Position numbers and translations under genes: made by a program. 64,000 nucleotides of DNA from Polytrichum commune. Taxonomy: Eukaryota; Streptophyta; Polytrichopsida; Polytrichales; Polytrichaceae. The stretch lies in contig OX485805.1 in NCBI GenBank assembly GCA_950295325.1, positions 12,742,501-12,806,500 on the forward strand. The letters are read 5' to 3'. A model generated the notes under the pieces. The model was not told the DNA's origin, searched no databases, and saw only the letters and a program-made list of their open reading frames with translations. Shown one piece after another: positions 1 to 64,000 of the stretch; positions within the stretch are counted from its first letter, which is position 1, and each line of letters opens with the position of its first letter.

Positions 1-794
1 TAAAATCCTATCAAGACGTCACAGCCCTGTGCACTACCGCCGAACTCTGTAGCAGTACGGTTCCCTACAAGCGACAGGAAATCTAAAGTACAAACAGACA
101 GACAGGCAGAGTAAATTTTATACAAATAAGCTCCCTGTCGCATTTCAATCGTGACTCTACCACCTGCGACCTCTCCACTGTGAAGAAAAGCACTGGTGCG
201 CATCTAATTCGAATCGGATGGAAATGGAGCTGGGCCAATCTTTGGGCCCGTCACAAGTATGTAACCCTATTCGAAGTACTATTCCGGTGTCTTAGTGAAT
301 GATCGAGACTCAGAGAGATTGCACCACCTTGGCCCTTGAACGGAGATTGTTGCACCTGGATGGTACCCTCATTGCCATCTTTGTCTTACTCGATGAGTAC
401 AAACTACATACTGCAGGCACGAAGCTCGAATCATGTCTATATTGAAAATGCTTCTAGACCCGCCGAGTACAAGCAAGTCGAGCTTATAAACTCTCACGAA
501 TGAACCTTCCAGGGCGACCCAGAAATTCGATCTTTTCTTCAGCAACACCCATCATCCCGATTCGACATGTCGAAGCGAAAACAGTAACAAAGCTCACAGC
601 ACCATTCCGTTGCAACAATCGACCTTAAAATTCTTCCAGCAACAAGACAGACACAAAAATTTTTTTGCACAGATGTTCCTCACCAAACACTCCAAAAGTC
701 ACCCACCCCTCAGTAAACTGGCACTTGAGGAGGACTTAAATGCCGCCAAGACCGACAGACCGATATGTTAAAAAGATTCAAACACCAAACTCAC

Positions 795-1013
795 CTTCAC
801 AAACCTCCGAACAAACTCAACCAACAAATGTGCCCAGCCCAACCTCTCTCTCTGCGTGCTCCCGCATCTCCAATCAATGATCCGAGGCTCCAATTCAACC
901 GCTAATGACTGGCCACAGATTTTCAACCCAAGCTGACGACGACGACGACAACAACAACAGCAGCAGCTGCAGGGAGCCACTACAGCAGCAGAGAGTAGAA
1001 TTCTATTAAACAT
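795..1013 (-). CDS. Possible first coding exon of a minus-strand gene leaving the left edge
   Basis: A 73-codon open stretch starts at an ATG at 1013 and ends at a good plant donor (GTGAAG|GTGAGT) at 795. It encodes a cysteine run followed by an arginine run, produced by a triplet-repeat tract (GAC/AAC/CAG units, about 931-975), then an unrecognised sequence ending in LLVEFVRRFVK. A second possible exon lies at 1-82, behind a pyrimidine-rich acceptor ending TTTAG; it is open in one frame (GNRTATEFGGSAQGCDV) but not in phase with this exon, so at least one intermediate exon would be needed. I recognise no family. It could be a chance ORF. Confidence 0.25.
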
Positions 1014-1496
1014 GCACCACTGGAGTGGCTATTGAATGATGATGGTCTTGGTCACAATAAATGATTAAAGGAAGGATTTGTGGAGCCCGGCCGGTCGGGA
1101 GCAAAGCCAAGTTCGGCGAAGAAGACGAAGCAGCTCATGATGATAATGAAAGACTGTGTTGACTGGCTCTGTGTGGCTGAAATGTACATGATGGGTACAT
1201 ACTCCGACGTGGCCATCGGTAAGTAAGTGGAGGGGTCAAATGGAAAGGGAGCCATTCTAGAAAGAGAGAAAAACTAGGCTCCACACTTAAACAGTAGTCT
1301 GTGTGTGGATAGTAGTGTCATACTATAATCACTTTTTTTATGATACGGATTCGGACTCGGAGGTAGTGGACGTAGTAGGTGCCATATTTAAGCCTCTATT
1401 TTAGGGTTTGATTGCATAAGGGTCAGGGTCCGGGTCCGGGTCCAAAAACACACACACGCACACCGCAAGGCAGTGATCAGGGAGATTTTTGGGCAT
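1014..1496. other. Non-coding flank with short ORF only
   Basis: No gene is supported. A 67-codon minus ORF at 1052-1255 is not recognisable. The stretch could be the promoter/5' region of the possible minus-strand gene to its left. A short CA-rich run occurs near 1447-1465. Confidence 0.4.
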
Positions 1497-1690
1497 AATC
1501 GGTTGAGATCCTAGTGTTTGCAAGTCCAACCGGTTACATGTTGACATCTTTCGGTTTTCCTTTATCAAATTGGGGTATATTCTATAAATTCCTCTAAAAT
1601 GATCATTAATTTTCCTGCAGTCTTGAACTTCAACCGGTTATTTCTCAAACTCAACCGGTTCATCTGTAACTAACTACCGGTTCTCCCCGA
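1497..1690 (-). repeat. Dispersed repeat family R1, copy A
   Basis: Read on the minus strand, this stretch carries the hallmarks of a repeat found at least six times in the window: a block with AACCGGTTGAAGTTCAAGAC, then ATTTTAGAGGAAT, then GATTATGCCCAA. Other copies are at 8620, 11900, 43685, 48270 and 59810. Copies are diverged and of different lengths. No coding capacity or terminal repeat was identified, so the element class is unknown. Copy A keeps the uninterrupted sequence at the point where copy D holds a LINE insertion. Confidence 0.7.
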
Positions 1691-1717
1691 TCATAGCCGC
1701 AAGGTATGTGGGTGTTA

Positions 1718-4110
1718 GGGCCACTTCACACACGAGCCAAGGGCCATGACCATGGAATGGTGAGGGCCTTTGACTATCATCCAAAGGCCATACCATGGGT
1801 GTTAGGCTACCCATTGTGTGTGGGGAGGGGTCCTCAAACATAGTGTGAAGTGAGAATGGACCATGTTGAGGGACCGTTGCATATTTTATTTATTATTGGG
1901 AAAAGAGGGGCAATCCTACCTCACTACCTACATATCTTCATTCTCTTCTTTTTTTCACTTTCTTTTTGAAATTTACATCGGTGAGGAAGGAAAAGAGAGC
2001 ATGATGGATCGTATTGAGAGAAGAGGGAAGATTCTTATTGCATTGGCTTTATATTGGTGGTTGCACATGATTGTGAAACATGTGCTTGATATGCAAGCAT
2101 TGGCACTCAATGGAGAATGGGAAAATGCCTTGATTTTGAGCATTTGCTTTGAGGGTATAAGATGAGCAGTCGTAGTGTGTGGGCATTTGAAAGAAATGTA
2201 GGGTTCACCGATAGGTTACTATTGGGTTATTTTACGGAAAAAAATGTTCAAACAAAGGACTTGTGTATGTCACAACACATTCAAGTTTCTTTGTGAGATG
2301 TTAGGTCCATATTTGCAGAGAAATAATGCATATATGAGAGAGACAATTTTAGTTGAGAGAAGAACTGCAATGTCATTACAGAGGCTTGGGATTGGAAATA
2401 CTTTGTGTACTATACGAGAGGTATATGGGGTGGTTGAAAGTAAAAATTTAGATATAGTTAGGAATTTTTGTAGATTGGTAAGAGTGCATTTGCAAGAAAC
2501 TTTTATACAATTTCCAAGTCCAACTCGGTTTAGGATTTTAGTTCAAGAATTTGAGGCCCTTCATGAAATTCCTCACATTATAGGAACAATCAATCGATCT
2601 CGCATTCTGATCATTGTACTTGTAATTGGAAGAGAGAATTATTATTGTAGAAAACACATTTCATTCGGCTTTATTGCAAGATATAATAAATACAAAATGT
2701 GTTTTTTGGGATTACGAATTTGGATGGGTAGAAAGTTTGTACAATTGGACATTGTTTCAATTGACAAAAATTGGAAAAATTGCATTACAGACAAATTCTT
2801 ACTTTATAAGCTTATTGGAAATTGTGCATATCCAATATGGCCGTGAATTTACAGCCCATTTAAAAGATATGCAAAAGATTTAGAAGGCTTACAAGGTTAC
2901 AAAGCAAATTTTGAAAGTTCTACTTGTATGTTGCGTACCTCTCCATGAGGAGTGTCCGAAACACCATGGGCACAAGGGGGACTCCGGAGTGACACTTGGG
3001 ACTTATGACGCCGTTGGTGAATGGGCCCAAATGATCATAGTGTGGGCGAGGGCCCCGGGCGCCGAAAGTGTCTCCCATCCATAGAGACTAGGAGGCACGA
3101 GGATAAGGCCATGAGCTATGCTTAGCTTATGGCGTGTAAATTCTAGAATGTTCAAAAACACCTCAATCGGAGGTCTGAGCTAGAAGATATGGCAATTTGA
3201 GTGGGGCGTTGTCCCGGGACATTGCCCTGGTGCATCAGTGGCCTAGAAGTGATTCCCGGGACTACCAAGATTTGAACATGCATAACTTCCTCAATACTTG
3301 TCTGAATGGAGCAAGTGAGATTTCCATTAGCATCTACGTGAAGCGTAAATGAAGATGGAATGGTCGCTTGTTAGCATCAGATATTATATAAGGAAGTTAT
3401 GATGGTCTGAAGTTGCTGGGGGCTTCTAGCTCCAACGGCTAAGGGAAAATGTCTACTTGGCTCCAACTCTTGGTAGAGAGACAAAAGGTTTCTTGACGAT
3501 GGTGTAGGGGCCCTTAAAAAATCCTAGAGGCTTACATTGGTGAGGTGGTGTGGCCTCACCCACCCGAGGCCGAATGGCATGGCCTCCATGGGCTTTGGTC
3601 CAATGTGAGGGCATAGTTGCCTAATACGATTCGGGTTGTTATAGTGTTGCTCCGGCTATGCGATGATCAACATAAGATTGGATTTTTATAGATAGAAGTC
3701 CACATCTAAGAATCGGCTATCGATTAAGAGGATGAGTTCCAAAAGCAAAATAGAAAGGTTGGTTTTCCTCTTATGAAGTATAAGGTCCTGGGTAGGAGAA
3801 GCTAATCATTAGCATGGCAGAATGTGAACGGTTAGCGTTCATGCCCCTTGCTAGAAATGAAAATGGTCAAGATGGTTAAGGGGAATTAGCAAGGGTTGCG
3901 ATATCGTATCTATGTAAAACATGCTTTCAGAATCTTAAAAGACAGATGGTGAATCATTATGAGAAGAATTGATATACCATTACGGCATATGGCTGATATA
4001 GTTGCTACATGTATTGTACTACATAATATGTGTACAATTGGAAATAACAAATTTGATATGTAATGGATAATAGAAATAGAGAGAATATTAAATAGACGTA
4101 TAAATAGTAG
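1718..4110 (+). pseudogene. Relict PIF/Harbinger transposase (DDE_Tnp_4 type), split by an insertion
   Basis: Decayed coding sequence of a HARBI1-like/PIF transposase on the plus strand. Pieces in order: an N-terminal part at 2001-2165 (from MMDRIERRGKILIALAL), a helical region around 2244-2450, then FEALHEIPHIIGTI (about 2550-2590), ENYYCRKH, a shifted-frame block GWVESLYNWTLFQLTKIGK (about 2720-2780), and after an interruption AFRILKDRW, MRRIDIPLRHMADIVATC and LHNMCTIGNNKFD (about 3925-4065). These are family signatures of the DDE_4 nuclease region. Frameshifts and stops are frequent, so it is dead. A candidate left end lies at 1718, with GGGCCACTTCACAC next to a TTA as expected for PIF/Harbinger, but I found no matching right end. 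The gene is cut by an unrelated ~1-kb insertion. Confidence 0.85.
2932..3910. mobile_element. ~1-kb insertion inside the Harbinger relict, type unknown
   Basis: Transposase homology stops after a decayed SSTCM-like segment near 2930 and resumes with AFRILKDRW near 3922, so about 980 bases were inserted between adjacent codons. A possible 5-bp duplication TATGT borders it (2927-2931 and 3911-3915), but its fit to the expected reading frame is imperfect. The insert is non-coding. Size and a TG start would suit a solo LTR, but the expected CA end is missing. Confidence 0.4.
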
Positions 4111-6659
4111 ATTATTGAAAGAAAAAAAGAAATAAGGGTTGAATTAATAGTAATAGGTAATATCAAAATAATCAGTATTACAAAAAATAATGCAAAAAAA
4201 AGATGTTGAAGAAAACACTAAAAATATCTTAATAAAAAAAATAAAAAAAACTTTATTGTTGGAAGCTACAAAAATGCATAAAGTAATAGCCAAATTTTTA
4301 TGGCAAATAAAAATCCAAAAAAATCAAACATACAGTTCTAAGATATAAATATTGATTATGATGTGTGAATACCTATAATTTTTGTACAAAGGTTGTCATA
4401 TAAGCATCCACCCAAATTACCAAGGTACAAGATCTTGGAGCTTTTGATACCAATGTAAAGCCTCTCAACAAGAAAGAGGAAAAATAAATAAAAGGCATGT
4501 TCCACCTAACCTTGAGCCTTATATACTTATAGGAACTAAGAGTTGAAGCTCCCTTCAACTAGTCCTCAAGCATATAGTTGATTGGCTCTTCCTCCCTACT
4601 TTTGGGGTGAGTTAAGTGGTCTTAACAAACGGTTGTTACTTACGAGGTGAGAATATGCTATTTTGTGCATGGAGAGGCTCGATTTGGGCCTCTCAGATGT
4701 TTAAAAGTTAAGGGGTGCGTGTGTAGTGTTTAGTTACTTTTCACAATCAGGCACCTTTATTTGAATGGTGTGTGGTTTGGTGTGGATCTCATAACAAACA
4801 TCATATACATATACATGTTCAAACGAGATTGTACTACGTCTCAAGATTTCATTAACTACTCTACATTCATTAGGCAACACAATTGGGAGGGCTTATGATT
4901 TTTTTGTTGATGTTTGTTTCATCATACATTTTTTAGTAATGAAACACAAACCCAAAGAGGTAAAGATTGATTAATAGAAGGTGAAGATCAAGAAAACGAA
5001 CCCACTTAACACCCGCCTACCTTAATGGACCTTATTTTCCAACTCCATATTGGGTTCTCAAACCACAAGGGATATTTTCTTGAGTGAGGACTGCTAAGAA
5101 TTGATGGGAAATGGTGCCATGTTAGTGTCACTTCATTAGTTTAATACCTTGGATCCGGACCCGAGAGTACACTCGTGTGGTCCAAATATATATTCTTGAC
5201 CAAAAGGATCATTTAAATTTGGACTTTCTTTAGTCTCACACCCTAGTATAATCTCACCCTAAGTACTATGTTGTCGGCTTTATTAGGGTAACGACGTTAT
5301 CACAAGGGGGAGGCACCATTCCAACGTGTGCAGACGTACGGTGTTCTTTGGACATGTCCACTAAACCGAAATTTGGCTTCTAAACTAACAACTTCAAGCA
5401 TATTTTGTTGGCAACCCTAGGTCACCATAGTTGTACATATCATATAATATTGTCAACAATCAATGAAACTTGATGTATTTATGGTACTTCAACATAAAAT
5501 TATCTAAGGGAAAACTTGTAATAATATGGCTATGGGTCCTTTTATAAAGAAAACAAATTTACTTGTTCTATACATATTAAGGTTTATTTTTTCCAATATG
5601 AGATCTTCAAGCTTTTTTTGGTTGTTTATTTTATTTATTTTCCTTCTAAAAAACCTTATGTTCATGTTCTTAGATCCTTTTGTCAAGATTGAAATGTCTC
5701 ATTTGTAATTAGTTGACATTCTATTTTCTAGAAATTTTTATATATTTTTTACAACATTTTTTTTGGACCAAAATGAACAAATGTATATTGTTGTTGCGTG
5801 GATAGTGTAGTATATGTCATTGAAATCGAGCTTTATGAATACGAGGGTTGCGTAAATACGATTGGAATGGGTCAAAATTATACGTTGAGTTGGTCAACCC
5901 TCAAGTATGGATTTGAACAACCCCAAAAGTTCCCCCTATGTATACCCCCGGATACTTCCAACTAAAGCAATATTTCCTATCCTCCGCATGCCTACATTTG
6001 ACATCAAATCTCTATCATAATAAGCATGGCCCAATGCATATATATTGCACATGTAAAAGTAACACATGTATCTAGGTACCGGCATGAATGTGAGCTCGTT
6101 ACCCGCATGTTGATCACGGTTAACATGATGCGACATAGGGTGTTATGCCTACTTTCATACATTGCAAATATATATGCAACTAAAGGCACGTGGATGGAAT
6201 TTGGAGCCATATTGAGAATTTTTTTCCCTCAATATATTCTTGAAAGGTGGATTGATTGTTGAAGTTTTGAATGAAAGAGGAGGTTCACCTTAGTCAATCC
6301 ATACTTTGTTTGAGTGTATTGAGCTTTGATAAGAAATTAGAGTGAAAAAATCTTCCTCGTTTTGACACCTCATCACATAAACTTTATGATAATCTAGTTG
6401 GAGATACTTGGATGGCCGAAAATGTATCGAGCACTGCTCAACTTGATTGTCTAAACATCTATACATTTGGTTTGGGTATAAATGTATAAGATGTGGCTAT
6501 AGCAATTGTGAAAGTTTTAGTAATCACATAGGGACTTCCAAAATCATTTTGGAGCGGCCAACTCAACGTTTTTATATCTGGCTATACAGATGTTTTTTGC
6601 TACACTAATTAGGGCCATGCTATGTTTACACATGGTTTATTTTGAAAATGCCCGTTGGG
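4111..6659. other. Intergenic, AT-rich, no gene recognised
   Basis: Only short ORFs of 60-78 codons with no recognisable motif. Poly-A/T runs follow the end of the Harbinger relict (4180-4260) and may be part of its 3' region. Nothing else is supported. Confidence 0.5.
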
Positions 6660-7140
6660 TTAGCCTCAAACCGGGTCGGGCGGCATGCATTGTAGCCAAC
6701 CCGGCCCCGTTACCACGGTGTTAGAGGCCACCCCCCGGCTCAATCACGGCCGCCTGTATCGCCGTCGATCTAACGGCCGAGGGATAGGGGGCCCAAACCC
6801 TAACCCTCACTCCAACCCCTCGCCTCTTCTGTCATCTCCTCCCTTTGCTGCCTTCGCCACCCCAAGCCCGTTGTGTGCTTCTCCATCGCCGCTTTGCTCC
6901 TCTCCTGCCGCTCTGAAGCCACCTGTGCTCCTGCTCCTGCCAACAAAAAGTCCCCACCGTCCTACGGTCTGCCGGGTTTTCGAGGCAAGCCCCGGCAAGT
7001 TTAGACTCCCTCCAAGCCACGCCAAGCCGCTCCCGCTCCAGCTCCTTCTCCTTCTCCGTCTTTTTTCCCTTTATTTCTACTCATTGGGGTTTGGACAAGG
7101 GTTATGGGACATGTTCTTGTGGCCCTCTCCTTGTATTTGA
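6660..7140 (+). other. GC-rich island with telo-box-like motif
   Basis: This block is sharply more GC- and pyrimidine-rich than its surroundings. It contains AAACCCTAACCCT near 6794, followed by a long C/T-rich run, which resembles plant promoter/5' UTR sequence such as that of ribosomal-protein genes. A 151-codon plus ORF (6685-7137) is proline/serine/leucine-rich and probably reflects composition only. I infer a captured or relict promoter/5' leader; a degenerate gene start is an alternative. Confidence 0.35.
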
Positions 7141-8619
7141 GGAGGAATACCTCACATGTATAGGCTGTAGCCATATTTTTGAGCATTCTTCCCATGGGCC
7201 GTGGAACAAATATTTTTTGTACATTGAATCTTAGATGTAGCCAAATTTTGATGTACTTTGGGTTGTATTAGCCACATTTACGTCAACAACGTAGGAAGTG
7301 GGGGTCATATTTCAACTCTACGTTGGCAAAACATAGCCACATACACTCGCCCCAAAAAAATTATATATCGCCACATACTCAAACCTTCTATGACATCTAG
7401 TCGCATTCGCCATATGTTAAGTCATCCCACGTGGCCAGCTAGGGCTCCTTCAAGCCAACTCAAATTGCCAAAGAAGCTAGCCAATGGATGGGCCAAGAGC
7501 CAATGTAGAGACCCATTTCTTTTGAAAAAAAAAACACTAGGCCAACTGGTAGGCATTCAAGGAATAAGTGATATAGAGGGCAATTAAAGAGGTTTTGTCC
7601 TTGTCAATTAATAATATGCTCCCCAACAAAGGGGGCGTCTTGACGAAGTTCTCATATAGTTGGACAACTAAGATGACATTGAGATGGATTTTCATGAACA
7701 TGGATAGCCCCTCAAGTCACTAAGGGTGAGTTTTCATGTCAGCCACTCACCCACTAGATTCTACATAATAGTCAGTTGGAGGTGTTCTCATGTAGATAAG
7801 CACAAGCCACCAATAAACCACATTTGGGTGGGTGGCCTACTAGGATGTGAAGGGCCATGGACATTGGCCCATTGGACTTTCATGCACCCACTAAAGCATT
7901 TTTTTGACCCACAAGTGTTGGTCACCAAAAGATTGAATCCCGGTTTTAGGAGGAGGAGGAGGTTAGTAAGTGAACATAGATTTGAGAAGATGAGAATAGC
8001 TAGTTGGCACATTCAAACCCTACCCCCACCAAATTTCAACTAGAGTTAGTGTCAATCTGGACACTTCGTGTTAGATTGGTGTGTCATGTAGACCCACCTT
8101 TCCAACTAGGGTAAAATTGCCATATGAGAGATAATAGATGCTTTATGGACAATCACGCAATGCTTCAACCCCAACATGTCATGATATGATGGTACCATCT
8201 ACTTGCCAACAATTATAGTATAAGAGGATCACCATCCATAAAAGAATGTAAATTCAAATGACACGAGAATGGATGGTCTTGAAGCCGAAGAAGGGTCCCT
8301 ATATTGGCTTTTTTTTCCATGAAAATTTGTCCCAAAGAATACAAGATATCCCCAAAAACCAAGGGAGTTCAACCCCCCAAGACAACACTCTACACCACAC
8401 GGTAAAGGCCTGAATCTAACACCAAAACCGACCATTCCTCCTCCAAGTTCCAAAGAGAAGCTAAATCAACTTGGATTCATGAAATCAATGAAGGACGTTG
8501 TTGATGACAAGGACCATAGTGGCTATAAAACATTATCATAATCATCAACAAAACCTCCTTTCCATGATGCCCGTTTGGACCACCAACATGATATTAAATT
8601 ATATTGCATAGATCCCTCT
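7141..8619. other. Intergenic, no gene recognised
   Basis: Between 7150 and 7375 short variants of GTAGCCA/GCCACAT recur in both orientations. The ORFs of up to 109 codons here have no family signature. Confidence 0.4.
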
Positions 8620-8750
8620 AAAAATGATTGGTACTATTCTTGAAGTCTTGAACTTCAACTGGTCATTTCTCAAAACCCAATTAGTTCATGTGTAACTAGC
8701 AGTGGGTTCTCCTCTTTCATTGCTATCGGCATGATTAGGATTTGTTAAAC
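8620..8750 (-). repeat. Dispersed repeat family R1, copy B (partial)
   Basis: Carries the R1 core on the minus strand (plus-strand reading CTTGAACTTCAACTGGTCAT, then CCTCTAAAAATGAT), matching copy A over the part next to the AACCGGTT block. Diverged and truncated. Confidence 0.6.
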
Positions 8751-9867
8751 AATACCCACTTGTTATAGGATATAAACATACAATCAATGCATGGGTAGGG
8801 CACTCATACATGTATTTAATAACCCATCTGCGACGGAAGGGTATTTATCATGGGGCTATTTATCTAAGAAATTGGAATTCTTTACACCCTATTAGTACAA
8901 ATAAATCTAAATTTTGTCATTTTAGATGATCCTATTTGTATTTATAAAGTCGCAAGTGAACTAGTTTCTAGTACCCTATGTTCCTTATAATTTTTATATT
9001 TGACCCCATGAATGACGAATTATAAGACTCTTGAAAGTTTGTAGTGAAAATTCAATAAACCATGTCTAGAATGAAGACATCAAACAATGTACCAAAACAT
9101 AAAAACTTGAAGCATTATTAGGACCTCATATTGTTCCAAAACATACATCAAACAATGTTCAAATCAAACAAACTTGAAGCAAGCAACCCTAGGCAAAAAT
9201 CAAAGATACAACGCACAAAGCAAAGAACACCAAAACCCTCGTCATCCAAATTTTTCATTCGGGAATTTGGATTGAAAATGGATAGTTTTTCATTCATTGA
9301 CCATCATAAAATGCATTGTATACCTGTGCCTCAATATATTTTTCTCTACCTACTATTCCCAACCTTATTTTAGATTGAAAGAATTAGATAAATTGATGCA
9401 TTATATGGTACCCTTATTTTTTTATACACACAACTTTGTAATTGAAGAGGTGCTTCATTATATCAAAGAATTGTATAACTTTTCTCACAAATGAATAAAA
9501 AATACCCTACATTCTTTCTCACATGGTTTAATAAATTTCCGCGAGTGCCCTACCGGGGAATCAATGTGATAAAGGTGGAGGGTGCTAAAACCAACACCTC
9601 ACCCAAAACCAACAACTACAAATGCCTCCCAATTGTCAACACTCTACTGCTTTGAACCGTTCCCCATGGTGTAGGAGTGTTCAGTCCCACGGAGCGACGG
9701 TTTTAGGTGCCATTAGTGGCGCCACCTCATACTGGCCTCCACTACCTTTGTGTAGGGTAGGTAATGGACTTATCTTGGGTCAGTTCAAGGTGGGTTAAGG
9801 GTCGTTTGTCAGTGCCTATTGTAGCCATTCTATTCACCACGGTGAGGGGGCGGACAATTATCGCCAT
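8751..9867. other. Intergenic, no gene recognised
   Basis: AT-rich sequence with two short ORFs (80 and 65 codons) lacking recognisable motifs. Confidence 0.45.
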
Positions 9868-10330
9868 TTGATTCACAAAACCAGGGAGGTAGGCCCACAA
9901 AGCACAATGGGGCTCAGACCTGGGATGGAAGGGGGTCAGTACCCCGGATGCAAAGGGACAATTCTACAACTTAAGCAGATGGGATCATGGAGGTGGCCAT
10001 GTTAAGCTTTGATCTAGCTTGGGTCTAGTCCCCAACTACGTTGTGAAGGTGGGGGGGTCCTCATCACATGCAAGGTTGTCATACACATGGAAAATCCTAA
10101 CCATTCTATTCACAAAGTCAAGGAGGTAGGTCCACAAAGTCCAAAGGGGGTCGGTACCTGGGATGCAAGGGGATGGTTCTACAACCGAACCAAGTGGGAT
10201 CACAAAAGTGACCATGCATGTTGAGCTTTGATCTAGGTTAAGTCTCATCCCAAACTGTATTGTGTTGGTTCTAGGCAATGAAGGTGAAGGTCCTCATCAC
10301 ATGCAAGGTCATCATACACGGGACCCAGGG
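9868..10330. repeat. Two-copy tandem duplication, unit ~236 bp
   Basis: Two adjacent diverged copies are visible. Both start near GGAGGTAGGYCCACAAAG (about 9885 and 10121), continue through GCTTTGATCTAG, and end at CCTCATCACATGCAAGG followed by TCATACAC. The 80-codon minus ORF at 10036-10278 is a by-product. Confidence 0.75.
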
Positions 10331-11899
10331 ATACGTTCAAGGAAGCTGATGGTTTTGACTTTGAACATTCATCAAAAATTCAATCGAGGCTGATTTTTCT
10401 TCTTCGTACCTTCGTTTAGCTCAAAGTCTAACATGATTTTCTTTACATCAACCACATCAACCACATCGCCATATATATATATATATGTATTTGCAATAGC
10501 TCCAAGTGTTGGTTTGAGCACCCTCTACCCTTAGACTCTAGAGAGAAAAGTCTCCAAACCATGCATATCAACACCAACAAAAGTCTACAACTGGTACCAG
10601 GTTCTATACGGAATAAGCTGTCTCACAAGCATCCATCCACACCAGTACCGTCCTGAGTCCACTGTATACAGGTTGAATGTTGAATGAAGCTGCTTGCATA
10701 TTTTGGACTTTGGACATCATCTTCAAGCTTTTATTTGAAGTGCTTGGAGGCTTCCTTCCCACAACATTGTCCTTGCATCAATTGCTTTCTTTATTCACGG
10801 TGAAGGTCCCAACACCCAACGTCACACTTGTCCTGACCGACCTAACTTCAAAGTCTAAACCTTACGTCTAAGTAATTATATAAGTATACAGACAGACATA
10901 TATATATATATATACACACATACTTAACTTACTATGTTGTTTGAAGTCAATTAGTGAGGCTCCATAAACATCCATTGACCTCGAGAGCGTTAAACGAAGT
11001 TAGTTACTGTCCGCCACACATTTGGGAATTTGCGTCTCCATGACATCTTGCTGAAGACAGGGCCGCTGGTCACTTCATATGAGCTTAAGGCACCTCAAAC
11101 TTCTTAATTTTGTATACGTGTTTAAATTTAGGTGATCTCCGATGATCTACATATCATGAAGTTACTAAGCAAGCAAGCTGATGTTCTGTTATTAGTATGA
11201 TGGAAAGGCTACGATTGAAAAACTACTATGATATACTCTACAGTTGTTTGTTGAGAAGTTCACGATATGCAGCTTGAGTGCTTCGCATTAATGAGGAATC
11301 CCAGAATTGGAGGATGAATATGTGATATATACTTGGTCCCATACTGGAACGTGGCCAAGAAGATGTGTAGGTTAATGTTGTGTAGGTGAAAGCACAGTGG
11401 TGATACTCAATATTGTCAAAGAATGGTGGTAATGTACTTACCTGGTTTAGGGTATCGAATTTGTACTATATATATACCAATTGAATATTAAAAGCTGGTG
11501 GATATCTCAAAACCGGAGGCTCTTGATGAAATATCCGGGTCGTTATTTGGGTCCATATCATCCTATTATCATATTCGACACTAGGATGATTCTACCGAGG
11601 TTTCAACTTTCACGGTTGTCGGCATCGTATATCTAAGTCCATAGTAATGCCAAAAACACATAACTGTGTATAAATACGCACACGATACCAATAGAAAAGG
11701 AACGAGAAATCTTCTGCACTCCTAAAGATATCAAAAGAGAAGTGATACCAACCCAACACTGAGAATTTCCAACAATAGGTATTTTGGAAAATGAGTTTAA
11801 TAAAAAAGAATTGTTTGATTTTGTTTGAAGTTCTAAGGAAAGTCAAACGCTCTTTGGTGATGTTCAATGGTAAACCCCAACGTCTACGAAGATTCTTGG
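10331..11899. other. Intergenic with AT/TA microsatellites
   Basis: TA dinucleotide runs occur at about 10471-10486 and 10896-10912. No gene is recognised; the 64-85 codon ORFs have no motif. Confidence 0.45.
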
Positions 11900-12060
11900 G
11901 AGTAACCGGTCAAAACCCTAATGTTTCCAAGTCCAACCAGTTACACGTTGTGATCTTTCGGTTTTTCTTTACTAAATTGACGCATATTGCATAGATTCCT
12001 CTAAGGTGATTGGTAGTTTTCCTGAAGTCGTGGTAATTTTCTCTCAAGCCATTGAAGTGG
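11900..12060 (-). repeat. Dispersed repeat family R1, copy C (partial)
   Basis: Minus-strand copy of the R1 core: the plus strand shows AACCGGTCAAAACCCTA, CCAAGTCCAACCAGTTACA and GATTCCTCTAAGGTGATTGG, which align with copy A. It directly precedes the ~155-bp tandem array. Confidence 0.65.
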
Positions 12061-12099
12061 CTAAACGGCTGGCAATAACTGCCAAATCCCGACTCCAAT

Positions 12100-13060
12100 T
12101 AACCAAATGCAAGTCTTTAAAGGGCAACAATAGGCACTCACATATGATAGTTTGTGTGACCAAAATATTGAAAATTGTAGCCTTCGATCCGGACTGACAA
12201 TATTCAAACCTTTGGGCATTTTTCCAAAGCCTAGGAAGAACGTTGGGAATTGTTGCGATGGTCGTTTTTGAAGAATTTGAAAAAAGAAGAGTTGGAACCA
12301 ACTTTTGTGTGTGTCCAAAATATTGAAGATCGTAGCCTTGGATCCGAGGTGATAATTTTCAAGTTTTTTGGGCATTTTTTCAAAACCCTAGGATAACCAT
12401 GGGAAGTGTCGTGAGAGTCAATTTTGTAGAATTTTGAAAAACAAGAACAAAAAAAAGAAAACAAAGTTTTGTGTCTCCAAAGTGCTAATTTTTTTTAGCC
12501 TTGGGTATGAGGGGGTAGTTTTCAAATTTTTGGGAAATTTTCCAAAGCCATGGGAAAAACCCTCGGAAGCATTGCAATGGTCATTTTTGAAGAATTCGAA
12601 AACACACACACACACACACTGCAACCAACTTTTGTGTGTTGAAGGTGTTGAACTTTGTAGCCTTGGATCAGAGGTGAAAGTTTTCAAAACAAAAAAGAAA
12701 AGAAAAGACAACGAGAAGCAAATTTTGTGTTTGCAGAATGTCAAAGTTTTAGCCTCGGATCGAAGGGGACAATTTTAAAAATTTTGGGCTTTTTTTCCTA
12801 AAGCGTTAGGAAAACTCTAGAAAGCATTGCAAGAGTCATTTTTGAAGACTTTGAAAAAAAAAAGGGAAACAATTTTTTTTGTGTCAATGTTTTTGAAAAG
12901 TATAATAAAACATTTAAGGTTTTTTGGGCATTTCTCCAAAGCCGAGGGAAGATCCTAGGAAGCATGGTGATGGTCATTTTGAAGAATATTTAAAAGATAA
13001 ATAAAATTTGGAACCAATTTTTGTGTGTCCAAAAATTTGAGCATTTTAGAATTGGTAGCA
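12100..13060. repeat. Degenerate tandem array, unit about 155 bp, six to seven units
   Basis: Each unit contains, in order, a variant of TTTTGTGTGTCCAAAATATTG, TAGCCTTGGATC, TTTGGGCATTTTTCCAAAGC and ATGGTCATTTTTGAAGAATT. Unit starts fall near 12153, 12308, 12468, 12628, 12725, 12870 and 13015, so the period is about 145-160 with one short unit. The overlapping 60-115 codon ORFs on both strands follow from the periodicity. It looks like an old local satellite. Confidence 0.8.
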
Positions 13061-14649
13061 AGTCAAATACTTATTTTATTTTTGACATCATGTAAGGGTG
13101 CTTAAAAACTGCTTGGAAATTTTGCTAGAATTATTTGTAAAAAAATGTTTGTAAAACGTTTAAGATTACATAAACATCAACATATTGGGAAATGTGAAAA
13201 ATTGTGATGTAACATTTTGTACCTATTTGTGCCGTTTAATAACGTTTACACATTTGTAACATATCAAAACATTTGTGTAACATTTGACGTAACATTTATA
13301 CCTATTTTCAATGTTTAAGATTACATAAACATCAACATATTGGGATGCCCTCATGTAACCTTGTGGAAATAATATAGGAAAAAACTAGAAAACACAAGTC
13401 CTATGGATGGGTACTATGTCAATGGTGTCACAACCATTCTATAGCCATGATAAGAGGCTATCATTGCTATCATTTTGAAAGGATGGTAAAGCTTGTCATG
13501 TTTTCGTCACCAATACTGTGCAATACACATGTCTTGAATTCATCAAAATTGGGCCAATATGCTTGGTATCTCTAGGAAGAAAATGAAAAGATTGGACTTC
13601 AAGTACCTTTTGTATGTATGTATGTTTTTCTTTTTCTTTCTTTTCTTCAGATTTCTATGCAAGGTGGAATTCAACAACAAACAATCTCATGTGGGTGACT
13701 CCGGTCATCTTAGAAATTGGTTAAGGAAAATAGGTAGGGTTAAATTCTTATTCCTTGGAGCTAAAACTTACAAACTTTTGAGTTCTAAGAAATGGTTGAA
13801 GTGATATGACATTTGTAGGTATAAATAAAATAGGATGGATAAAAAGATGAAGTAGTAGGAAATTGGTAAGTTGTGAGCAAGAATCACCACCACTCTTAAT
13901 TGCGTCCTAGTCTAAGTGGGGAGTTCCTCTTCACACCATAAGATTCACCACACGCATGTGCAACTTAAATTCACTCAATGTCGGAGAAGTGGTGTGTATA
14001 ACACCTTTTTATTACGCCATGCAAGCATTCATAAATGCTTGTTCATCATACAATGTCGAGAACCCATGGAAAACAAGAAAAGAAACTCTTACTAACTCCT
14101 AACCTAAGTATGCCCTTCCTCCACAAGCGGAGAGTTTGGCCCACCCAACTTCATCCCACGCTTCATCATTCTGCTAACACTGAGCTCAGTCTAGGATCCA
14201 CGCCCTCGGCACCTCCCGCGTCATTCACTGCAACCACCACTAGAAGGAATCCTGTCCAAATCAACCCTCTAGGGTAGCAGGAATTTCACTGTAAAAAGGC
14301 ACCGGTATGGGTGGGTAGTGGTATGTCGCTGCAGTCCTCATGGCCTAGTTAAAAGCCGGGTGACGGACCCAAAAAGCCTCTGTTCACACCTTTTGGGGCT
14401 TCTATGGGTGACGGTCCCCATCCCAAGGGTGATGCATACCCTTTGCCCATTCTACCAAAATGGGTGGGGTGGATTGGGTTTTGGGTGACATTGGGTAGGC
14501 GCCCTCTTGGTGACGTGCACCGGAATTGGGTGCTTTGTGGTGCGCACCATCTACCCGAATCGGTGGACATACCTAGATGGCCACCGTTGTGGGTGCACAC
14601 ATGCCATCCACCTATCATGTGACGACACATCCCACATTGGAGTATATGG
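13061..14649. other. Intergenic; short direct repeats, no gene
   Basis: A ~33-bp segment (TTTAAGATTACATAAACATC and the following bases) occurs at about 13162 and again at about 13313. An 81-codon ORF (13559-13804) and an 80-codon ORF (14035-14277) have no recognisable motif. From 14350 on, GGGTGACGG-like words appear that foreshadow the adjoining G-rich array. Confidence 0.4.
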
Positions 14650-15025
14650 AGGGTATGACAAGTAGGGTAAGGGTAAGGGTTGGGTAGGTGTTGGGTAGCG
14701 ATCGGGTGGATGTTGGTAGCGGTCGGGTAACGGTCGGGTAGCATTGGGTGGGTGTTGGGTTGGCGTTGGGTGGGTGTTTGGGTAGCGTTGGGTAGCGTTG
14801 GGTGGGTGTTGGGGTAGCGTTGGGTGGGTGTTGGTAGCGGTGGGTAGCGTTGGGTAGCGGTGGGTAGCGGTGGGTGGCGTCGGGTAGCGGTGGGTAGCAT
14901 TGGGTGGGTATTTGGGTAGCGTTGGGTAGCGTTGGGTAGCGTTGGGTAGCGTCGGGTAGCGTCGGGTAGCGTTGGGTGGCGTCGGGTAGCGTTGGGTGGG
15001 TGTTGGGTGGGTGTTGGGTGGGTTA
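14650..15025 (+). repeat. G-rich minisatellite, ~10-bp units (GGGTAGCGTT / GGGTGGGTGTT)
   Basis: About 375 bases made of GGGTAGCGTT, GGGTAGCGTC, GGGTAGCGGT and GGGTGGGTGTT units. GGG runs every 7-10 bases on the plus strand give strong potential for G-quadruplexes or a slipped structure. The proline/threonine-rich 159- and 183-codon minus ORFs across it reflect the repeat and are not called as genes. It lies on the left side of the exon-fragment composite. Confidence 0.85.
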
Positions 15026-15437
15026 TCCATATCTTATGTACTCATTGCCACGACCTTCCAGCAAGTTCACACATTGAGTTGAACTTGTCTGTGCATGTAT
15101 CCTCGACTATAATTTAGTGCAAAGACATTGGAGAGTGGGAAACGCATCCATATCCAATAGCAGCTCAAGTGGGCAAGGGACAATGTCCTGAATTGTTATT
15201 GTTTCTTGAATTTCCTTCTCAACACACAAATATTCAACAATTTCACATACCCAAGTGGGACACAGTATACATGTCAAAACTGCATCTGGATAGTCCCCTT
15301 GAAGAAGTGCATTTCCCAAAATCTCCAAAAGTGACAAAACGAATTCGGGCTCTGCTCGCTGTGCTTGGCTCTTGATGGACTACTGGCGACATATTTTTGG
15401 GGAGCTTGTAGATAGAACATCCATCGCTTCTTGACAA

Positions 15438-16968
15438 TGCCACCCATTTGTGGGTGTCAAGGTGATTCATTGTCCTCCCACCATAATTCTGTAGATTCAG
15501 ATCCAAAGTTGGATTAGAGATAATGGAATGCAAAGATATACAAAAAAAAAAAAAACCTAAACTGAAGCTTTTGAGATGTGGATAGACAATGCAAGGTAGC
15601 AAGCAATGTTAAAGATGATAAGTAGCTCGCACAGATGAAAATTAGTACCAGGAAGTCAGGAGTTCTCACCATCACTGTGAAGTGTGTTTCATATTCTGAC
15701 AGGCTGCTGGGCTCTGTTGTGTATACATTATTTGAGAAACGACCCTGCTCAAAGTATTCCTCATCAGTATGGCCATCCACTTCTGTTGATTGAATTTCTA
15801 TCTACTTACTATTACTTTCTACACTCTTTTATGTCACAGCTTCTGACAAAAGATGTCATTTCTGACACATTACACAAACAAGACATGTATTAATCTGGAA
15901 CTGACTAAAGTAGTAAGTAGTGTCATCACACCTGATATTCAATGAGCAAAAACATATGACTTACCCAGAAAACATCACATATAAAAATTTCAAAGGGTTG
16001 CACACTCCTCAGTAGAACAACATAGCGAAGATCAAACTTTCTCCCGTGGAATAATGCTGGTTGGTCGATATACTTCTGACCAATTTTGGGTCCAGTTTCC
16101 ACTAGCCTCACTAGTGCTGGCAAGCTCCCTACAATAGATGTATCAATGGTGCGGGCCATATTGCAGGGCTTGACAATCCACAAGTTGTTTTCATTCTTCT
16201 CTTCCCGTTCTAAAAAGTCACCAATGAGAGCAGGTAGTTGTCGCTCCATATTGTATGTGGGTTGTAACCAAGATGGTGACCCAAAAGCCTGACAATGAAA
16301 TCAGACAAGATCTCTCCTTGAACCTTACAAATGGAGGTCTACAAAGGTCTACAAATTTCTACTTCACAAGTTAACATGTGTCCAGTAGAACGTCTGCAAC
16401 GAGCGTCAGTCAAAGATGTGATAACCCCACCCTTGGCTGACTAGAGAATTCTCTACATATTGAGTAATCAATTCTACCATTCGTAGACAAACTCTGCAAA
16501 ATTTTGACTTACAAGACTGCATCTCCCACTTTAAGGTGCCCACATTTCAAAACTTATATTGGTTATAAATGGTTGATAAACCTGAACTTTCAATGTTGAA
16601 GCACATTCACAAATAACTCAAGCAGTACATGCAAAACCTTTTCCTATCATCTTAACAGCAAACCTACAACTTCAAGGTGTACTCGGTGAGCTGGGAGAAC
16701 CTTCTGCATAGTGTCCGCCAGGTTATGCTTCATAACAATACACGCCTCTGATGGGAACTGATTGACATATTGGTGTGGTTTAATCCCTGTTGCTTTGCAA
16801 AACTCATCCTATATTTGCATATGTGTCCAGATGATGTCGGCATCCTTTGGTTCATCCACTGCATATGCACACAAGACAAAAACCCTAAAGCTTATTTCAA
16901 ATTCCAGAGTCAATAGTTTTTGCACAGGTTCTTCCTCATCCTCATAACTACTTTCATTACCACCACGC
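15438..16968 (-). pseudogene. Fragment of a tubulin-tyrosine-ligase-like 12 (TTLL12) gene, four exons with introns
   Basis: Minus-strand exons: 16701-16968, 15965-16288 (108 codons), 15670-15744 (25 codons) and one starting at 15488. Junctions are canonical and in phase. The exons encode EPKDADIIWTHMQI, HQYVNQFPSEACIVMKHNLA, SPSWLQPTYNMERQLPALIG, NNLWIVKPCNMARTIDTS, ETGPKIGQKYI, KFDLRYVVLLRS, SEYETHFTVM and NYGGRTMNHLDTH, matching the ATP-grasp TTL domain of plant TTLL12-like proteins. Defects: an in-frame TAG follows MQI near 16808; the segment before EPKDADIIW is shorter than I expect for the family; and homology stops after LDTH near 15440, so the domain's C-terminal part is missing. The N-terminal half is absent too. 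It lies downstream of GlnRS and pyrophosphatase fragments on the same strand and is probably a captured, non-functional piece. Confidence 0.88.
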
Positions 16969-17327
16969 CTAAATGTGCAGAAGATACTGGCCACACAGCG
17001 AAAAACTATCAAGTTGAGGTTTGATTACACAGAAAGGTATAAGCAAGTATGCTTTCAAGATCAAAATGTTCCAGATTTTGTTCTCAAAAGAACAACATCT
17101 GCCCTTGTGCCTTGAAAGTTCAAGCCTAGAATTCTCAGACCTGAACCTTGCCTTCATCTCAAAATGCAAGTGACCAGCACTGTTGAGTCAGTGTTGATAC
17201 ATACCCTTCAAGGTTTAATATCTTTGCAGTGCTAACTGACTTAAAAGTGATACGTTAAACATTCATTCAACTCAAAACCCATCCTTTTAAGTCTTGCTAC
17301 TATATACCTATGTAGACTTGTACTAAC

Positions 17328-17800
17328 CTCAGTAGGACACTCTTGCCTGGCGCAAGACCATAGTAGTCTTTGGAGTCTTTCAACCGAACATCTGAAGACT
17401 CCATGTACAAGACCTTTGAGAAAGGTACCTGCCAACCCAGCACAATTCTTACTGATCTCAGAATATGGTTTAAATCTTGCTACCAAAAATAAATTTATCT
17501 TCAGAATCGTATTCAAACATAATATTGTGATACTTTTTACATTAGACTCACCCACAAATGATCCTTGCAAATAATGAACTCATTTCTTCTGAGACACAAT
17601 TCACACAAGACTGATTGTTGTTCTACATCCGAATCCTAATGTCGATAATACTGTAGGTAAGATATTCCAACTGAAAGATGACAAGATATAGTGCTTCATT
17701 AAATCAAGAACCTTACCTTGTAAGTGCCTTCTCTGGCATCAGGCCAAATCTTTGCCTCAAGCTCTTCCACCTCCCCCTCATTGAAGTTTGTGACAACAAC
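17328..17800 (-). pseudogene. Fragment of a plant glutaminyl-tRNA synthetase gene, two exons
   Basis: Two consecutive minus-strand exons: 17717-17800 (28 codons, VVVTNFNEGEVEELEAKIWP...) and 17328-17428 (101 bases, VPFSKVLYMESSDVRLKDSK... KDYYGLAPGKSVLL). They join in phase at AAG|GTAAGG and a CAG acceptor. The sequence corresponds to the start of the anticodon-binding beta-barrel region of class I GlnRS. No catalytic domain (HIGH/KMSKS) exons and no following barrel exon were found nearby, so only an internal slice of the gene is present. It cannot encode an active synthetase. Position and strand tie it to the neighbouring pyrophosphatase and TTLL12 fragments. Confidence 0.8.
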
Positions 17801-18354
17801 CTGCATGGCAACAACAAAAAGAACATTATTACAGAAAAGGCTAGACCTGTAAAACTTTGCAAGGGGATTTCAAATAGGAGCTAAAGAACCACAGGCCTGG
17901 AGTACTAGAGGAGACTTGCTTATTGCTTAGAAAATGCCCAATTCACATTCTGCTCAAAGTTTTGAAGTTCTCCCATTCAGAGCCCGTGACAGAAGCAATT
18001 TCATTTCAGATTCATCTACAAACAAGCATCACACAGTGAAAGAGAGGCAAAGACTAAACTGCAATTTTGCAAGTTAACAACCCGTTTTTTTTTTTTACCG
18101 AGAAACAAAGTGTAAACTTCACCCCAGGTTGCAAAGCCATGGTGCGTATGCAGCAAAAACAGGGGAGTCCACACCACGGGGGCTTTCTTTGAGAAGCAGA
18201 GGAAGATATAAATAGCTCACTTAGGTAACAGTGAGCACTAAATAAACCCTACCAAAACTGAAGCTCCTCCTGTAGAACTCGTGATTGGCAGATAGTTGTT
18301 ACCCTCCAAGTTTCAGAAGTATGAGACTGAGTGACGTCTACTTTTTGCATAGTT

Positions 18355-19476
18355 TTAGACAAGTGAGAGTTCGCCGGTGGGGACAGACCTCTTCACCAGC
18401 TTTGCCCACGCTTCATTGGTCTCCAAAATCACCTTCAACGCGTATGCCTGCATCAACAAATGCAATAGATATTTATGAACAACTTTCCATTGTCTATGAA
18501 TTGGAAGTATCAGGTGCATGTTATTCAACAAAGACGGTTGGGGTAAGGTAGATGTGCCATTGGACACCTATATTTAAGTGGTATATAGATAGGTGTGCTT
18601 CAAGAATAGATACCAAAGAGACACGTGGTCAAAAGAGATTGGACTACATGCTCAAAAATGATAACCGATCTAGATTCAATAATTGGGAGACTTACATTAC
18701 CCTTTAACGAGCATCAAAATCTTCAATTGACAATGTATATCATATTCATATGCATTCCAGAGATTACGAGGAAAGTGGCTATGGCCTTGATTTGGATTTG
18801 CTAACCATCTCATACAAATCGAATGTTCCATATCCTAGGATAGTGGGCTAGTAAAAGAAGTAACCATTTGATACTCATCTATTTTAGTGCCAATTGGATT
18901 CATGCAGATTTAGGTCGGATAAATGGAAGCTTGTTGATTTCCTCGTACTGGATTCTACAGGTGTTAATAAGATTGAATGCAGATTCAACACTGCTGACCC
19001 AAAGCCAGTGACAAACTAAACCTATCATGTATACTGAGCAGCTCAGAGTGTGTCCAACAAGAATCAGCTGCAAAATGATTCTCTCAAAAATTGGCTTTCA
19101 AAGGTTTTCAAAGGCTTCCAAAGTATGTCATAAACCTTCATTGCCCACCAATTATTCAGTGAGAGAACCTTAAAAGAGTTCTCAAATTTTTGAGGGTGGG
19201 GTTTTAGGGGTTTGCCTCTCTCAGAAATTGGTGGGCAGATAATATTTGGAAATCATTTGGGTGTTATAGGTGAGACAGGTATGCAGCTTCGCTGCCAAAA
19301 ACACCTAGAAAAGAGGACAATCTTAAAGGGATTGTTGGAGTCTCGGATAAAATAATGAACCTGCTAAACCATCATACCTTATCAGCAGCCTTGTCACCAA
19401 GCCCAAACTTGTTAGCAGGCTTTCCATCAGGGGTTTTGTAGTCCTGGAACCAGTCTCGAATTGCTGTCAAGGTGCC
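18355..19476 (-). pseudogene. 3' fragment of a plastid-type soluble inorganic pyrophosphatase gene, last two exons
   Basis: Minus-strand exon 19378-19476 (33 codons, GTLTAIRDWFQ and DYKTPDGKPANKFGLGDK) ends at AAG|GTATGA. Exon 18355-18447 follows a GATGCAG acceptor and encodes AYALKVILETNEAWAKLVKR then SVPTGELSLV and a TAA stop. This matches the C-terminus of plant chloroplast soluble pyrophosphatases (PPA6-like), which hydrolyse PPi in the stroma. Upstream exons with the catalytic DxDPxD region are not seen, so the gene is 5'-truncated. The reading frame and splice sites of the remaining part are intact, which suggests either recent capture or constraint by chance. Confidence 0.85.
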
Positions 19477-22275
19477 CTGTAACATAACACACAAATATGA
19501 ACAAAGAATGTCATATTTACCAAACTAAGGATCTTTGGAACATGAAAATCTTCAGACTTCCTAGACGTAAACAGTAAGGCGTCCTGAACTTACAACTTAC
19601 CACACTGGAGGTGTTGCTTTGTGTCCCCGATTGCCACACGTTGTTGAAAGGCTCACTATGCGAAGAAGAGTACTGAACTTCGCAGGAACGACAATGTAAA
19701 TAGATACGTCCACAATTTGATGATGGATAGAGAGTAACTTATAACACAGTGGACTACACAATAAGTGTTGTAATGCGAGCTCAAGTCCTGCATGAAGGGA
19801 TCTATAGAGCACGATGTGCAACTATGAACCGTGACACCAGATTCTAACTACAAACAGGAGGGATGAGGCAAGGGGTAGTGGTAGACCAAGCAATTGATGG
19901 AGCGATGGATGGACATAAACTTATAACACAATCGACTACACAATAAGTACTGTGTTGCATTGGTAGAGCCGTTTCAACGGGGACGATCCCAAAGGACCCC
20001 GATGGAGATGGGAAACCCAAGCAGTCCAGCATTCCCTCCGCCGCCAAAGAAACCTCGTACTCATGGATGAGATCTTTCATGGTTTCCAATTGGCTCTGCA
20101 ATTTGTGGTTCACAAATGCAAGTTGACGGCCCACAACTACAATCTCATGCTCTATCTGGTCACCCTCGGAGCCAGACATCAGGAAAGGTGGACAACAAAC
20201 AAGGGTTTCAGGAGGTTGCTTGGATTTGTACTCCACATACCCACAATTTCCTCACACAAGCAGATTTTAATTTGACACACTCACAACAATGCAAGCATCA
20301 GCTGCACCTCACACAAAATATTGGAATGGGGGCTGCCAACCTGCTGGAACTCCAAAAAATGGCGCCGAAACAAGTTGCACAGGGCAATATTAGGTATTCA
20401 AATTTAGGGTTTGGAGGAGAACAGGTGGGTGTGACTGTGCGGGCAACCATTGACCACATGCCAAAGATCCAGTTTGGGCGAACGGAAAGAGAGAACACCC
20501 ACAACCGAAGAATAACAAAAACCCACAAATTGATCCAATTGATCCAACCCACATGCTGTATTTTGCACTTAATAGTAGTTGGAGTCGTTCCTGGACCTTT
20601 GCCACACGTTTGTTGCGCTCGGCCTCGTAGGTGCCTGGCTCTTCCACAACAAACCTCCTGAACGCCCCCACCCTCTTCCACACTCCCTTCCTCCTCTGCG
20701 TTCCCCTCCTCCTGCGCGCTACCTCCACAGTCCATGTTGCACTCTTTGTCCTCCCTTCCTTCCACAAACACTCGCCTACGCTTGGCCTCCCGACTTTGCG
20801 CCTCCTCCTGCCCCTAGTCGCAATCACTCCCTCCCATCTCTACTCTTCCCTCATCTGCATGCCTCAATTCGCATTGCCCTCTTCCTTCGATGCAATGGAA
20901 TATAGGTTGCAAGGAGCCAACGCCAAGAAACTCGACCTCTCCACTCGCCTGGACAACTCCAACGCTAGCATCCCGCAATAATTTGGCATGCTCAAAGAAT
21001 CCCAAGTAGGCAGGCGTGGAGGACTTCTCCATGCGAGGGAAGGATTATACGAATACAACACACGAACCTGCGCACATACAATACCCTAGCTGAGCACATG
21101 GGCGAGGTGGGTGCCACAGTCACCGGGTTTGGTGTTGTCACCCACATGGGCAACCGTGTGGGCGGACAGCACATCACAAGTACATGCAGCCTGCGAGACA
21201 TCTAATCATGTTCCTAGTTCTTTGCCAATAATTCAATGATGATTGGATATTATTGCGCAAATTATCTAATGGTACATTCTGTGTGTTCGAAGTGATTTTG
21301 CTTGCATTGGCCACAATTTAATGATTTGAGCATATGTGGACTTATTAGCATGCCACATAGGTATGGCTGAAGTGGGTAGTCACCATGCTTGCGTACTCAA
21401 CAATGTTTACAAACAACCAATGCGCATGGAGAAACAAAAGGGAGAGCACAATAGGACTATTAGTGCACCTAACTTGATCAAGCCATGAAATTATCCTACA
21501 CTCCCATTTGGACATAGGCATGTCTCTGCATGTAAACATACATGCCTCAATTGAATTTTGGCGGGCTCTCTGACACAATGCATTGGAATTGTCGCAGAAG
21601 TAGTAGCCACATATAATAGAGCTTGCAAGGTGTGTTCAATACATGTTTCAAGATTTTACAAGGGCGCCATAGTGTTTTATAAGGAAGGTGGATATGGGTG
21701 TTGTAACAACATTAGGAGCAGCTTGGGGCTTCTTCTTCGGAACAGTCGCTCTGGAGAATTCTTACATGAGTGCAAGGAAAATGTGAGATTGGTGTAGTTT
21801 TCATCACCACTTTGTTCGTGATTAGTGAACCAGAAAGGAAACAGAAGTTGCGTTGTGTAGTGGTTAATTACACTCCTCCGTTGTGCTCATGGTTTTTTTT
21901 TGGGGTGGAGATCGAGTTGCAATAGCGGAAGTATGTCATCTGGATTATCATGTGAGCAAGGAGGTGAGTGTGAGTCATGGGGAACCCATTCGACGGAGAG
22001 TGATGATGCACGTGCATCATGAATTGACAGTGGGCTGGGTGTGTTAAGTTATGTTAAGTTATAATGTCATGGTGCATCATTCCCCCTCCCTCCAATGTCT
22101 CGCGTGTGCACCTACTAGAATAAAAGTGCTATACTTTCTGCACCCTTATTGGAGTACTTCTATGTAATTATTATTTCTCTAATGACCTTCACATATTGCG
22201 TATTGCATATTGACATTACCCATATTGTCATTACCCAAAAAAAATGTGCAAAAATGCTTCCAAGACCAAAAGGGG
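19477..22275. other. Unidentified region with two minus-strand open stretches
   Basis: A 130-codon minus ORF (19844-20236) has a charged, possibly coiled-coil part (VNHKLQSQLETMKDLIHEYE). A 145-codon minus ORF (20390-20827) begins very basic and contains TYEAERNKRVAKVQERLQ, the kind of short basic helix seen in several unnamed plant nuclear proteins. A plausible donor lies in the latter after ERLQLLL. They could be exons of one further gene fragment or of a transposon gene. Overlapping plus ORFs are proline-rich and look like shadows. From 21800 to 22275 I see nothing coding. Confidence 0.3.
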
Positions 22276-23424
22276 TTATTCTATGTCGCACATCAATTCA
22301 CAATCACCGACAAGAACGGTTTGATGGCCATATGAATCTCCAAAGTCCGCATCATAGAGGTCTCTCCCAGACGACAAACAAGTGTAGTTTTCCAAAACAT
22401 GTCCGACCACCCATGTCTGCGTACATGTGGCCAACACAGTCTGATTCACACCCACAAGTTTCTTGGAGGGTATTCTGATTGCCACTAATTCTCCGCTCGT
22501 AGATCCGTAGAACTCCCCCCACATAGGGTATGCTGCATTGTTTCCGCCACCCCATGGGCGTGTCCCATGTGCATGGCTGAGCATAGGTGCACAACAACCA
22601 TCGGGCGCAACAAATTCGGGGGATGGGCAACCACTCCCTTGCAACCCTGGCGATGGTGCGTGTGCAACAACTAGTTGTTTTACGAAGCAGGCAGGTGGTA
22701 GCGATCCCAACATTTGTAGGGACCCGGAGGAATCCCCTCCGTTGTTGTATTCATCCCCCCCCCCCTCGACATCCAACACAGGAGATAGAGCAACGGCTTG
22801 CACACCCGGAATTTTTGCACATGTCGGCTGTAGCAAGGGGGCCTCCAATATTTGCTGGACAGACTCGTTGACACGTGCCAACGAGCCTTGGATAGGCTGC
22901 ACATCACTTTGGGCACACCCGCTCCCCTCACCCAACAGCAATGGATGTCCTTGCCGAGGGAGTTCCAAGCATCCAGACCTGACATCCGTGGACATGCTAG
23001 GTGGGAAGCCTCCAATGTGTGCCTCCATTGTGTGCCCATCACATTGCAGTGGCTGCGGGCCGCAATGCACAACACGTGCAACATGTGTATTTGTCTTGGT
23101 GCAATTGGTATCCCCTACAATGGCGTGCTGAACACCAAGGCTGGTATTGTGTGTTGATATTCCTGCACGAGCGCGTCGCAGAGAATTGGCTGCCCATCCC
23201 GCATATGATGGCTTTGAAGACACATTGGCCCAGTTGAAACGCCGTTTTTTGTGAGGAATTTCTTGTGCCAAGGACATGACGAGCGGCGATGCATTTGATC
23301 GACCAGAAGGTTGTGCGAGGATGGGAGGAGTTGGATGACACATGATTCGCCGCAAATTATTAATCCGACAACGGTGTACGGACGGATGTGCCGTGTAACA
23401 ATGACTGACAACCAGGAAAACCAC
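22276..23424 (-). CDS. Hypothetical 382-codon ORF, family not recognised
   Basis: This is the second longest open frame of the window, with an ATG at 23424 and a stop at 22276. The protein is rich in cysteine, glycine, serine and proline. It has a basic patch near residues 55-85 (HKKRRFNWANV, SLRRARAG) and a glycine/asparagine-rich stretch near residue 225 (EGGGDEYNNGGD). I see no domain signature, signal peptide or membrane segment. The block is more GC-rich than its flanks, which favours long chance ORFs; a 197-codon plus ORF overlaps it. It could be an exon of a gene fragment upstream of the 15-19 kb composite, part of a transposon gene, or chance. Another minus ORF at 23608-23877 (SNRKRHEHAVDSHPQS) may belong to the same unit. 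Confidence 0.3.
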   Translation of the reverse strand: MVFLVVSHCYTAHPSVHRCRINNLRRIMCHPTPPILAQPSGRSNASPLVMSLAQEIPHKKRRFNWANVSSKPSYAGWAANSLRRARAGISTHNTSLGVQHAIVGDTNCTKTNTHVARVVHCGPQPLQCDGHTMEAHIGGFPPSMSTDVRSGCLELPRQGHPLLLGEGSGCAQSDVQPIQGSLARVNESVQQILEAPLLQPTCAKIPGVQAVALSPVLDVEGGGDEYNNGGDSSGSLQMLGSLPPACFVKQLVVAHAPSPGLQGSGCPSPEFVAPDGCCAPMLSHAHGTRPWGGGNNAAYPMWGEFYGSTSGELVAIRIPSKKLVGVNQTVLATCTQTWVVGHVLENYTCLSSGRDLYDADFGDSYGHQTVLVGDCELMCDIE

Positions 23425-24833
23425 CTATTATGATGGTGTAAAGATGCCAAAGTTGTTTCATGGAAGTGAACGCGGGTATGGAACATGTGCAAATTCACAC
23501 GTACCTAAACTGCCGCAAAACATGAAAGTACATGACCCACACGGCAAACAAAAAAATCCCACGGTTCAATTCTGAAGTGAGGTTGCAGTGTGCCCACATG
23601 AATAGCGCTAAACACAAGAAACCCCACCTGTATTGGCCGCACGCCCAGGTGGCTCGATTCCACACATGCCGCTAAGGGAAGCAATTGTGCGTGCGACCTC
23701 TGTGTTTGCAGGGAATGCACCCAAACCGCGGACACGCACATGCACCCTGGCTCTCAATGTTGAGGAGGTGGATTGCGGATGTGAGTCCACCGCATGTTCA
23801 TGGCGTTTGCGGTTACTGGGAGGGTTGCGGTCGTGAGCTCCCATTGTGGCTGGTCTAGACCAACAAATTTGAGGCAAATATGGTCACAAATAAAGCTTCT
23901 ACGTGTGAATTAAGGCAAATGTTGTTGCCTCCCACCCTAGGGTTTCGTTTGGAACAATACTTCATGTCTGTGCAGAAGCCCGTTCATCTGGGACAATCAG
24001 GTTGCTGTTGGGTAGCAGACACCTTGGGAGAGTACAAACCCATGAAAGGAAAAGACAGGAAATGACCAAAATAAGAGTGGCCCGGGGGGCGCCATTGACA
24101 CCCAACATGGGTGCCATGCCAACCAATACGGGTGACAACCACCCACATACGGTGGCCACCCTCTGAAGTGCATTGTGCAACCCATGAACGCCAACCCCTT
24201 TGCAACCCTTTGCCCAAAACCCAAACCCGAACCCCAAAAACCGCTACCCAAGGGCTACCCAAAGGGTGGTGGTCACCCGATTGGGTAGACATGGTAACCG
24301 TCACCCATGTCAACCAGGTCACACCCAACATTTACTGACCTGTACCCAAACTGCAGTTGCGGCGGCAGTCAGACTGCGGGTTACAGTCAGAATGGCAGTG
24401 CACATAGACCCTGCCAGCACCGCAGGGGAGGGTTGATTTGGACACGATTCCTTCTAGTGCACCCGCTCTGTATCCCTAGCTGCTCCTTCAACACAATCTT
24501 CCACCCTCTCACCTCACCACCGCAAAAAAATTTGTGATAAAAAACCATAATTCTCTACATTCACATTGTATCAAAAGATTTCAACAATAATTGTGTTAAT
24601 AAGAATTGTGTAATATAATGTTCAATTTTATTCAAAAGATAATGAAAATTGCCAAATTGCCAATTGTCAAGTTTGGCCCATGTAGGAAATAAATGTCTCA
24701 TTGGGTGTTTAAGAATGAAGAGGGGAAAATCCATACACATTGGACAAAGCACTACTCTTTGGTATTATTTAAGACATGCTCTCCTCTTAATCATCCTCAT
24801 CAATTTCTCTCTTCTTATCTTTGATCTTCAATC
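23425..24833. other. Intergenic, no gene recognised
   Basis: Short overlapping ORFs on both strands only. At 24080-24340 many CACCC/GGGTG words occur, similar in flavour to 14350-14640 but not alignable by eye. AT-rich from 24520. Confidence 0.4.
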
Positions 24834-25257
24834 ATGGATTATCGAAGAAGAGAGATTTTGTGCTCTCTTATGATCTTTATGGTTTTGAAGTATTTTATCG
24901 TTTCAACTATGGCGATACAAAAAACCATCATGTATCATCACAATGCTTCAATTATGATGATGACATATTTTTTGTTTGGGAGCAAGGAGAGGGTGGTGTG
25001 GAAATTTGACCGGCCAAGTGGATATGTGTCACAATTTCTTCTTGGATCATATAATGCAAAAATGTTCAAAGATCGTGTACGGGTGAGTAAGCCTACTATT
25101 TTTTATTTATGTCATTTGCTTGGACCCATGTTGAGCAAGAAAGATACAAAATTAAGACTTTGTATTCTAATAGAGTGTAGAATTTCTTTGACATTGCATC
25201 GATTGGCAACCGTTGATACTTTGCATACACTTGCCAATTTGTATGGTATTTTTTATT
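24834..25257 (+). pseudogene. Second PIF/Harbinger transposase relict, N-terminal part only
   Basis: A 141-codon open frame with the same layout as the first relict: a short hydrophobic/basic N-terminus, then MFKDRVRVSKPTIFYLCHLL, then the segment ending RLATVDTLHTLANLYGI. The first relict has the corresponding MFKQRTCVCHNTFKFLCEML and RLGIGNTLCTIREVYGV. It has no DDE nuclease part: the frame ends at 25257-25259 where an unrelated inverted-repeat sequence begins. It is therefore truncated. It is less decayed than the first relict over the shared part. Confidence 0.75.
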
Positions 25258-25321
25258 GAGTTGGGCTTCTCCGGCCTCTTGAGGCCGGACAAGAAACTCC
25301 TCCTCCGGAGAAGCCCAACTC
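25258..25321. repeat. Perfect 17-bp inverted repeat (hairpin) truncating the Harbinger relict
   Basis: GAGTTGGGCTTCTCCGG at 25258-25274 is repeated in inverse at 25305-25321. Inside is a second palindrome around CCTCTTGAGG. The sequence to the right (to about 25510) carries TAGTGTAAAC and ACCGGTGG words resembling MITE ends (CACCGTAGTGTAAACCGGTC near 25489-25508), so a MITE-like insertion that cut the transposase is likely; target duplication not found. Confidence 0.7.
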
Positions 25322-26373
25322 CAAAAAGTGCCGCCATGTAGGCGGCCATGTCATTTTATCATCCATGAGAAAAGTTCACCACCATTGTTTTCTTCACCTA
25401 GTGTAAACACCCACCGGTCAAGAGTTGCATTTTCGACCAATCACAATTGAGAAACGCCCTTTTTTTCATGACCGGTGGACTTCTCCACCGTAGTGTAAAC
25501 CGGTCCTCAATTCGCCTCCCACATCCTCCTCCCATGGAGATAGAAGAGGGACCACCGGGTGCACCTCTGGGATAAATTGAGAAACCTTTCCCAGTCGAAG
25601 CAATGGTGGGAGCCTCCACCGAGGACCTGGTGACGGCCGGCCAGAGGGGAGGCTGCTCCTCTTCCTTGCCTCCGGATGAGCAGCGGTGGGATGTGCCTCC
25701 GACACGCTCCTCTACTCAACCCCCAACGCCGGCCTTCACCGATCACCTTCCATGAATTGTAAGGTTTCCCACTGCCTCCAGCTTCAAGCCACCTCCCAAG
25801 GGACAGCCCCCGACCTCTCAATGACGACCCCTTCCAGCAGCTTCCCACGCCTTTATCGCAACAATTTCCTCCTCAAAGGAAGCGCTCCCAACCGATTACA
25901 GCAACTAAATCTCCCAGGACACGACACGTACAGACACAGAAGTAGCAAGGAGTTAGAGCAGGCCTTTTTGCATACTCATATTCTAGTAGCATGAGTAGCA
26001 GGATACCCACCGAAGTCCAGCTGCATAACGCCCAGAAGCATGCCTAATGGGTTGCCGATCTCTAGCAGAGCATTCAACGGCAGCCCACCCATCCAACCAC
26101 TTATTTCACCACAGATGCATCATCTGCAGGGATTAACATCCTCGGATGCCCACGAGTTCACAACACTCAATTCAGCCTATCCGAATTCAATGCGAAAAAC
26201 AAACAAAAAAACAAAACAAATGGGTTTTAATTCCTTCCCTGCTAGTGTCGAAGTGCATAGCTCGGTCGGCCTTGTAGATTGATCCGTAGTGTGGGGCGCA
26301 ACCTTCCTCACGCCCTCAGGTTTCTCCCCTTCTGATCTTCCCTCTTGAACTCATCGTACAGCGGTGTTGGAAC
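25322..26373. other. MITE-like debris and intergenic sequence
   Basis: After the TAGTGTAAAC-type end near 25500 there is moderately GC-rich sequence with overlapping ORFs on both strands (up to 113 codons), none recognisable. Confidence 0.35.
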
Positions 26374-26787
26374 GTAAGGTAAGGGTGGCTATTTCTGTCC
26401 AAATTTCAGATGTGCCTTGCTGGGATGCTGAAACTAATTTTTTTTATAAATTTTGAGCGCTCCGCAAAGCTGGTGCAAGAGCAACTATGAAAAAATAAAA
26501 AATTTCCAACATGTTTATGATTTCCTACAAATTTTTAAAGGAAACCTTGTAGAGTGACCAACACTCGCACATAGGGTACGTGGTATATCCACAGGGTGGA
26601 TTTCTAAAACCGACCGTTGGTAGCATTAAACCAACTGTTGGCAGCCAATGAAATGATGGTAGCGTTATGAACGGTAAAAGCACTTTGATAGGTGCTTTTG
26701 TAAACCCAAGTAAAAGCACCTAAATAAGTGCTTCCGACATAGGGGTCGACTTTAGGACTCGCACGGAAATTGCCACCCCTACCTTAC
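26374..26787. mobile_element. Inverted-repeat element, ~414 bp, unclassified MITE candidate
   Basis: GTAAGGTAAGGGTGGC at 26374 faces its inverse (GCCACCCCTACCTTAC) ending at 26787, and similarity continues inward for about ten more bases. No clear target duplication was found at the ends, so the class is open. The interior is non-coding. Confidence 0.55.
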
Positions 26788-27480
26788 GACGACCATTCGG
26801 AGGTTGAGTTTCTCCGCTCCCTCCTCCCAGGGCTGCCATGTAAGGTGACTGTGAGGCCAAACCCACCACCCTTAAGCGTCCTACTCCGGGTATGGGTTTG
26901 AGAATCACATGTCTTATGTCGAGAATCGTAGAAACATGAAATTCAACTTCAACTCTCCACCAATGCACTAGTCGTGCTAGTCTTTATTAACTTCTTTCAA
27001 GAGTTCACAAGCACCCTTCCTCCTACTCACCCCTTAGAGCGTGTTCCACTCTCCATGTGAGAGTGACTAGCTCACTACTCCTCCTTTTTAATGATTTTTA
27101 TTTATTTTGAAACTTTCTTAGCTTCACACTTTGCTTGAGACAATGATGCCTCGATACCACTAGTATCGTGTATGGTTACTCCCTTAGCCGACTCAAGCTC
27201 CCAAGTCATAGTCTTTGCCACACATGCCCTTGCCAATATTCCTCTTGAGCTTTTGGTCTTAGCAAAACTTTCACTTGTTGAATCCATGAATTAATGGCCA
27301 ACTCCTCAGCTTGATAGCAACCCCGCACTTGATGCCCGCTCCGCAACTTAGTGTCCACTCCACGTTTAATGTCAACCCCGTAGCTTAGCACCAACTTTGT
27401 ATCTTAATGCCACCATGTAGCCACACACTTAACCAACAATCTAAGGTAGGGTGTAGCTTGAACTAACCAAAGACTAATTA
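26788..27480. other. Intergenic, no gene recognised
   Basis: Only ORFs of about 60-80 codons without motifs. A run of short near-repeats (variants of CTTAGTGTCCACTCC) lies at about 27290-27420. Confidence 0.4.
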
Positions 27481-27770
27481 ATTGAGAGGCTAATTAGGCT
27501 AGTAGGCACTAATTAACTAATAAACCCAGCTCTTAGCTGCGACTACTTCTAACTAAATAAACCCAGCTCCTTCATAAACCCAACTCCTTACTTCTAACTA
27601 AATAAACCCAGCTCCTTCATGAATCCAGCTCCCTACTTCTAACTAAATAAACCCAGCTCCTTCATAAACCGAGCTCCTTACTTCTAACTAAATAAACCCA
27701 GCTCCTTCATGAACCCAGCTCCTTACTTCTAATTAAATAAACCCAGCTCCTTCATAAACCCAGCTCCTTA

Positions 27771-28197
27771 GAGCGTCCCCAGCAGCCTCGCCATGGGGCA
27801 TGCCAACGCCAAAAATGGGGCATCCCGGGTTCTTAGGTGGCGGTACTGGCATAAATTGAGCCCCACCAATGTCCGGTCCGGCATAATTTAGAACCGGCCC
27901 GGGTATAGTAAAGGCCTTCCAACGCCATAAATGGTTCATATGGCGACCCTCCTCCGGCCCGCCAAGAGATTACTTTAATATCAGATACTCCGATATCCTA
28001 CTTTATCCCATGTCAGATAATAGGTGTCGTTGTCTTATTGATTGCTTCCTAATTATACCGGGGGTATGCCTAGGCTTTGGTGGGCTCTGACTCAAGATGA
28101 GCTGCCCCGCCCAAGATGGAGGGCTCCCCAAACACCCTAAACACCATATAATATATTATTTTTGGCGGGTTGCTTTCTATCTCTCCTGGGGATGCCC
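27771..28197. mobile_element. PIF/Harbinger-type MITE, 427 bp, TTA target duplication
   Basis: Ends are GAGCGTCCCCAGCAG at 27771 and CTCCTGGGGATGCCC ending at 28197, imperfect inverted repeats of the GAGCATCCCCAGCAG type common in plant Harbinger MITEs. TTA lies on both sides (27768-27770, 28198-28200). Neighbouring minisatellite units show the empty site CAGCTCCTTACTTCTAAC with a single TTA. No coding capacity; an active transposase would have to act in trans. Confidence 0.92.
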
Positions 28198-28208
28198 TTA
28201 CTTCTAAC

Positions 28209-28599
28209 CAGAGCCCAACATTTTCCTTTCTAATTGCACCCATACCCAGACCATGCCCATCAGCAACGACCTATGCCCACCCATAGCATGACATGTGCGC
28301 ACCCATGCCCACCCATGCCCACACATAGCATGACATGTGCCCACCCATGCTATTCAAATTGCGCCCATGTATTCAAAAATTATGTAATGTATATTGTGTA
28401 ATTGTGTAATTATGCCCCACCCATGCCCGCCCATGCCCGCCCATGCCCGCCCATGCCCGCCCATGAACAATAATAGCGCAGCCATGCCCACCCATGCCCG
28501 CCCATGAACAATAATATTGCACCCATGCCCACCCAAAACCCATGGGCATGGGTGGGTATGGGCATGGGCATGGGTATGGGCGCCCGATGTAGGGCTCTG
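28209..28599. mobile_element. hAT-type MITE, 391 bp, 8-bp target duplication CTTCTAAC
   Basis: CAGAGCCC at 28209 and GGGCTCTG ending at 28599 form an 8-bp terminal inverted repeat. CTTCTAAC flanks both sides (28201-28208, 28600-28607), and this octamer is part of the minisatellite unit, so the empty site is known. The interior is a short-period array of CCCATGCCCG/CCCATGCCCA units, with an inverse GGGCATGGGTGGG segment near its right end, so it can fold on itself. Confidence 0.92.
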
Positions 28600-28710
28600 C
28601 TTCTAACTAAATAAACCCAGCTCCTTCATAAACCCAGCTCCCTACTTCTAACTAAATAAACCCAGCTCCTTCATAAACCCAGCTCCTTAGCTGCGGCTAC
28701 TTCTAACTAA

Positions 28711-30250
28711 GCTTCTCCACCCTCAACCACAAAAACCAGAAAATGAACAAAAGAGAGCTTCTCCAAGGCCTCCCCCTAATTCACCTACCTAATTCCACTA
28801 ATTCCACTAAGTCCCCTACCTAATTCCACATTTTTTCCCGAGCTCTAAGAGCTCGACTTCCTAGAGAAGAGAGAGAGAGAGAGGAGAAGAAGAAAAGAAG
28901 TGAAGAGAGGAGGAGGAAGAGGAAGAGGAAGAGGAAGAGAGAAATTGAATGAGGGAGAGAGAGGAGGGTGAGAAGATAGGAGTGAAGGAAGGTGCACCCA
29001 AGACCACAACCTTCTAATCCTCTCCTACTTAGTAGGACCTTATCCTATCCACTAAACCCTCACCCCCCAAACCAACAAGAACATGTTCTAATTCAAACAT
29101 TTAAATCAAAGGCACTTCCCCTTGCCTCATCAAGCACTACTCCTCTAATCAAAACACTCCCTAATGCCACTAAGCTTCTAATTCACCACACAAAATGGCT
29201 TAAGGCCTAAACACAAATCCACACCAAGCCTCACTCTTTTTATACTTTTGATCGTTTTAACAACACTCCAAATGCAATTCTAAGTAGATCCTAAACATAA
29301 AACAAATATGAACACTCATTTTGGGCTCATAGTGACCCACCAGCAGATGTGCATTGGCCGATGCAGTCCATTGCTTCTCCAGTGATGCCTGATGAATCCG
29401 TTGGCGATCTTGCCACGGTTCATGCAGATACCCTCAGAGTCGTCATTGGGGTCAACCACCTCAAGTTAGCGTCGAGAGCGTCGAGGGGTTCGGCGCTTCT
29501 GCCCCTCTCTTCTTCTTATCTAGCTTGTTACTAGGATGCAGGACGTCCTTCAACTCTGAGATCTTTCTCTCCTAAGTCCCTTATTGTCTCCTACCATTTG
29601 TTACCACTGCTGAATCTGACCAGGGCCCTGTCCACAGCTAACCCAGACGTGTTGTGGTCGCATCCGTCAGCGTTACTTGCAAGCTGCAGATCTTAGACCC
29701 TCCTACGTTGATGTCCAGGACTTCCCCCCTCTCCTTCCCAGACTCGGGGCTTCTGCACTTGATTCACTATATTACTTGTACTCCAAATATAGTGATTCTT
29801 TTGAACTAATAATTTACAACCTATATTTTACATCACCTAGTCTGTGCATAGTCAACTCCCCAAGGTGTTTTAAGGTTGATTTATGATATACATTTATTTA
29901 CAATGGATAATATTAAATGTTTGTATTCAATGGCCATTACAACCAATAATCAATTTGGAATTTTAATAAAAAGGCTTTATGATTTGACTACAAATACTAT
30001 AGTGCATGGTAATAGGCACCATTTTATATGAAGAAATGACAATTTAATATCCACATCTTATAACATGATTACTTAAAAAAAGTGTAAAATTCACATTAAA
30101 AAACCTCTAACCATGGGGTTTTCATCCTTTCAAGCTCACCGCTCACATGTTAAGGCTTACCACTCATATCTTATTGCTCACCGCTAACTACTCATCATTG
30201 CTCATTGCTCATTGCTCATGTCTTAGCTTCCCTCCACTATAATATTTTGC
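28711..30250. other. Intergenic with GA-rich tract
   Basis: A purine tract of GA/GGA/GAA repeats spans about 28862-28992. A moderately GC-rich block at 29340-29760 has short plus ORFs without recognisable motifs. ATTGCTC repeats occur near 30190-30220. No gene supported. Confidence 0.4.
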
Positions 30251-30959
30251 CCAGGGGTGGACTCTTCATGCCACGTACGAACTAATGTGAGTGCAAGAAG
30301 GGGTATTATTTCGAGGCATTAGGTTATATAATATACATAAGGGAGAGGTATTGTTTTTCTTTAGTGAGCACATCTTAAAAGGCTATTAAAATTCTATGAA
30401 GTTAAGGCATATGTACAAAGGGGGGCCCTAAGGTTTAGAGAAAAATTTGACAACTAGAGTGTTTTTTTCATCCACTTCACATTTTCATCCATTGTTTTCA
30501 TATGGTAATCTACCATATGTTTTCTTATTAGGGTTTGCATTTGGGTTCTAGCTAGGCTTTTACAAATTTGAGGCTCCTGGAGCTCTCATGGACTTCCTTT
30601 AGTTTTTCTCTCTACATCGTGGCTAAGTTATTGTGATCTTATCTTTGTTTGTTAGATGCAATCATTGAGTTACATGTAATGGAAGAAAAACATTAATTGA
30701 CTTTCTCTTTGGAAACTAAAAGTGGATGTTATTTGTAATAAATGATTGTTTAATTCATGATTCATACTTTGTATATGTAGTGGAGGCATTGATCACACAA
30801 AATTGAAAAGTTTAGTACAAATATATGAGTCCATTTTTAGCATACCATTAATATGTTATACATTTGTTTATCTTTATAAACTTCTCATATATAGGGGTTT
30901 AATTTCATAATAACCCACACGCATCATTTAGGTTTCCAATGAAGAGTCCACCCCCCGAG
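30251..30959. mobile_element. Probable hAT-like element related to the CACGGG family, ~709 bp
   Basis: GGGGTGGACTCTTCAT at about 30255 faces ATGAAGAGTCCACCCC ending near 30954. The arrangement of GC-rich end, then ACTCTTCAT, then a CCACGTACG subterminal word is like the CACGGG elements at 31034, 34146 and 46349. A convincing 8-bp duplication is not visible, so it is probably older. Confidence 0.6.
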
Positions 30960-31033
30960 GTATTAGGAAATTAAAGAGCCCTAGGATTAATTGCGGAGCA
31001 AGGTAAGAGTATCATGATCTTGTTGTTTGGCTC

Positions 31034-31581
31034 ACGGGTAGATCACTATAAGGCATTTTTGTGCACCACGTGCGGCTGGGGTTTTTTTTTGTTTTGGGGC
31101 TATTTACCTTCAAGGGTTGAATTAAAGCCTCCCTATAATTACTTAAATTTCAAAAATGGCCCATTTGTTTGCACCCTTCCATTACTTATATTGTCCAAGT
31201 CACTGTAATTTTTTGTACTCTATATTCCTTTTAAGTAATAAACGGGCGTGGGGAAGACGACCCCAACGACGGCGCGTTCCTTTTTCATCCATTTTTGGAC
31301 AGATGGAAATCCCAATTATCATCCATCCCCGTGAGTCCTAAACCCATTTACATACCATACTAAACATACCTTCTAGGATCCTTATCTTCAACCCCTATAT
31401 TAATTTTACAAAAAAATAATGGCCCACGTTTTATGTCCATCTAACTTATAATGGGATTGTCTACATTTAATGGCCCCTTCATTATTTGGAATTCTTTTAT
31501 AAATTTGATTTCAAATGATTTTAATCCTCTCTATATTATGCCGCACGTCGTTTTTAAAATGCACTAACTGATCTACCCGTG
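31034..31581. mobile_element. hAT-type MITE of the CACGGG family, 548 bp, perfect 8-bp duplication
   Basis: CACGGGTAGATCA at 31034 and its inverse TGATCTACCCGTG ending at 31581 are the termini. GTTTGGCT is duplicated at 31026-31033 and 31582-31589. Subterminal CACCACGTGCGGC on the left and GCCGCACGT on the right extend the symmetry. The same CACCACGTGCGG word is present in the element at 46349. Non-coding. Confidence 0.92.
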
Positions 31582-31835
31582 GTTTGGCTTTATAAAATGG
31601 CTTATTGCATGCATAATTGGAAGTGATAGGTATAGTCTTTGTGAAAATTTGGTTGTTGGTTTGTGACTTAAATCCACTATAGCATGTTATTATTCAATGT
31701 AAGTCACATTAGAACATAATTAAAGAATGGATACTTGGAACTCCAAAAAGATTATGTGCACCCGGAAAGGTAGCTACAAGCATAATTGCAGAGCCAAAGA
31801 GCTCTCACAATGGATTAAGAACAAACTAGCCAATC

Positions 31836-32430
31836 CTAATGGTCAAATGGTTGGCCATACTCACACACAATCTTGAAATCACAAATGCACATGAGCATCC
31901 GGATCCGATCCGTTATCAAAAGCGGGTACGGATGCTTATTATGATGCAAGATGGCTTTGTTTGGAGATAATGAGGGAAAGGGATATGGAGGAACTCCTGT
32001 TGTTGGTTGGTTCCAATAGGGTGGAAGAGTTTGTGGTGCTAGAGGCCATGTGTCTATGGGTTGAGATATTGGCATTGGTGTGGGAATAGCCATTGGTGGT
32101 GGCAACACTCCTAGAGTAGGTATCAATGTTGATACCGATGTTGGTGTGGTATTACTTATTGGGAATAATGTTTGTCTGTGTACCCTTCTTTCTGACCGAA
32201 TCATTTGAAGAGTTGATTGAGTTTATAAAATTGTTTAGTGAGATCTCCAATGGCTTCATAAAGTTCTTGTTGAAACACTTCTTTATTTTCTAGTTTTGGT
32301 GATGATGGTGTTGGTTGTTCTTGATTGTCCTTTTTTTTTGTTGGAGGGTCCATGGTAGTTGTAAAGGGTTGATTCGGATAAAAATTGTTAAGCACTCATC
32401 CCCTACATGGTCGCCAAAATGTTAAGCCTA
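31836..32430 (-). pseudogene. Possible LTR-retrotransposon leader and gag start, relict
   Basis: On the minus strand a TTTTGGCGACCATG segment (near 32418), reminiscent of the primer-binding region after an LTR, is followed by an ATG opening MDPPTKKKDNQEQPTPSS and a helical stretch (ELYEAIGDLTKQFYKLNQL), then after a frame break a proline/threonine-rich part. This is what a Ty3-type gag N-terminus often looks like. No protease, RT or integrase follows. The identification is weak. Confidence 0.3.
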
Positions 32431-34145
32431 CGAAATACATGGATGAGTAAAATTACAAATCAAAGTCAACAATTAAACATTCACACCCATAGACACTCTC
32501 TAAATTTAATACAATGGAAATGTTTTTTCATTCAAAATGTTGCCATTGCGGTTTCAAACATCCACACCGAGCATGGTGGCATGAGTCTAACATTGAATCG
32601 AGGTAATGGCCAGTGCCAAGACTGTGGTGGTTGCAAGAGATTGGTATGGTACATCTTCTCTAAGTATAAATACCCTAGTCTACGATGTGGTATCATCCTT
32701 TGATTGGTTCTTGTGGCTACGAATCAATTTCCTTATCTTATCCACCTTGCATGACACCTCTGCATGTTACCTAGTCATGGTAAAACATAGATTGTAGTGA
32801 CTAAGATTATCTCAAAGTTATTATTATGTTGACAATGCATTAGCCAACTGCAGTGCTTACCATGAGTATGATTGTTGGGTTGATCCTATCATCTAATCCA
32901 TGTTTAATTATATCTTGCCTTAACAAGGGCACAGTGGAGTGCTCATAGGGAGGAAGACCAAGGCGAGTAGGACCATGTGCACACAGGAGGGTAGTTGAGG
33001 GCAACGAAGGTGAGGTAAGGTGTAGAGGGCAAGACCGCAACCAAGATTGCTTACTCAACAACTTCAGCAACAACCACTTCAACGAGAGCATGAGCAAGGT
33101 CACCAAACCAAATTTGGGTAGATTCATAGTTTGCCAAGAGAGATAGACTATTCTGAAGCACGACTCATGCACAAAACTCCATTTGCTTGCCTATGGATGA
33201 TACAAAAAGCTTATGCAACACAAACTGTAATCCCCTCATTTGTAACAAATTATGTTGCAATGAAGGTCCCTCGCAAACCTAAATTTTGAATTGTTGAAGT
33301 CTAACTGAAGATGTGAAGTGGCTGATGCAGTCATATAGCTTTCAAGTTAAAGACAAAAAAATATTTATGAGAAACCAATACACTTGACCATTGGTGGGCA
33401 ATGAAAATTTTGAATAAGTTTGGCTACACACCCAATATGTGCTAGCATAGTGGAATGTTAGGGCATGTAATGTACCCCTTAGGTGGGCCACTATGTGAGT
33501 TTCTTTTGATATTATATTTAAACTTTTTTTTTTCCCTTAGCTTGGAGAGTTCACACTTTGTAAAGTCACAAGATATTGTAGATACTTTTTATTTAAATAC
33601 GAATGCATGCACAAACTCCACATACAAATGCAAGTCATTCAAAATTTTGTGTGTGGTAACATCAATGATGGAAGATGCCAATATGAGGTAAATGTCCATT
33701 CAACACCTGTCTACCTTAGTACTCAATGCCATTTCATAAATCATAAAATATAAAGAAAGGGAAAAAGAATGTTGATTTACTTACATGAAGATGGACTTCT
33801 ATTAAGCATCCTAGGCTTTCTTAGAACCTTATGTGTGCTCATATTCATAGGACTTTGTATTACGTTAATTAGACACGTACACAAACAAACCAGCTTAGTG
33901 ATGTATTTTGCATATAAGTATGTCAATGGTCCCTAAATAAACTTTCGAAAACAAATGGGAATGGTTGCATGAAGCCACAATTGGTTTGAGCATGGATCCT
34001 ATATTTTTTTTAGTAACTTAAGGTTTTGAATGATTATTGTTAGTGATTGTCGATGTAACATTGTATGCCTTATTTGAAATCTTCATGCAAAAGTTATAAG
34101 GGTTTAATTAACAAGGAGCATGATGTTATGGTGATGGACATTCTT
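32431..34145. other. Intergenic, no gene recognised
   Basis: If the leader to the left is real, an LTR may start at TGTTAAGCC near 32419, but its other end is not visible. A 110-codon minus ORF (32840-33172) has no motif. Confidence 0.35.
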
Positions 34146-34555
34146 CTCGGGGCGATCATACCCCCTTACGATTCATAACCATGTGCGATAAAAATTTGCT
34201 ACCCTATATTACATGCCATAGATAATTTAAAAAAATTATGATATTCTTTCTACACATACATAGTCATTGATAATTTATTTATTTATTTATTGAAATTTTT
34301 AGTCGTCTTCATTTTTGTAGTAATTGTTTTAGTTCAATTCTACGTCATTCTAGTTAGAAACGGTATGTTTTATTAGAAAACAAAATCTTCAAAATTTGGT
34401 TATCATTTTTTAATATGTAATAAATACCGTGTATATCTACTAATGAAAAAAATTAATAAAATTTTGACCCATTTTGGTGATGCTTTATGTAAAAAGTAGA
34501 TTTTTTTTTTTATCACACGTGGTGTTCAACTTGACAATGGAGTGCACCCCCCGGG
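34146..34555. mobile_element. hAT-type MITE of the CACGGG family, 410 bp, older copy
   Basis: Aligns end to end with the element at 46349-46759: GCTACCCTATATTACATGCC, GTTAGAAACGGTATGTTTTA, GTATATCTACT and ACGTGGTGTTCAACTTGACA are shared. Termini have decayed to CTCGGGG and CCCCGGG. The flanking octamers ACATTCTT (34138-34145) and ATATTCTC (34556-34563) match at six of eight positions, consistent with an old target duplication. Confidence 0.85.
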
Positions 34556-35647
34556 ATATTCTCAAAAAGAGTTTGTATCTATAGTGCAAGGTTTTTAAGA
34601 TGATGGTTTTATTTGGGAAATGGTTTTGGCACGCTCTACTGTATCATCCACACATTGTGCAATTTTTGGTTTGCTTAATTGACGAGGAAGATCACATACA
34701 TTCATTATGGAATGTAAGGAGGAGTAAAACATCATATTCTAGAGTCTTTTTTTCCTTTTTTTAAAAAAAAAAATGTAACATTTAAGGTTCTATATAAATG
34801 AGAATTAAAATTTCCCTCTTAAGGTTAGGCACGGGGGAAGCTACAAAGAGGAGAGAACAATCTCAGCAGATCCTAGTCAGGTGTGCATTATGAGATTGAA
34901 GCACATTAATCTTTAAAGGATCAAGGTGTGTGTATATGGAAAAAGCGATGATTTGTACAAATTTGGGAAGAACCCCCAATAAGTATTAAAATAAGAGTAC
35001 ATTTGGTCTATGGTGTTGAATCTATATTAAACATAAGAGAAAGTGAAAATAAATACATGTGTGACAACAACAATTAGATATACATAATATGTGTTTGAGT
35101 CTAGGTTATTTATACAGGCTCATGTCTCCATATGATTCGTTTTACATATATATATGCTCTAGCTGAAATAATGCATACGACAAATGGGCTAAATGTATAT
35201 AGAATCACTTTTGACACATTTGACTAAAATGATCAAGAAGCAACCTTAAACCCCTCTATATGACACCGTGAAGGAATTGAAGGGGCAATTCCAACCTTGA
35301 GCCGCACATCCGAGAGGCCCCTTGGTTTCCTTGTGTCTTTGTAGCTCCCCTATGCTTTATGGTTAAGAGCAGAGTTCAAGTTCAAAGAACTAGAAATATA
35401 TGCAAGCTACGATTACTTGTCAGAGGAAATGATTGCATACGAGCATATCTCTCATTCATCCAGCAACATCTAAAATCGTAGTCCAAAGTTTTAGTTATTG
35501 ATAATCATCAAAATCGCAATGGGCATGAGGCAATGCACACAAAATTGGGGGATTGCTTGTAGAGATCTAAAGAGTCGGAGAGTATTTCCTCGATCACTGC
35601 AGATTAACCCTGCGAGCGGCACCGGATTTGAAGGAGTCCAGAAATCT
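34556..35647. other. Intergenic, no gene recognised
   Basis: AT-rich; poly-T/A at 34745-34775. Nothing coding is supported. Confidence 0.45.
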
Positions 35648-35870
35648 TGCGGCAGGCAATTGCAGAATAGGCAAGCCATGACAAACTACGGTCACAGTTT
35701 TGCAATGACCTGCTGCTTACTTGTAAGGTTTTGACAGTGAAGGATTTATTTGATTCATTTGTTTACAGCTGAACTAACATGTAGGAGGTTTAAGTGCAGA
35801 TGTTAAGTTGAATTTTGCATCGGCTAATTACAGCAATTCTGCGGCAGGCAATTGCAGAATAGGCAAGCCA
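35648..35870. repeat. 31-bp exact direct repeat downstream of the kinase gene
   Basis: TGCGGCAGGCAATTGCAGAA and the next 11 bases occur at 35648-35678 and again at 35840-35870. Related words (GCAGATGTTA, GGCTAATTACAG / GGCTGATTACAG) show a wider, partial duplication with a period of about 192 bp just beyond the 3' end of the kinase ORF. Confidence 0.8.
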
Positions 35871-35962
35871 AATGCAGATGTTACCGGCTGATTACAGAAA
35901 CTACTTCTCTCGGAGTTTGATCCTAGTTTCAGGAACAATGAGCTCCGATTGAAGTCGCAACC

Positions 35963-38506
35963 TTAAGAGAACAAGCAACGACTGAACAGTAGTTGCGGGA
36001 GACAGAAGTAACTGGCTGTCCGCCAAGGTATGAAGTACTTTATTGCACATGCCGCAAAAAGGCACACCAACGCTATAACGATGAAATTTGAGAACGAAAC
36101 CGTCGACCTAACAACTTTAACACTAACCTTTCCTAACATGTCTGCATCTAATCGATCACAAGGCTTAGCTAGACTCGAGGGTTCTTGCGGTGTGCGACCA
36201 TCATCATCATCAGGACTAATAAGCTCAATCTTTTTGCACTGAATTAGATCACCTTCCATCCCGAGGTTCTGCACTATCTGCTCTAGAGTCTCTTGCAAGA
36301 ACGGACACTTTGTGTTTGCAATCTCCTGCAACAGGGCAGCGTTGCAAGAATCTGGTCCAGCAACGAGACGCCTGCCAATGTCGAATTTGGTGAGCTCCAG
36401 CAGCCGCAACGCCAAAGCTTTGTAAGCCGCATCCGAGCCAGGTAATAAGAAGGCTCGGATGTCTCTGGTCAAGTAGTCCAGCATTTCCTGTATGCATTGG
36501 ATGTTTTTACCAGTTTTGTTTTGCATTTGCAATGCGCTCAGCCAGTTGGTCTTGGTAAGCTCGAAGTTCAGAGGGACGCCATGGCCAGTTGCGTGGCAGT
36601 ATCCAAGCTCGACGAAAGCCGATGCGAATTTCAAATCGCGCGCCGTTTCGTACATCATGATGGCCTTTGCTTCGTTCCTCCCGGTGCCGATCCCGAGCTC
36701 GTAGCACATGCCAAGTCGCCACAGCGCCTCGGAGTCATTGTAGTATGCTGCTTTAATGAACAGTTTGAATGCCTTCTCCGGATGCCAGGGATGTTTCCTC
36801 CAGTTTCCGAACCACCTACCGGCTGTCATTCCCTCGGTGGTCCAGTCTACGCCAGAATTGTCTTCTGCGGTAAGTTTCTGGCTCCGGCAAGCGTCGAAAA
36901 TGGCGTAACTGTATACCTCCAAGGGAAGGTTACCTTTGGCGCCCTCCTGGATGCACCATTTGGAGCCTAGATGGCTTGACACGGTTTGAGCGTCGTACTC
37001 GTTGACGCAGCTCAGCGGTGAAGGGAAGGAGTGGCGCAGAAGTGCGCCCTTGCAGTAGGACAACATTTTGCAAATATCGGGGAACAGTGGACGTTCTTTA
37101 GGATTTGTGGACCAGCATCGCTGGATGTAGGCGGTGAGGTGCAGCGGACATTGATCCTTCGGGGGAAGAGTTGGTCTCCATCCGGTAAGCAACCTTGATT
37201 GAACCTCCATTGGTTCGAAAGAGTCGAACGGCTCGACGCCTGTTAGGATCTCGAACATCGTCATTGCAAAGCTGTACACATCTGCTGCGTTTGTGTACTT
37301 CTGCGCATAGCCTGAGATGTTCTCATACGCTTCGGGGGCTCGCCATGGCGTGGCGCGGGCCTGATCCGTTGCGATGCTCGCACGCGCTGTGCTTAGTTTC
37401 AGCTCTAACAAACCAAAATCTGCAAGCTTCACTTGGTTAGACCAGAAGTGCTCCTTGGACACATTTTTCTTCTCGGTCACATTCACGAGAATGTTGCTTG
37501 GCTTCAGGTTACCATGCTTGATTTCGCGTTGATGAAGATACTTCATCGCCTCTGCTATCTGCAACATAAGGTCGAGCGCAACAAGAAGTGATACCGGCGC
37601 CGGACGCTTGTGCTTCGCTCTACAAAGTGTGAGGTATGTGCGGAGGTTTTGGTCTCCCTGCTCCGTGAGCAACACGTGTTGTTGCGTCTCCTGTTGGACT
37701 GTGTATCCTATGAATTGCACCAAATTTGCATGTTGCAACTTTGAGAACAGTTCAACTTCCCTTTCCACTCCCCTGACGATCTCCTCATCTGCAGGAGATA
37801 ACAACTTTGCTATGGCCGGCATTCCGAAGCATTTGCACTCGAACACTGTCCCGAATGATCCTGTTCCTAAGCACCGCTCAGAAATTTCTACAAAGTGAGG
37901 ATCCAAAATGTAATGCCGGCGAGACTCCGGGTCGAAGGTTTCGGGTTTGAATTTTCGTAGCAAGTACTTTGATAAGCCATATGTTGTGCCAAATTTCCTC
38001 TGCAGGAATGTTTTGCCCTCTTTCAGCGCCTCGATGTCCCGCAGTAACGTATGAGAGTCTCTTTTGTAAGCTTCATCAACAATCACAGCAAACGACTGGT
38101 AGTTGCTCATGCTTGGAAATACAAAATTGTGGTTGCAAGTCGCCTCGGCTATGGCGATTCTGGTAAGGTCGACACATCGAAGAAAGTCTTGGAGGAGGAA
38201 GTTAAGGTGCGTTTGGAGTGACCACGAAACCGAAGAACTCATCACCGTCCTCCACCATTCCTCGCTCGTCCACTCTGCGACCAGCATCTCCCCGTACGTC
38301 ATCACTCGCCACAATTCTGTCAGCGCCTTGGCGCATTGTCGCAAGCAGTCGTCCTTCGTCGAGTCCTTGCGGAACGAATTCTCCAAGTCGTCCAGGAAAT
38401 GAGAATATGTCCTTGCGAGTAGCTCCCGTTGGCAGTGGTTGAACTTGACATCCCTCTCTTGCACTCCCTTGATCACACCTCGACTTAACGTGTAAATCTC
38501 TGCCAT
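35963..38506 (-). CDS. Protein-kinase-like protein with Sel1 repeats and C-terminal membrane segment
   Basis: Uninterrupted 847-codon frame. Residues 1-200 are mainly helical and unassigned. The kinase domain spans about 205-485: glycine loop GTGSFG (214-219), candidate ATP-binding Lys234 in AIAKLL, Glu250/252 as helix C acid, catalytic-loop motif HGNLKPSN (331-338), DFG (363-365) and PWRAPE (387-392). The usual HRD is HGN: Asn333 replaces the catalytic Asp, which predicts weak or no phosphotransfer, though the Lys and DFG remain. Sel1/TPR-like repeats follow at about 577-660 (EALWRLGMCYELGIGTG, FVELGYCHATGHG). A hydrophobic segment at about 806-826 (IVIALVCLFAACAIKYF) near the end suggests a tail-anchored protein with the kinase in the cytosol. 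The ATG at 38506 is the first in frame. Kinase plus Sel1 combinations are, to my knowledge, found in mosses and lycophytes. The role is unknown. Confidence 0.9.
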   Translation of the reverse strand: MAEIYTLSRGVIKGVQERDVKFNHCQRELLARTYSHFLDDLENSFRKDSTKDDCLRQCAKALTELWRVMTYGEMLVAEWTSEEWWRTVMSSSVSWSLQTHLNFLLQDFLRCVDLTRIAIAEATCNHNFVFPSMSNYQSFAVIVDEAYKRDSHTLLRDIEALKEGKTFLQRKFGTTYGLSKYLLRKFKPETFDPESRRHYILDPHFVEISERCLGTGSFGTVFECKCFGMPAIAKLLSPADEEIVRGVEREVELFSKLQHANLVQFIGYTVQQETQQHVLLTEQGDQNLRTYLTLCRAKHKRPAPVSLLVALDLMLQIAEAMKYLHQREIKHGNLKPSNILVNVTEKKNVSKEHFWSNQVKLADFGLLELKLSTARASIATDQARATPWRAPEAYENISGYAQKYTNAADVYSFAMTMFEILTGVEPFDSFEPMEVQSRLLTGWRPTLPPKDQCPLHLTAYIQRCWSTNPKERPLFPDICKMLSYCKGALLRHSFPSPLSCVNEYDAQTVSSHLGSKWCIQEGAKGNLPLEVYSYAIFDACRSQKLTAEDNSGVDWTTEGMTAGRWFGNWRKHPWHPEKAFKLFIKAAYYNDSEALWRLGMCYELGIGTGRNEAKAIMMYETARDLKFASAFVELGYCHATGHGVPLNFELTKTNWLSALQMQNKTGKNIQCIQEMLDYLTRDIRAFLLPGSDAAYKALALRLLELTKFDIGRRLVAGPDSCNAALLQEIANTKCPFLQETLEQIVQNLGMEGDLIQCKKIELISPDDDDGRTPQEPSSLAKPCDRLDADMLGKVSVKVVRSTVSFSNFIVIALVCLFAACAIKYFIPWRTASYFCLPQLLFSRCLFS

Positions 38507-40520
38507 GCTTGAGTAAGTCTACAAACTCAGACAGACAGTCGAAATGCTACATTTTTCTTTCGCAATGCTTCCGGATATCTCTGTCATGCAAAAGGTCACA
38601 AAATGGAACTAATGAATTTCCTTAAAAATCTTCACTTGACAAAATAGCCTTGGAGTTAAAGTCCTTCCAAACTCTTGCAGAATTGTTGCGCAGGTGCCAA
38701 ACCCTCGAATCTATGGCTATGGACGCCTTTCATTCACAGAAGGAACCTCCGAGCACAGTCCGAAAGAATATTCTCTCGTCCTCCTCAAGCATCTCTCTTG
38801 CTACCATTTAGCAATTCTCCCTCTCAACGCCCATTCCCGAGCTTCATCATAATGCTGTACATTCTTTTCACTCTGTTTTTCCCGGGCATAAAGATTGCAA
38901 AGTGTACGATGTGTTTTTTGGTATGCTAGGACTCGGACTATACGTAAGTTGTGTCTGGCGACAACAACTTCGACTCTGAACTTCACTACCCTTGTGATCC
39001 CAAGACTAACCTTGAATGTTGGACACTGTCATCAACAGTTTCTCTTCTACACCGTGAACGCCAATCACATGGTTGACTCTTCATCCGGAGTACCTCGCAA
39101 GCTGGCTCTTCAAGCTGCTGATTGCAAATGTGCCGAAAGCTCCATGTCTACGTCTACAAGTTCCCACTTGCAACCCGCCCATCCACCATCCTCGTCAGCA
39201 TGTTTCAAACCTCCAACGTCGACGCTTCGCACAGCTCTCTGGCTCCACCGAGGTCTTAAGATCTAGCGACGACACGGCACTAGAGACCCACGTGAATCGT
39301 CCGCTGCATCTCATCAACAATGAGGGAGGAGGTGACCGGCCTGCCTGCCTGCCTTCCCAACCCAGACCGCGGCGACTCAACAGCCTGCTTCTCCCTGATC
39401 ACACTCCAACTTTAGACCCTCGAAATCAACCGTCGAACTTGCAGTTACAAAGGGTGGGAAATTGAGAATCCACTAATTGGCTTCTCCAGACTCCCTTATT
39501 ATAGAGGTCGGGCCGGGGGCGAATCCAACTTGCAAATTAGACGAGACTCGATCACGATGCATGCAAAAAAGTGACCATCGTCATCATATCCTTATGTATC
39601 TTACGTATAAATACTGTACCCCACCACCGACGAAGTCGTTCACCTCAAGCGATCCGTTTATTACAAGGAAACTAAAAATGGATCACCTGCACCTCCTAGA
39701 CTTCTTATACCGTGCTCTAGCTAGAAGCTGCCTTTACCCCACAACCCAGCTTGCAATGTAGTGATAGATTGACGATCAGCAGCTCATGTGCGGCTCAGAA
39801 ATTTGTTACTGTACCTACTGATGAATCTCCGAAGTCAATCTGGCGCTCCATGAGGATAATGACGAAGGATTTAAAGGTGTTGCATACTTCAGTATGCATG
39901 TTCCAAATTTATTCCAAGGTGGTGAGAAGCTTCACGCGTGCAGGACGCATGGTCAGAGTCAACCGACTAGATCCCAAATGGTCTACGCATGTGAAGCAGC
40001 ATGTACGTATGTAGAGATCTGTATAACGCTCAATCCTGGGAAGTCGACGACCAAATAAAGCAACTGTGAAGGTGGCCAAAAGGAAGGGAGCGAACGTGCA
40101 CTCGCAGATCAGCATAGATCCAATCCCCTGGAGGACCTTTTTATAGCACGATCGTGTCAATTGGGGGAGGGGGGGGTCATCTAATATTGTATCAACTTCC
40201 CGACCTCAAGGCTCCCATATAATCCCTTCCCTCCATCATATAAGCACGGGACTTCCCTTCGGATCAAACTTAGCATGCAGCAGCCCAAGTTCAGAGGGCC
40301 GATTGCGTGAAAATAGAGCTACCGCAAAAGGTACGAGGTCCTTTGAACTCTAGGCGAAACGTGATTGTCGAATTTGGTTGAAAGAGTGCAAGTTCTCTTC
40401 AAATGCTCACTTCATCATTTCTAGGAAAAATGCTTGGACGGTTCGACAGTCAATGTGGGTGATTGTCTCTTCATCTCAAGTCGTGGCTGCAGGTGCCTTC
40501 TGCAATATTTGCACGCATGT
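38507..40520. other. Upstream flank of the kinase gene, no other gene recognised
   Basis: Probably contains the kinase promoter and 5' UTR. Overlapping plus ORFs at 38895-39465 (up to 130 codons) have no motif. No clear TATA or transcript start could be assigned by eye. Confidence 0.4.
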
Positions 40521-41453
40521 ATACATTTTATTTATTTATTTTATTTTTAATGTTTTTGAGACAGAAGCCCAACAAAGCCAATGCCAAATGCATTAAGAAC
40601 CAAGAAAATGCGCCCACATGGAGGGGAGGCAGGGCCCCTCGAATGCGAAACACCGCCACGTCAAAAGTAGCATCAACATGACCCCACCACGGACAACCCA
40701 CCGGAGCCACCAAGCCAAGGACAACTCCCACCCCACTTGCCAAGGACAACCCCCAGGCCACCAAAATAACCAGCAAGGAGTTGACTTACCTAATTATATT
40801 GTCGCTTCCAATTCCAAGCAAAATGTAAATTGTGCCTCCTACAGAGGACATTCTTAGCACCCCAAGTTTGGTCGAAACCTTGGAGCATGGCCCACAACGG
40901 AGAAGCTGCTAATCTTAATTTGCTTGATCACTTGTTCCCATGCCACCTTGGCGTAAATGATGAGTTCATCCCGGATACGATGTTTGACCTTAGACTCATG
41001 ACATTGTTCATGGGTGAACACTTTGTCGTTGCGTTCAATCAAAATGGTCCCAACCATAATACCACATAGAAGGTGCCCAATTTTGATCTTTTTGCCGAAT
41101 TTCTTAGACATCCTTTCCCCAAATAAAGCTTGCGTCCAATTAAAACGGTCATAATTGCCGGTCCTAACACCACAAAGCTCATGCATGATGAACATGGCAC
41201 ATCTCCAAGCCCTTCTAGTTTGAATGCAGTCCCAAATTTTATGTTTGATTCATTCGCTTGTGTTTGGGAGGCGGAAAAACACATTGTTTAATGATGGAGG
41301 CCAACACAATGCAGGCCCTTCATTCATTAACTGCCACAACTTTATGCCAGATGGACCAAATGAAAGTAGCTCCCTTCCCAGACCGGAGCGGGTCCCAACT
41401 TGAGACCACTGGGACTTGTAGTTTCCAGGGAGATAGCCCTGCCATTTACCTGC
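40521..41453 (-). mobile_element. 5'-truncated LINE, copy 1 (zf-RVT-like C-terminus of ORF2)
   Basis: The minus strand encodes a frameshifted tail of a plant LINE ORF2: KSQWSQV at the right, then HELCGVRTGNYDRFNWTQAL, FGKKIKIGHLL, IERNDKVFTHEQCHESKVKH and AWEQVIKQIKISSF. These are typical of the region after reverse transcriptase. The 3' end has an A-rich tail (plus strand TTTTATTTATTTATTTTATT at about 40527-40546). CACGCATGT (40512-40520) and CACGCGTGT (41454-41462) may be the target duplication, with one mismatch. The RT and endonuclease parts are missing, so it is dead. Confidence 0.8.
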
Positions 41454-41579
41454 CACGCGTGTGGCCCCTAGGTTCATGTTGATGAGAGAATCTCGTCCAA
41501 ACTTAGTGGTCTAGTTAAGAAAGCAATATCCCTCTACCTAGCGCCATATACACATATATTAGAAGACATCGTGGCCACT

Positions 41580-42116
41580 TGGCTACACTAAAAAGGATAT
41601 ATAGTGTTGTTACCACCCTACCCTGCTCAACACTAATTTTCAATTCCTTGACAATTAACGTTAGACATAAATGTGCCGCTACCTTCCCTACGGCCACCTC
41701 TCTTCCTGTGAAGCATGGATTTCATATCGTTACTAACACTAAATTCAAACATGGAACTTCCACGTATTACCGTAGTTGATATTTAGTGTTTGAATGTACA
41801 TTTAATGTTACTTACTTTCATAGGGGCTATCGACATTTAGTGTATGCGTTCGTATTTAGTGTATCAAACACTAAATATCCTGTAGTTGTTCCGTCAAAAG
41901 AGAGAAAATCTCATGGCGGGGACCCCAACCGCCAACCACTCCATTTGGGCGCTAGTTTGGGGTCATCTCAGATCATGTCAGCTTATATTTGATGGACTGA
42001 ATCAAAGAAGTGTAAAGAATGTGAGTTCACTTAGTATTTGTGACATTCATTCTCCTTGATTCTTGCACTTGCTGCCAGTGTCAGACATGGGTTTAAGTAA
42101 TATAGAACTTTCCCAT

Positions 42117-42148
<32 letters not shown>

Positions 42149-42700
42149 TGCCAAAGCAGCTGTGTACTTGAAGAGTATATTCAGTTCTAGTGCAGGTCAT
42201 CTGGTTGAATGTTCATTGTACTGCTCGTCTCCAACACATGGACGTACCATTCACATGAAAAATGAGGTAACTCGCATCTCATGAGGACTGGTAAGTGCCT
42301 TATCCTTACAGAAAACCACACTCTTCAGTGTCACCAATTTTAATTGTCTTGCTCAATTATACTAATCATGAACCGTGGAATTATAGTGTCACCAACACTA
42401 AATGTTAACCCGACATTATTTGGCACGCCTTGTAAATATTGTTGGGGAGTATAGATATACATTATTGCAATCACTGTCACTTAATTACCAAGTGATTTTT
42501 CATTCAAACTTCAATCATCCATGACAAATATTTCATCACAAGTTGCTGACGAGAGGAGGTAGGGTATTGGCCAATGGATGAACTCATCCATCATCCATGA
42601 AATTTATTTATTTTTCACTTATTCCTAAGAAATGTCATCCGAAATGTTCTCATAGTGACACAAAATACCACATGACACTAAATATCATATTTAGTGTCGG
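41580..42700. repeat. Cluster of ACACTAAAT / ATTTAGTGT words with a 25-base palindrome
   Basis: The 9-mer ACACTAAAT or its inverse, or close variants, occurs near 41584, 41630, 41736, 41781, 41834, 41854, 41867 and 42395, and in a palindrome at 42674-42698 with 12-bp arms GACACTAAATAT around one C. Such clustered inverted words resemble subterminal transposase-binding motifs of DNA transposons. No transposase and no clear termini were seen. CA and TA microsatellite runs lie at 42117-42150. Confidence 0.6.
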
Positions 42701-43684
42701 CACTGAGTTTTCTATGCAGTGTTCTGCATTTACATCACTTACCGTAATTGCTCAATTTTCATGCTCCACAAATTTATATACAACTTGTGAAGTTGTGAGA
42801 GCATGTTCACGCGTTACCAACACACACCCCTCTGAAACCCCTTATTGTCAATTTACATGGGATTATTAACAGAAGAGGCTCCCACACATTCTCAGTACCA
42901 TCCCCCTCAAATATTAAACTTCTAGAGGGGTGGGTTCCAACTCCTGTACGAGGGAATTAACTATCAATACCTCACAATCATTAATAAAATATAAAACACA
43001 CAAAGCCGTAACGTCGTTTGTTTCTATATTTAAAAGCGTTATCTACCGTAAGGTATTAGTTTGATCATGGGACCCAAAGTTCATGGAACTTGTATAAAAT
43101 GAACGCGTGTGAGACGTATCACATAACTTCTCTCTCTCTTCTCTAAAGCAATCGATGATACCCGATTTAGCACCCCTTTGTGTTAGTGTTTGGCGTACGA
43201 CGTGTGATCATGCTCTGAACTCACTGTGATGATGCAAGCAGGTTAGATGAAAGCATCGTTTATAGTGCTAGATCATCGCCCAAGATTGCGACAAAGGACA
43301 GGACTCGTGCTTGTCAAGGTGAAGATCATGCTAATTTCAGAGTCGATGGGAAGGGGTTGAGATTCTTCGTCACTGAAGGAATTCGCTCACAAATTTTGAC
43401 TTTCGAGGCATGCATTACTTAACCCGATGATAACGTATGTGGAAAGACTAAGTTAGTGTTGCTGTGTGCATGCATGTATGTGCTGGGAATCATTGAGTCC
43501 AGCCAGGCAGGTGCAATATCAACTAGCATGCTGATTCGGAAGCTTACATCTAAAGAAAGGAGCACTATAGTTATTCAATTCGTCACAATTATAAAGCTGA
43601 AGCTAGTTTTAGGTTATGATGATTACATGCAAGTTTGGTATTGTCGCAGTTTTGGTTAGTGGAACCAATGAACGGGGAGGACTG
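42701..43684. other. Intergenic, no gene recognised
   Basis: Only short ORFs without motifs. Nothing else supported. Confidence 0.45.
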
Positions 43685-43730
43685 ACCACTAGGTACAGAT
43701 GAACCGGTCGAATTTGAAGAATAACTAGTT

Positions 43731-44366
43731 CCTTTTTATAAAGAAGATTGATATTAAATTGTAATGAGACAAAAGGTCAACAAAGCCAACGTCAAATGCA
43801 TTAAGAATGAGTTAAAAGCGTCCATGATCAGGGGAGGCGGGGTCCCTCGGATGAGGAACATTGCCACGTAAAAAGTAACAACTACAGGACCCGTCACGGA
43901 CAATCTACGGGAGCCACCGAGCCAAGGATAACTCCCACCCCACTTGCTAAGGACAACCCCCAGGCCACCAACAACGCCCAATAGGGAGTTGAGCTACCTA
44001 AGTATATTGTGGCTTTCAATTTTAGGCAATATGTAAATTGTTCCTCCTATAGAGGACATTCCTAGCACCCCACGTTTGGTCAAAACCTTGGAGCATGGCC
44101 GCAACGAAGAAGCTACTGATCTTAATTTGCTTGATCGCCCGTCTTGGCGTAGGTGATTAGTTCATCTCAAATCCGATGTTTGACCTTAGACTCATGGCAT
44201 TGTTCATGGTTGAACACTTTGTCGTTGCGTTCAATCTAGATAGTCCAAATTGTAATACCACTTAAAAAGTGCCAAATTCTGATATTTTTGCTGATTTTCT
44301 TAGGAATCTTTTCCCCAAACAAGGCTTGCTTCCAGTAAAAACTATCATAGTTGCCAGCTCTCGAAA
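43731..44366 (-). mobile_element. 5'-truncated LINE, copy 2, 636 bp, 11-bp target duplication
   Basis: Closely related to copy 1 (shared CCCCACTTGC, GACAACCCCCAGGCCACCA, CCTTGGAGCATGGCC, GACCTTAGACTCATG). It is shorter at its 5' end. AATAACTAGTT is duplicated at 43720-43730 and 44367-44377, within repeat R1. Copy A of R1 has the single, uninterrupted version (AATAACCGGTT) of the site, so the insertion is proven precise. The ORF2 remnant is frameshifted. Confidence 0.9.
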
Positions 44367-44502
44367 AATAACTAGTTGAAGTTCAACACTTCATGAAAAT
44401 TAACCCATCATTTTAGAGGAACCTATGGAATATACCTCTATTTAATGATAAAGGAAACACAAAGGATCACAACACATAACCATATGGACTTGGAAATACT
44501 AA

Positions 44503-44999
44503 GGGGCGGTTTACACTATGGACCATGAAGTTGTCCCATGTAAGAGCCCTATTTTGCGTGGGACAACTTCATGGGACGACTTCCATGGTCCGAGTTACTA
44601 AAATATTAGTTTTCATGGTTCATGGGCCCTTCACTAGGTGTAAACCGAATGTGGACCATGAAGAATGACCATGCACCAAAAAGTGGAGTCATTAACTAAG
44701 TTGAAAAAAAAAATCATTAAAAAAATCCAAAAAAATCATTAAAACGGCATTTTTTTGACATGGGGCCTTGCTATTTTTCCTAGACCACCTCTTTTGCTTG
44801 TCCCAACGGAAAACCCGTTGGACCATGGCAGTGGATAGAGTAGGCTTAAAAAAACAAATTTGTGGACCTCAACCTCCGTGGTCACTCTGCCATTTTTTCC
44901 TTGGTGTAAACCCAAGTCATCCCGGGACGACTTCAACGTCCAATCACATCGCTTAGACGGCCATGGGATGACTTCATGGTCCATAGTGTAAACCGCCCC
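44503..44999. mobile_element. PIF/Harbinger-type MITE, 497 bp, TAA target duplication
   Basis: GGGGCGGTTTACACTATGGA at 44503 and its inverse ending at 44999 form a near-perfect inverted repeat of about 29 bp. TAA borders both ends (44500-44502, 45000-45002). Copy E of R1 has the empty site CACTAAGATTTTG at 48395-48407. The small ORFs inside are not meaningful. Confidence 0.95.
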
Positions 45000-45415
45000 T
45001 AAGATTTTGATTGATTATGCCCAATCATCTCCCAGGACACAGGATTAAACCGTAGAAGTGCCAAAAACGGACACTTTGAACACTTGGGGGCCAAAGGGAA
45101 TTATTGCATGTGAGTACAGTCTACCTTCTCTATGTGTAACCTCTAAGGAGTATAGAATTTGTAGCACTCGTGGAAATGTAACACAATATTGGTTTGAGAG
45201 GGTAGGAAAATTTAAAAACATCACTTATGAGAGCAAGAGGTATGTGGTTAAAAAATAGATCCATTTGTAACAATTATACAATGTCATCACTAATAGTAAT
45301 ATACGAATAAATCTACACTTACTTAGTAACCAAAATAAGAGTCTGTTTTAGTTTGATGAGACTCTTGAATACAGGAAATAATGATGATTTTTCCTAAGGA
45401 TTGAAGCTTTCTCGT

Positions 45416-46348
45416 AAGTTCACTAATATTTTTTTATTTTTTTTATTCTAGAAGTGTAGATAGGGTTGCGATTGCATCCTATGCTTGAGAAAATGAAACA
45501 TTAAGAACTCGCACTTCAGTAACTTTTGAATCATCTTCAATGATTTTCAAATAACTATGATGCACCAAGCACATTCAAGATATCTTCCTCGATTGGAACA
45601 TAAGGATGATTCATATTAACCTCAACTTCAAAATGCACATATTTTTATGCACTCATTGTCACTACAAACTTGCTAACCCATCTTGTATTTGATAATTGAG
45701 AAAGTATATCTACATTTTCAAAAAGAAGTAGGGAGTTTTGGTGTCTAAGCAAACATTGGCACTCAACCCTCCTCGAATCTTGTACCAAAATCACGGACTA
45801 CAAAAGATTCTAGTGGTGACTTGCGCTTGCAATACTTGATTGGAGTATAAAACAAACCAAGTGAATAGCACTTGACACATGTCCAATCACGATAATGAAA
45901 GTCATAAGAAGAAAAATTAAGGTAAGGAATAGACATTGATAAGACATTCTTATGACTCATTCAACAAATTCTTAAATATCCAAATTTGTTTTGACACTCC
46001 TCACAACCCTACAAGAAGGCTTACATAGGAATCAATATGGAAAACCAAACTGGTGAGGCTCACTTTCTACTACTCTCCGCATTGGCTCACTTCTCCTCCC
46101 TCCAACATTGTCACTTAGAGTAGTGATCACAAATTCACATCAATAGAGTATATGTTTCATAAATTCTAGTGCAAATAAAAATTATACAATGTACATTAAC
46201 AAAGAGGGGAGTAATTTCTTTATAACAAAGTAGCATATTGTAATTAGGATTTTGCTATCACTCAAAAACTCAAACAAAAACAACCCAAGGAACTAGATCA
46301 CAGGGAGGACTAAGCTAGTGTCTATAAGGGTTAATGTCACATTGGATT
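45416..46348. other. Intergenic, no gene recognised
   Basis: AT-rich sequence with a poly-T run at 45428-45445. No motif-bearing ORF. Confidence 0.45.
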
Positions 46349-46759
46349 CACGGGGAGGTCACTTCATTGTCAAGTTGACACCACGTGCGGACAAAGTTTG
46401 CTACCCCTATATTACATGCCATATATCATTTTAAAATTTATGATATTTTTTCTACATATACATAACCATTGATAGTATCTTTTTTATGTATTTTATATAT
46501 TTTTAGTCATCTTTATTTGTTTTTAGTAAATTTTTTAGTTCAATTTTGTGTCGTTCTAGTTAGAAACGGTATGTTTTATGAAAAAAACAAATCATCAAAT
46601 TTAGTTACTACTTTTAACTATGTCATAGGTACTGTGTATATCTACTCATGAAAAAAAATTGATAAAATTTTGACCCATTTTGGTGGTGCAACTTACCAAA
46701 AGAAGATTTTTTTTGGTCGCACGTGGTGTTCAACTTGACAATGGAGTGACCCCCCCGTG
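46349..46759. mobile_element. hAT-type MITE of the CACGGG family, 411 bp, perfect 8-bp duplication
   Basis: CACGGGGAGGTCACTTCATT at 46349 and AATGGAGTGACCCCCCCGTG ending at 46759 are the termini. ATTGGATT is duplicated at 46341-46348 and 46760-46767. Symmetry continues through GTCAAGTTGACACCACGTGCG. Interior AT-rich and non-coding; about 410-bp size matches the copy at 34146. Confidence 0.95.
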
Positions 46760-47577
46760 ATTGGATTAAGGGTTACAATAACAATCTATGTCATTTGCTT
46801 CCTTATTCTTTCTTGATTAAGTTTAATTTACACTCTTATGATTAATCGTGCTTCTTTTGTTGTGTGTGATTTCCGTCCTATGTGTGTGTGGACTTCTATC
46901 AATCTAATTCCATCCTCCAATTTAGTCGTGAAGCTCAAAAGCTTGGTAAGTTGTCAATGGCTATTTGTAATGTCTATTTGAATAACTACATAGTCTTGAA
47001 AATGTCATGAATTGAACTTGCAATATTCTTGAATTAAGTTCTTTTAATCAAATTACAACCATCATGTTTGTCTACAAATAATTGTAGTCACCACCTTCAT
47101 CTTCAAGTATTTGGCAACTTGTCTCAATCAATCATCCATAGGTTAATACAAAATCAATGCATCAACAACTAGGCCATATCCTTTAATTAAACCTTTAGTC
47201 TATTGTGATCTAAAAATGACTTGCATCTGGTAAAGTCTTACTCTAATAGGTACTTTCTCTTTCCTTTGGATGTATCGTCCTTGCAAACTATAGCCTGCTT
47301 CTAATCCCTTTAGTATCTTGCACATATACGATCAATCTTCCTCTATATAAAAGACAGTTATTTTACTAGGCTAATATCCTTATGTAACCAAGTCACCGGT
47401 CTTGGCTATGGCCTACCAGACACTTCTCTTTTCTAGACGTTACCCATCACAAGTCTCCATCATGCTTCCTCTATCATGCTTGGTTTCAACAACTTGGCCT
47501 TACTATGTCCGTTCTCGATTATTGATCTTATCTCTCCACATTTGGCTAATTGCTTGCACTTACCTTTGTCAGGCTAA
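46760..47577. other. Intergenic, no gene recognised
   Basis: A short plus ORF (47402-47605) overlaps the next MITE and has no motif. Nothing else is seen. Confidence 0.45.
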
Positions 47578-48088
47578 TGCCCCCTCCCCGCTTGACATTA
47601 GCTAAGCCTAAAAGTGGGTTCTTAATAATGAGCCTCCACACCATCGACATTATCTAGTGCCGAGCCTAGTTGGCAAATGATGTGGCATGGCTTAAAAGTG
47701 GAGGTTTTAAGCTAAAACTACCGACCCTCCCATCGGTACCTAGATATGAGGCAAAAATGTAGGACCTCTAAAAGTGTTGCCTCCCGCTCTTGTGATTGGT
47801 TGCTTTTAGTCTTAGCTATGAAGGCATGAGGAGCTCCATTAACAAAAACCGATGGTAAGTATTAAGGCATTTGGGGATGGGACAAAAACTAACCCATATT
47901 CATTGGTTGGTAGATAAAGCAATGAACATGTGTGAAAGCTACTTAACTAAAACCTACTTGGAAATCTCTGGAGCAAGTTCTTGTAGGTGCATTGGGATAG
48001 CCGGACGTGTCCGCTATAACCGAGGGAGTTTTACCCGAGTTTTAGGGAAGTCTTTGGTTATTTGCTAATGTCAAGTGGGGAGGGGGCA
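47578..48088. mobile_element. PIF/Harbinger-type MITE, 511 bp, TAA target duplication
   Basis: TGCCCCCTCCCCGCTTGACA at 47578 is inversely repeated at the right end (TGTCAAGTGGGGAGGGGGCA, ending 48088); about 25 bp of arm with a single mismatch. TAA flanks both ends (47575-47577, 48089-48091). Unrelated by eye to the other two Harbinger MITEs here, so a third family. Non-coding. Confidence 0.92.
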
Positions 48089-48269
48089 TAAGTGTCTCAT
48101 TCCAAGCTTATTGCCTCTCATATTTCTTACTGACATTACTCCTACCTTGCATTCTTTTCGACATGCCCTTGGTATCCGTCAAGTTCCTTCTTGGAATAGA
48201 TGCTTCACCACTCTTTGACCTCTCTCTCTCATACTATTGCTCCACACACTCGTTCATCTTGACACAACG

Positions 48270-48795
48270 TCACTTGAAGTTCAAGACTTCAGGAAAATCA
48301 ATCCATCATTTTAGAGGAATATATATAGAATATACCTCTATCTAATAAAGGAGAACCAAAAGATCACAACACATAACCGGATGGACTTGGGAAACACTAA
48401 GATTTTGACCAATTATTCCTAATTATCTTCCGGGGCATTGGATTAAACCGTAGAAGTGCCAAAAACGGACACTTCAAACACGTATGGGCTAAAGGGAATT
48501 ATTGCATGCGAGTACAGTCTACCTTCTCTATGTGTTACCTCTAAAAAGAATAAAACATGTAACACAATACTAGTTTGAGAGGGTGGGAAATTTTTAAATT
48601 AACACTTATGAGAGTAACAGTTACATGGCAAGAATAGAGTCTTTAGTAATAGTTATACAATGTCATCACGTACAACAATATAAAAATAAATTTACACTTA
48701 CATAGTGATCAAAATAAGAGTCTATATTTGTTTGAGGAGACTCTTGAATACGGGAAACAATGACGAATTTTTCTAAAGACTAAAATTTCTCTTAC
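48270..48795 (+). repeat. Dispersed repeat family R1, copy E (uninterrupted)
   Basis: Runs from TTGAAGTTCAAGACTTCAGG through ATTTTAGAGGAAT, CACTAAGATTTTGACC, AAACCGTAGAAGTGCCAAAA and GAGTACAGTCTACCTTCTCT to GACTCTTGAATACGGGAAAC. It is the intact reference for copy D and lacks both of that copy's insertions. Confidence 0.85.
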
Positions 48796-50089
48796 TAGTG
48801 TGTTTTCAAGGGAGTGTAAAAAATCTACCACTTCATGGAAAAATAACACCTAAAGAGGTAGCATTTAGAAAGGGTAGATTGTATACCTCTCTCCCGTCCA
48901 CCATAAAACCTTGATCGCTATGAAATGAAATGGATTAAATTTTTGTAGATGTTACAATCCGAGATGCCAAAAAACTAATAGATTTGTAATTGATCCATCT
49001 TCAATCACTTTTCAAAGCAACTTAGGGGTCTTGAAAGCTAATTCCGGTGTCAAACATTGAATTAGTTTACAAATTTTTAAGAACCTCAAGGTTGCATACC
49101 TCGCCTTGCTACATATGACATGATTTGAAGGAAAATTCCTCCCTAATAAATAGGGAAATCTGGCGATTAGTGTAAAATTTGCCAAGTAAAATTATTAAAT
49201 TACCAACTTAATTTTAGTATTTTAAGCCATATAACCGAAGGAAAATTAGGTGTATGGGAAGTCAATTGCTTATGTAAAGTAAATGACAGTTTTTCATCTC
49301 TTCCCGTTCAAGAATGAGCGGATATTAACTGCCCCACACCATCTCCCACTGGTTTTTAGTTGGGCCGCCTACAGGTATCAAATTATAACCCGTTCTTAGC
49401 CTTGTATCGGGTATGCACCATAGGGACTATAAATGGAATCTTTGCAACGTTATGTGTCGACATGAATACATCGCGACATGGCCTCTTATATCTTTTCTTC
49501 AATTCGCTCTTGTCCTCTTCCCCTCTTGATCGCTCAGTCTAAGACTCTGAGTTCATTCTCAGTCATGTCACAAATTCACTCTCAATTGTGATTGCTCTCG
49601 TTCAATTCATAGATTGAGATCTTGATTTTAGTGATTTTTTTTGTTATTATCATTATTTTACATGGGGGTTTTGCTTCTTTGATAAATTTGATAATTTTTC
49701 TCAGTGAAATCATTTCCTAGTATAAAACAAAATATTTGCTAAAAGACAAATAAACATGAGGAATATGTTCTTGAATGAGAGACAATCTCATCTGGTTGTG
49801 GTAGAGATGGCTACCCCTTTACAATCAATCTCATCCAATCCAAAACAACAGTTATCCGATATTAAAGTAGCAAAGACGACTTGGAGAGATGCATAGTAGG
49901 GGCAACTTATGGATAAAATATAATTAAGAGATGGACAATTTTTTTTGCAAGCTTTGAAGATATATAAAGATAATAAAAATGTATATGGTAAAAATGGATC
50001 TAGGAACATCAAAGTTGTTGTCTTTCAAGACCATCATAATTCTCAAGAACATTTTTTTTTAAAAAAAAATTAAAAAGAAAGAAGGAAAG
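48796..50089. other. Intergenic, no gene recognised
   Basis: AT-rich with no motif-bearing ORF. It may contain the left part of the hAT element whose transposase relict follows. Confidence 0.4.
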
Positions 50090-51930
50090 AAAGAAGTTGG
50101 CACCACAACAAGGTGGCAAATTCATGAAAAACATATTAGAGCAGCTAATAAATGTTGTGATCAGACCCTTCTAATCCTATTCAGATCTGCAATTTTTTTG
50201 GGAAGAGAGACAATTCATTTTAACAACTATCCAATTCTATGTGAACTTTTAGTTGTAAGTAAGGCAAGTTGTACTAAATCAATGTATTATGATGAAAAAT
50301 CTCATGCTAAAATAATACTTTACATCTTTAATGTCTTCTAGAAATGAATTATGGTTAGGTTGGAGATTCTTCGGTTTGATGATTAATGAGTCAACTAGTG
50401 TTACTATGACATGTCATAATGTGGATTTTTAAAATATATTTGTTGAAGAAAAAATTCCTATAACTATTTTTTGGGATCACTTGAGATTGTCAGTGGTAAA
50501 TAAGATACACAAATTATTTATGGCTTTGAATTTAAATCAATTGAAAAGTAGAATTTGGACTTGAAAAAATGTTTTGGATTTGAATGTGATGGGGCAATTT
50601 CAATGTTGGGGCAGAGACCAAGTGTGGCAACTAGACTTAAGTAAGTAAGCACATTTGTTACATCAGCTCATTACATTGCTCATCAGACCAACTTAGCAGC
50701 TTTAAAGGCTACAAAGTATAAATCTTTATCTACCAAAATTGATGCTATGGTTAATTCTTTGGCTGCTTATTTTAAAAATTACAAAAAAGAAATATATGCC
50801 CTTAATGGAATTCAAGAAAGTTGAATGATGCAAAAGAAATATTAAAAAATATCATAAGATTAGACGACTGTCCAAACTTTAGGCCATATCCATATTGTGC
50901 TAATTTTTGAAATCTACAATTGTTTATTTTCGTGATGTGCCAATGGAAAAAAATGATGGAATAACCCCTATTCTTAATGACAAATCAAGAAATTTCAAGT
51001 ACATTTATATTTTATATTCTTTGGTTGATTTGTTTCATAGTTTGGTTATCTTGTCTAAGATTTTTCAATATACATTTTTAGATGTAACAAACATTGGATC
51101 ACTTTTAAAAACATAAATTGAATTTATTCACATGTTGTATGTTGTAGACAACACGGATCACAATTATGATGCCTTCAATGAAAGTTTTAGATATCATGTC
51201 ATTCCAATCCATAGCCTTCAAGATGGATATCTTCAACGATTATCCTATGATATTAGAGGTGCAAAGTTCAATAGGTTGACATGATAATGGATTAAACAAG
51301 TGTTAGTTTAGAAAGTGCATTGTTTTTTCAGAAGTCATATACTAAATCAATTATCAAAGCTTTGGAGGCACGCTTCTAAAACGATGATCTAATTTCCGCT
51401 TTCGAAGTTCTTAATGTGTCTAAAATTATTTCAAGGAGAGTAATATTAGATTCATGAGGTATGACAAATTTGGAGTTTTTTTTAAGCATTATATAGTGCA
51501 AAAAGAGGTTGGGATAGGATTCTTCCACCCTTTGTAAATTCAGATGTGTGTAAGACAATTTTTTATTTTAAATTAAAAATAATGATGCATTGGAATGATA
51601 AAACATTCAAAGATTTTTTGGCCATGATAACATGAAATTTTGCTTTACAAATGAAGTATCCTAGCATTTTGGTTTTAGCTTATATTGCAATATGACAATG
51701 TATTGGTATGGCTATTTGTGAAAGGATTTTCTCAATAAAAAATGTAATATAGACAAATCTTAGAATCCATTCAAATACAAAAAATCTTAAAGTGTGTTAA
51801 AGGGCCATCCAATGATTTTGAGCACATTTTGGTTGCTGCTATTGAGCTATGACAAAATTAAGCTAAGTGGAGGTATTTGTATTCTCACCCAAAAATATAT
51901 TTTAATGGCCAACCTTGTATGGAGGATGAA
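50090..51930 (+). pseudogene. Relict hAT transposase of the DUF4371/ZMYM-like type
   Basis: Decayed plus-strand coding sequence with many stops and shifts. In order: HEKHIRAANKCC (about 50120), LLVVSKASCTKSMYYDEKSH (about 50250), MLGQRPSVATRLK (about 50605), TSAHYIAHQTNLAALKATK (about 50665), STIVYFRDVPMEKN (about 50910), LFHSLVILSKIFQYTFLDVT (about 51030), FNESFRYHVIPIHSLQDGYL and, near the end, YPSILVLAYIAI and CERIFSIKN (about 51660-51745). These match the RNase H-like and C-terminal dimerisation regions of the DUF4371-containing hAT transposases common in plants. The N-terminal zinc-finger part is not recognisable. It could once have supplied transposase for hAT MITEs such as the CACGGG family, but that link is only inference. 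Confidence 0.85.
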
Positions 51931-53230
51931 CATGGTACTATGGTTTCATAGTTTTTTATGTAATGTTTGTGTTTACTTTATTATTGTATATATTTTTTCT
52001 TCAACAAACTTCAAATCATATCTCAACTTGTCTGAATGTGATGAGATGAGAAATCTCGGCCTTCTAAGAGAAGGACTAGGTTAGGTTCAATTCCTGTCAA
52101 TGATACTTTATGATGTTCATTTTATACACAAGTGTGTTCGTTTGATTTTTTTTCTTGTTAATATATTTTGCTCAATGTTGTTTTAATGTATTGGAGCGCT
52201 TATTTGATGTTTAAGGGTGTTGATTTCATTTTTTTGAATGCCAATCTAATGTTTTCGGTGTTGTTTTCATATATTATTGAGGGAATTTCACAATTTCATA
52301 CTTGAATACTTCTAATTTCTTTGAAAAATATGATTTGAAATTATATTTTATCATACATAGTAATCAAAGTTGAAATAATATGTGAACAATGCGAACTACA
52401 TTGTTTCAGATACATGGTGTCACTTACTATTGGGATTTACTCAAGGCCATAAGTATACTTTTGATTTTAAGTATATCAAACAAAGTTGAAAAAAGTACTT
52501 TAGTAATTGGACGTAACAAAATCTATTTGGTAAGAATCTACATTCTAAGTAAAGGAATATAGCATTGTGTACCTCCGAATACTAAACGACACTAGATTCC
52601 AATAGCTTGAAAAAATAGACATTGGTGCATGTTTTGGCCCGACGTGAATGGGATGATCGTTCTCACCTACTTTGACCATGTTTCACCAAGCATCCTTGTA
52701 GGATGCCTAAATACTTAAAACTTTGTACAATTTCAAAGCATTCGGTATGTTTGTTGCATTGCACGTTGAGCAACGCTAGGTTGTCTGTATAACAACGGTT
52801 TCAACATAACTAGGTAAATACCATGGGTCACTATACCAAATTAGTGTGCCATGTTTGATTAGAGTGATTTTCGTGACATGTCATGTATTAGCAAGTGTCG
52901 TATGACACTCTCTGCAGTTGCCACCCAGTGATGGCAAGTCAACTAGTGTGATTTGATGATGCATAGTGTTGGCCACACTAAATTAGATGTTTAATGTAGC
53001 AGCCAACATTCATAGCCAAAGATAACCTACAACGTCAAGAATATATCTTTAGCTTTCAAAGATGTTTCATCCCCACATGTAAAGCCAATTTAAACTAGCA
53101 AGTTCAAACTTGAATGAAGCTACTAGAATAGGGTAATTTATATACTTTTATGATATCTATCTAGACACAAGTAGCGCAATAATCTTTCATTAGCATGTGT
53201 TGAAGAAAACCTAATGTGCACATTTCAAAT
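51931..53230. other. Intergenic; small inverted-repeat stretch
   Basis: At about 52838-52995, AAATTAGTGTGCCA faces TGGCCACACTAAATTAG, a possible small MITE related to the TTAGTGTGG sequence at 59606. No gene is supported elsewhere in the stretch. Confidence 0.4.
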
Positions 53231-54400
53231 GGAGGACATTAAGTACCCCCCCCCCGAACTTTTCGGGGGGGGGAATATTCTGTCAAGGGCAAGGTTTGCC
53301 ATTTTTTCTACACCCGCCCGAAAACTGCTACCCGCTCGATTTCAAAAAAAAATTTGTACTTGGGTTTTTGAAGGCTACTTGTCCACAAATCCCATATTGA
53401 GTGCACTTCATTTTCAAGGTCTCAAATCCAATATATATGTTCACTTCCATTGAGTAAATAAGCAATTGACTAGATTTCATTCTCAAAATGAAACCGCCAA
53501 TAAAGCATGTAATTAACTTGGAAGTCAAAAATATTACAAAATTCTCATTAGCATTGAGGTTATAGTTTTTGTCACTTCCAATTCAAAGGGACTTTGTCAT
53601 TCTAAAATAAAAAAATAAAAAATAAAATTTTGAATAGTTTAATATAATATAGTTAATACCTTCTACTATCACAACGTTTTCATATGCATTAAACTAGTTA
53701 AGTAAGATTGAATGCAACTAAGTCTAATATATTCTAATTAATTCCAATTAAGCCCAATTAAATCAGAAAATATACTTACCAAATTAATTAAGCCTAATTA
53801 ATCATAAATTATATTTATTGGAGTTAATTCCATTTAAATCATGATTAATTCCAGTATGTATATTTTATAATTAATTAGACTTAGTTGCATTCAATCTTAC
53901 TTAACTAGTTTAAATGCGTATGAAAACTTTGTGATAGTAGAAGGTATTAAATATATGTTAGATATTAGATATTGGATATTTTATATTTTTATTAATATTA
54001 AAAACATCTATAAATAAATCTATAAATAAATTTAAAAATGAAATTTCTAAATAAGTGACAAAAACTATAACCTCAGTGCTAATGAGGATTTTGTAATATT
54101 TTTGACTTCCAAGTTAATTACATGCTTTATTGGCGGTTTCATTTTGAGAATGAAATCTAGTCAATTGCTTATTGACTCAATGGAAGTGAACATATATATT
54201 GGATTTGAAACCTTGAAAATGAAGTGCACTCAATATGGGATTTGTGGACAAGTAGCCTTCAAAAACCCAAGTACAAGTTTTTTGTTGAAATCGGGCGGGT
54301 GGGCAACAGTTTTCGGGCGGGTGCAGAAAAAATGGCAAACCCTGCCCCTGACATAATATTCCCCCCCCGAAAAGTTCGTGGGGGGTACTTAACGTCCTCC
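53231..54400. mobile_element. 1170-bp palindromic element with 9-bp target duplication ATTTCAAAT, MULE-like
   Basis: Starts GGAGGACATTAAGTACCCCC and ends with the inverse form (GGGGGTACTTAACGTCCTCC). The arms are near-identical inverted repeats for about 350 bp. After a short asymmetric stretch, a second inverted pair continues (TACCTTCTACTATCACAA against TTGTGATAGTAGAAGGTA), so almost the whole element is one hairpin. ATTTCAAAT is duplicated at 53222-53230 and 54401-54409. A 9-bp duplication with long inverted repeats fits non-autonomous Mutator-like elements. The C-run/G-run just inside the left end is itself a small palindrome around CGAACTTTTCG. The mirror-image ORFs in the two arms are by-products. 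Confidence 0.93.
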
Positions 54401-54409
54401 ATTTCAAAT

Positions 54410-55009
54410 ACCTTAGTTAGCTTTAGTCCATATGAATAGCCAATTCATCTACATTGATTATGGTAATACTATTTTGGGCAAATGTATAGTGTGGGCAACC
54501 TTGTTAGTGTAGTTCATATTATACGCCGTCGCGCAAGAAACAAGTCTCTAATCATAGTCACACACTTGAATCTTCAACCACTCTATGTTCTCTTGGTATC
54601 CCTTCTAGTTGTGGACGAAGTATCAAATGAAAACTTTTGAGAATGTGGATCCAAAAGTCCAATGTCACTTCCTAGTCCGAAATTGAGGGAGGAATTTTCA
54701 CATATCAACATGAAAAGCAACTGACCTTTGCATGATCATTGTCCCCAAATGACAAAGAGTTAGGAGGCGACCTTGGTGTTTGTGAGGGATCTTAACATGC
54801 CCCAAACCACACTAATTCTCCAATTAATGCATGTGGTATTAATTCCCAAGGCATATACTAATTTGCCAAGTCTCAAAATTAATGAGGGCTGAACTTTTTA
54901 TTGAGTGCTACTAAATTCATGAATACATGCTCATTTACCATACATTTCAGGGAAATTATTGCGTGCTCTAAGTTATTTGAAGAGTGATAAAGAAATTGTG
55001 TGCGAAACT
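54410..55009. other. Intergenic, no gene recognised
   Basis: No ORF or repeat of note. Confidence 0.45.
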
Positions 55010-55200
55010 ATATAGTGCAGTGCCAATACTCTTAGTGAGTAGTGCCAAGATGAATAGTGCCGACACTCTTAGTGTATAGTGCCATACTTTCAATGAATAG
55101 TGCAGATATTTACAATGAATAGTTCGGATACTTTCAATAAATAGTGTTAATACTCAATGAATATTGATGTTATAAATAGTATTATTAATGAAGAGTGTCG
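55010..55200. repeat. Degenerate ~22-bp tandem repeat (AATGAATAGTGCCGATACTTTC)
   Basis: Around eight imperfect units built on GAATAGTGC and ACTTTCAATGAATAGT between 55010 and 55200. Non-coding. Confidence 0.7.
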
Positions 55201-55485
55201 GGATGACCAATGCTTCCTAGATCTTTAGGTGACATTAACTTTGTAGCATAAAGCAATATAGTATCAGCTTCACTAATTTCCCATGCTCACTATTAGCCTT
55301 CCCTCATTAATTGGGATAATTGATGTAAGTATAAATGTAATGTAGTGAGAAACTAGAATGGAACAATTTATAGACTTTTATCTGATCCCTCAAGACACAA
55401 GCAGCAAAGGGTAGAAATTAAAACGAATTTTTTAAGGGTTTAAATACAATATTTAGTCCTCTCATAACATGTGGTCCCTGAAAAG

Positions 55486-55502
55486 GCTGGAATAGCTCAG
55501 TT

Positions 55503-55535
<33 letters not shown>

Positions 55536-55559
55536 GAGGTTCGACCCCTCCTTCTAGCG
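55486..55559 (+). tRNA. tRNA-Asn (anticodon GTT)
   Basis: 74-base cloverleaf: acceptor stem GCTGGAA pairs with TTCTAGC (one G-T pair) with discriminator G. The D-arm contains AGCTCAGTTGGTTAGAGC, the anticodon loop is CTGTTAA with GTT at 55520-55522, and the T-arm is GGAGGTTCGACCCCTCC. A- and B-box promoter sequences are internal. There is no intron and no encoded CCA, as expected for a eukaryotic nuclear gene. A TTTT run at 55566 can terminate Pol III. It is identical to the copy at 61132-61205. Confidence 0.97.
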
Positions 55560-55680
55560 ACCATTCTTTTCGAATTCTTTTCCGCCGCGATCGAATTCTT
55601 CCCAATTTTTTCCCGCCGCGATCGAATTCTTTCCCAATCTTTTTCCGTCGTGATCGAATCTGTTGTCGGACTCAATTTTG
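55560..55680 (+). repeat. Short tandem repeat just downstream of tRNA-Asn
   Basis: CCGCCGCGATCGAATTCTT recurs near 55582 and 55613, and a diverged CCGTCGTGATCGAATC near 55646, spaced 31-34 bases with T-rich spacers. Each spacer has a run of four or more T, so there are several possible Pol III terminators. Confidence 0.65.
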
Positions 55681-56273
55681 GGACAGTTATTCAAAGCCCA
55701 CGCTAAACTTTTTCAATGACCCTAACATGGGACCTGAACAGGAGACACAGACATCCATGAATTTTCACACTGCAATCCTACCAGCAATTTTTGCTCCAAA
55801 TATCAAACACATGGCATGAACAGAACTTTGATTCAGCTTTTGACGAGAGATACAGTACCTGCTACTACTATTTCTTGCAATCAATGCGTGGAATAATGTA
55901 TTGAGAAGATTTGTCAGGGCTAAGGGCTTTCCTTATGCAGAGCTAAGCTACAAAGTTACATGAACCCATAATTTGTTTTACACTAAAAACACTAGCATAG
56001 GCTTTTGTTGCAATGATCCGTTTCAAGAAAAAATTGGAAGACCTCATTTGGACTCTTGATATTTATTTAGCAGCTCTGGAGAGGAGTCCACCTACAAAGA
56101 ACCACATTGCAGAAACAATTCACGTCAGTTGAAAGTTTGCACCACCTCCAGAAATTGATGAGAACATTACAATTAGATACAGCAATAACCTAGCCAGGCT
56201 CGATGAACTTAGTTCACTGCGTAACTTCGTCACAGAGATGTGTTACGTACTCCAGTGACAGAAAAGAAGATTT

Positions 56274-59214
56274 CTACAATTGTGCAACTGATGATGACCA
56301 TGTTCTTTTTTCGCGCAATAGGCGATGATGTACCTTAGGAACTTCTTCATCTTTGGCAGAACCGGGCTGTGTGAGAAGCCAGCCTGAATCTTCAAGAAGA
56401 CTCCAGAGTGTCAAAAAAGCTTTCTTATAAGGTCCTCTTAGATCCCCTGCTTCTGGATACACCTGCACTTGCTCAAGAACAGTTAATCAGTACAAAGGGT
56501 TCTAGAATTCATGACATTCGAGTTATCTGTAAGGTGCCTCTTCAAAGGACTATCCTATTAAGAGCTCATTAGAGTGTCTTGTGTCAGAGCATAATTTTGA
56601 AAGTTGGGTGAAGGTCTTTGACATAACTTGAGGATCTTATTCAGAAACTTTGACATAGCTCGTGTGAGTATCTTATTCATTAGAAAAGTGGCGGTTCTTG
56701 TGCTTGTTAGATGGTTGCATAGGTATGCCCAAAATATGTTGACTATTGAACTTAGAATGGTTCACATATTTTGAGCATGTAGACCAATCTCTTTACAACA
56801 CATGTCTTTTTGGTGCCCGTTTTTGAATCCACACCTACTCAGAGACTACTCGAATATAGGTGTCCATTTCAGATAAATAACCAATTTAGGCACGTCTACC
56901 TTATGACAAGCTATAAACCTGGTTTTCTATTTATAGCACGTCCCACTCTTTTAGCATATTTATCTAAGCCTTAAGAAAACCTGGGTGAGTGGTTCTATGC
57001 ATAAGCTCTCAACTCACCTTTTAGCCAATACACATGGTGTCACTCACATGAACAAAACCAACAATCAGCTCTCACAAATTGTACCGTCAGTTCAAATAGC
57101 CCACTTAACCTTGTTCCCACTTAAATCAATCACAACAAGCCCGCGATATCCCATTGCTCTTAAACTCTTTGTAGGGTTTTGTATTAACATGAGTGGCAAA
57201 AAACCATCAAACCTACTGATTGGCAAAAAAGCCAGAAAGAATAATAATGCAGGGAATTAGAATAAAAGCCTTCCAATATGCAAGTTAAACCTTCACAATA
57301 TCAGTTCAAGCTTTCATACCTCATGTTCAAGCATGCCTCGGAGGATCAACATGAACCGGGCCGCTTCAATTTCACCATCTTGCACCAGAAACTCCCCAAA
57401 ATAGTCAATCTTCTCTTTAAACTTTTGCACCAGTTTGTCATCCTCTGCCAACATGACTTTCAGAGCCTCTGTAACTGTCTGCCCAAAACCCACCACATTG
57501 TAAATGCTACAGCTGCAAGTCTCTCAAAGAATATCCCACCCAACTGTCTCACATTTTGAACGGTTGTGGGTCCTGGGTAAATGCAGGCCTGGGGAAGAAG
57601 ATGATACAGGTGCCCAAATTTACAACAGGAGGCATCTACACCTAGTGTGATTGGAATATGTGATTGCCTTAACGTGAATCCATCCTTCAGGGCTAATTTC
57701 TCTTAATAATTCACCAGAATTTTACTGAACATTGCCCAATATTGCCACATTCCAATGCATGATTGCAGTAAGAAACCCAGTCTTACAATAGGTAGTTGGG
57801 ATCTGCGCTAGTGTGATTGGCATGCGGGATACTAATTGCATTGGCTTCCAAAGCCATCTTTGAGAGCGATCTTCTCTCCAAACCTCACAAAGAAATTCTG
57901 CTGAACAACGTCCAACACTGCCACATGGTGGTGCCAAATTAGGCCTTGGTATTTAATGCTACAAGTCTAACTTGGAATACGAGATATACCTTCTGTAACA
58001 GCTGAGCATCCTGGAAGAAGTAAGAAGACAAACTGGAGATTCTCTAAAACCCTAAAAGAACCAAGGAGATTCTCGCAACACAAGGCCCAAGGAAGTGGAT
58101 GATAGAGGTGCCCAAAATTACAAGCCAATTGCATTGGCTTGAATCCACCTTTGGAGGTAATTAATCTCCAAAACTCACGACGACGTCCAACATTGACACA
58201 TCCTGGTGCCGAATTGCTTTGAGAAATTAGGGTTCCCACAAATGTGCTTCCCCAGAACAATATGTTGCTATAACAGCCAGGCGGAGGTTTCTCGCAACTT
58301 AAGGCTGGCCCAAGGAATAAGGTGATACAGGTGCCCAATTTTACAATAAGGACGCCTAGTGTGATTAGAAATGAGGGAACACATTGCATTGGCTTGAATC
58401 CATCTTTAAGAACTGTCTCCTCTCCAAAATTAACCAGACCTTTTGCTGCAGCTAGGAGACAAATTGGTGAAATAAAACAAAGAAGCAGATTCTCGCCACA
58501 GAAGGCCCGGGGATAATGATACAGGTGCCTGTTTCTACAGCCTAGTGTGATTGGATGTGGAAAACTAATTGCATTGGCTTGAAGTCATGTTCCAGTTCTT
58601 TAGGAGACAAATTAGTGATACCCTAAACCAACCAAAACAGAGTGTCGCAACAGAAAACCCAGAGAACATAACACAGGTGCCCAATTTCACATCCTAGCGT
58701 GATTAAAAAGTGGACAACTAATTGCATTGGATTGGCTTGGCTTGACTCGATTCCATCCACCCACTCATCTTTGACCGCCATTTTCTCTCCAAGATCCACA
58801 AAGAAATTTTTGTCAACGACATTCAACATTGCCACATCCCGGTGCCAAAATCTGCGTTGCTAAAATAGGGCAATTCCACCAAACCAAAATTGTTGTACTG
58901 AAGTGCAATCGGCTGAAGGAGGTGCTTCTTACCTCATTGAGGCCATTTCGGAGGTCATCATCCTCCAGCTCCGACTCGTCCTCCGCTTCCACTCTCCTGC
59001 TCGCCTTCCGCCTCGCTTGGCAAACCCACGGTGAACCACGCCTCACATGCAGAGGAATCAATTTTGTCGCGGATTGGGGCGTCCTACTACCCACACAGCA
59101 GACGTAGTACGAGGCGCCCACCGAGCTCGAAAAGCGCCCTGCAAGCCTCGATGAGTGACAAGAGAGCGCGGCCAGCGTCAATGTTGGCGACGGAGCCCAC
59201 AATGCTGTTGCCAT
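56274..59214 (-). CDS. Three-exon gene, 209-residue plastid-type protein of unknown function
   Basis: Exons on the minus strand: 58933-59214 (94 codons), 57320-57478 (53 codons) and 56274-56462 (62 codons plus stop). All junctions are GT..AG and phase 0: AATGAG|GTAAGA, GGGCAG|ACAGTT, CATGAG|GTATGA, GTGCAG|GTGTAT. Exon 1 looks like a chloroplast transit peptide (Ser/Ala/Leu/Arg-rich, almost no acids for about 70 residues) followed by an acidic linker (EAEDESELEDDD). The mature part is helical: TVTEALKVMLAEDDKLVQKF, YFGEFLVQDGEIEAARFMLI, then VYPEAGDLRGPYKKAFLTLW, LLEDSGWLL and VHHRLLREKRTWSS. I do not recognise the family. The intact frame across three exons and the transit-peptide-like start argue for a real, conserved gene. 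A GAA-repeat runs directly into the ATG. Intron 1 (1454 bp) is repeat-filled. Confidence 0.88.
57590..58840. repeat. Degenerate tandem repeats filling intron 1 of the plastid-type gene
   Basis: Five to six units share GATACAGGTGCCCAATTTTAC, CCTAGTGTGATT, AATTGCATTGGCTTGAATCC, CTCTCCAAA and AACATTGCCACA. The ATTGCATTGG word falls near 57830, 58130, 58385, 58567 and 58722, so spacing shrinks from about 300 to about 155 bases because of internal deletions. The repeat is oriented uniformly. It explains most of the length of this intron. Confidence 0.8.
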
Positions 59215-59605
59215 CTCTTCTTCTTCTTCTTCTTCTTCTCCTTCGTCTGATCTGCCCAGTTAAGTTAAAGAATCCCCTCTCCTCCTGCCCTACCCTATTC
59301 TGTCCGCATGGAGAGAAAGTGAAAGAGAGAGAAAAACACCAACTCCAACACTGGCTTAAGTTCACGAGATCATGTGTGCAGTGATCCTCCTACTCACCTT
59401 CACAGCAACACAGCAAACCCTGACTTCCCAGCTGCCAAGTTGGTAATCCTGAGCTCCAACCTTCAATTGCCCGGTTGGATACTTGAGAGAGAGCGAGCGA
59501 GAGAGAATTGTCGCATTCGAGCGTACGTCTCATTCATCGACGACGGCCAGAGGCTAGAAGCTCACCCAATGAATGGGGACAACCCACCGCTGCACTGTTT
59601 TCTCT
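59215..59605 (-). promoter_or_regulatory. 5' UTR and promoter region of the plastid-type gene
   Basis: On the minus strand a GAA tract (plus strand TCTTCTTCTTCTTC at about 59217-59240) leads into the ATG at 59214. Further upstream lie GA/CT-rich runs (59325-59335 and 59483-59505), common in plant 5' leaders. No TATA box could be assigned with confidence. Confidence 0.4.
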
Positions 59606-59797
59606 AATTAGTGTGGCTTGGATATTAGTGTGGCCCACACTAATTTCACAGCCTTGCCTTGGATATTCATCTAAATATGAAAAAAAAAAAAATTCACACT
59701 AATTTTTTACACTAGAAATTATATTGGGCCACTTCAAGTTATAATCAAAAAATAGTGTGGGTAATTGGGATTTAGTGTGGCCCACAGTAATTAGACA
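59606..59797. mobile_element. Possible small MITE with TTAGTGTGG ends
   Basis: CTAATTAGTGTGGC near 59606 faces GCCCACAGTAATTAG ending near 59797; inner TTAGTGTGGCCCACACTAAT is palindromic. TAA/TTA-like borders are possible but the palindromic ends make the duplication ambiguous. Confidence 0.4.
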
Positions 59798-59809
59798 AAG
59801 CAATGTAGT

Positions 59810-60000
59810 TACAAGTGAACTCATGAGTTTGAGGAAAAGCTGATTGAAGTTCAAGACTTTAGGAAAATTATTGATCGTTTTAGAGGAATCTATGGAATAT
59901 ACCTCAAATTGATAAAGTTAAAACTCAAAGATCACAACATGTGATTGGTTGGATTTGGAAACACTCGGATTTTGACCGATTATGCCCAAACTTCTTACCA
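59810..60000 (+). repeat. Dispersed repeat family R1, copy F (partial)
   Basis: TTGAAGTTCAAGACTTTAGG, TTTTAGAGGAATCTATGGAA and CACTCGGATTTTGACCGATT align with copies D and E. It ends near GATTATGCCCAAACTTC. Confidence 0.75.
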
Positions 60001-60770
60001 GACACGGCACCCATCTCTTTTGAGTTGGGCCCCAATCGCTATAGTGCTACCACAGTAAAAGGGGTCTAGTAAAAAATGATCCCCATATGTTTGTGGGTTA
60101 TTCATCTCAGTTTGGAGTTTTTGATATTGATTTGGGGTTACATTTAACAAAAGAAAAGTCTCCAAATAGAATATGGTATGGTGGTTATTATGTTTAGTTG
60201 ATTTGTGAGTGCAATTAGACCAATCGCGAATTGAGATGACTTGACCTCAAACCTATAGGAGGCAACTTTGAACATGGGTGGATGATGATATGTATGCTTG
60301 CATGCACATAACATTGCTCTCATCCATGATCTTGCTAAGCAAGTTGATATTGGTCTCTTTTTATTGTTCTATTTCAACACTTTACATTGCACTACTTAGT
60401 AACTAAGTAGCTAGATAATGGTCTCTTTCCAAAGAAAGAAGTAACTTTCAAAACAATTTTGAGTTACATTGCAATCTTGGGCTCCTTGGAAAGCTCTTCA
60501 AAGGTTTTAGAGTAGAGGCACCTATTCTCGATCAGGGCCCCATTCTGAACCTATAGGGTGTCATAATTTTGATTACACTGGGATTGAATTTTGAACATGC
60601 GGGAACCAATAGTGACATGACACATGTCCTTGGTTTGAGTGCTAAGACAAGAAGAAATGAGTAGATATGGCAAACTCTAGACATTGGCATTATGCTTGTG
60701 CCAACTTTTGGCTTCAAAAATTCTCAGTAATTTGAATTTAAGGAATAACAGTACCAAAAAAATTTGGAGT
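60001..60770. other. Intergenic, no gene recognised
   Basis: No motif-bearing ORF or repeat. Confidence 0.45.
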
Positions 60771-60911
60771 CCTCGTGATTTCTATCTTCCTAGAGAGGAA
60801 AAATTTGCACCTCCTTATCCTTCCCCAAATATGGTGCAAAATCTTTCAAGTGATCGGTTATGGACGCCTCTACTCTACATTATGTGAACAAAATCAAAAG
60901 CAAAAAATGAC

Positions 60912-60985
60912 CACTCGAAGGAGGGGTCTAACCTCCAACCTTGTGGTTAACAACCACACACTCTAATCAACTGAGCTATTCCAAC
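60912..60985 (-). pseudogene. Decayed tRNA-Asn(GTT) copy
   Basis: Same length as the intact gene but with eight substitutions: five C-to-T, one G-to-A, one C-to-A and one T-to-G. Three of the C-to-T changes are at CpG sites. The TTCGA of the T-loop (B box) is now TTAGA and D-arm GG is GA, which should impair transcription and folding. The anticodon GTT is unchanged. Confidence 0.88.
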
Positions 60986-61131
60986 TTTCTCCTCCTGATT
61001 TCTATCTCCCTAAAGAGGCAAAATTTGCACCGCCTTATCCTTCCCCAAATTTGGTGCAAAGTCTCTTAAGTGATCGGTTATGGGCGCCTCTACTCTACAT
61101 TATGTGAATAAAACCAAAAGCAAAAAACGAT

Positions 61132-61155
61132 CGCTAGAAGGAGGGGTCGAACCTC

Positions 61156-61188
<33 letters not shown>

Positions 61189-61205
61189 AACTGAGCTATT
61201 CCAGC
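61132..61205 (-). tRNA. tRNA-Asn (anticodon GTT), second copy
   Basis: Identical over all 74 bases to the plus-strand gene at 55486-55559, in opposite orientation about 5.6 kb away. Acceptor stem, D-, anticodon and T-arms are intact. A T6 run for Pol III termination follows (plus strand AAAAAA at about 61122-61127). It is the right-hand member of the 220-bp duplication. Confidence 0.97.
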
Positions 61206-61210
61206 TTGTT

Positions 61211-64000
61211 CCCAGAGAATGGCAGGCGGGAGGAATCGATCCGTTGACCTCTCTCAGGACCAACATCACTTGATTTATGAGCTTTGTAAGCCGCGTGGTT
61301 CATGCCCAAAATGGGAACACAATATGATTTATTATGTAAATTTTCATTTCTGAAATCATATTGATTTGAGCTTCTCTCATCTTTGGCTTCGCATCATTAA
61401 ATACATGGAAGTTTTCTTTTGGGGTTTGATGGTTATGTGGAGACTGGACTCTATTTTACATTAGATGAGCACTCAAACTTTCAATTTTAGGGAGTTTGAT
61501 ACTTGGATTTGACAAGCTTGCATCCAAAGCTCAAGCCACTGAGAGCTCAACCAATTCTCAACTTCTCAATAATTTGAGCAAAGTGTGAAGTGGTCAAAAT
61601 GAGATATCAAGAAGGGTATGGTATCAAACGAAAGAGAATTTTCAACAAGCCAAAAGAATGTTCGAAATCCACTAAATCAAAGCTCAACTTCTTAACCTCC
61701 TATTTTTTTTTGAATTTATTCAACGTGACATCCATCGAGGAGCCATCTAAGTGTTGTATGCCTAATTCAAAGTTCAAGCTCTTAAGTTGAAATTCAAGTG
61801 TAAAGTGGACTTAAGTGAACACCCTTGAGTGGGAGGATCTCGGCCGATGAGAAGGCTCATTTTTTCAAGCTCTCAACCTTGGTAGTGTAAAATGGGGCCA
61901 AAGTGTAACTTGTTGAATTCATGCAAAAAGCAGGTTCCACACTTGCACATAAAAGGTAGATGTGCCTAAATTGAACACAACAATAATATGGACACCTATA
62001 TTTGAACGGTACGTGGTTAGATGTAGATCTAAGAACTGGCATCAAAAGAAATATGTTTAGAAGATGTTAGACTAGTTACCTACTCCAAATATGCTGATTA
62101 TTCTGGGCTCAATAGTCAACATGATTGGGGAGAATTATATGACCACTTAATGAGCGCAAGAATCTTCACTTTGATAATGAATAAGATATTCATATGACCT
62201 CCAAAAATTATGAGCCAAATGGCTATCCGGCATAATTTGAATTTGCTAATCATCTTCCGGTAACTGCGTGTTTCATATTTTACAAGAAGTGGGTACAGAG
62301 AGAAAAGTATCCATATAAGGCACATCTACCTTAAAAGCTCACTCACCAAAGTTGAATAGGTATCTGAGATTAGACAATCAGGATCCAAACTGCAATTTCA
62401 GTTATGGATTCTGGAATGTTGATACTACAAATAAATACTCTCTTTCTCAACTCAAAACACTGTACCAACATCCAATCTTTTTCTCAGCGAGCTCCAAGCA
62501 GCAGTCAATTTCAAGGGGCAACAGATATGCCCACAGTTCTCCTATCAAGGATAATAACTGATAATAACTTGTTTTTCAGTTTGCAGTTGGTGTAGTAGCA
62601 TTATGTAATTATGCAGGATCTTGCACGGAATCGGAAACCTATGATGGCTGAATCACATTCACATAATTTATAATTTCATTTTCTTCAAATTCATATATCA
62701 ACAAGAAAGCAGCATTCGTGCCTAGGTTGTCACGATTAGGATGCCTCCCGCAAAGCTGACGCTTTTTGGCACTCTTACATGATTCAGTGTATGACAAACT
62801 CAGGAGTATATTCTCCATCCTTGGGAAGAGCTCGCAAAATTACATATGTAGTTATGCTCTAATTTACACCTCCCGTCTTGATTCTCGTGATGTTTCACCT
62901 TTACATGATTTGCTAAATTTATAGAACAGTGGAAATATGATCACAACTTCTTAGGGTTTTACTTCAATTACATCATGGGAAGACCAAAAGCATATTTGTA
63001 ACCGTATGGACATGGTGCTTCAACATTACCTCACAAGTTCCCTTTTGCAAACATTCTCACATCTTGCGATATGCTTTTATTCCCGAGGGTTTTCCATCGA
63101 TAAGTTTGCTGTTTGTATATATTCATGTAAAGGAAACCTAAGCTCAGTTTTCCTGTGATAAAGGCCAAAAACCTGCAGACAATCAACTTCCTAGAGCCTT
63201 TTCAAGCCCTATTCAGTGATTTCTAATCCAAAAGATGTTACATTCTATATCCCTATCAACTACGTTTATGCTGCAACCAAAGGTTGGTAGAAAAGCCTAT
63301 CTGCAAGCCTTCCAGCTAAAAGAGAGGATGTACAATAAGTACACCAGATTTTGACACCACTAGCCATATTGGAAAGCGGACAAGCATCTCCTGAGCGGCA
63401 TGATCCCTCCATGTTTCAGTGTCATGGAGAAAGAGTTCATGTGAGGTCACTGAGAGTTTTGATACCAAGTCATTATCAAATGATTACATCACAAAATATC
63501 AAATGATTACCACAAAATACCAAGTCATTATCAAATGATTACATCTCAGAGTGTGCCCACTCAATCCACAATTACACGACAATTACCTGGTCACCTCCAT
63601 CTCATGGCTACATGGCTTTTGTATGCCTTGCCTTGAGCAGGTTTCCATGTCTAGTAAACCTTAGACACTTCAGACCTTCAATCAAGGAGACATTGCAATA
63701 GTGACTGCACAATCTTTGGCACTTATAGAAAGGGGCGGCTTTCGCATAGATATTAATCGATCATGTGCTTAACTTTCATTTTTATAAGACAGGTATGTGC
63801 ACCGTTCACAGTAACATTTTTACCTGGATTTTCAGAGTGGCTGTCTGTAGCACAGCCATCTCATGGCTACTAAGTTACAAATGCCTTTTCATAGTACCTT
63901 CATTAACTCCTTCCCAAATGCTCTTCCTCACAACAGACATTTCAAAAGGAACTGCACAATTTTTGTGCACTTAGAAAAAGTAACTGAGGCATAGACCGAT
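61211..64000. other. Intergenic to right edge; no gene recognised
   Basis: Only 60-70 codon ORFs without motifs. At about 63468-63545 an ATCAAATGATTACATC/ACCAAGTCATT motif is tandemly repeated. Part of a gene with short exons could be hidden here, but I cannot support one. Confidence 0.4.

Follow-up and report, generated by a model that had tools for sequence, protein, structure and literature searches.

Pieces of three host genes between CACTA-type termini in Polytrichum commune

How did exons of three unrelated housekeeping genes come to lie side by side on one strand in the genome of Polytrichum commune? An initial annotation of a 64,000-nt stretch of contig OX485805.1 (positions 12,742,501 to 12,806,500; the window, in which plain coordinates below are counted) had placed pieces of a plastid pyrophosphatase (PPase), GlnRS and TTLL12 at 15438-19476, and had attributed them to capture by a DNA transposon of the Helitron or Pack type. 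That interval proved to be nearly the captured block, which by our measurement runs from 15442 to about 19620 with all pieces on the minus strand, while the element around it (about 10 kb and of the cut-and-paste kind; called E1) spans 14238-24459 and is bounded by CACTA-type terminal inverted repeats (TIRs). Capture by a DNA transposon, with introns kept, was upheld, but the CACTA TIRs and a 3-bp target site duplication make the element CACTA-type, neither a Helitron nor of the Mutator type (Table 1).

Table 1. Features of E1 and its flanks, in window coordinates
Feature	Position	Strand	Evidence or remark
Target site duplication, left copy (CAC)	14235-14237		Flank comparison
Left TIR, CACTAGAAGGAATCCTGTCCAAATCAACCCTC	14238-14269	+	32 nt, 97% complementary to 24428-24459
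Left end of CACTA element proper	14238-15441		E5 match extends to 15446
Subterminal tandem repeat, unit about GTTGGGTAGC	14679-14997		Inverted counterpart near 24225-24262
Captured TTLL12-like fragment, internal exons T1-T3 and cut T4, introns kept	15442-17306	-	BLAST
TTLL12 exon T4, cut at element junction	15442-15488	-	Donor alignment
TTLL12 exon T3	15670-15801	-	Donor alignment
TTLL12 exon T2, TTL domain	15965-16288	-	Donor alignment, Pfam
TTLL12 exon T1, in-frame TAG where the donor codon is Asp	16683-16968	-	Donor alignment
Captured GlnRS fragment, anticodon-binding region, two exons	17310-17937	-	BLAST; clean alignment to about 17929
GlnRS exon G2	17328-17428	-	Donor alignment, PDB match
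GlnRS exon G1	17717-17800	-	Donor alignment, PDB match
Captured plastid-type inorganic PPase fragment, last two exons, native stop, 3′UTR	17943-19620	-	BLAST bounds 17929-19624
PPase terminal exon P2, native TAA stop	18355-18447	-	Donor alignment, PDB match
PPase exon P1	19378-19476	-	Donor alignment, PDB match
Segment D, probable fourth captured piece	19619-19958		97% to C1:70747481-70747821
Segment E, internal sequence common to many family members (71-96%)	19962-21495		Element comparison
Patchwork of four pieces of 124-204 bp, almost contiguous	21609-22220		Match C7, C3, C2, C6 at 82-92%
Segment G, internal family sequence	22228-23982		Element comparison
Right end of CACTA element proper	23983-24459		Common to six other elements compared (E7 from 24040)
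Right TIR, ...GATTCCTTCTAGTG	24428-24459	-	Inverted-repeat comparison
Target site duplication, right copy (CAC)	24460-24462		Flank comparison

Identity and donors of the captured pieces

The identities given earlier for the three pieces were borne out by Pfam, PDB and donor alignments. Eight ORFs of the window were searched against Pfam, and only the one at 15926-16300 scored above its family cut-off (TTL, 6.8e-24); three TTLL12 ORFs gave no match, two short ORFs matched tRNA-synt_1c_C (0.0087 and 0.099) and a short PPase ORF matched Pyrophosphatase (0.016), all below the family cut-offs, and the last PPase exon gave just an unrelated match at 0.13. When spliced by hand, the pieces matched PDB chains of TTLL7/TTLL6 (8.9e-6 and 8.7e-5), GlnRS (1.8e-6) and soluble PPase (3.9e-12). 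Each piece also matched a longer gene elsewhere in the genome by BLAST, counting matches of at least 80 columns: TTLL12 at C1:77606944-77608789 (95.2% over 1,868 alignment columns), GlnRS at C2:41008728-41009355 (97.6% over 629 columns) and PPase at C2:44759824-44761530 (95.1% over 1,711 columns). Contiguous alignments of this length and identity argue against chance matches. Alignment to these parental genes set the exon bounds in Table 1; the TTLL12 match overlaps the left-end match by 5 nt (15442-15446), and about 13 nt of filler lie beyond the clean end of the GlnRS alignment.

As had been proposed, introns between the captured exons start with GT and end with AG, with splice sites intact, and the reading phases agree from the PPase exon through GlnRS to TTLL12. 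Exons P1, G1, G2 and T1-T4 thereby form one frame across seven exons, interrupted by one stop (TAG, in T1). The common orientation was also confirmed, and it is weak evidence by itself (probability 1/4). Complete genes interleaved here, with exons missed, were rejected, as the pieces are partial slices and the donors are longer and lie elsewhere. An assembly artefact is not likely, since three junctions of E1 are seen again in the sister elements described below: leader/TTLL12 in both E2 and E3, GlnRS/PPase in E4, and PPase/D in E4 as well as E5. The TTLL12/GlnRS (17306-17310) and D/E (19958-19962) junctions were found in E1 only, among the seven elements compared.

Termini, copies and sister elements

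The TIRs of E1 are separated by 10,158 nt and both are of the CACTA type (CACTA...TAGTG), the flanking duplication is 3 bp (CAC/CAC), and subterminal direct and inverted repeats are present, as is usual for the CACTA superfamily. As in Pack-CACTA elements, host-gene fragments lie between CACTA ends in a non-autonomous element, and multiple copies have the same ends. A 3-bp duplication is given for CACTA elements in a passage of PMC8978399, whereas for the CACTA duplications of rice and maize a passage of PMC8903248 has 5 nt, a figure that disagrees with both the former and E1.

A 31-nt terminus pattern (at most 3 mismatches) had 103 genomic matches, against 0 for a reversed control. Among 100 matches listed, 19 adjacent head-to-head pairs lay less than 60 kb apart, versus 4 neighbours otherwise arranged; none of these 19 TIR pairs encloses a donor gene. 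Seven elements (E1-E7) were compared on matches of at least 100 columns, and the flanking 3-mers were equal in six of the seven, the exception being E5 (TAT/ATA). The left end of E1 was whole in E2, E3 and E5 and partial in E4 and E7, and E6 had no match to it of at least 100 columns. Intron-bearing slices of the same donor genes occur in five other elements, at loci on C2 and C3. E2, E3 and E6 hold TTLL12 slices that extend past that of E1, E3 also holds a 565-bp 5′ GlnRS slice (98.6%), and E4 and E5 hold GlnRS and PPase, with differing join points, together with segment D. E7 had no donor match, and among the seven elements read only E1 combines all three genes. Given that five other elements have parts of these genes enclosed by ends of the same type, E1 belongs to a Pack-CACTA family. 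Beside the GlnRS and PPase genes, three short matches to E2, E3 and E4 (100-222 columns, 73-91%) were set aside as probable dispersed repeats.

The 382-aa minus-strand ORF of segment G gave no Pfam match. Transposase_21 (PF02992) is abundant in the genome. With six Transposase_21 domains of the same genome as tblastn queries, which hit in 36 of 36 query-control pairs, no hit at 1e-2 was obtained in E1-E7 or in parts of three other elements, and a by-eye comparison placed none of the 150 listed of 643 Transposase_21 candidates inside the 19 TIR pairs. Three sets of selected ORFs were searched for transposase (10 of E4-E7; 4 of C2:38.33 and C2:28.73 Mb; 10 of E2, E3, E6, C4:47.5 and C2:38.33 Mb). 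They yielded fragments matching DDE_1 (in E7) and DDE_Tnp_4 (at C2:38.33 Mb), which belong to other superfamilies and were rejected as the family transposase. A DUF7869 ORF of E5 was rejected as well: its DNA occurs in no fewer than 39 further copies of 98-100% identity, with 40 scored out of 1,129 candidates, indicating that it belongs to a nested high-copy element; DUF7869 had no mention in the literature searched. A joined-flank search found no uninterrupted empty site among the 40 scored of 363 candidates.

Taken together, the observed TIRs, target duplication of 3 bp and subterminal repeats, along with the donor loci, the copies that keep introns and the related elements holding parts of the same donor genes, make us highly confident that E1 is a non-autonomous CACTA transposon (Pack-CACTA) carrying genomic pieces of three host genes, with captures, amplification and joining as proposed below. 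Against this reading stand the negative transposase and empty-site searches, within the scope given, the unequal flanking 3-mers of E5 and the 5-nt figure of PMC8903248.

Origin of the mosaic

E1 is a mosaic of a TTLL12-bearing left part and a GlnRS- and PPase-bearing right part. We propose that each gene piece would have been captured once, as genomic DNA, by an ancestral element, that the family would then have multiplied through CACTA transposase supplied in trans, and that different internal parts may have been lost in different copies. The two parts of E1 would have been joined near 17306-17310, through an internal deletion in a larger ancestral element or, alternatively, through fusion of two adjacent elements whose truncations were complementary, and the captured exons would be cargo, now decaying. 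For TTLL12, 47 differences from the donor are common to three copies and 5 to two, with 32 private and 2 multiple; for PPase, 37 are shared and 37 private. The 47 and 37 shared differences suggest one capture per gene followed by amplification, although changes on the donor branch would give shared differences too, so that they do not fix the order of these events. Premature stops are found in T1 of E1 and E2, T2 of E3 and P1 of E5, and the acceptor AG is lost at T3 of E3 and T4 of E2. Donor differences were slightly fewer in exons (25/1167) than in non-exonic sequence (94/2952; Fisher p 0.079), which may reflect constraint on the donor branch.

Several gene fragments in one element are typical of maize Helitrons, and such an element could have captured and co-oriented the pieces. 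However, Helitrons are not known to have TIRs or to make a target duplication, and E1, like its sister elements, has both, its CACTA termini being 97% complementary. Plant Pack-MULEs carry gene fragments too, but the MULE target duplication is 9 bp, whereas that of E1 is 3 bp and its termini start with CACTA; we regard both origins as extremely improbable, the Helitron one for the element boundaries given here. Helitrons are named as fragment carriers in a passage of PMC1947982. Segmental duplication or unequal exchange might have brought the fragments together, with a transposon inserted around them by chance, and the kept introns are what genomic duplication would give. This is very improbable, as five further loci on C2 and C3 have slices of these genes enclosed by ends of the same type, and the left TTLL12 junction is identical in E2 and E3.

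The capture of gene pieces by a CACTA element thus remains our preferred reading, one step of which has a serious rival: E1 may come from the fusion of two adjacent Pack-CACTAs whose terminal deletions were complementary, and not from internal deletion of a three-gene ancestor. Such a fusion follows the tandem-insertion model of Catoni et al. 2019, described in passages of PMC13317346 and PMC8903248. In E1, the leader and TTLL12 are E2/E3-like and GlnRS, PPase and D are E4/E5-like, the TTLL12 slice of E2 and the GlnRS slice of E4 both run past the E1 junction, and the three genes occur together in no other element of the six read. By contrast, E3 combines TTLL12 with a 5′ GlnRS slice, as a three-gene ancestor would predict, and segment E of E1 is nearer to E5 while segment G is nearer to E2/E6, which would need more than one exchange. 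We consider the fusion a close contender that falls a little short of probable. More tentatively, the family might record successive steps of reticulate gene shuffling in a non-seed plant, in which TTLL12 and GlnRS-PPase Pack-CACTA lineages fused into the hybrid E1, in line with the tandem-insertion model, and exons of the three housekeeping genes were brought into a single phase over seven exons that one stop now interrupts.

Coding potential and relation to known elements

Judging from its splice sites and reading frame, a spliced chimeric RNA from E1 would be possible. A fusion protein would be unlikely, given the TAG in T1, the native stop and 3′UTR in the terminal PPase exon, and the absence of a 5′ gene end from all three pieces. 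The intact GT/AG sites and the single frame of seven exons would fit expression of the fusion, whether it served as a functional chimeric gene or gave an RNA regulating the parental genes. In soybean, splicing joins the fragments borne by the CACTA element Tgm-Express1 into chimeric transcripts, according to a passage of PMC1947982. Set against the stops in T1 and P2, the lack of a captured 5′ gene end and the cut T4, such a function appears improbable. Gene prediction at E1 could, however, easily yield a false chimeric gene, which makes the locus an annotation hazard.

CACTA elements that carry gene fragments are already known from flowering plants. Tgm-Express1, a CACTA element with five host gene fragments, resembles E1 in carrying several unrelated fragments in which exons, introns and splice sites survive (PMC1947982); it differs in its genes, probably in its host lineage, and in that its expression was shown. 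For E1, on the other hand, sister elements can be seen that hold parts of the same donor genes and form a family with it. Passages of PMC8903248 and PMC13317346 on Arabidopsis, rice and maize Pack-CACTA/Pack-TYPE elements describe TIRs, a short duplication, non-autonomy, fragments from several loci and mosaic relatives, all as in E1, which is set apart by its TIR (CACTAGAAGGAATC), by donors still present at 95-98% and by its bryophyte host. Similarly, Jozin of Chenopodium, in a passage of PMC8978399, shares with E1 a CACTAG TIR start, structured subterminal repeats, captured fragments and a 3-bp duplication, but encodes a transposase, whereas none was found in the E1 family. Rice Pack-MULEs and maize Helitrons likewise capture and rearrange gene pieces, with other termini, duplication lengths and transposition chemistry. 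For E1, a single assembly contains the genes from which the pieces came, the sister copies and several intermediate forms, which makes it possible to reconstruct in what order pieces were captured, copies amplified and parts deleted or fused. The bryophyte host extends CACTA gene-fragment capture beyond the flowering plants in which the cited papers describe it.

Element ends, family and internal segments

The captured exons lie within E1, a Pack-CACTA element closed by the terminus CACTAGAAGGAATC(C)TGTCCAAATCAACCCTC at one end and by an inverted copy of it at the other, in a window placed at C3:12742501-12806500 of the 408-Mb assembly (contigs of this genome are numbered C1, C2 and so on). 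A GTTGGGTAGC-like tandem repeat at 14679-14997 has inverted counterparts at the opposite end of the element. When the genome was searched with a 31-nt terminus pattern (up to 3 mismatches), 103 matches were obtained (53 + 50), and the reversed pattern, used as a control, gave 0. Among the 100 matches listed, 19 neighbouring TIR pairs stood head to head at 7.6-49.8 kb, and four neighbours within 60 kb had other arrangements. E1 was compared with six sister elements (E2-E7), and equal flanking 3-mers were found in six of the seven elements whose two ends were read, the flanks of E5 being unequal.

The genome is rich in Transposase_21 domains (150 of 643 candidates scored). However, tblastn with six of them found no match in E1-E7 or in the pieces read from three additional elements, and each of the 36 control pairs gave a match; therefore, the elements read are probably non-autonomous. 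Many family members contain segments E (71-96%) and G (66-97%) of E1, which look like sequence native to the family, and the tested ORFs of both had no Pfam match under 0.05. G encodes a 382-aa minus-strand ORF (22276-23424), retained in E6 and E5 with 381 aa and 358 aa, respectively; the 382-aa ORF gave no match in Pfam and is a candidate for an accessory protein of these CACTA elements. Between E and G, four nearly abutting pieces of 124-204 bp (21609-22220) match C7, C3, C2 and C6 at 82-92%, a stretch that resembles either templated filler or a composite of older date.

Outside the element, a high-copy repeat starts 71 bp to the right (24531 onward), with at least 38 copies at 99% that all start at one and the same base among the best 40 of 363 candidates scored; its ORF at 24825-25259 had no Pfam match. 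The window also carries two tandem copies of a 220-bp unit (89% matches, 60770-61207), and at 27544-27770 a 45-bp unit is repeated five times in a satellite-like array.

Captured gene pieces and their donors

In plus-strand order, 15442-19620 holds a TTLL12-like, a GlnRS and a pyrophosphatase (PPase) piece, with the minus strand coding for all three. Exon T2 of the TTLL12-like piece matched Pfam TTL at 6.8e-24, three short exons gave the expected family under the cut-off, and the Pfam search of the remaining captured exons returned no expected-family match. The spliced fragments matched PDB chains of GlnRS, PPase and TTLL. Two finer assignments come from the donor ORFs and not from a database hit: in our reading, leucine-rich segments upstream of the TTL domain suggest TTLL12, and a transit-peptide-like N-terminus points to a plastid location of the PPase.

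Comparison of 15438-19476 with its own genome gave 44 matches (best 40 of 4,763 first-look candidates scored), comprising the window itself, eight donor or element places, 34 rows of a PPase-intron repeat and one short row. A TTL family search of the genome gave nine matches: the donor, the window, E2, E3 and five rows of other TTL genes (C4, C6). By ORF reading, further exons extend each donor gene beyond the captured stretch; the PPase gene starts near 44757647 on C2, the GlnRS gene has its HIGH motif at 41013078-41013311 on C2, and the TTLL12-like gene spans about 77603040 to 77609600 on C1. Among the 100 TIRs listed, the closest lay ~0.2 Mb (TTLL12), ~0.6 Mb (GlnRS) and ~4.4 Mb (PPase) from the donors. 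The captured PPase intron contains a dispersed repeat of ~320 bp (18559-18890; 72-78% to 34 listed places), which is probably older than the capture because the donor match runs contiguously across it. The junctions of E1 would be consistent with end-joining or with template switching, but not with homologous recombination.

Features of E1, donor genes and sister elements
Feature	Window position	Genome position	Observation
E1	14238-24459		flanked by CAC on either side
Leader (left end)	14238-15441
Leader/TTLL12 junction	15442-15446		5-nt overlap between matches
TTLL12/GlnRS junction	17307-17309		gap of 3 nt between matches
GlnRS/PPase junction	17930-17942		filler, about 13 nt
PPase/D junction	near 19619-19624		overlap about 2-6 nt
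Segment D	19619-19958	C1:70747481-70747821	97%; also in E4 and E5
Segment E	19962-21495
Segment G	22228-23982
TTLL12-like donor		C1:77606944-77608789	95.2%, detailed alignment
GlnRS donor		C2:41008728-41009355	97.6%, detailed alignment
PPase donor		C2:44759824-44761530	95.1%, detailed alignment
E2		C3:24.05 Mb	flanks ATA
E3		C2:14.38 Mb	flanks TTA
E4		C3:21.51 Mb	flanks ATA
E5		C3:41.09 Mb	flanks TAT/ATA
E6		C3:29.29 Mb	flanks TTA
E7		C1:77.36 Mb	flanks AGA

Copy history among sister elements

The left end and leader/TTLL12 junction of E1 are also present in E2 and E3, both of which carry a longer TTLL12 slice, and E6 has an 829-column part of this longer slice outside the stretch retained by E1. 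E3 additionally contains a 565-bp 5' GlnRS slice (98.6%). The GlnRS/PPase junction is identical in E4 and E1, with the GlnRS of E4 reaching down to 41006934; in E5, GlnRS up to 41010949 is joined to PPase from 44761416 at a different join point. No match to the donors was found in E7. The copies were thus probably shaped by internal deletions of larger captured stretches.

Against the donor, the TTLL12 pieces of E1, E2 and E3 (1,841 columns) have 47 differences common to all three, five common to E1 and E2, 11, 10 and 11 private ones, respectively, and two multiple ones. For E1, E4 and E5, the PPase pieces (1,475 columns) share 37 differences, with 12, 11 and 14 private, and the GlnRS pieces have 11 in common over 224 columns. 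For TTLL12 and PPase, the divergence is 1.2-1.8% between copies, compared with 3.25-3.5% between copy and donor. We read this as a single capture of each gene followed by amplification, although some common differences may be donor-side.

Other sequences were noted in the sister elements. A 188-aa ORF in E2 (L013:382-945) matched RED_C at 1.3e-6, perhaps another captured host gene piece, and other members may thus hold other host genes. The left terminal region of E7 contains a DDE_1 transposase fragment (4.4e-16; L017:1169-2020). E5 (L014, L015) carries a NIF-phosphatase-like ORF (1.6e-9) and a block of ~16.7 kb with a DUF7869 ORF, of which at least 39 other near-identical copies exist.

Coding state and relation to known elements

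Over 387 codons, E1 differs from the donors by 11 synonymous and 14 non-synonymous changes (pS 0.044, pN 0.015), and differences number 25/1167 in exonic versus 94/2952 in non-exonic positions (Fisher p 0.079); these figures include the donor branch and are therefore no proof of selection within the element. Two of the 14 sit in a single T1 codon, Asp to TAG, a stop also present in E2. Other stops occur in T2 of E3 and in PPase exon P1 of E5, and acceptors are lost at T3 in E3 and T4 in E2.

In E1, the acceptors end in AG and the donor sites begin with GT, with no donor site at P2 (the terminal exon, ending in TAA) or at the cut exon T4. P1-G1-G2-T1-T2-T3-T4 (G1 and G2 from GlnRS) join in one frame interrupted only by the TAG, and the phases agree at P1 > G1 and G2 > T1, for which the chance expectation is one in nine. 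The initial annotation had considered a chimeric transcript possible. Such a transcript would need to skip P2, because P2 ends the PPase frame and adds its 3'UTR. Judged from the exons, we expect no fusion protein for this reason, whereas a spliced chimeric RNA may form. In soybean, fragments in a CACTA element are described as entering spliced chimeric RNAs (PMC1947982).

A PsaD gene of this genome scored 302 bits against PDB entries 7ksq and 7kux and 300-302 bits against 6l35/7xqp and 8htu, and the next group reached 276 at most; the top-ranking entry, 9vfj, is a multi-domain chain with single stretches at 159-164 bits. Entries 7ksq, 6l35 and 8htu are from the moss Physcomitrium patens and the next group includes seed plants, so the host is probably a moss or a related bryophyte. 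CACTA elements are abundant in the moss Sphagnum (6.8% of the genome), and the sole mention of gene capture in that paper relates to sex chromosomes (PMC9946827); no report of gene capture by CACTA elements in mosses was found in the open-licence literature searched. Gene fragments from several loci have been described in Pack-CACTAs or CACTA elements of Arabidopsis and maize (PMC8903248) and in a CACTA element of soybean (PMC1947982), and E1 belongs to this already known kind of element, here well documented.
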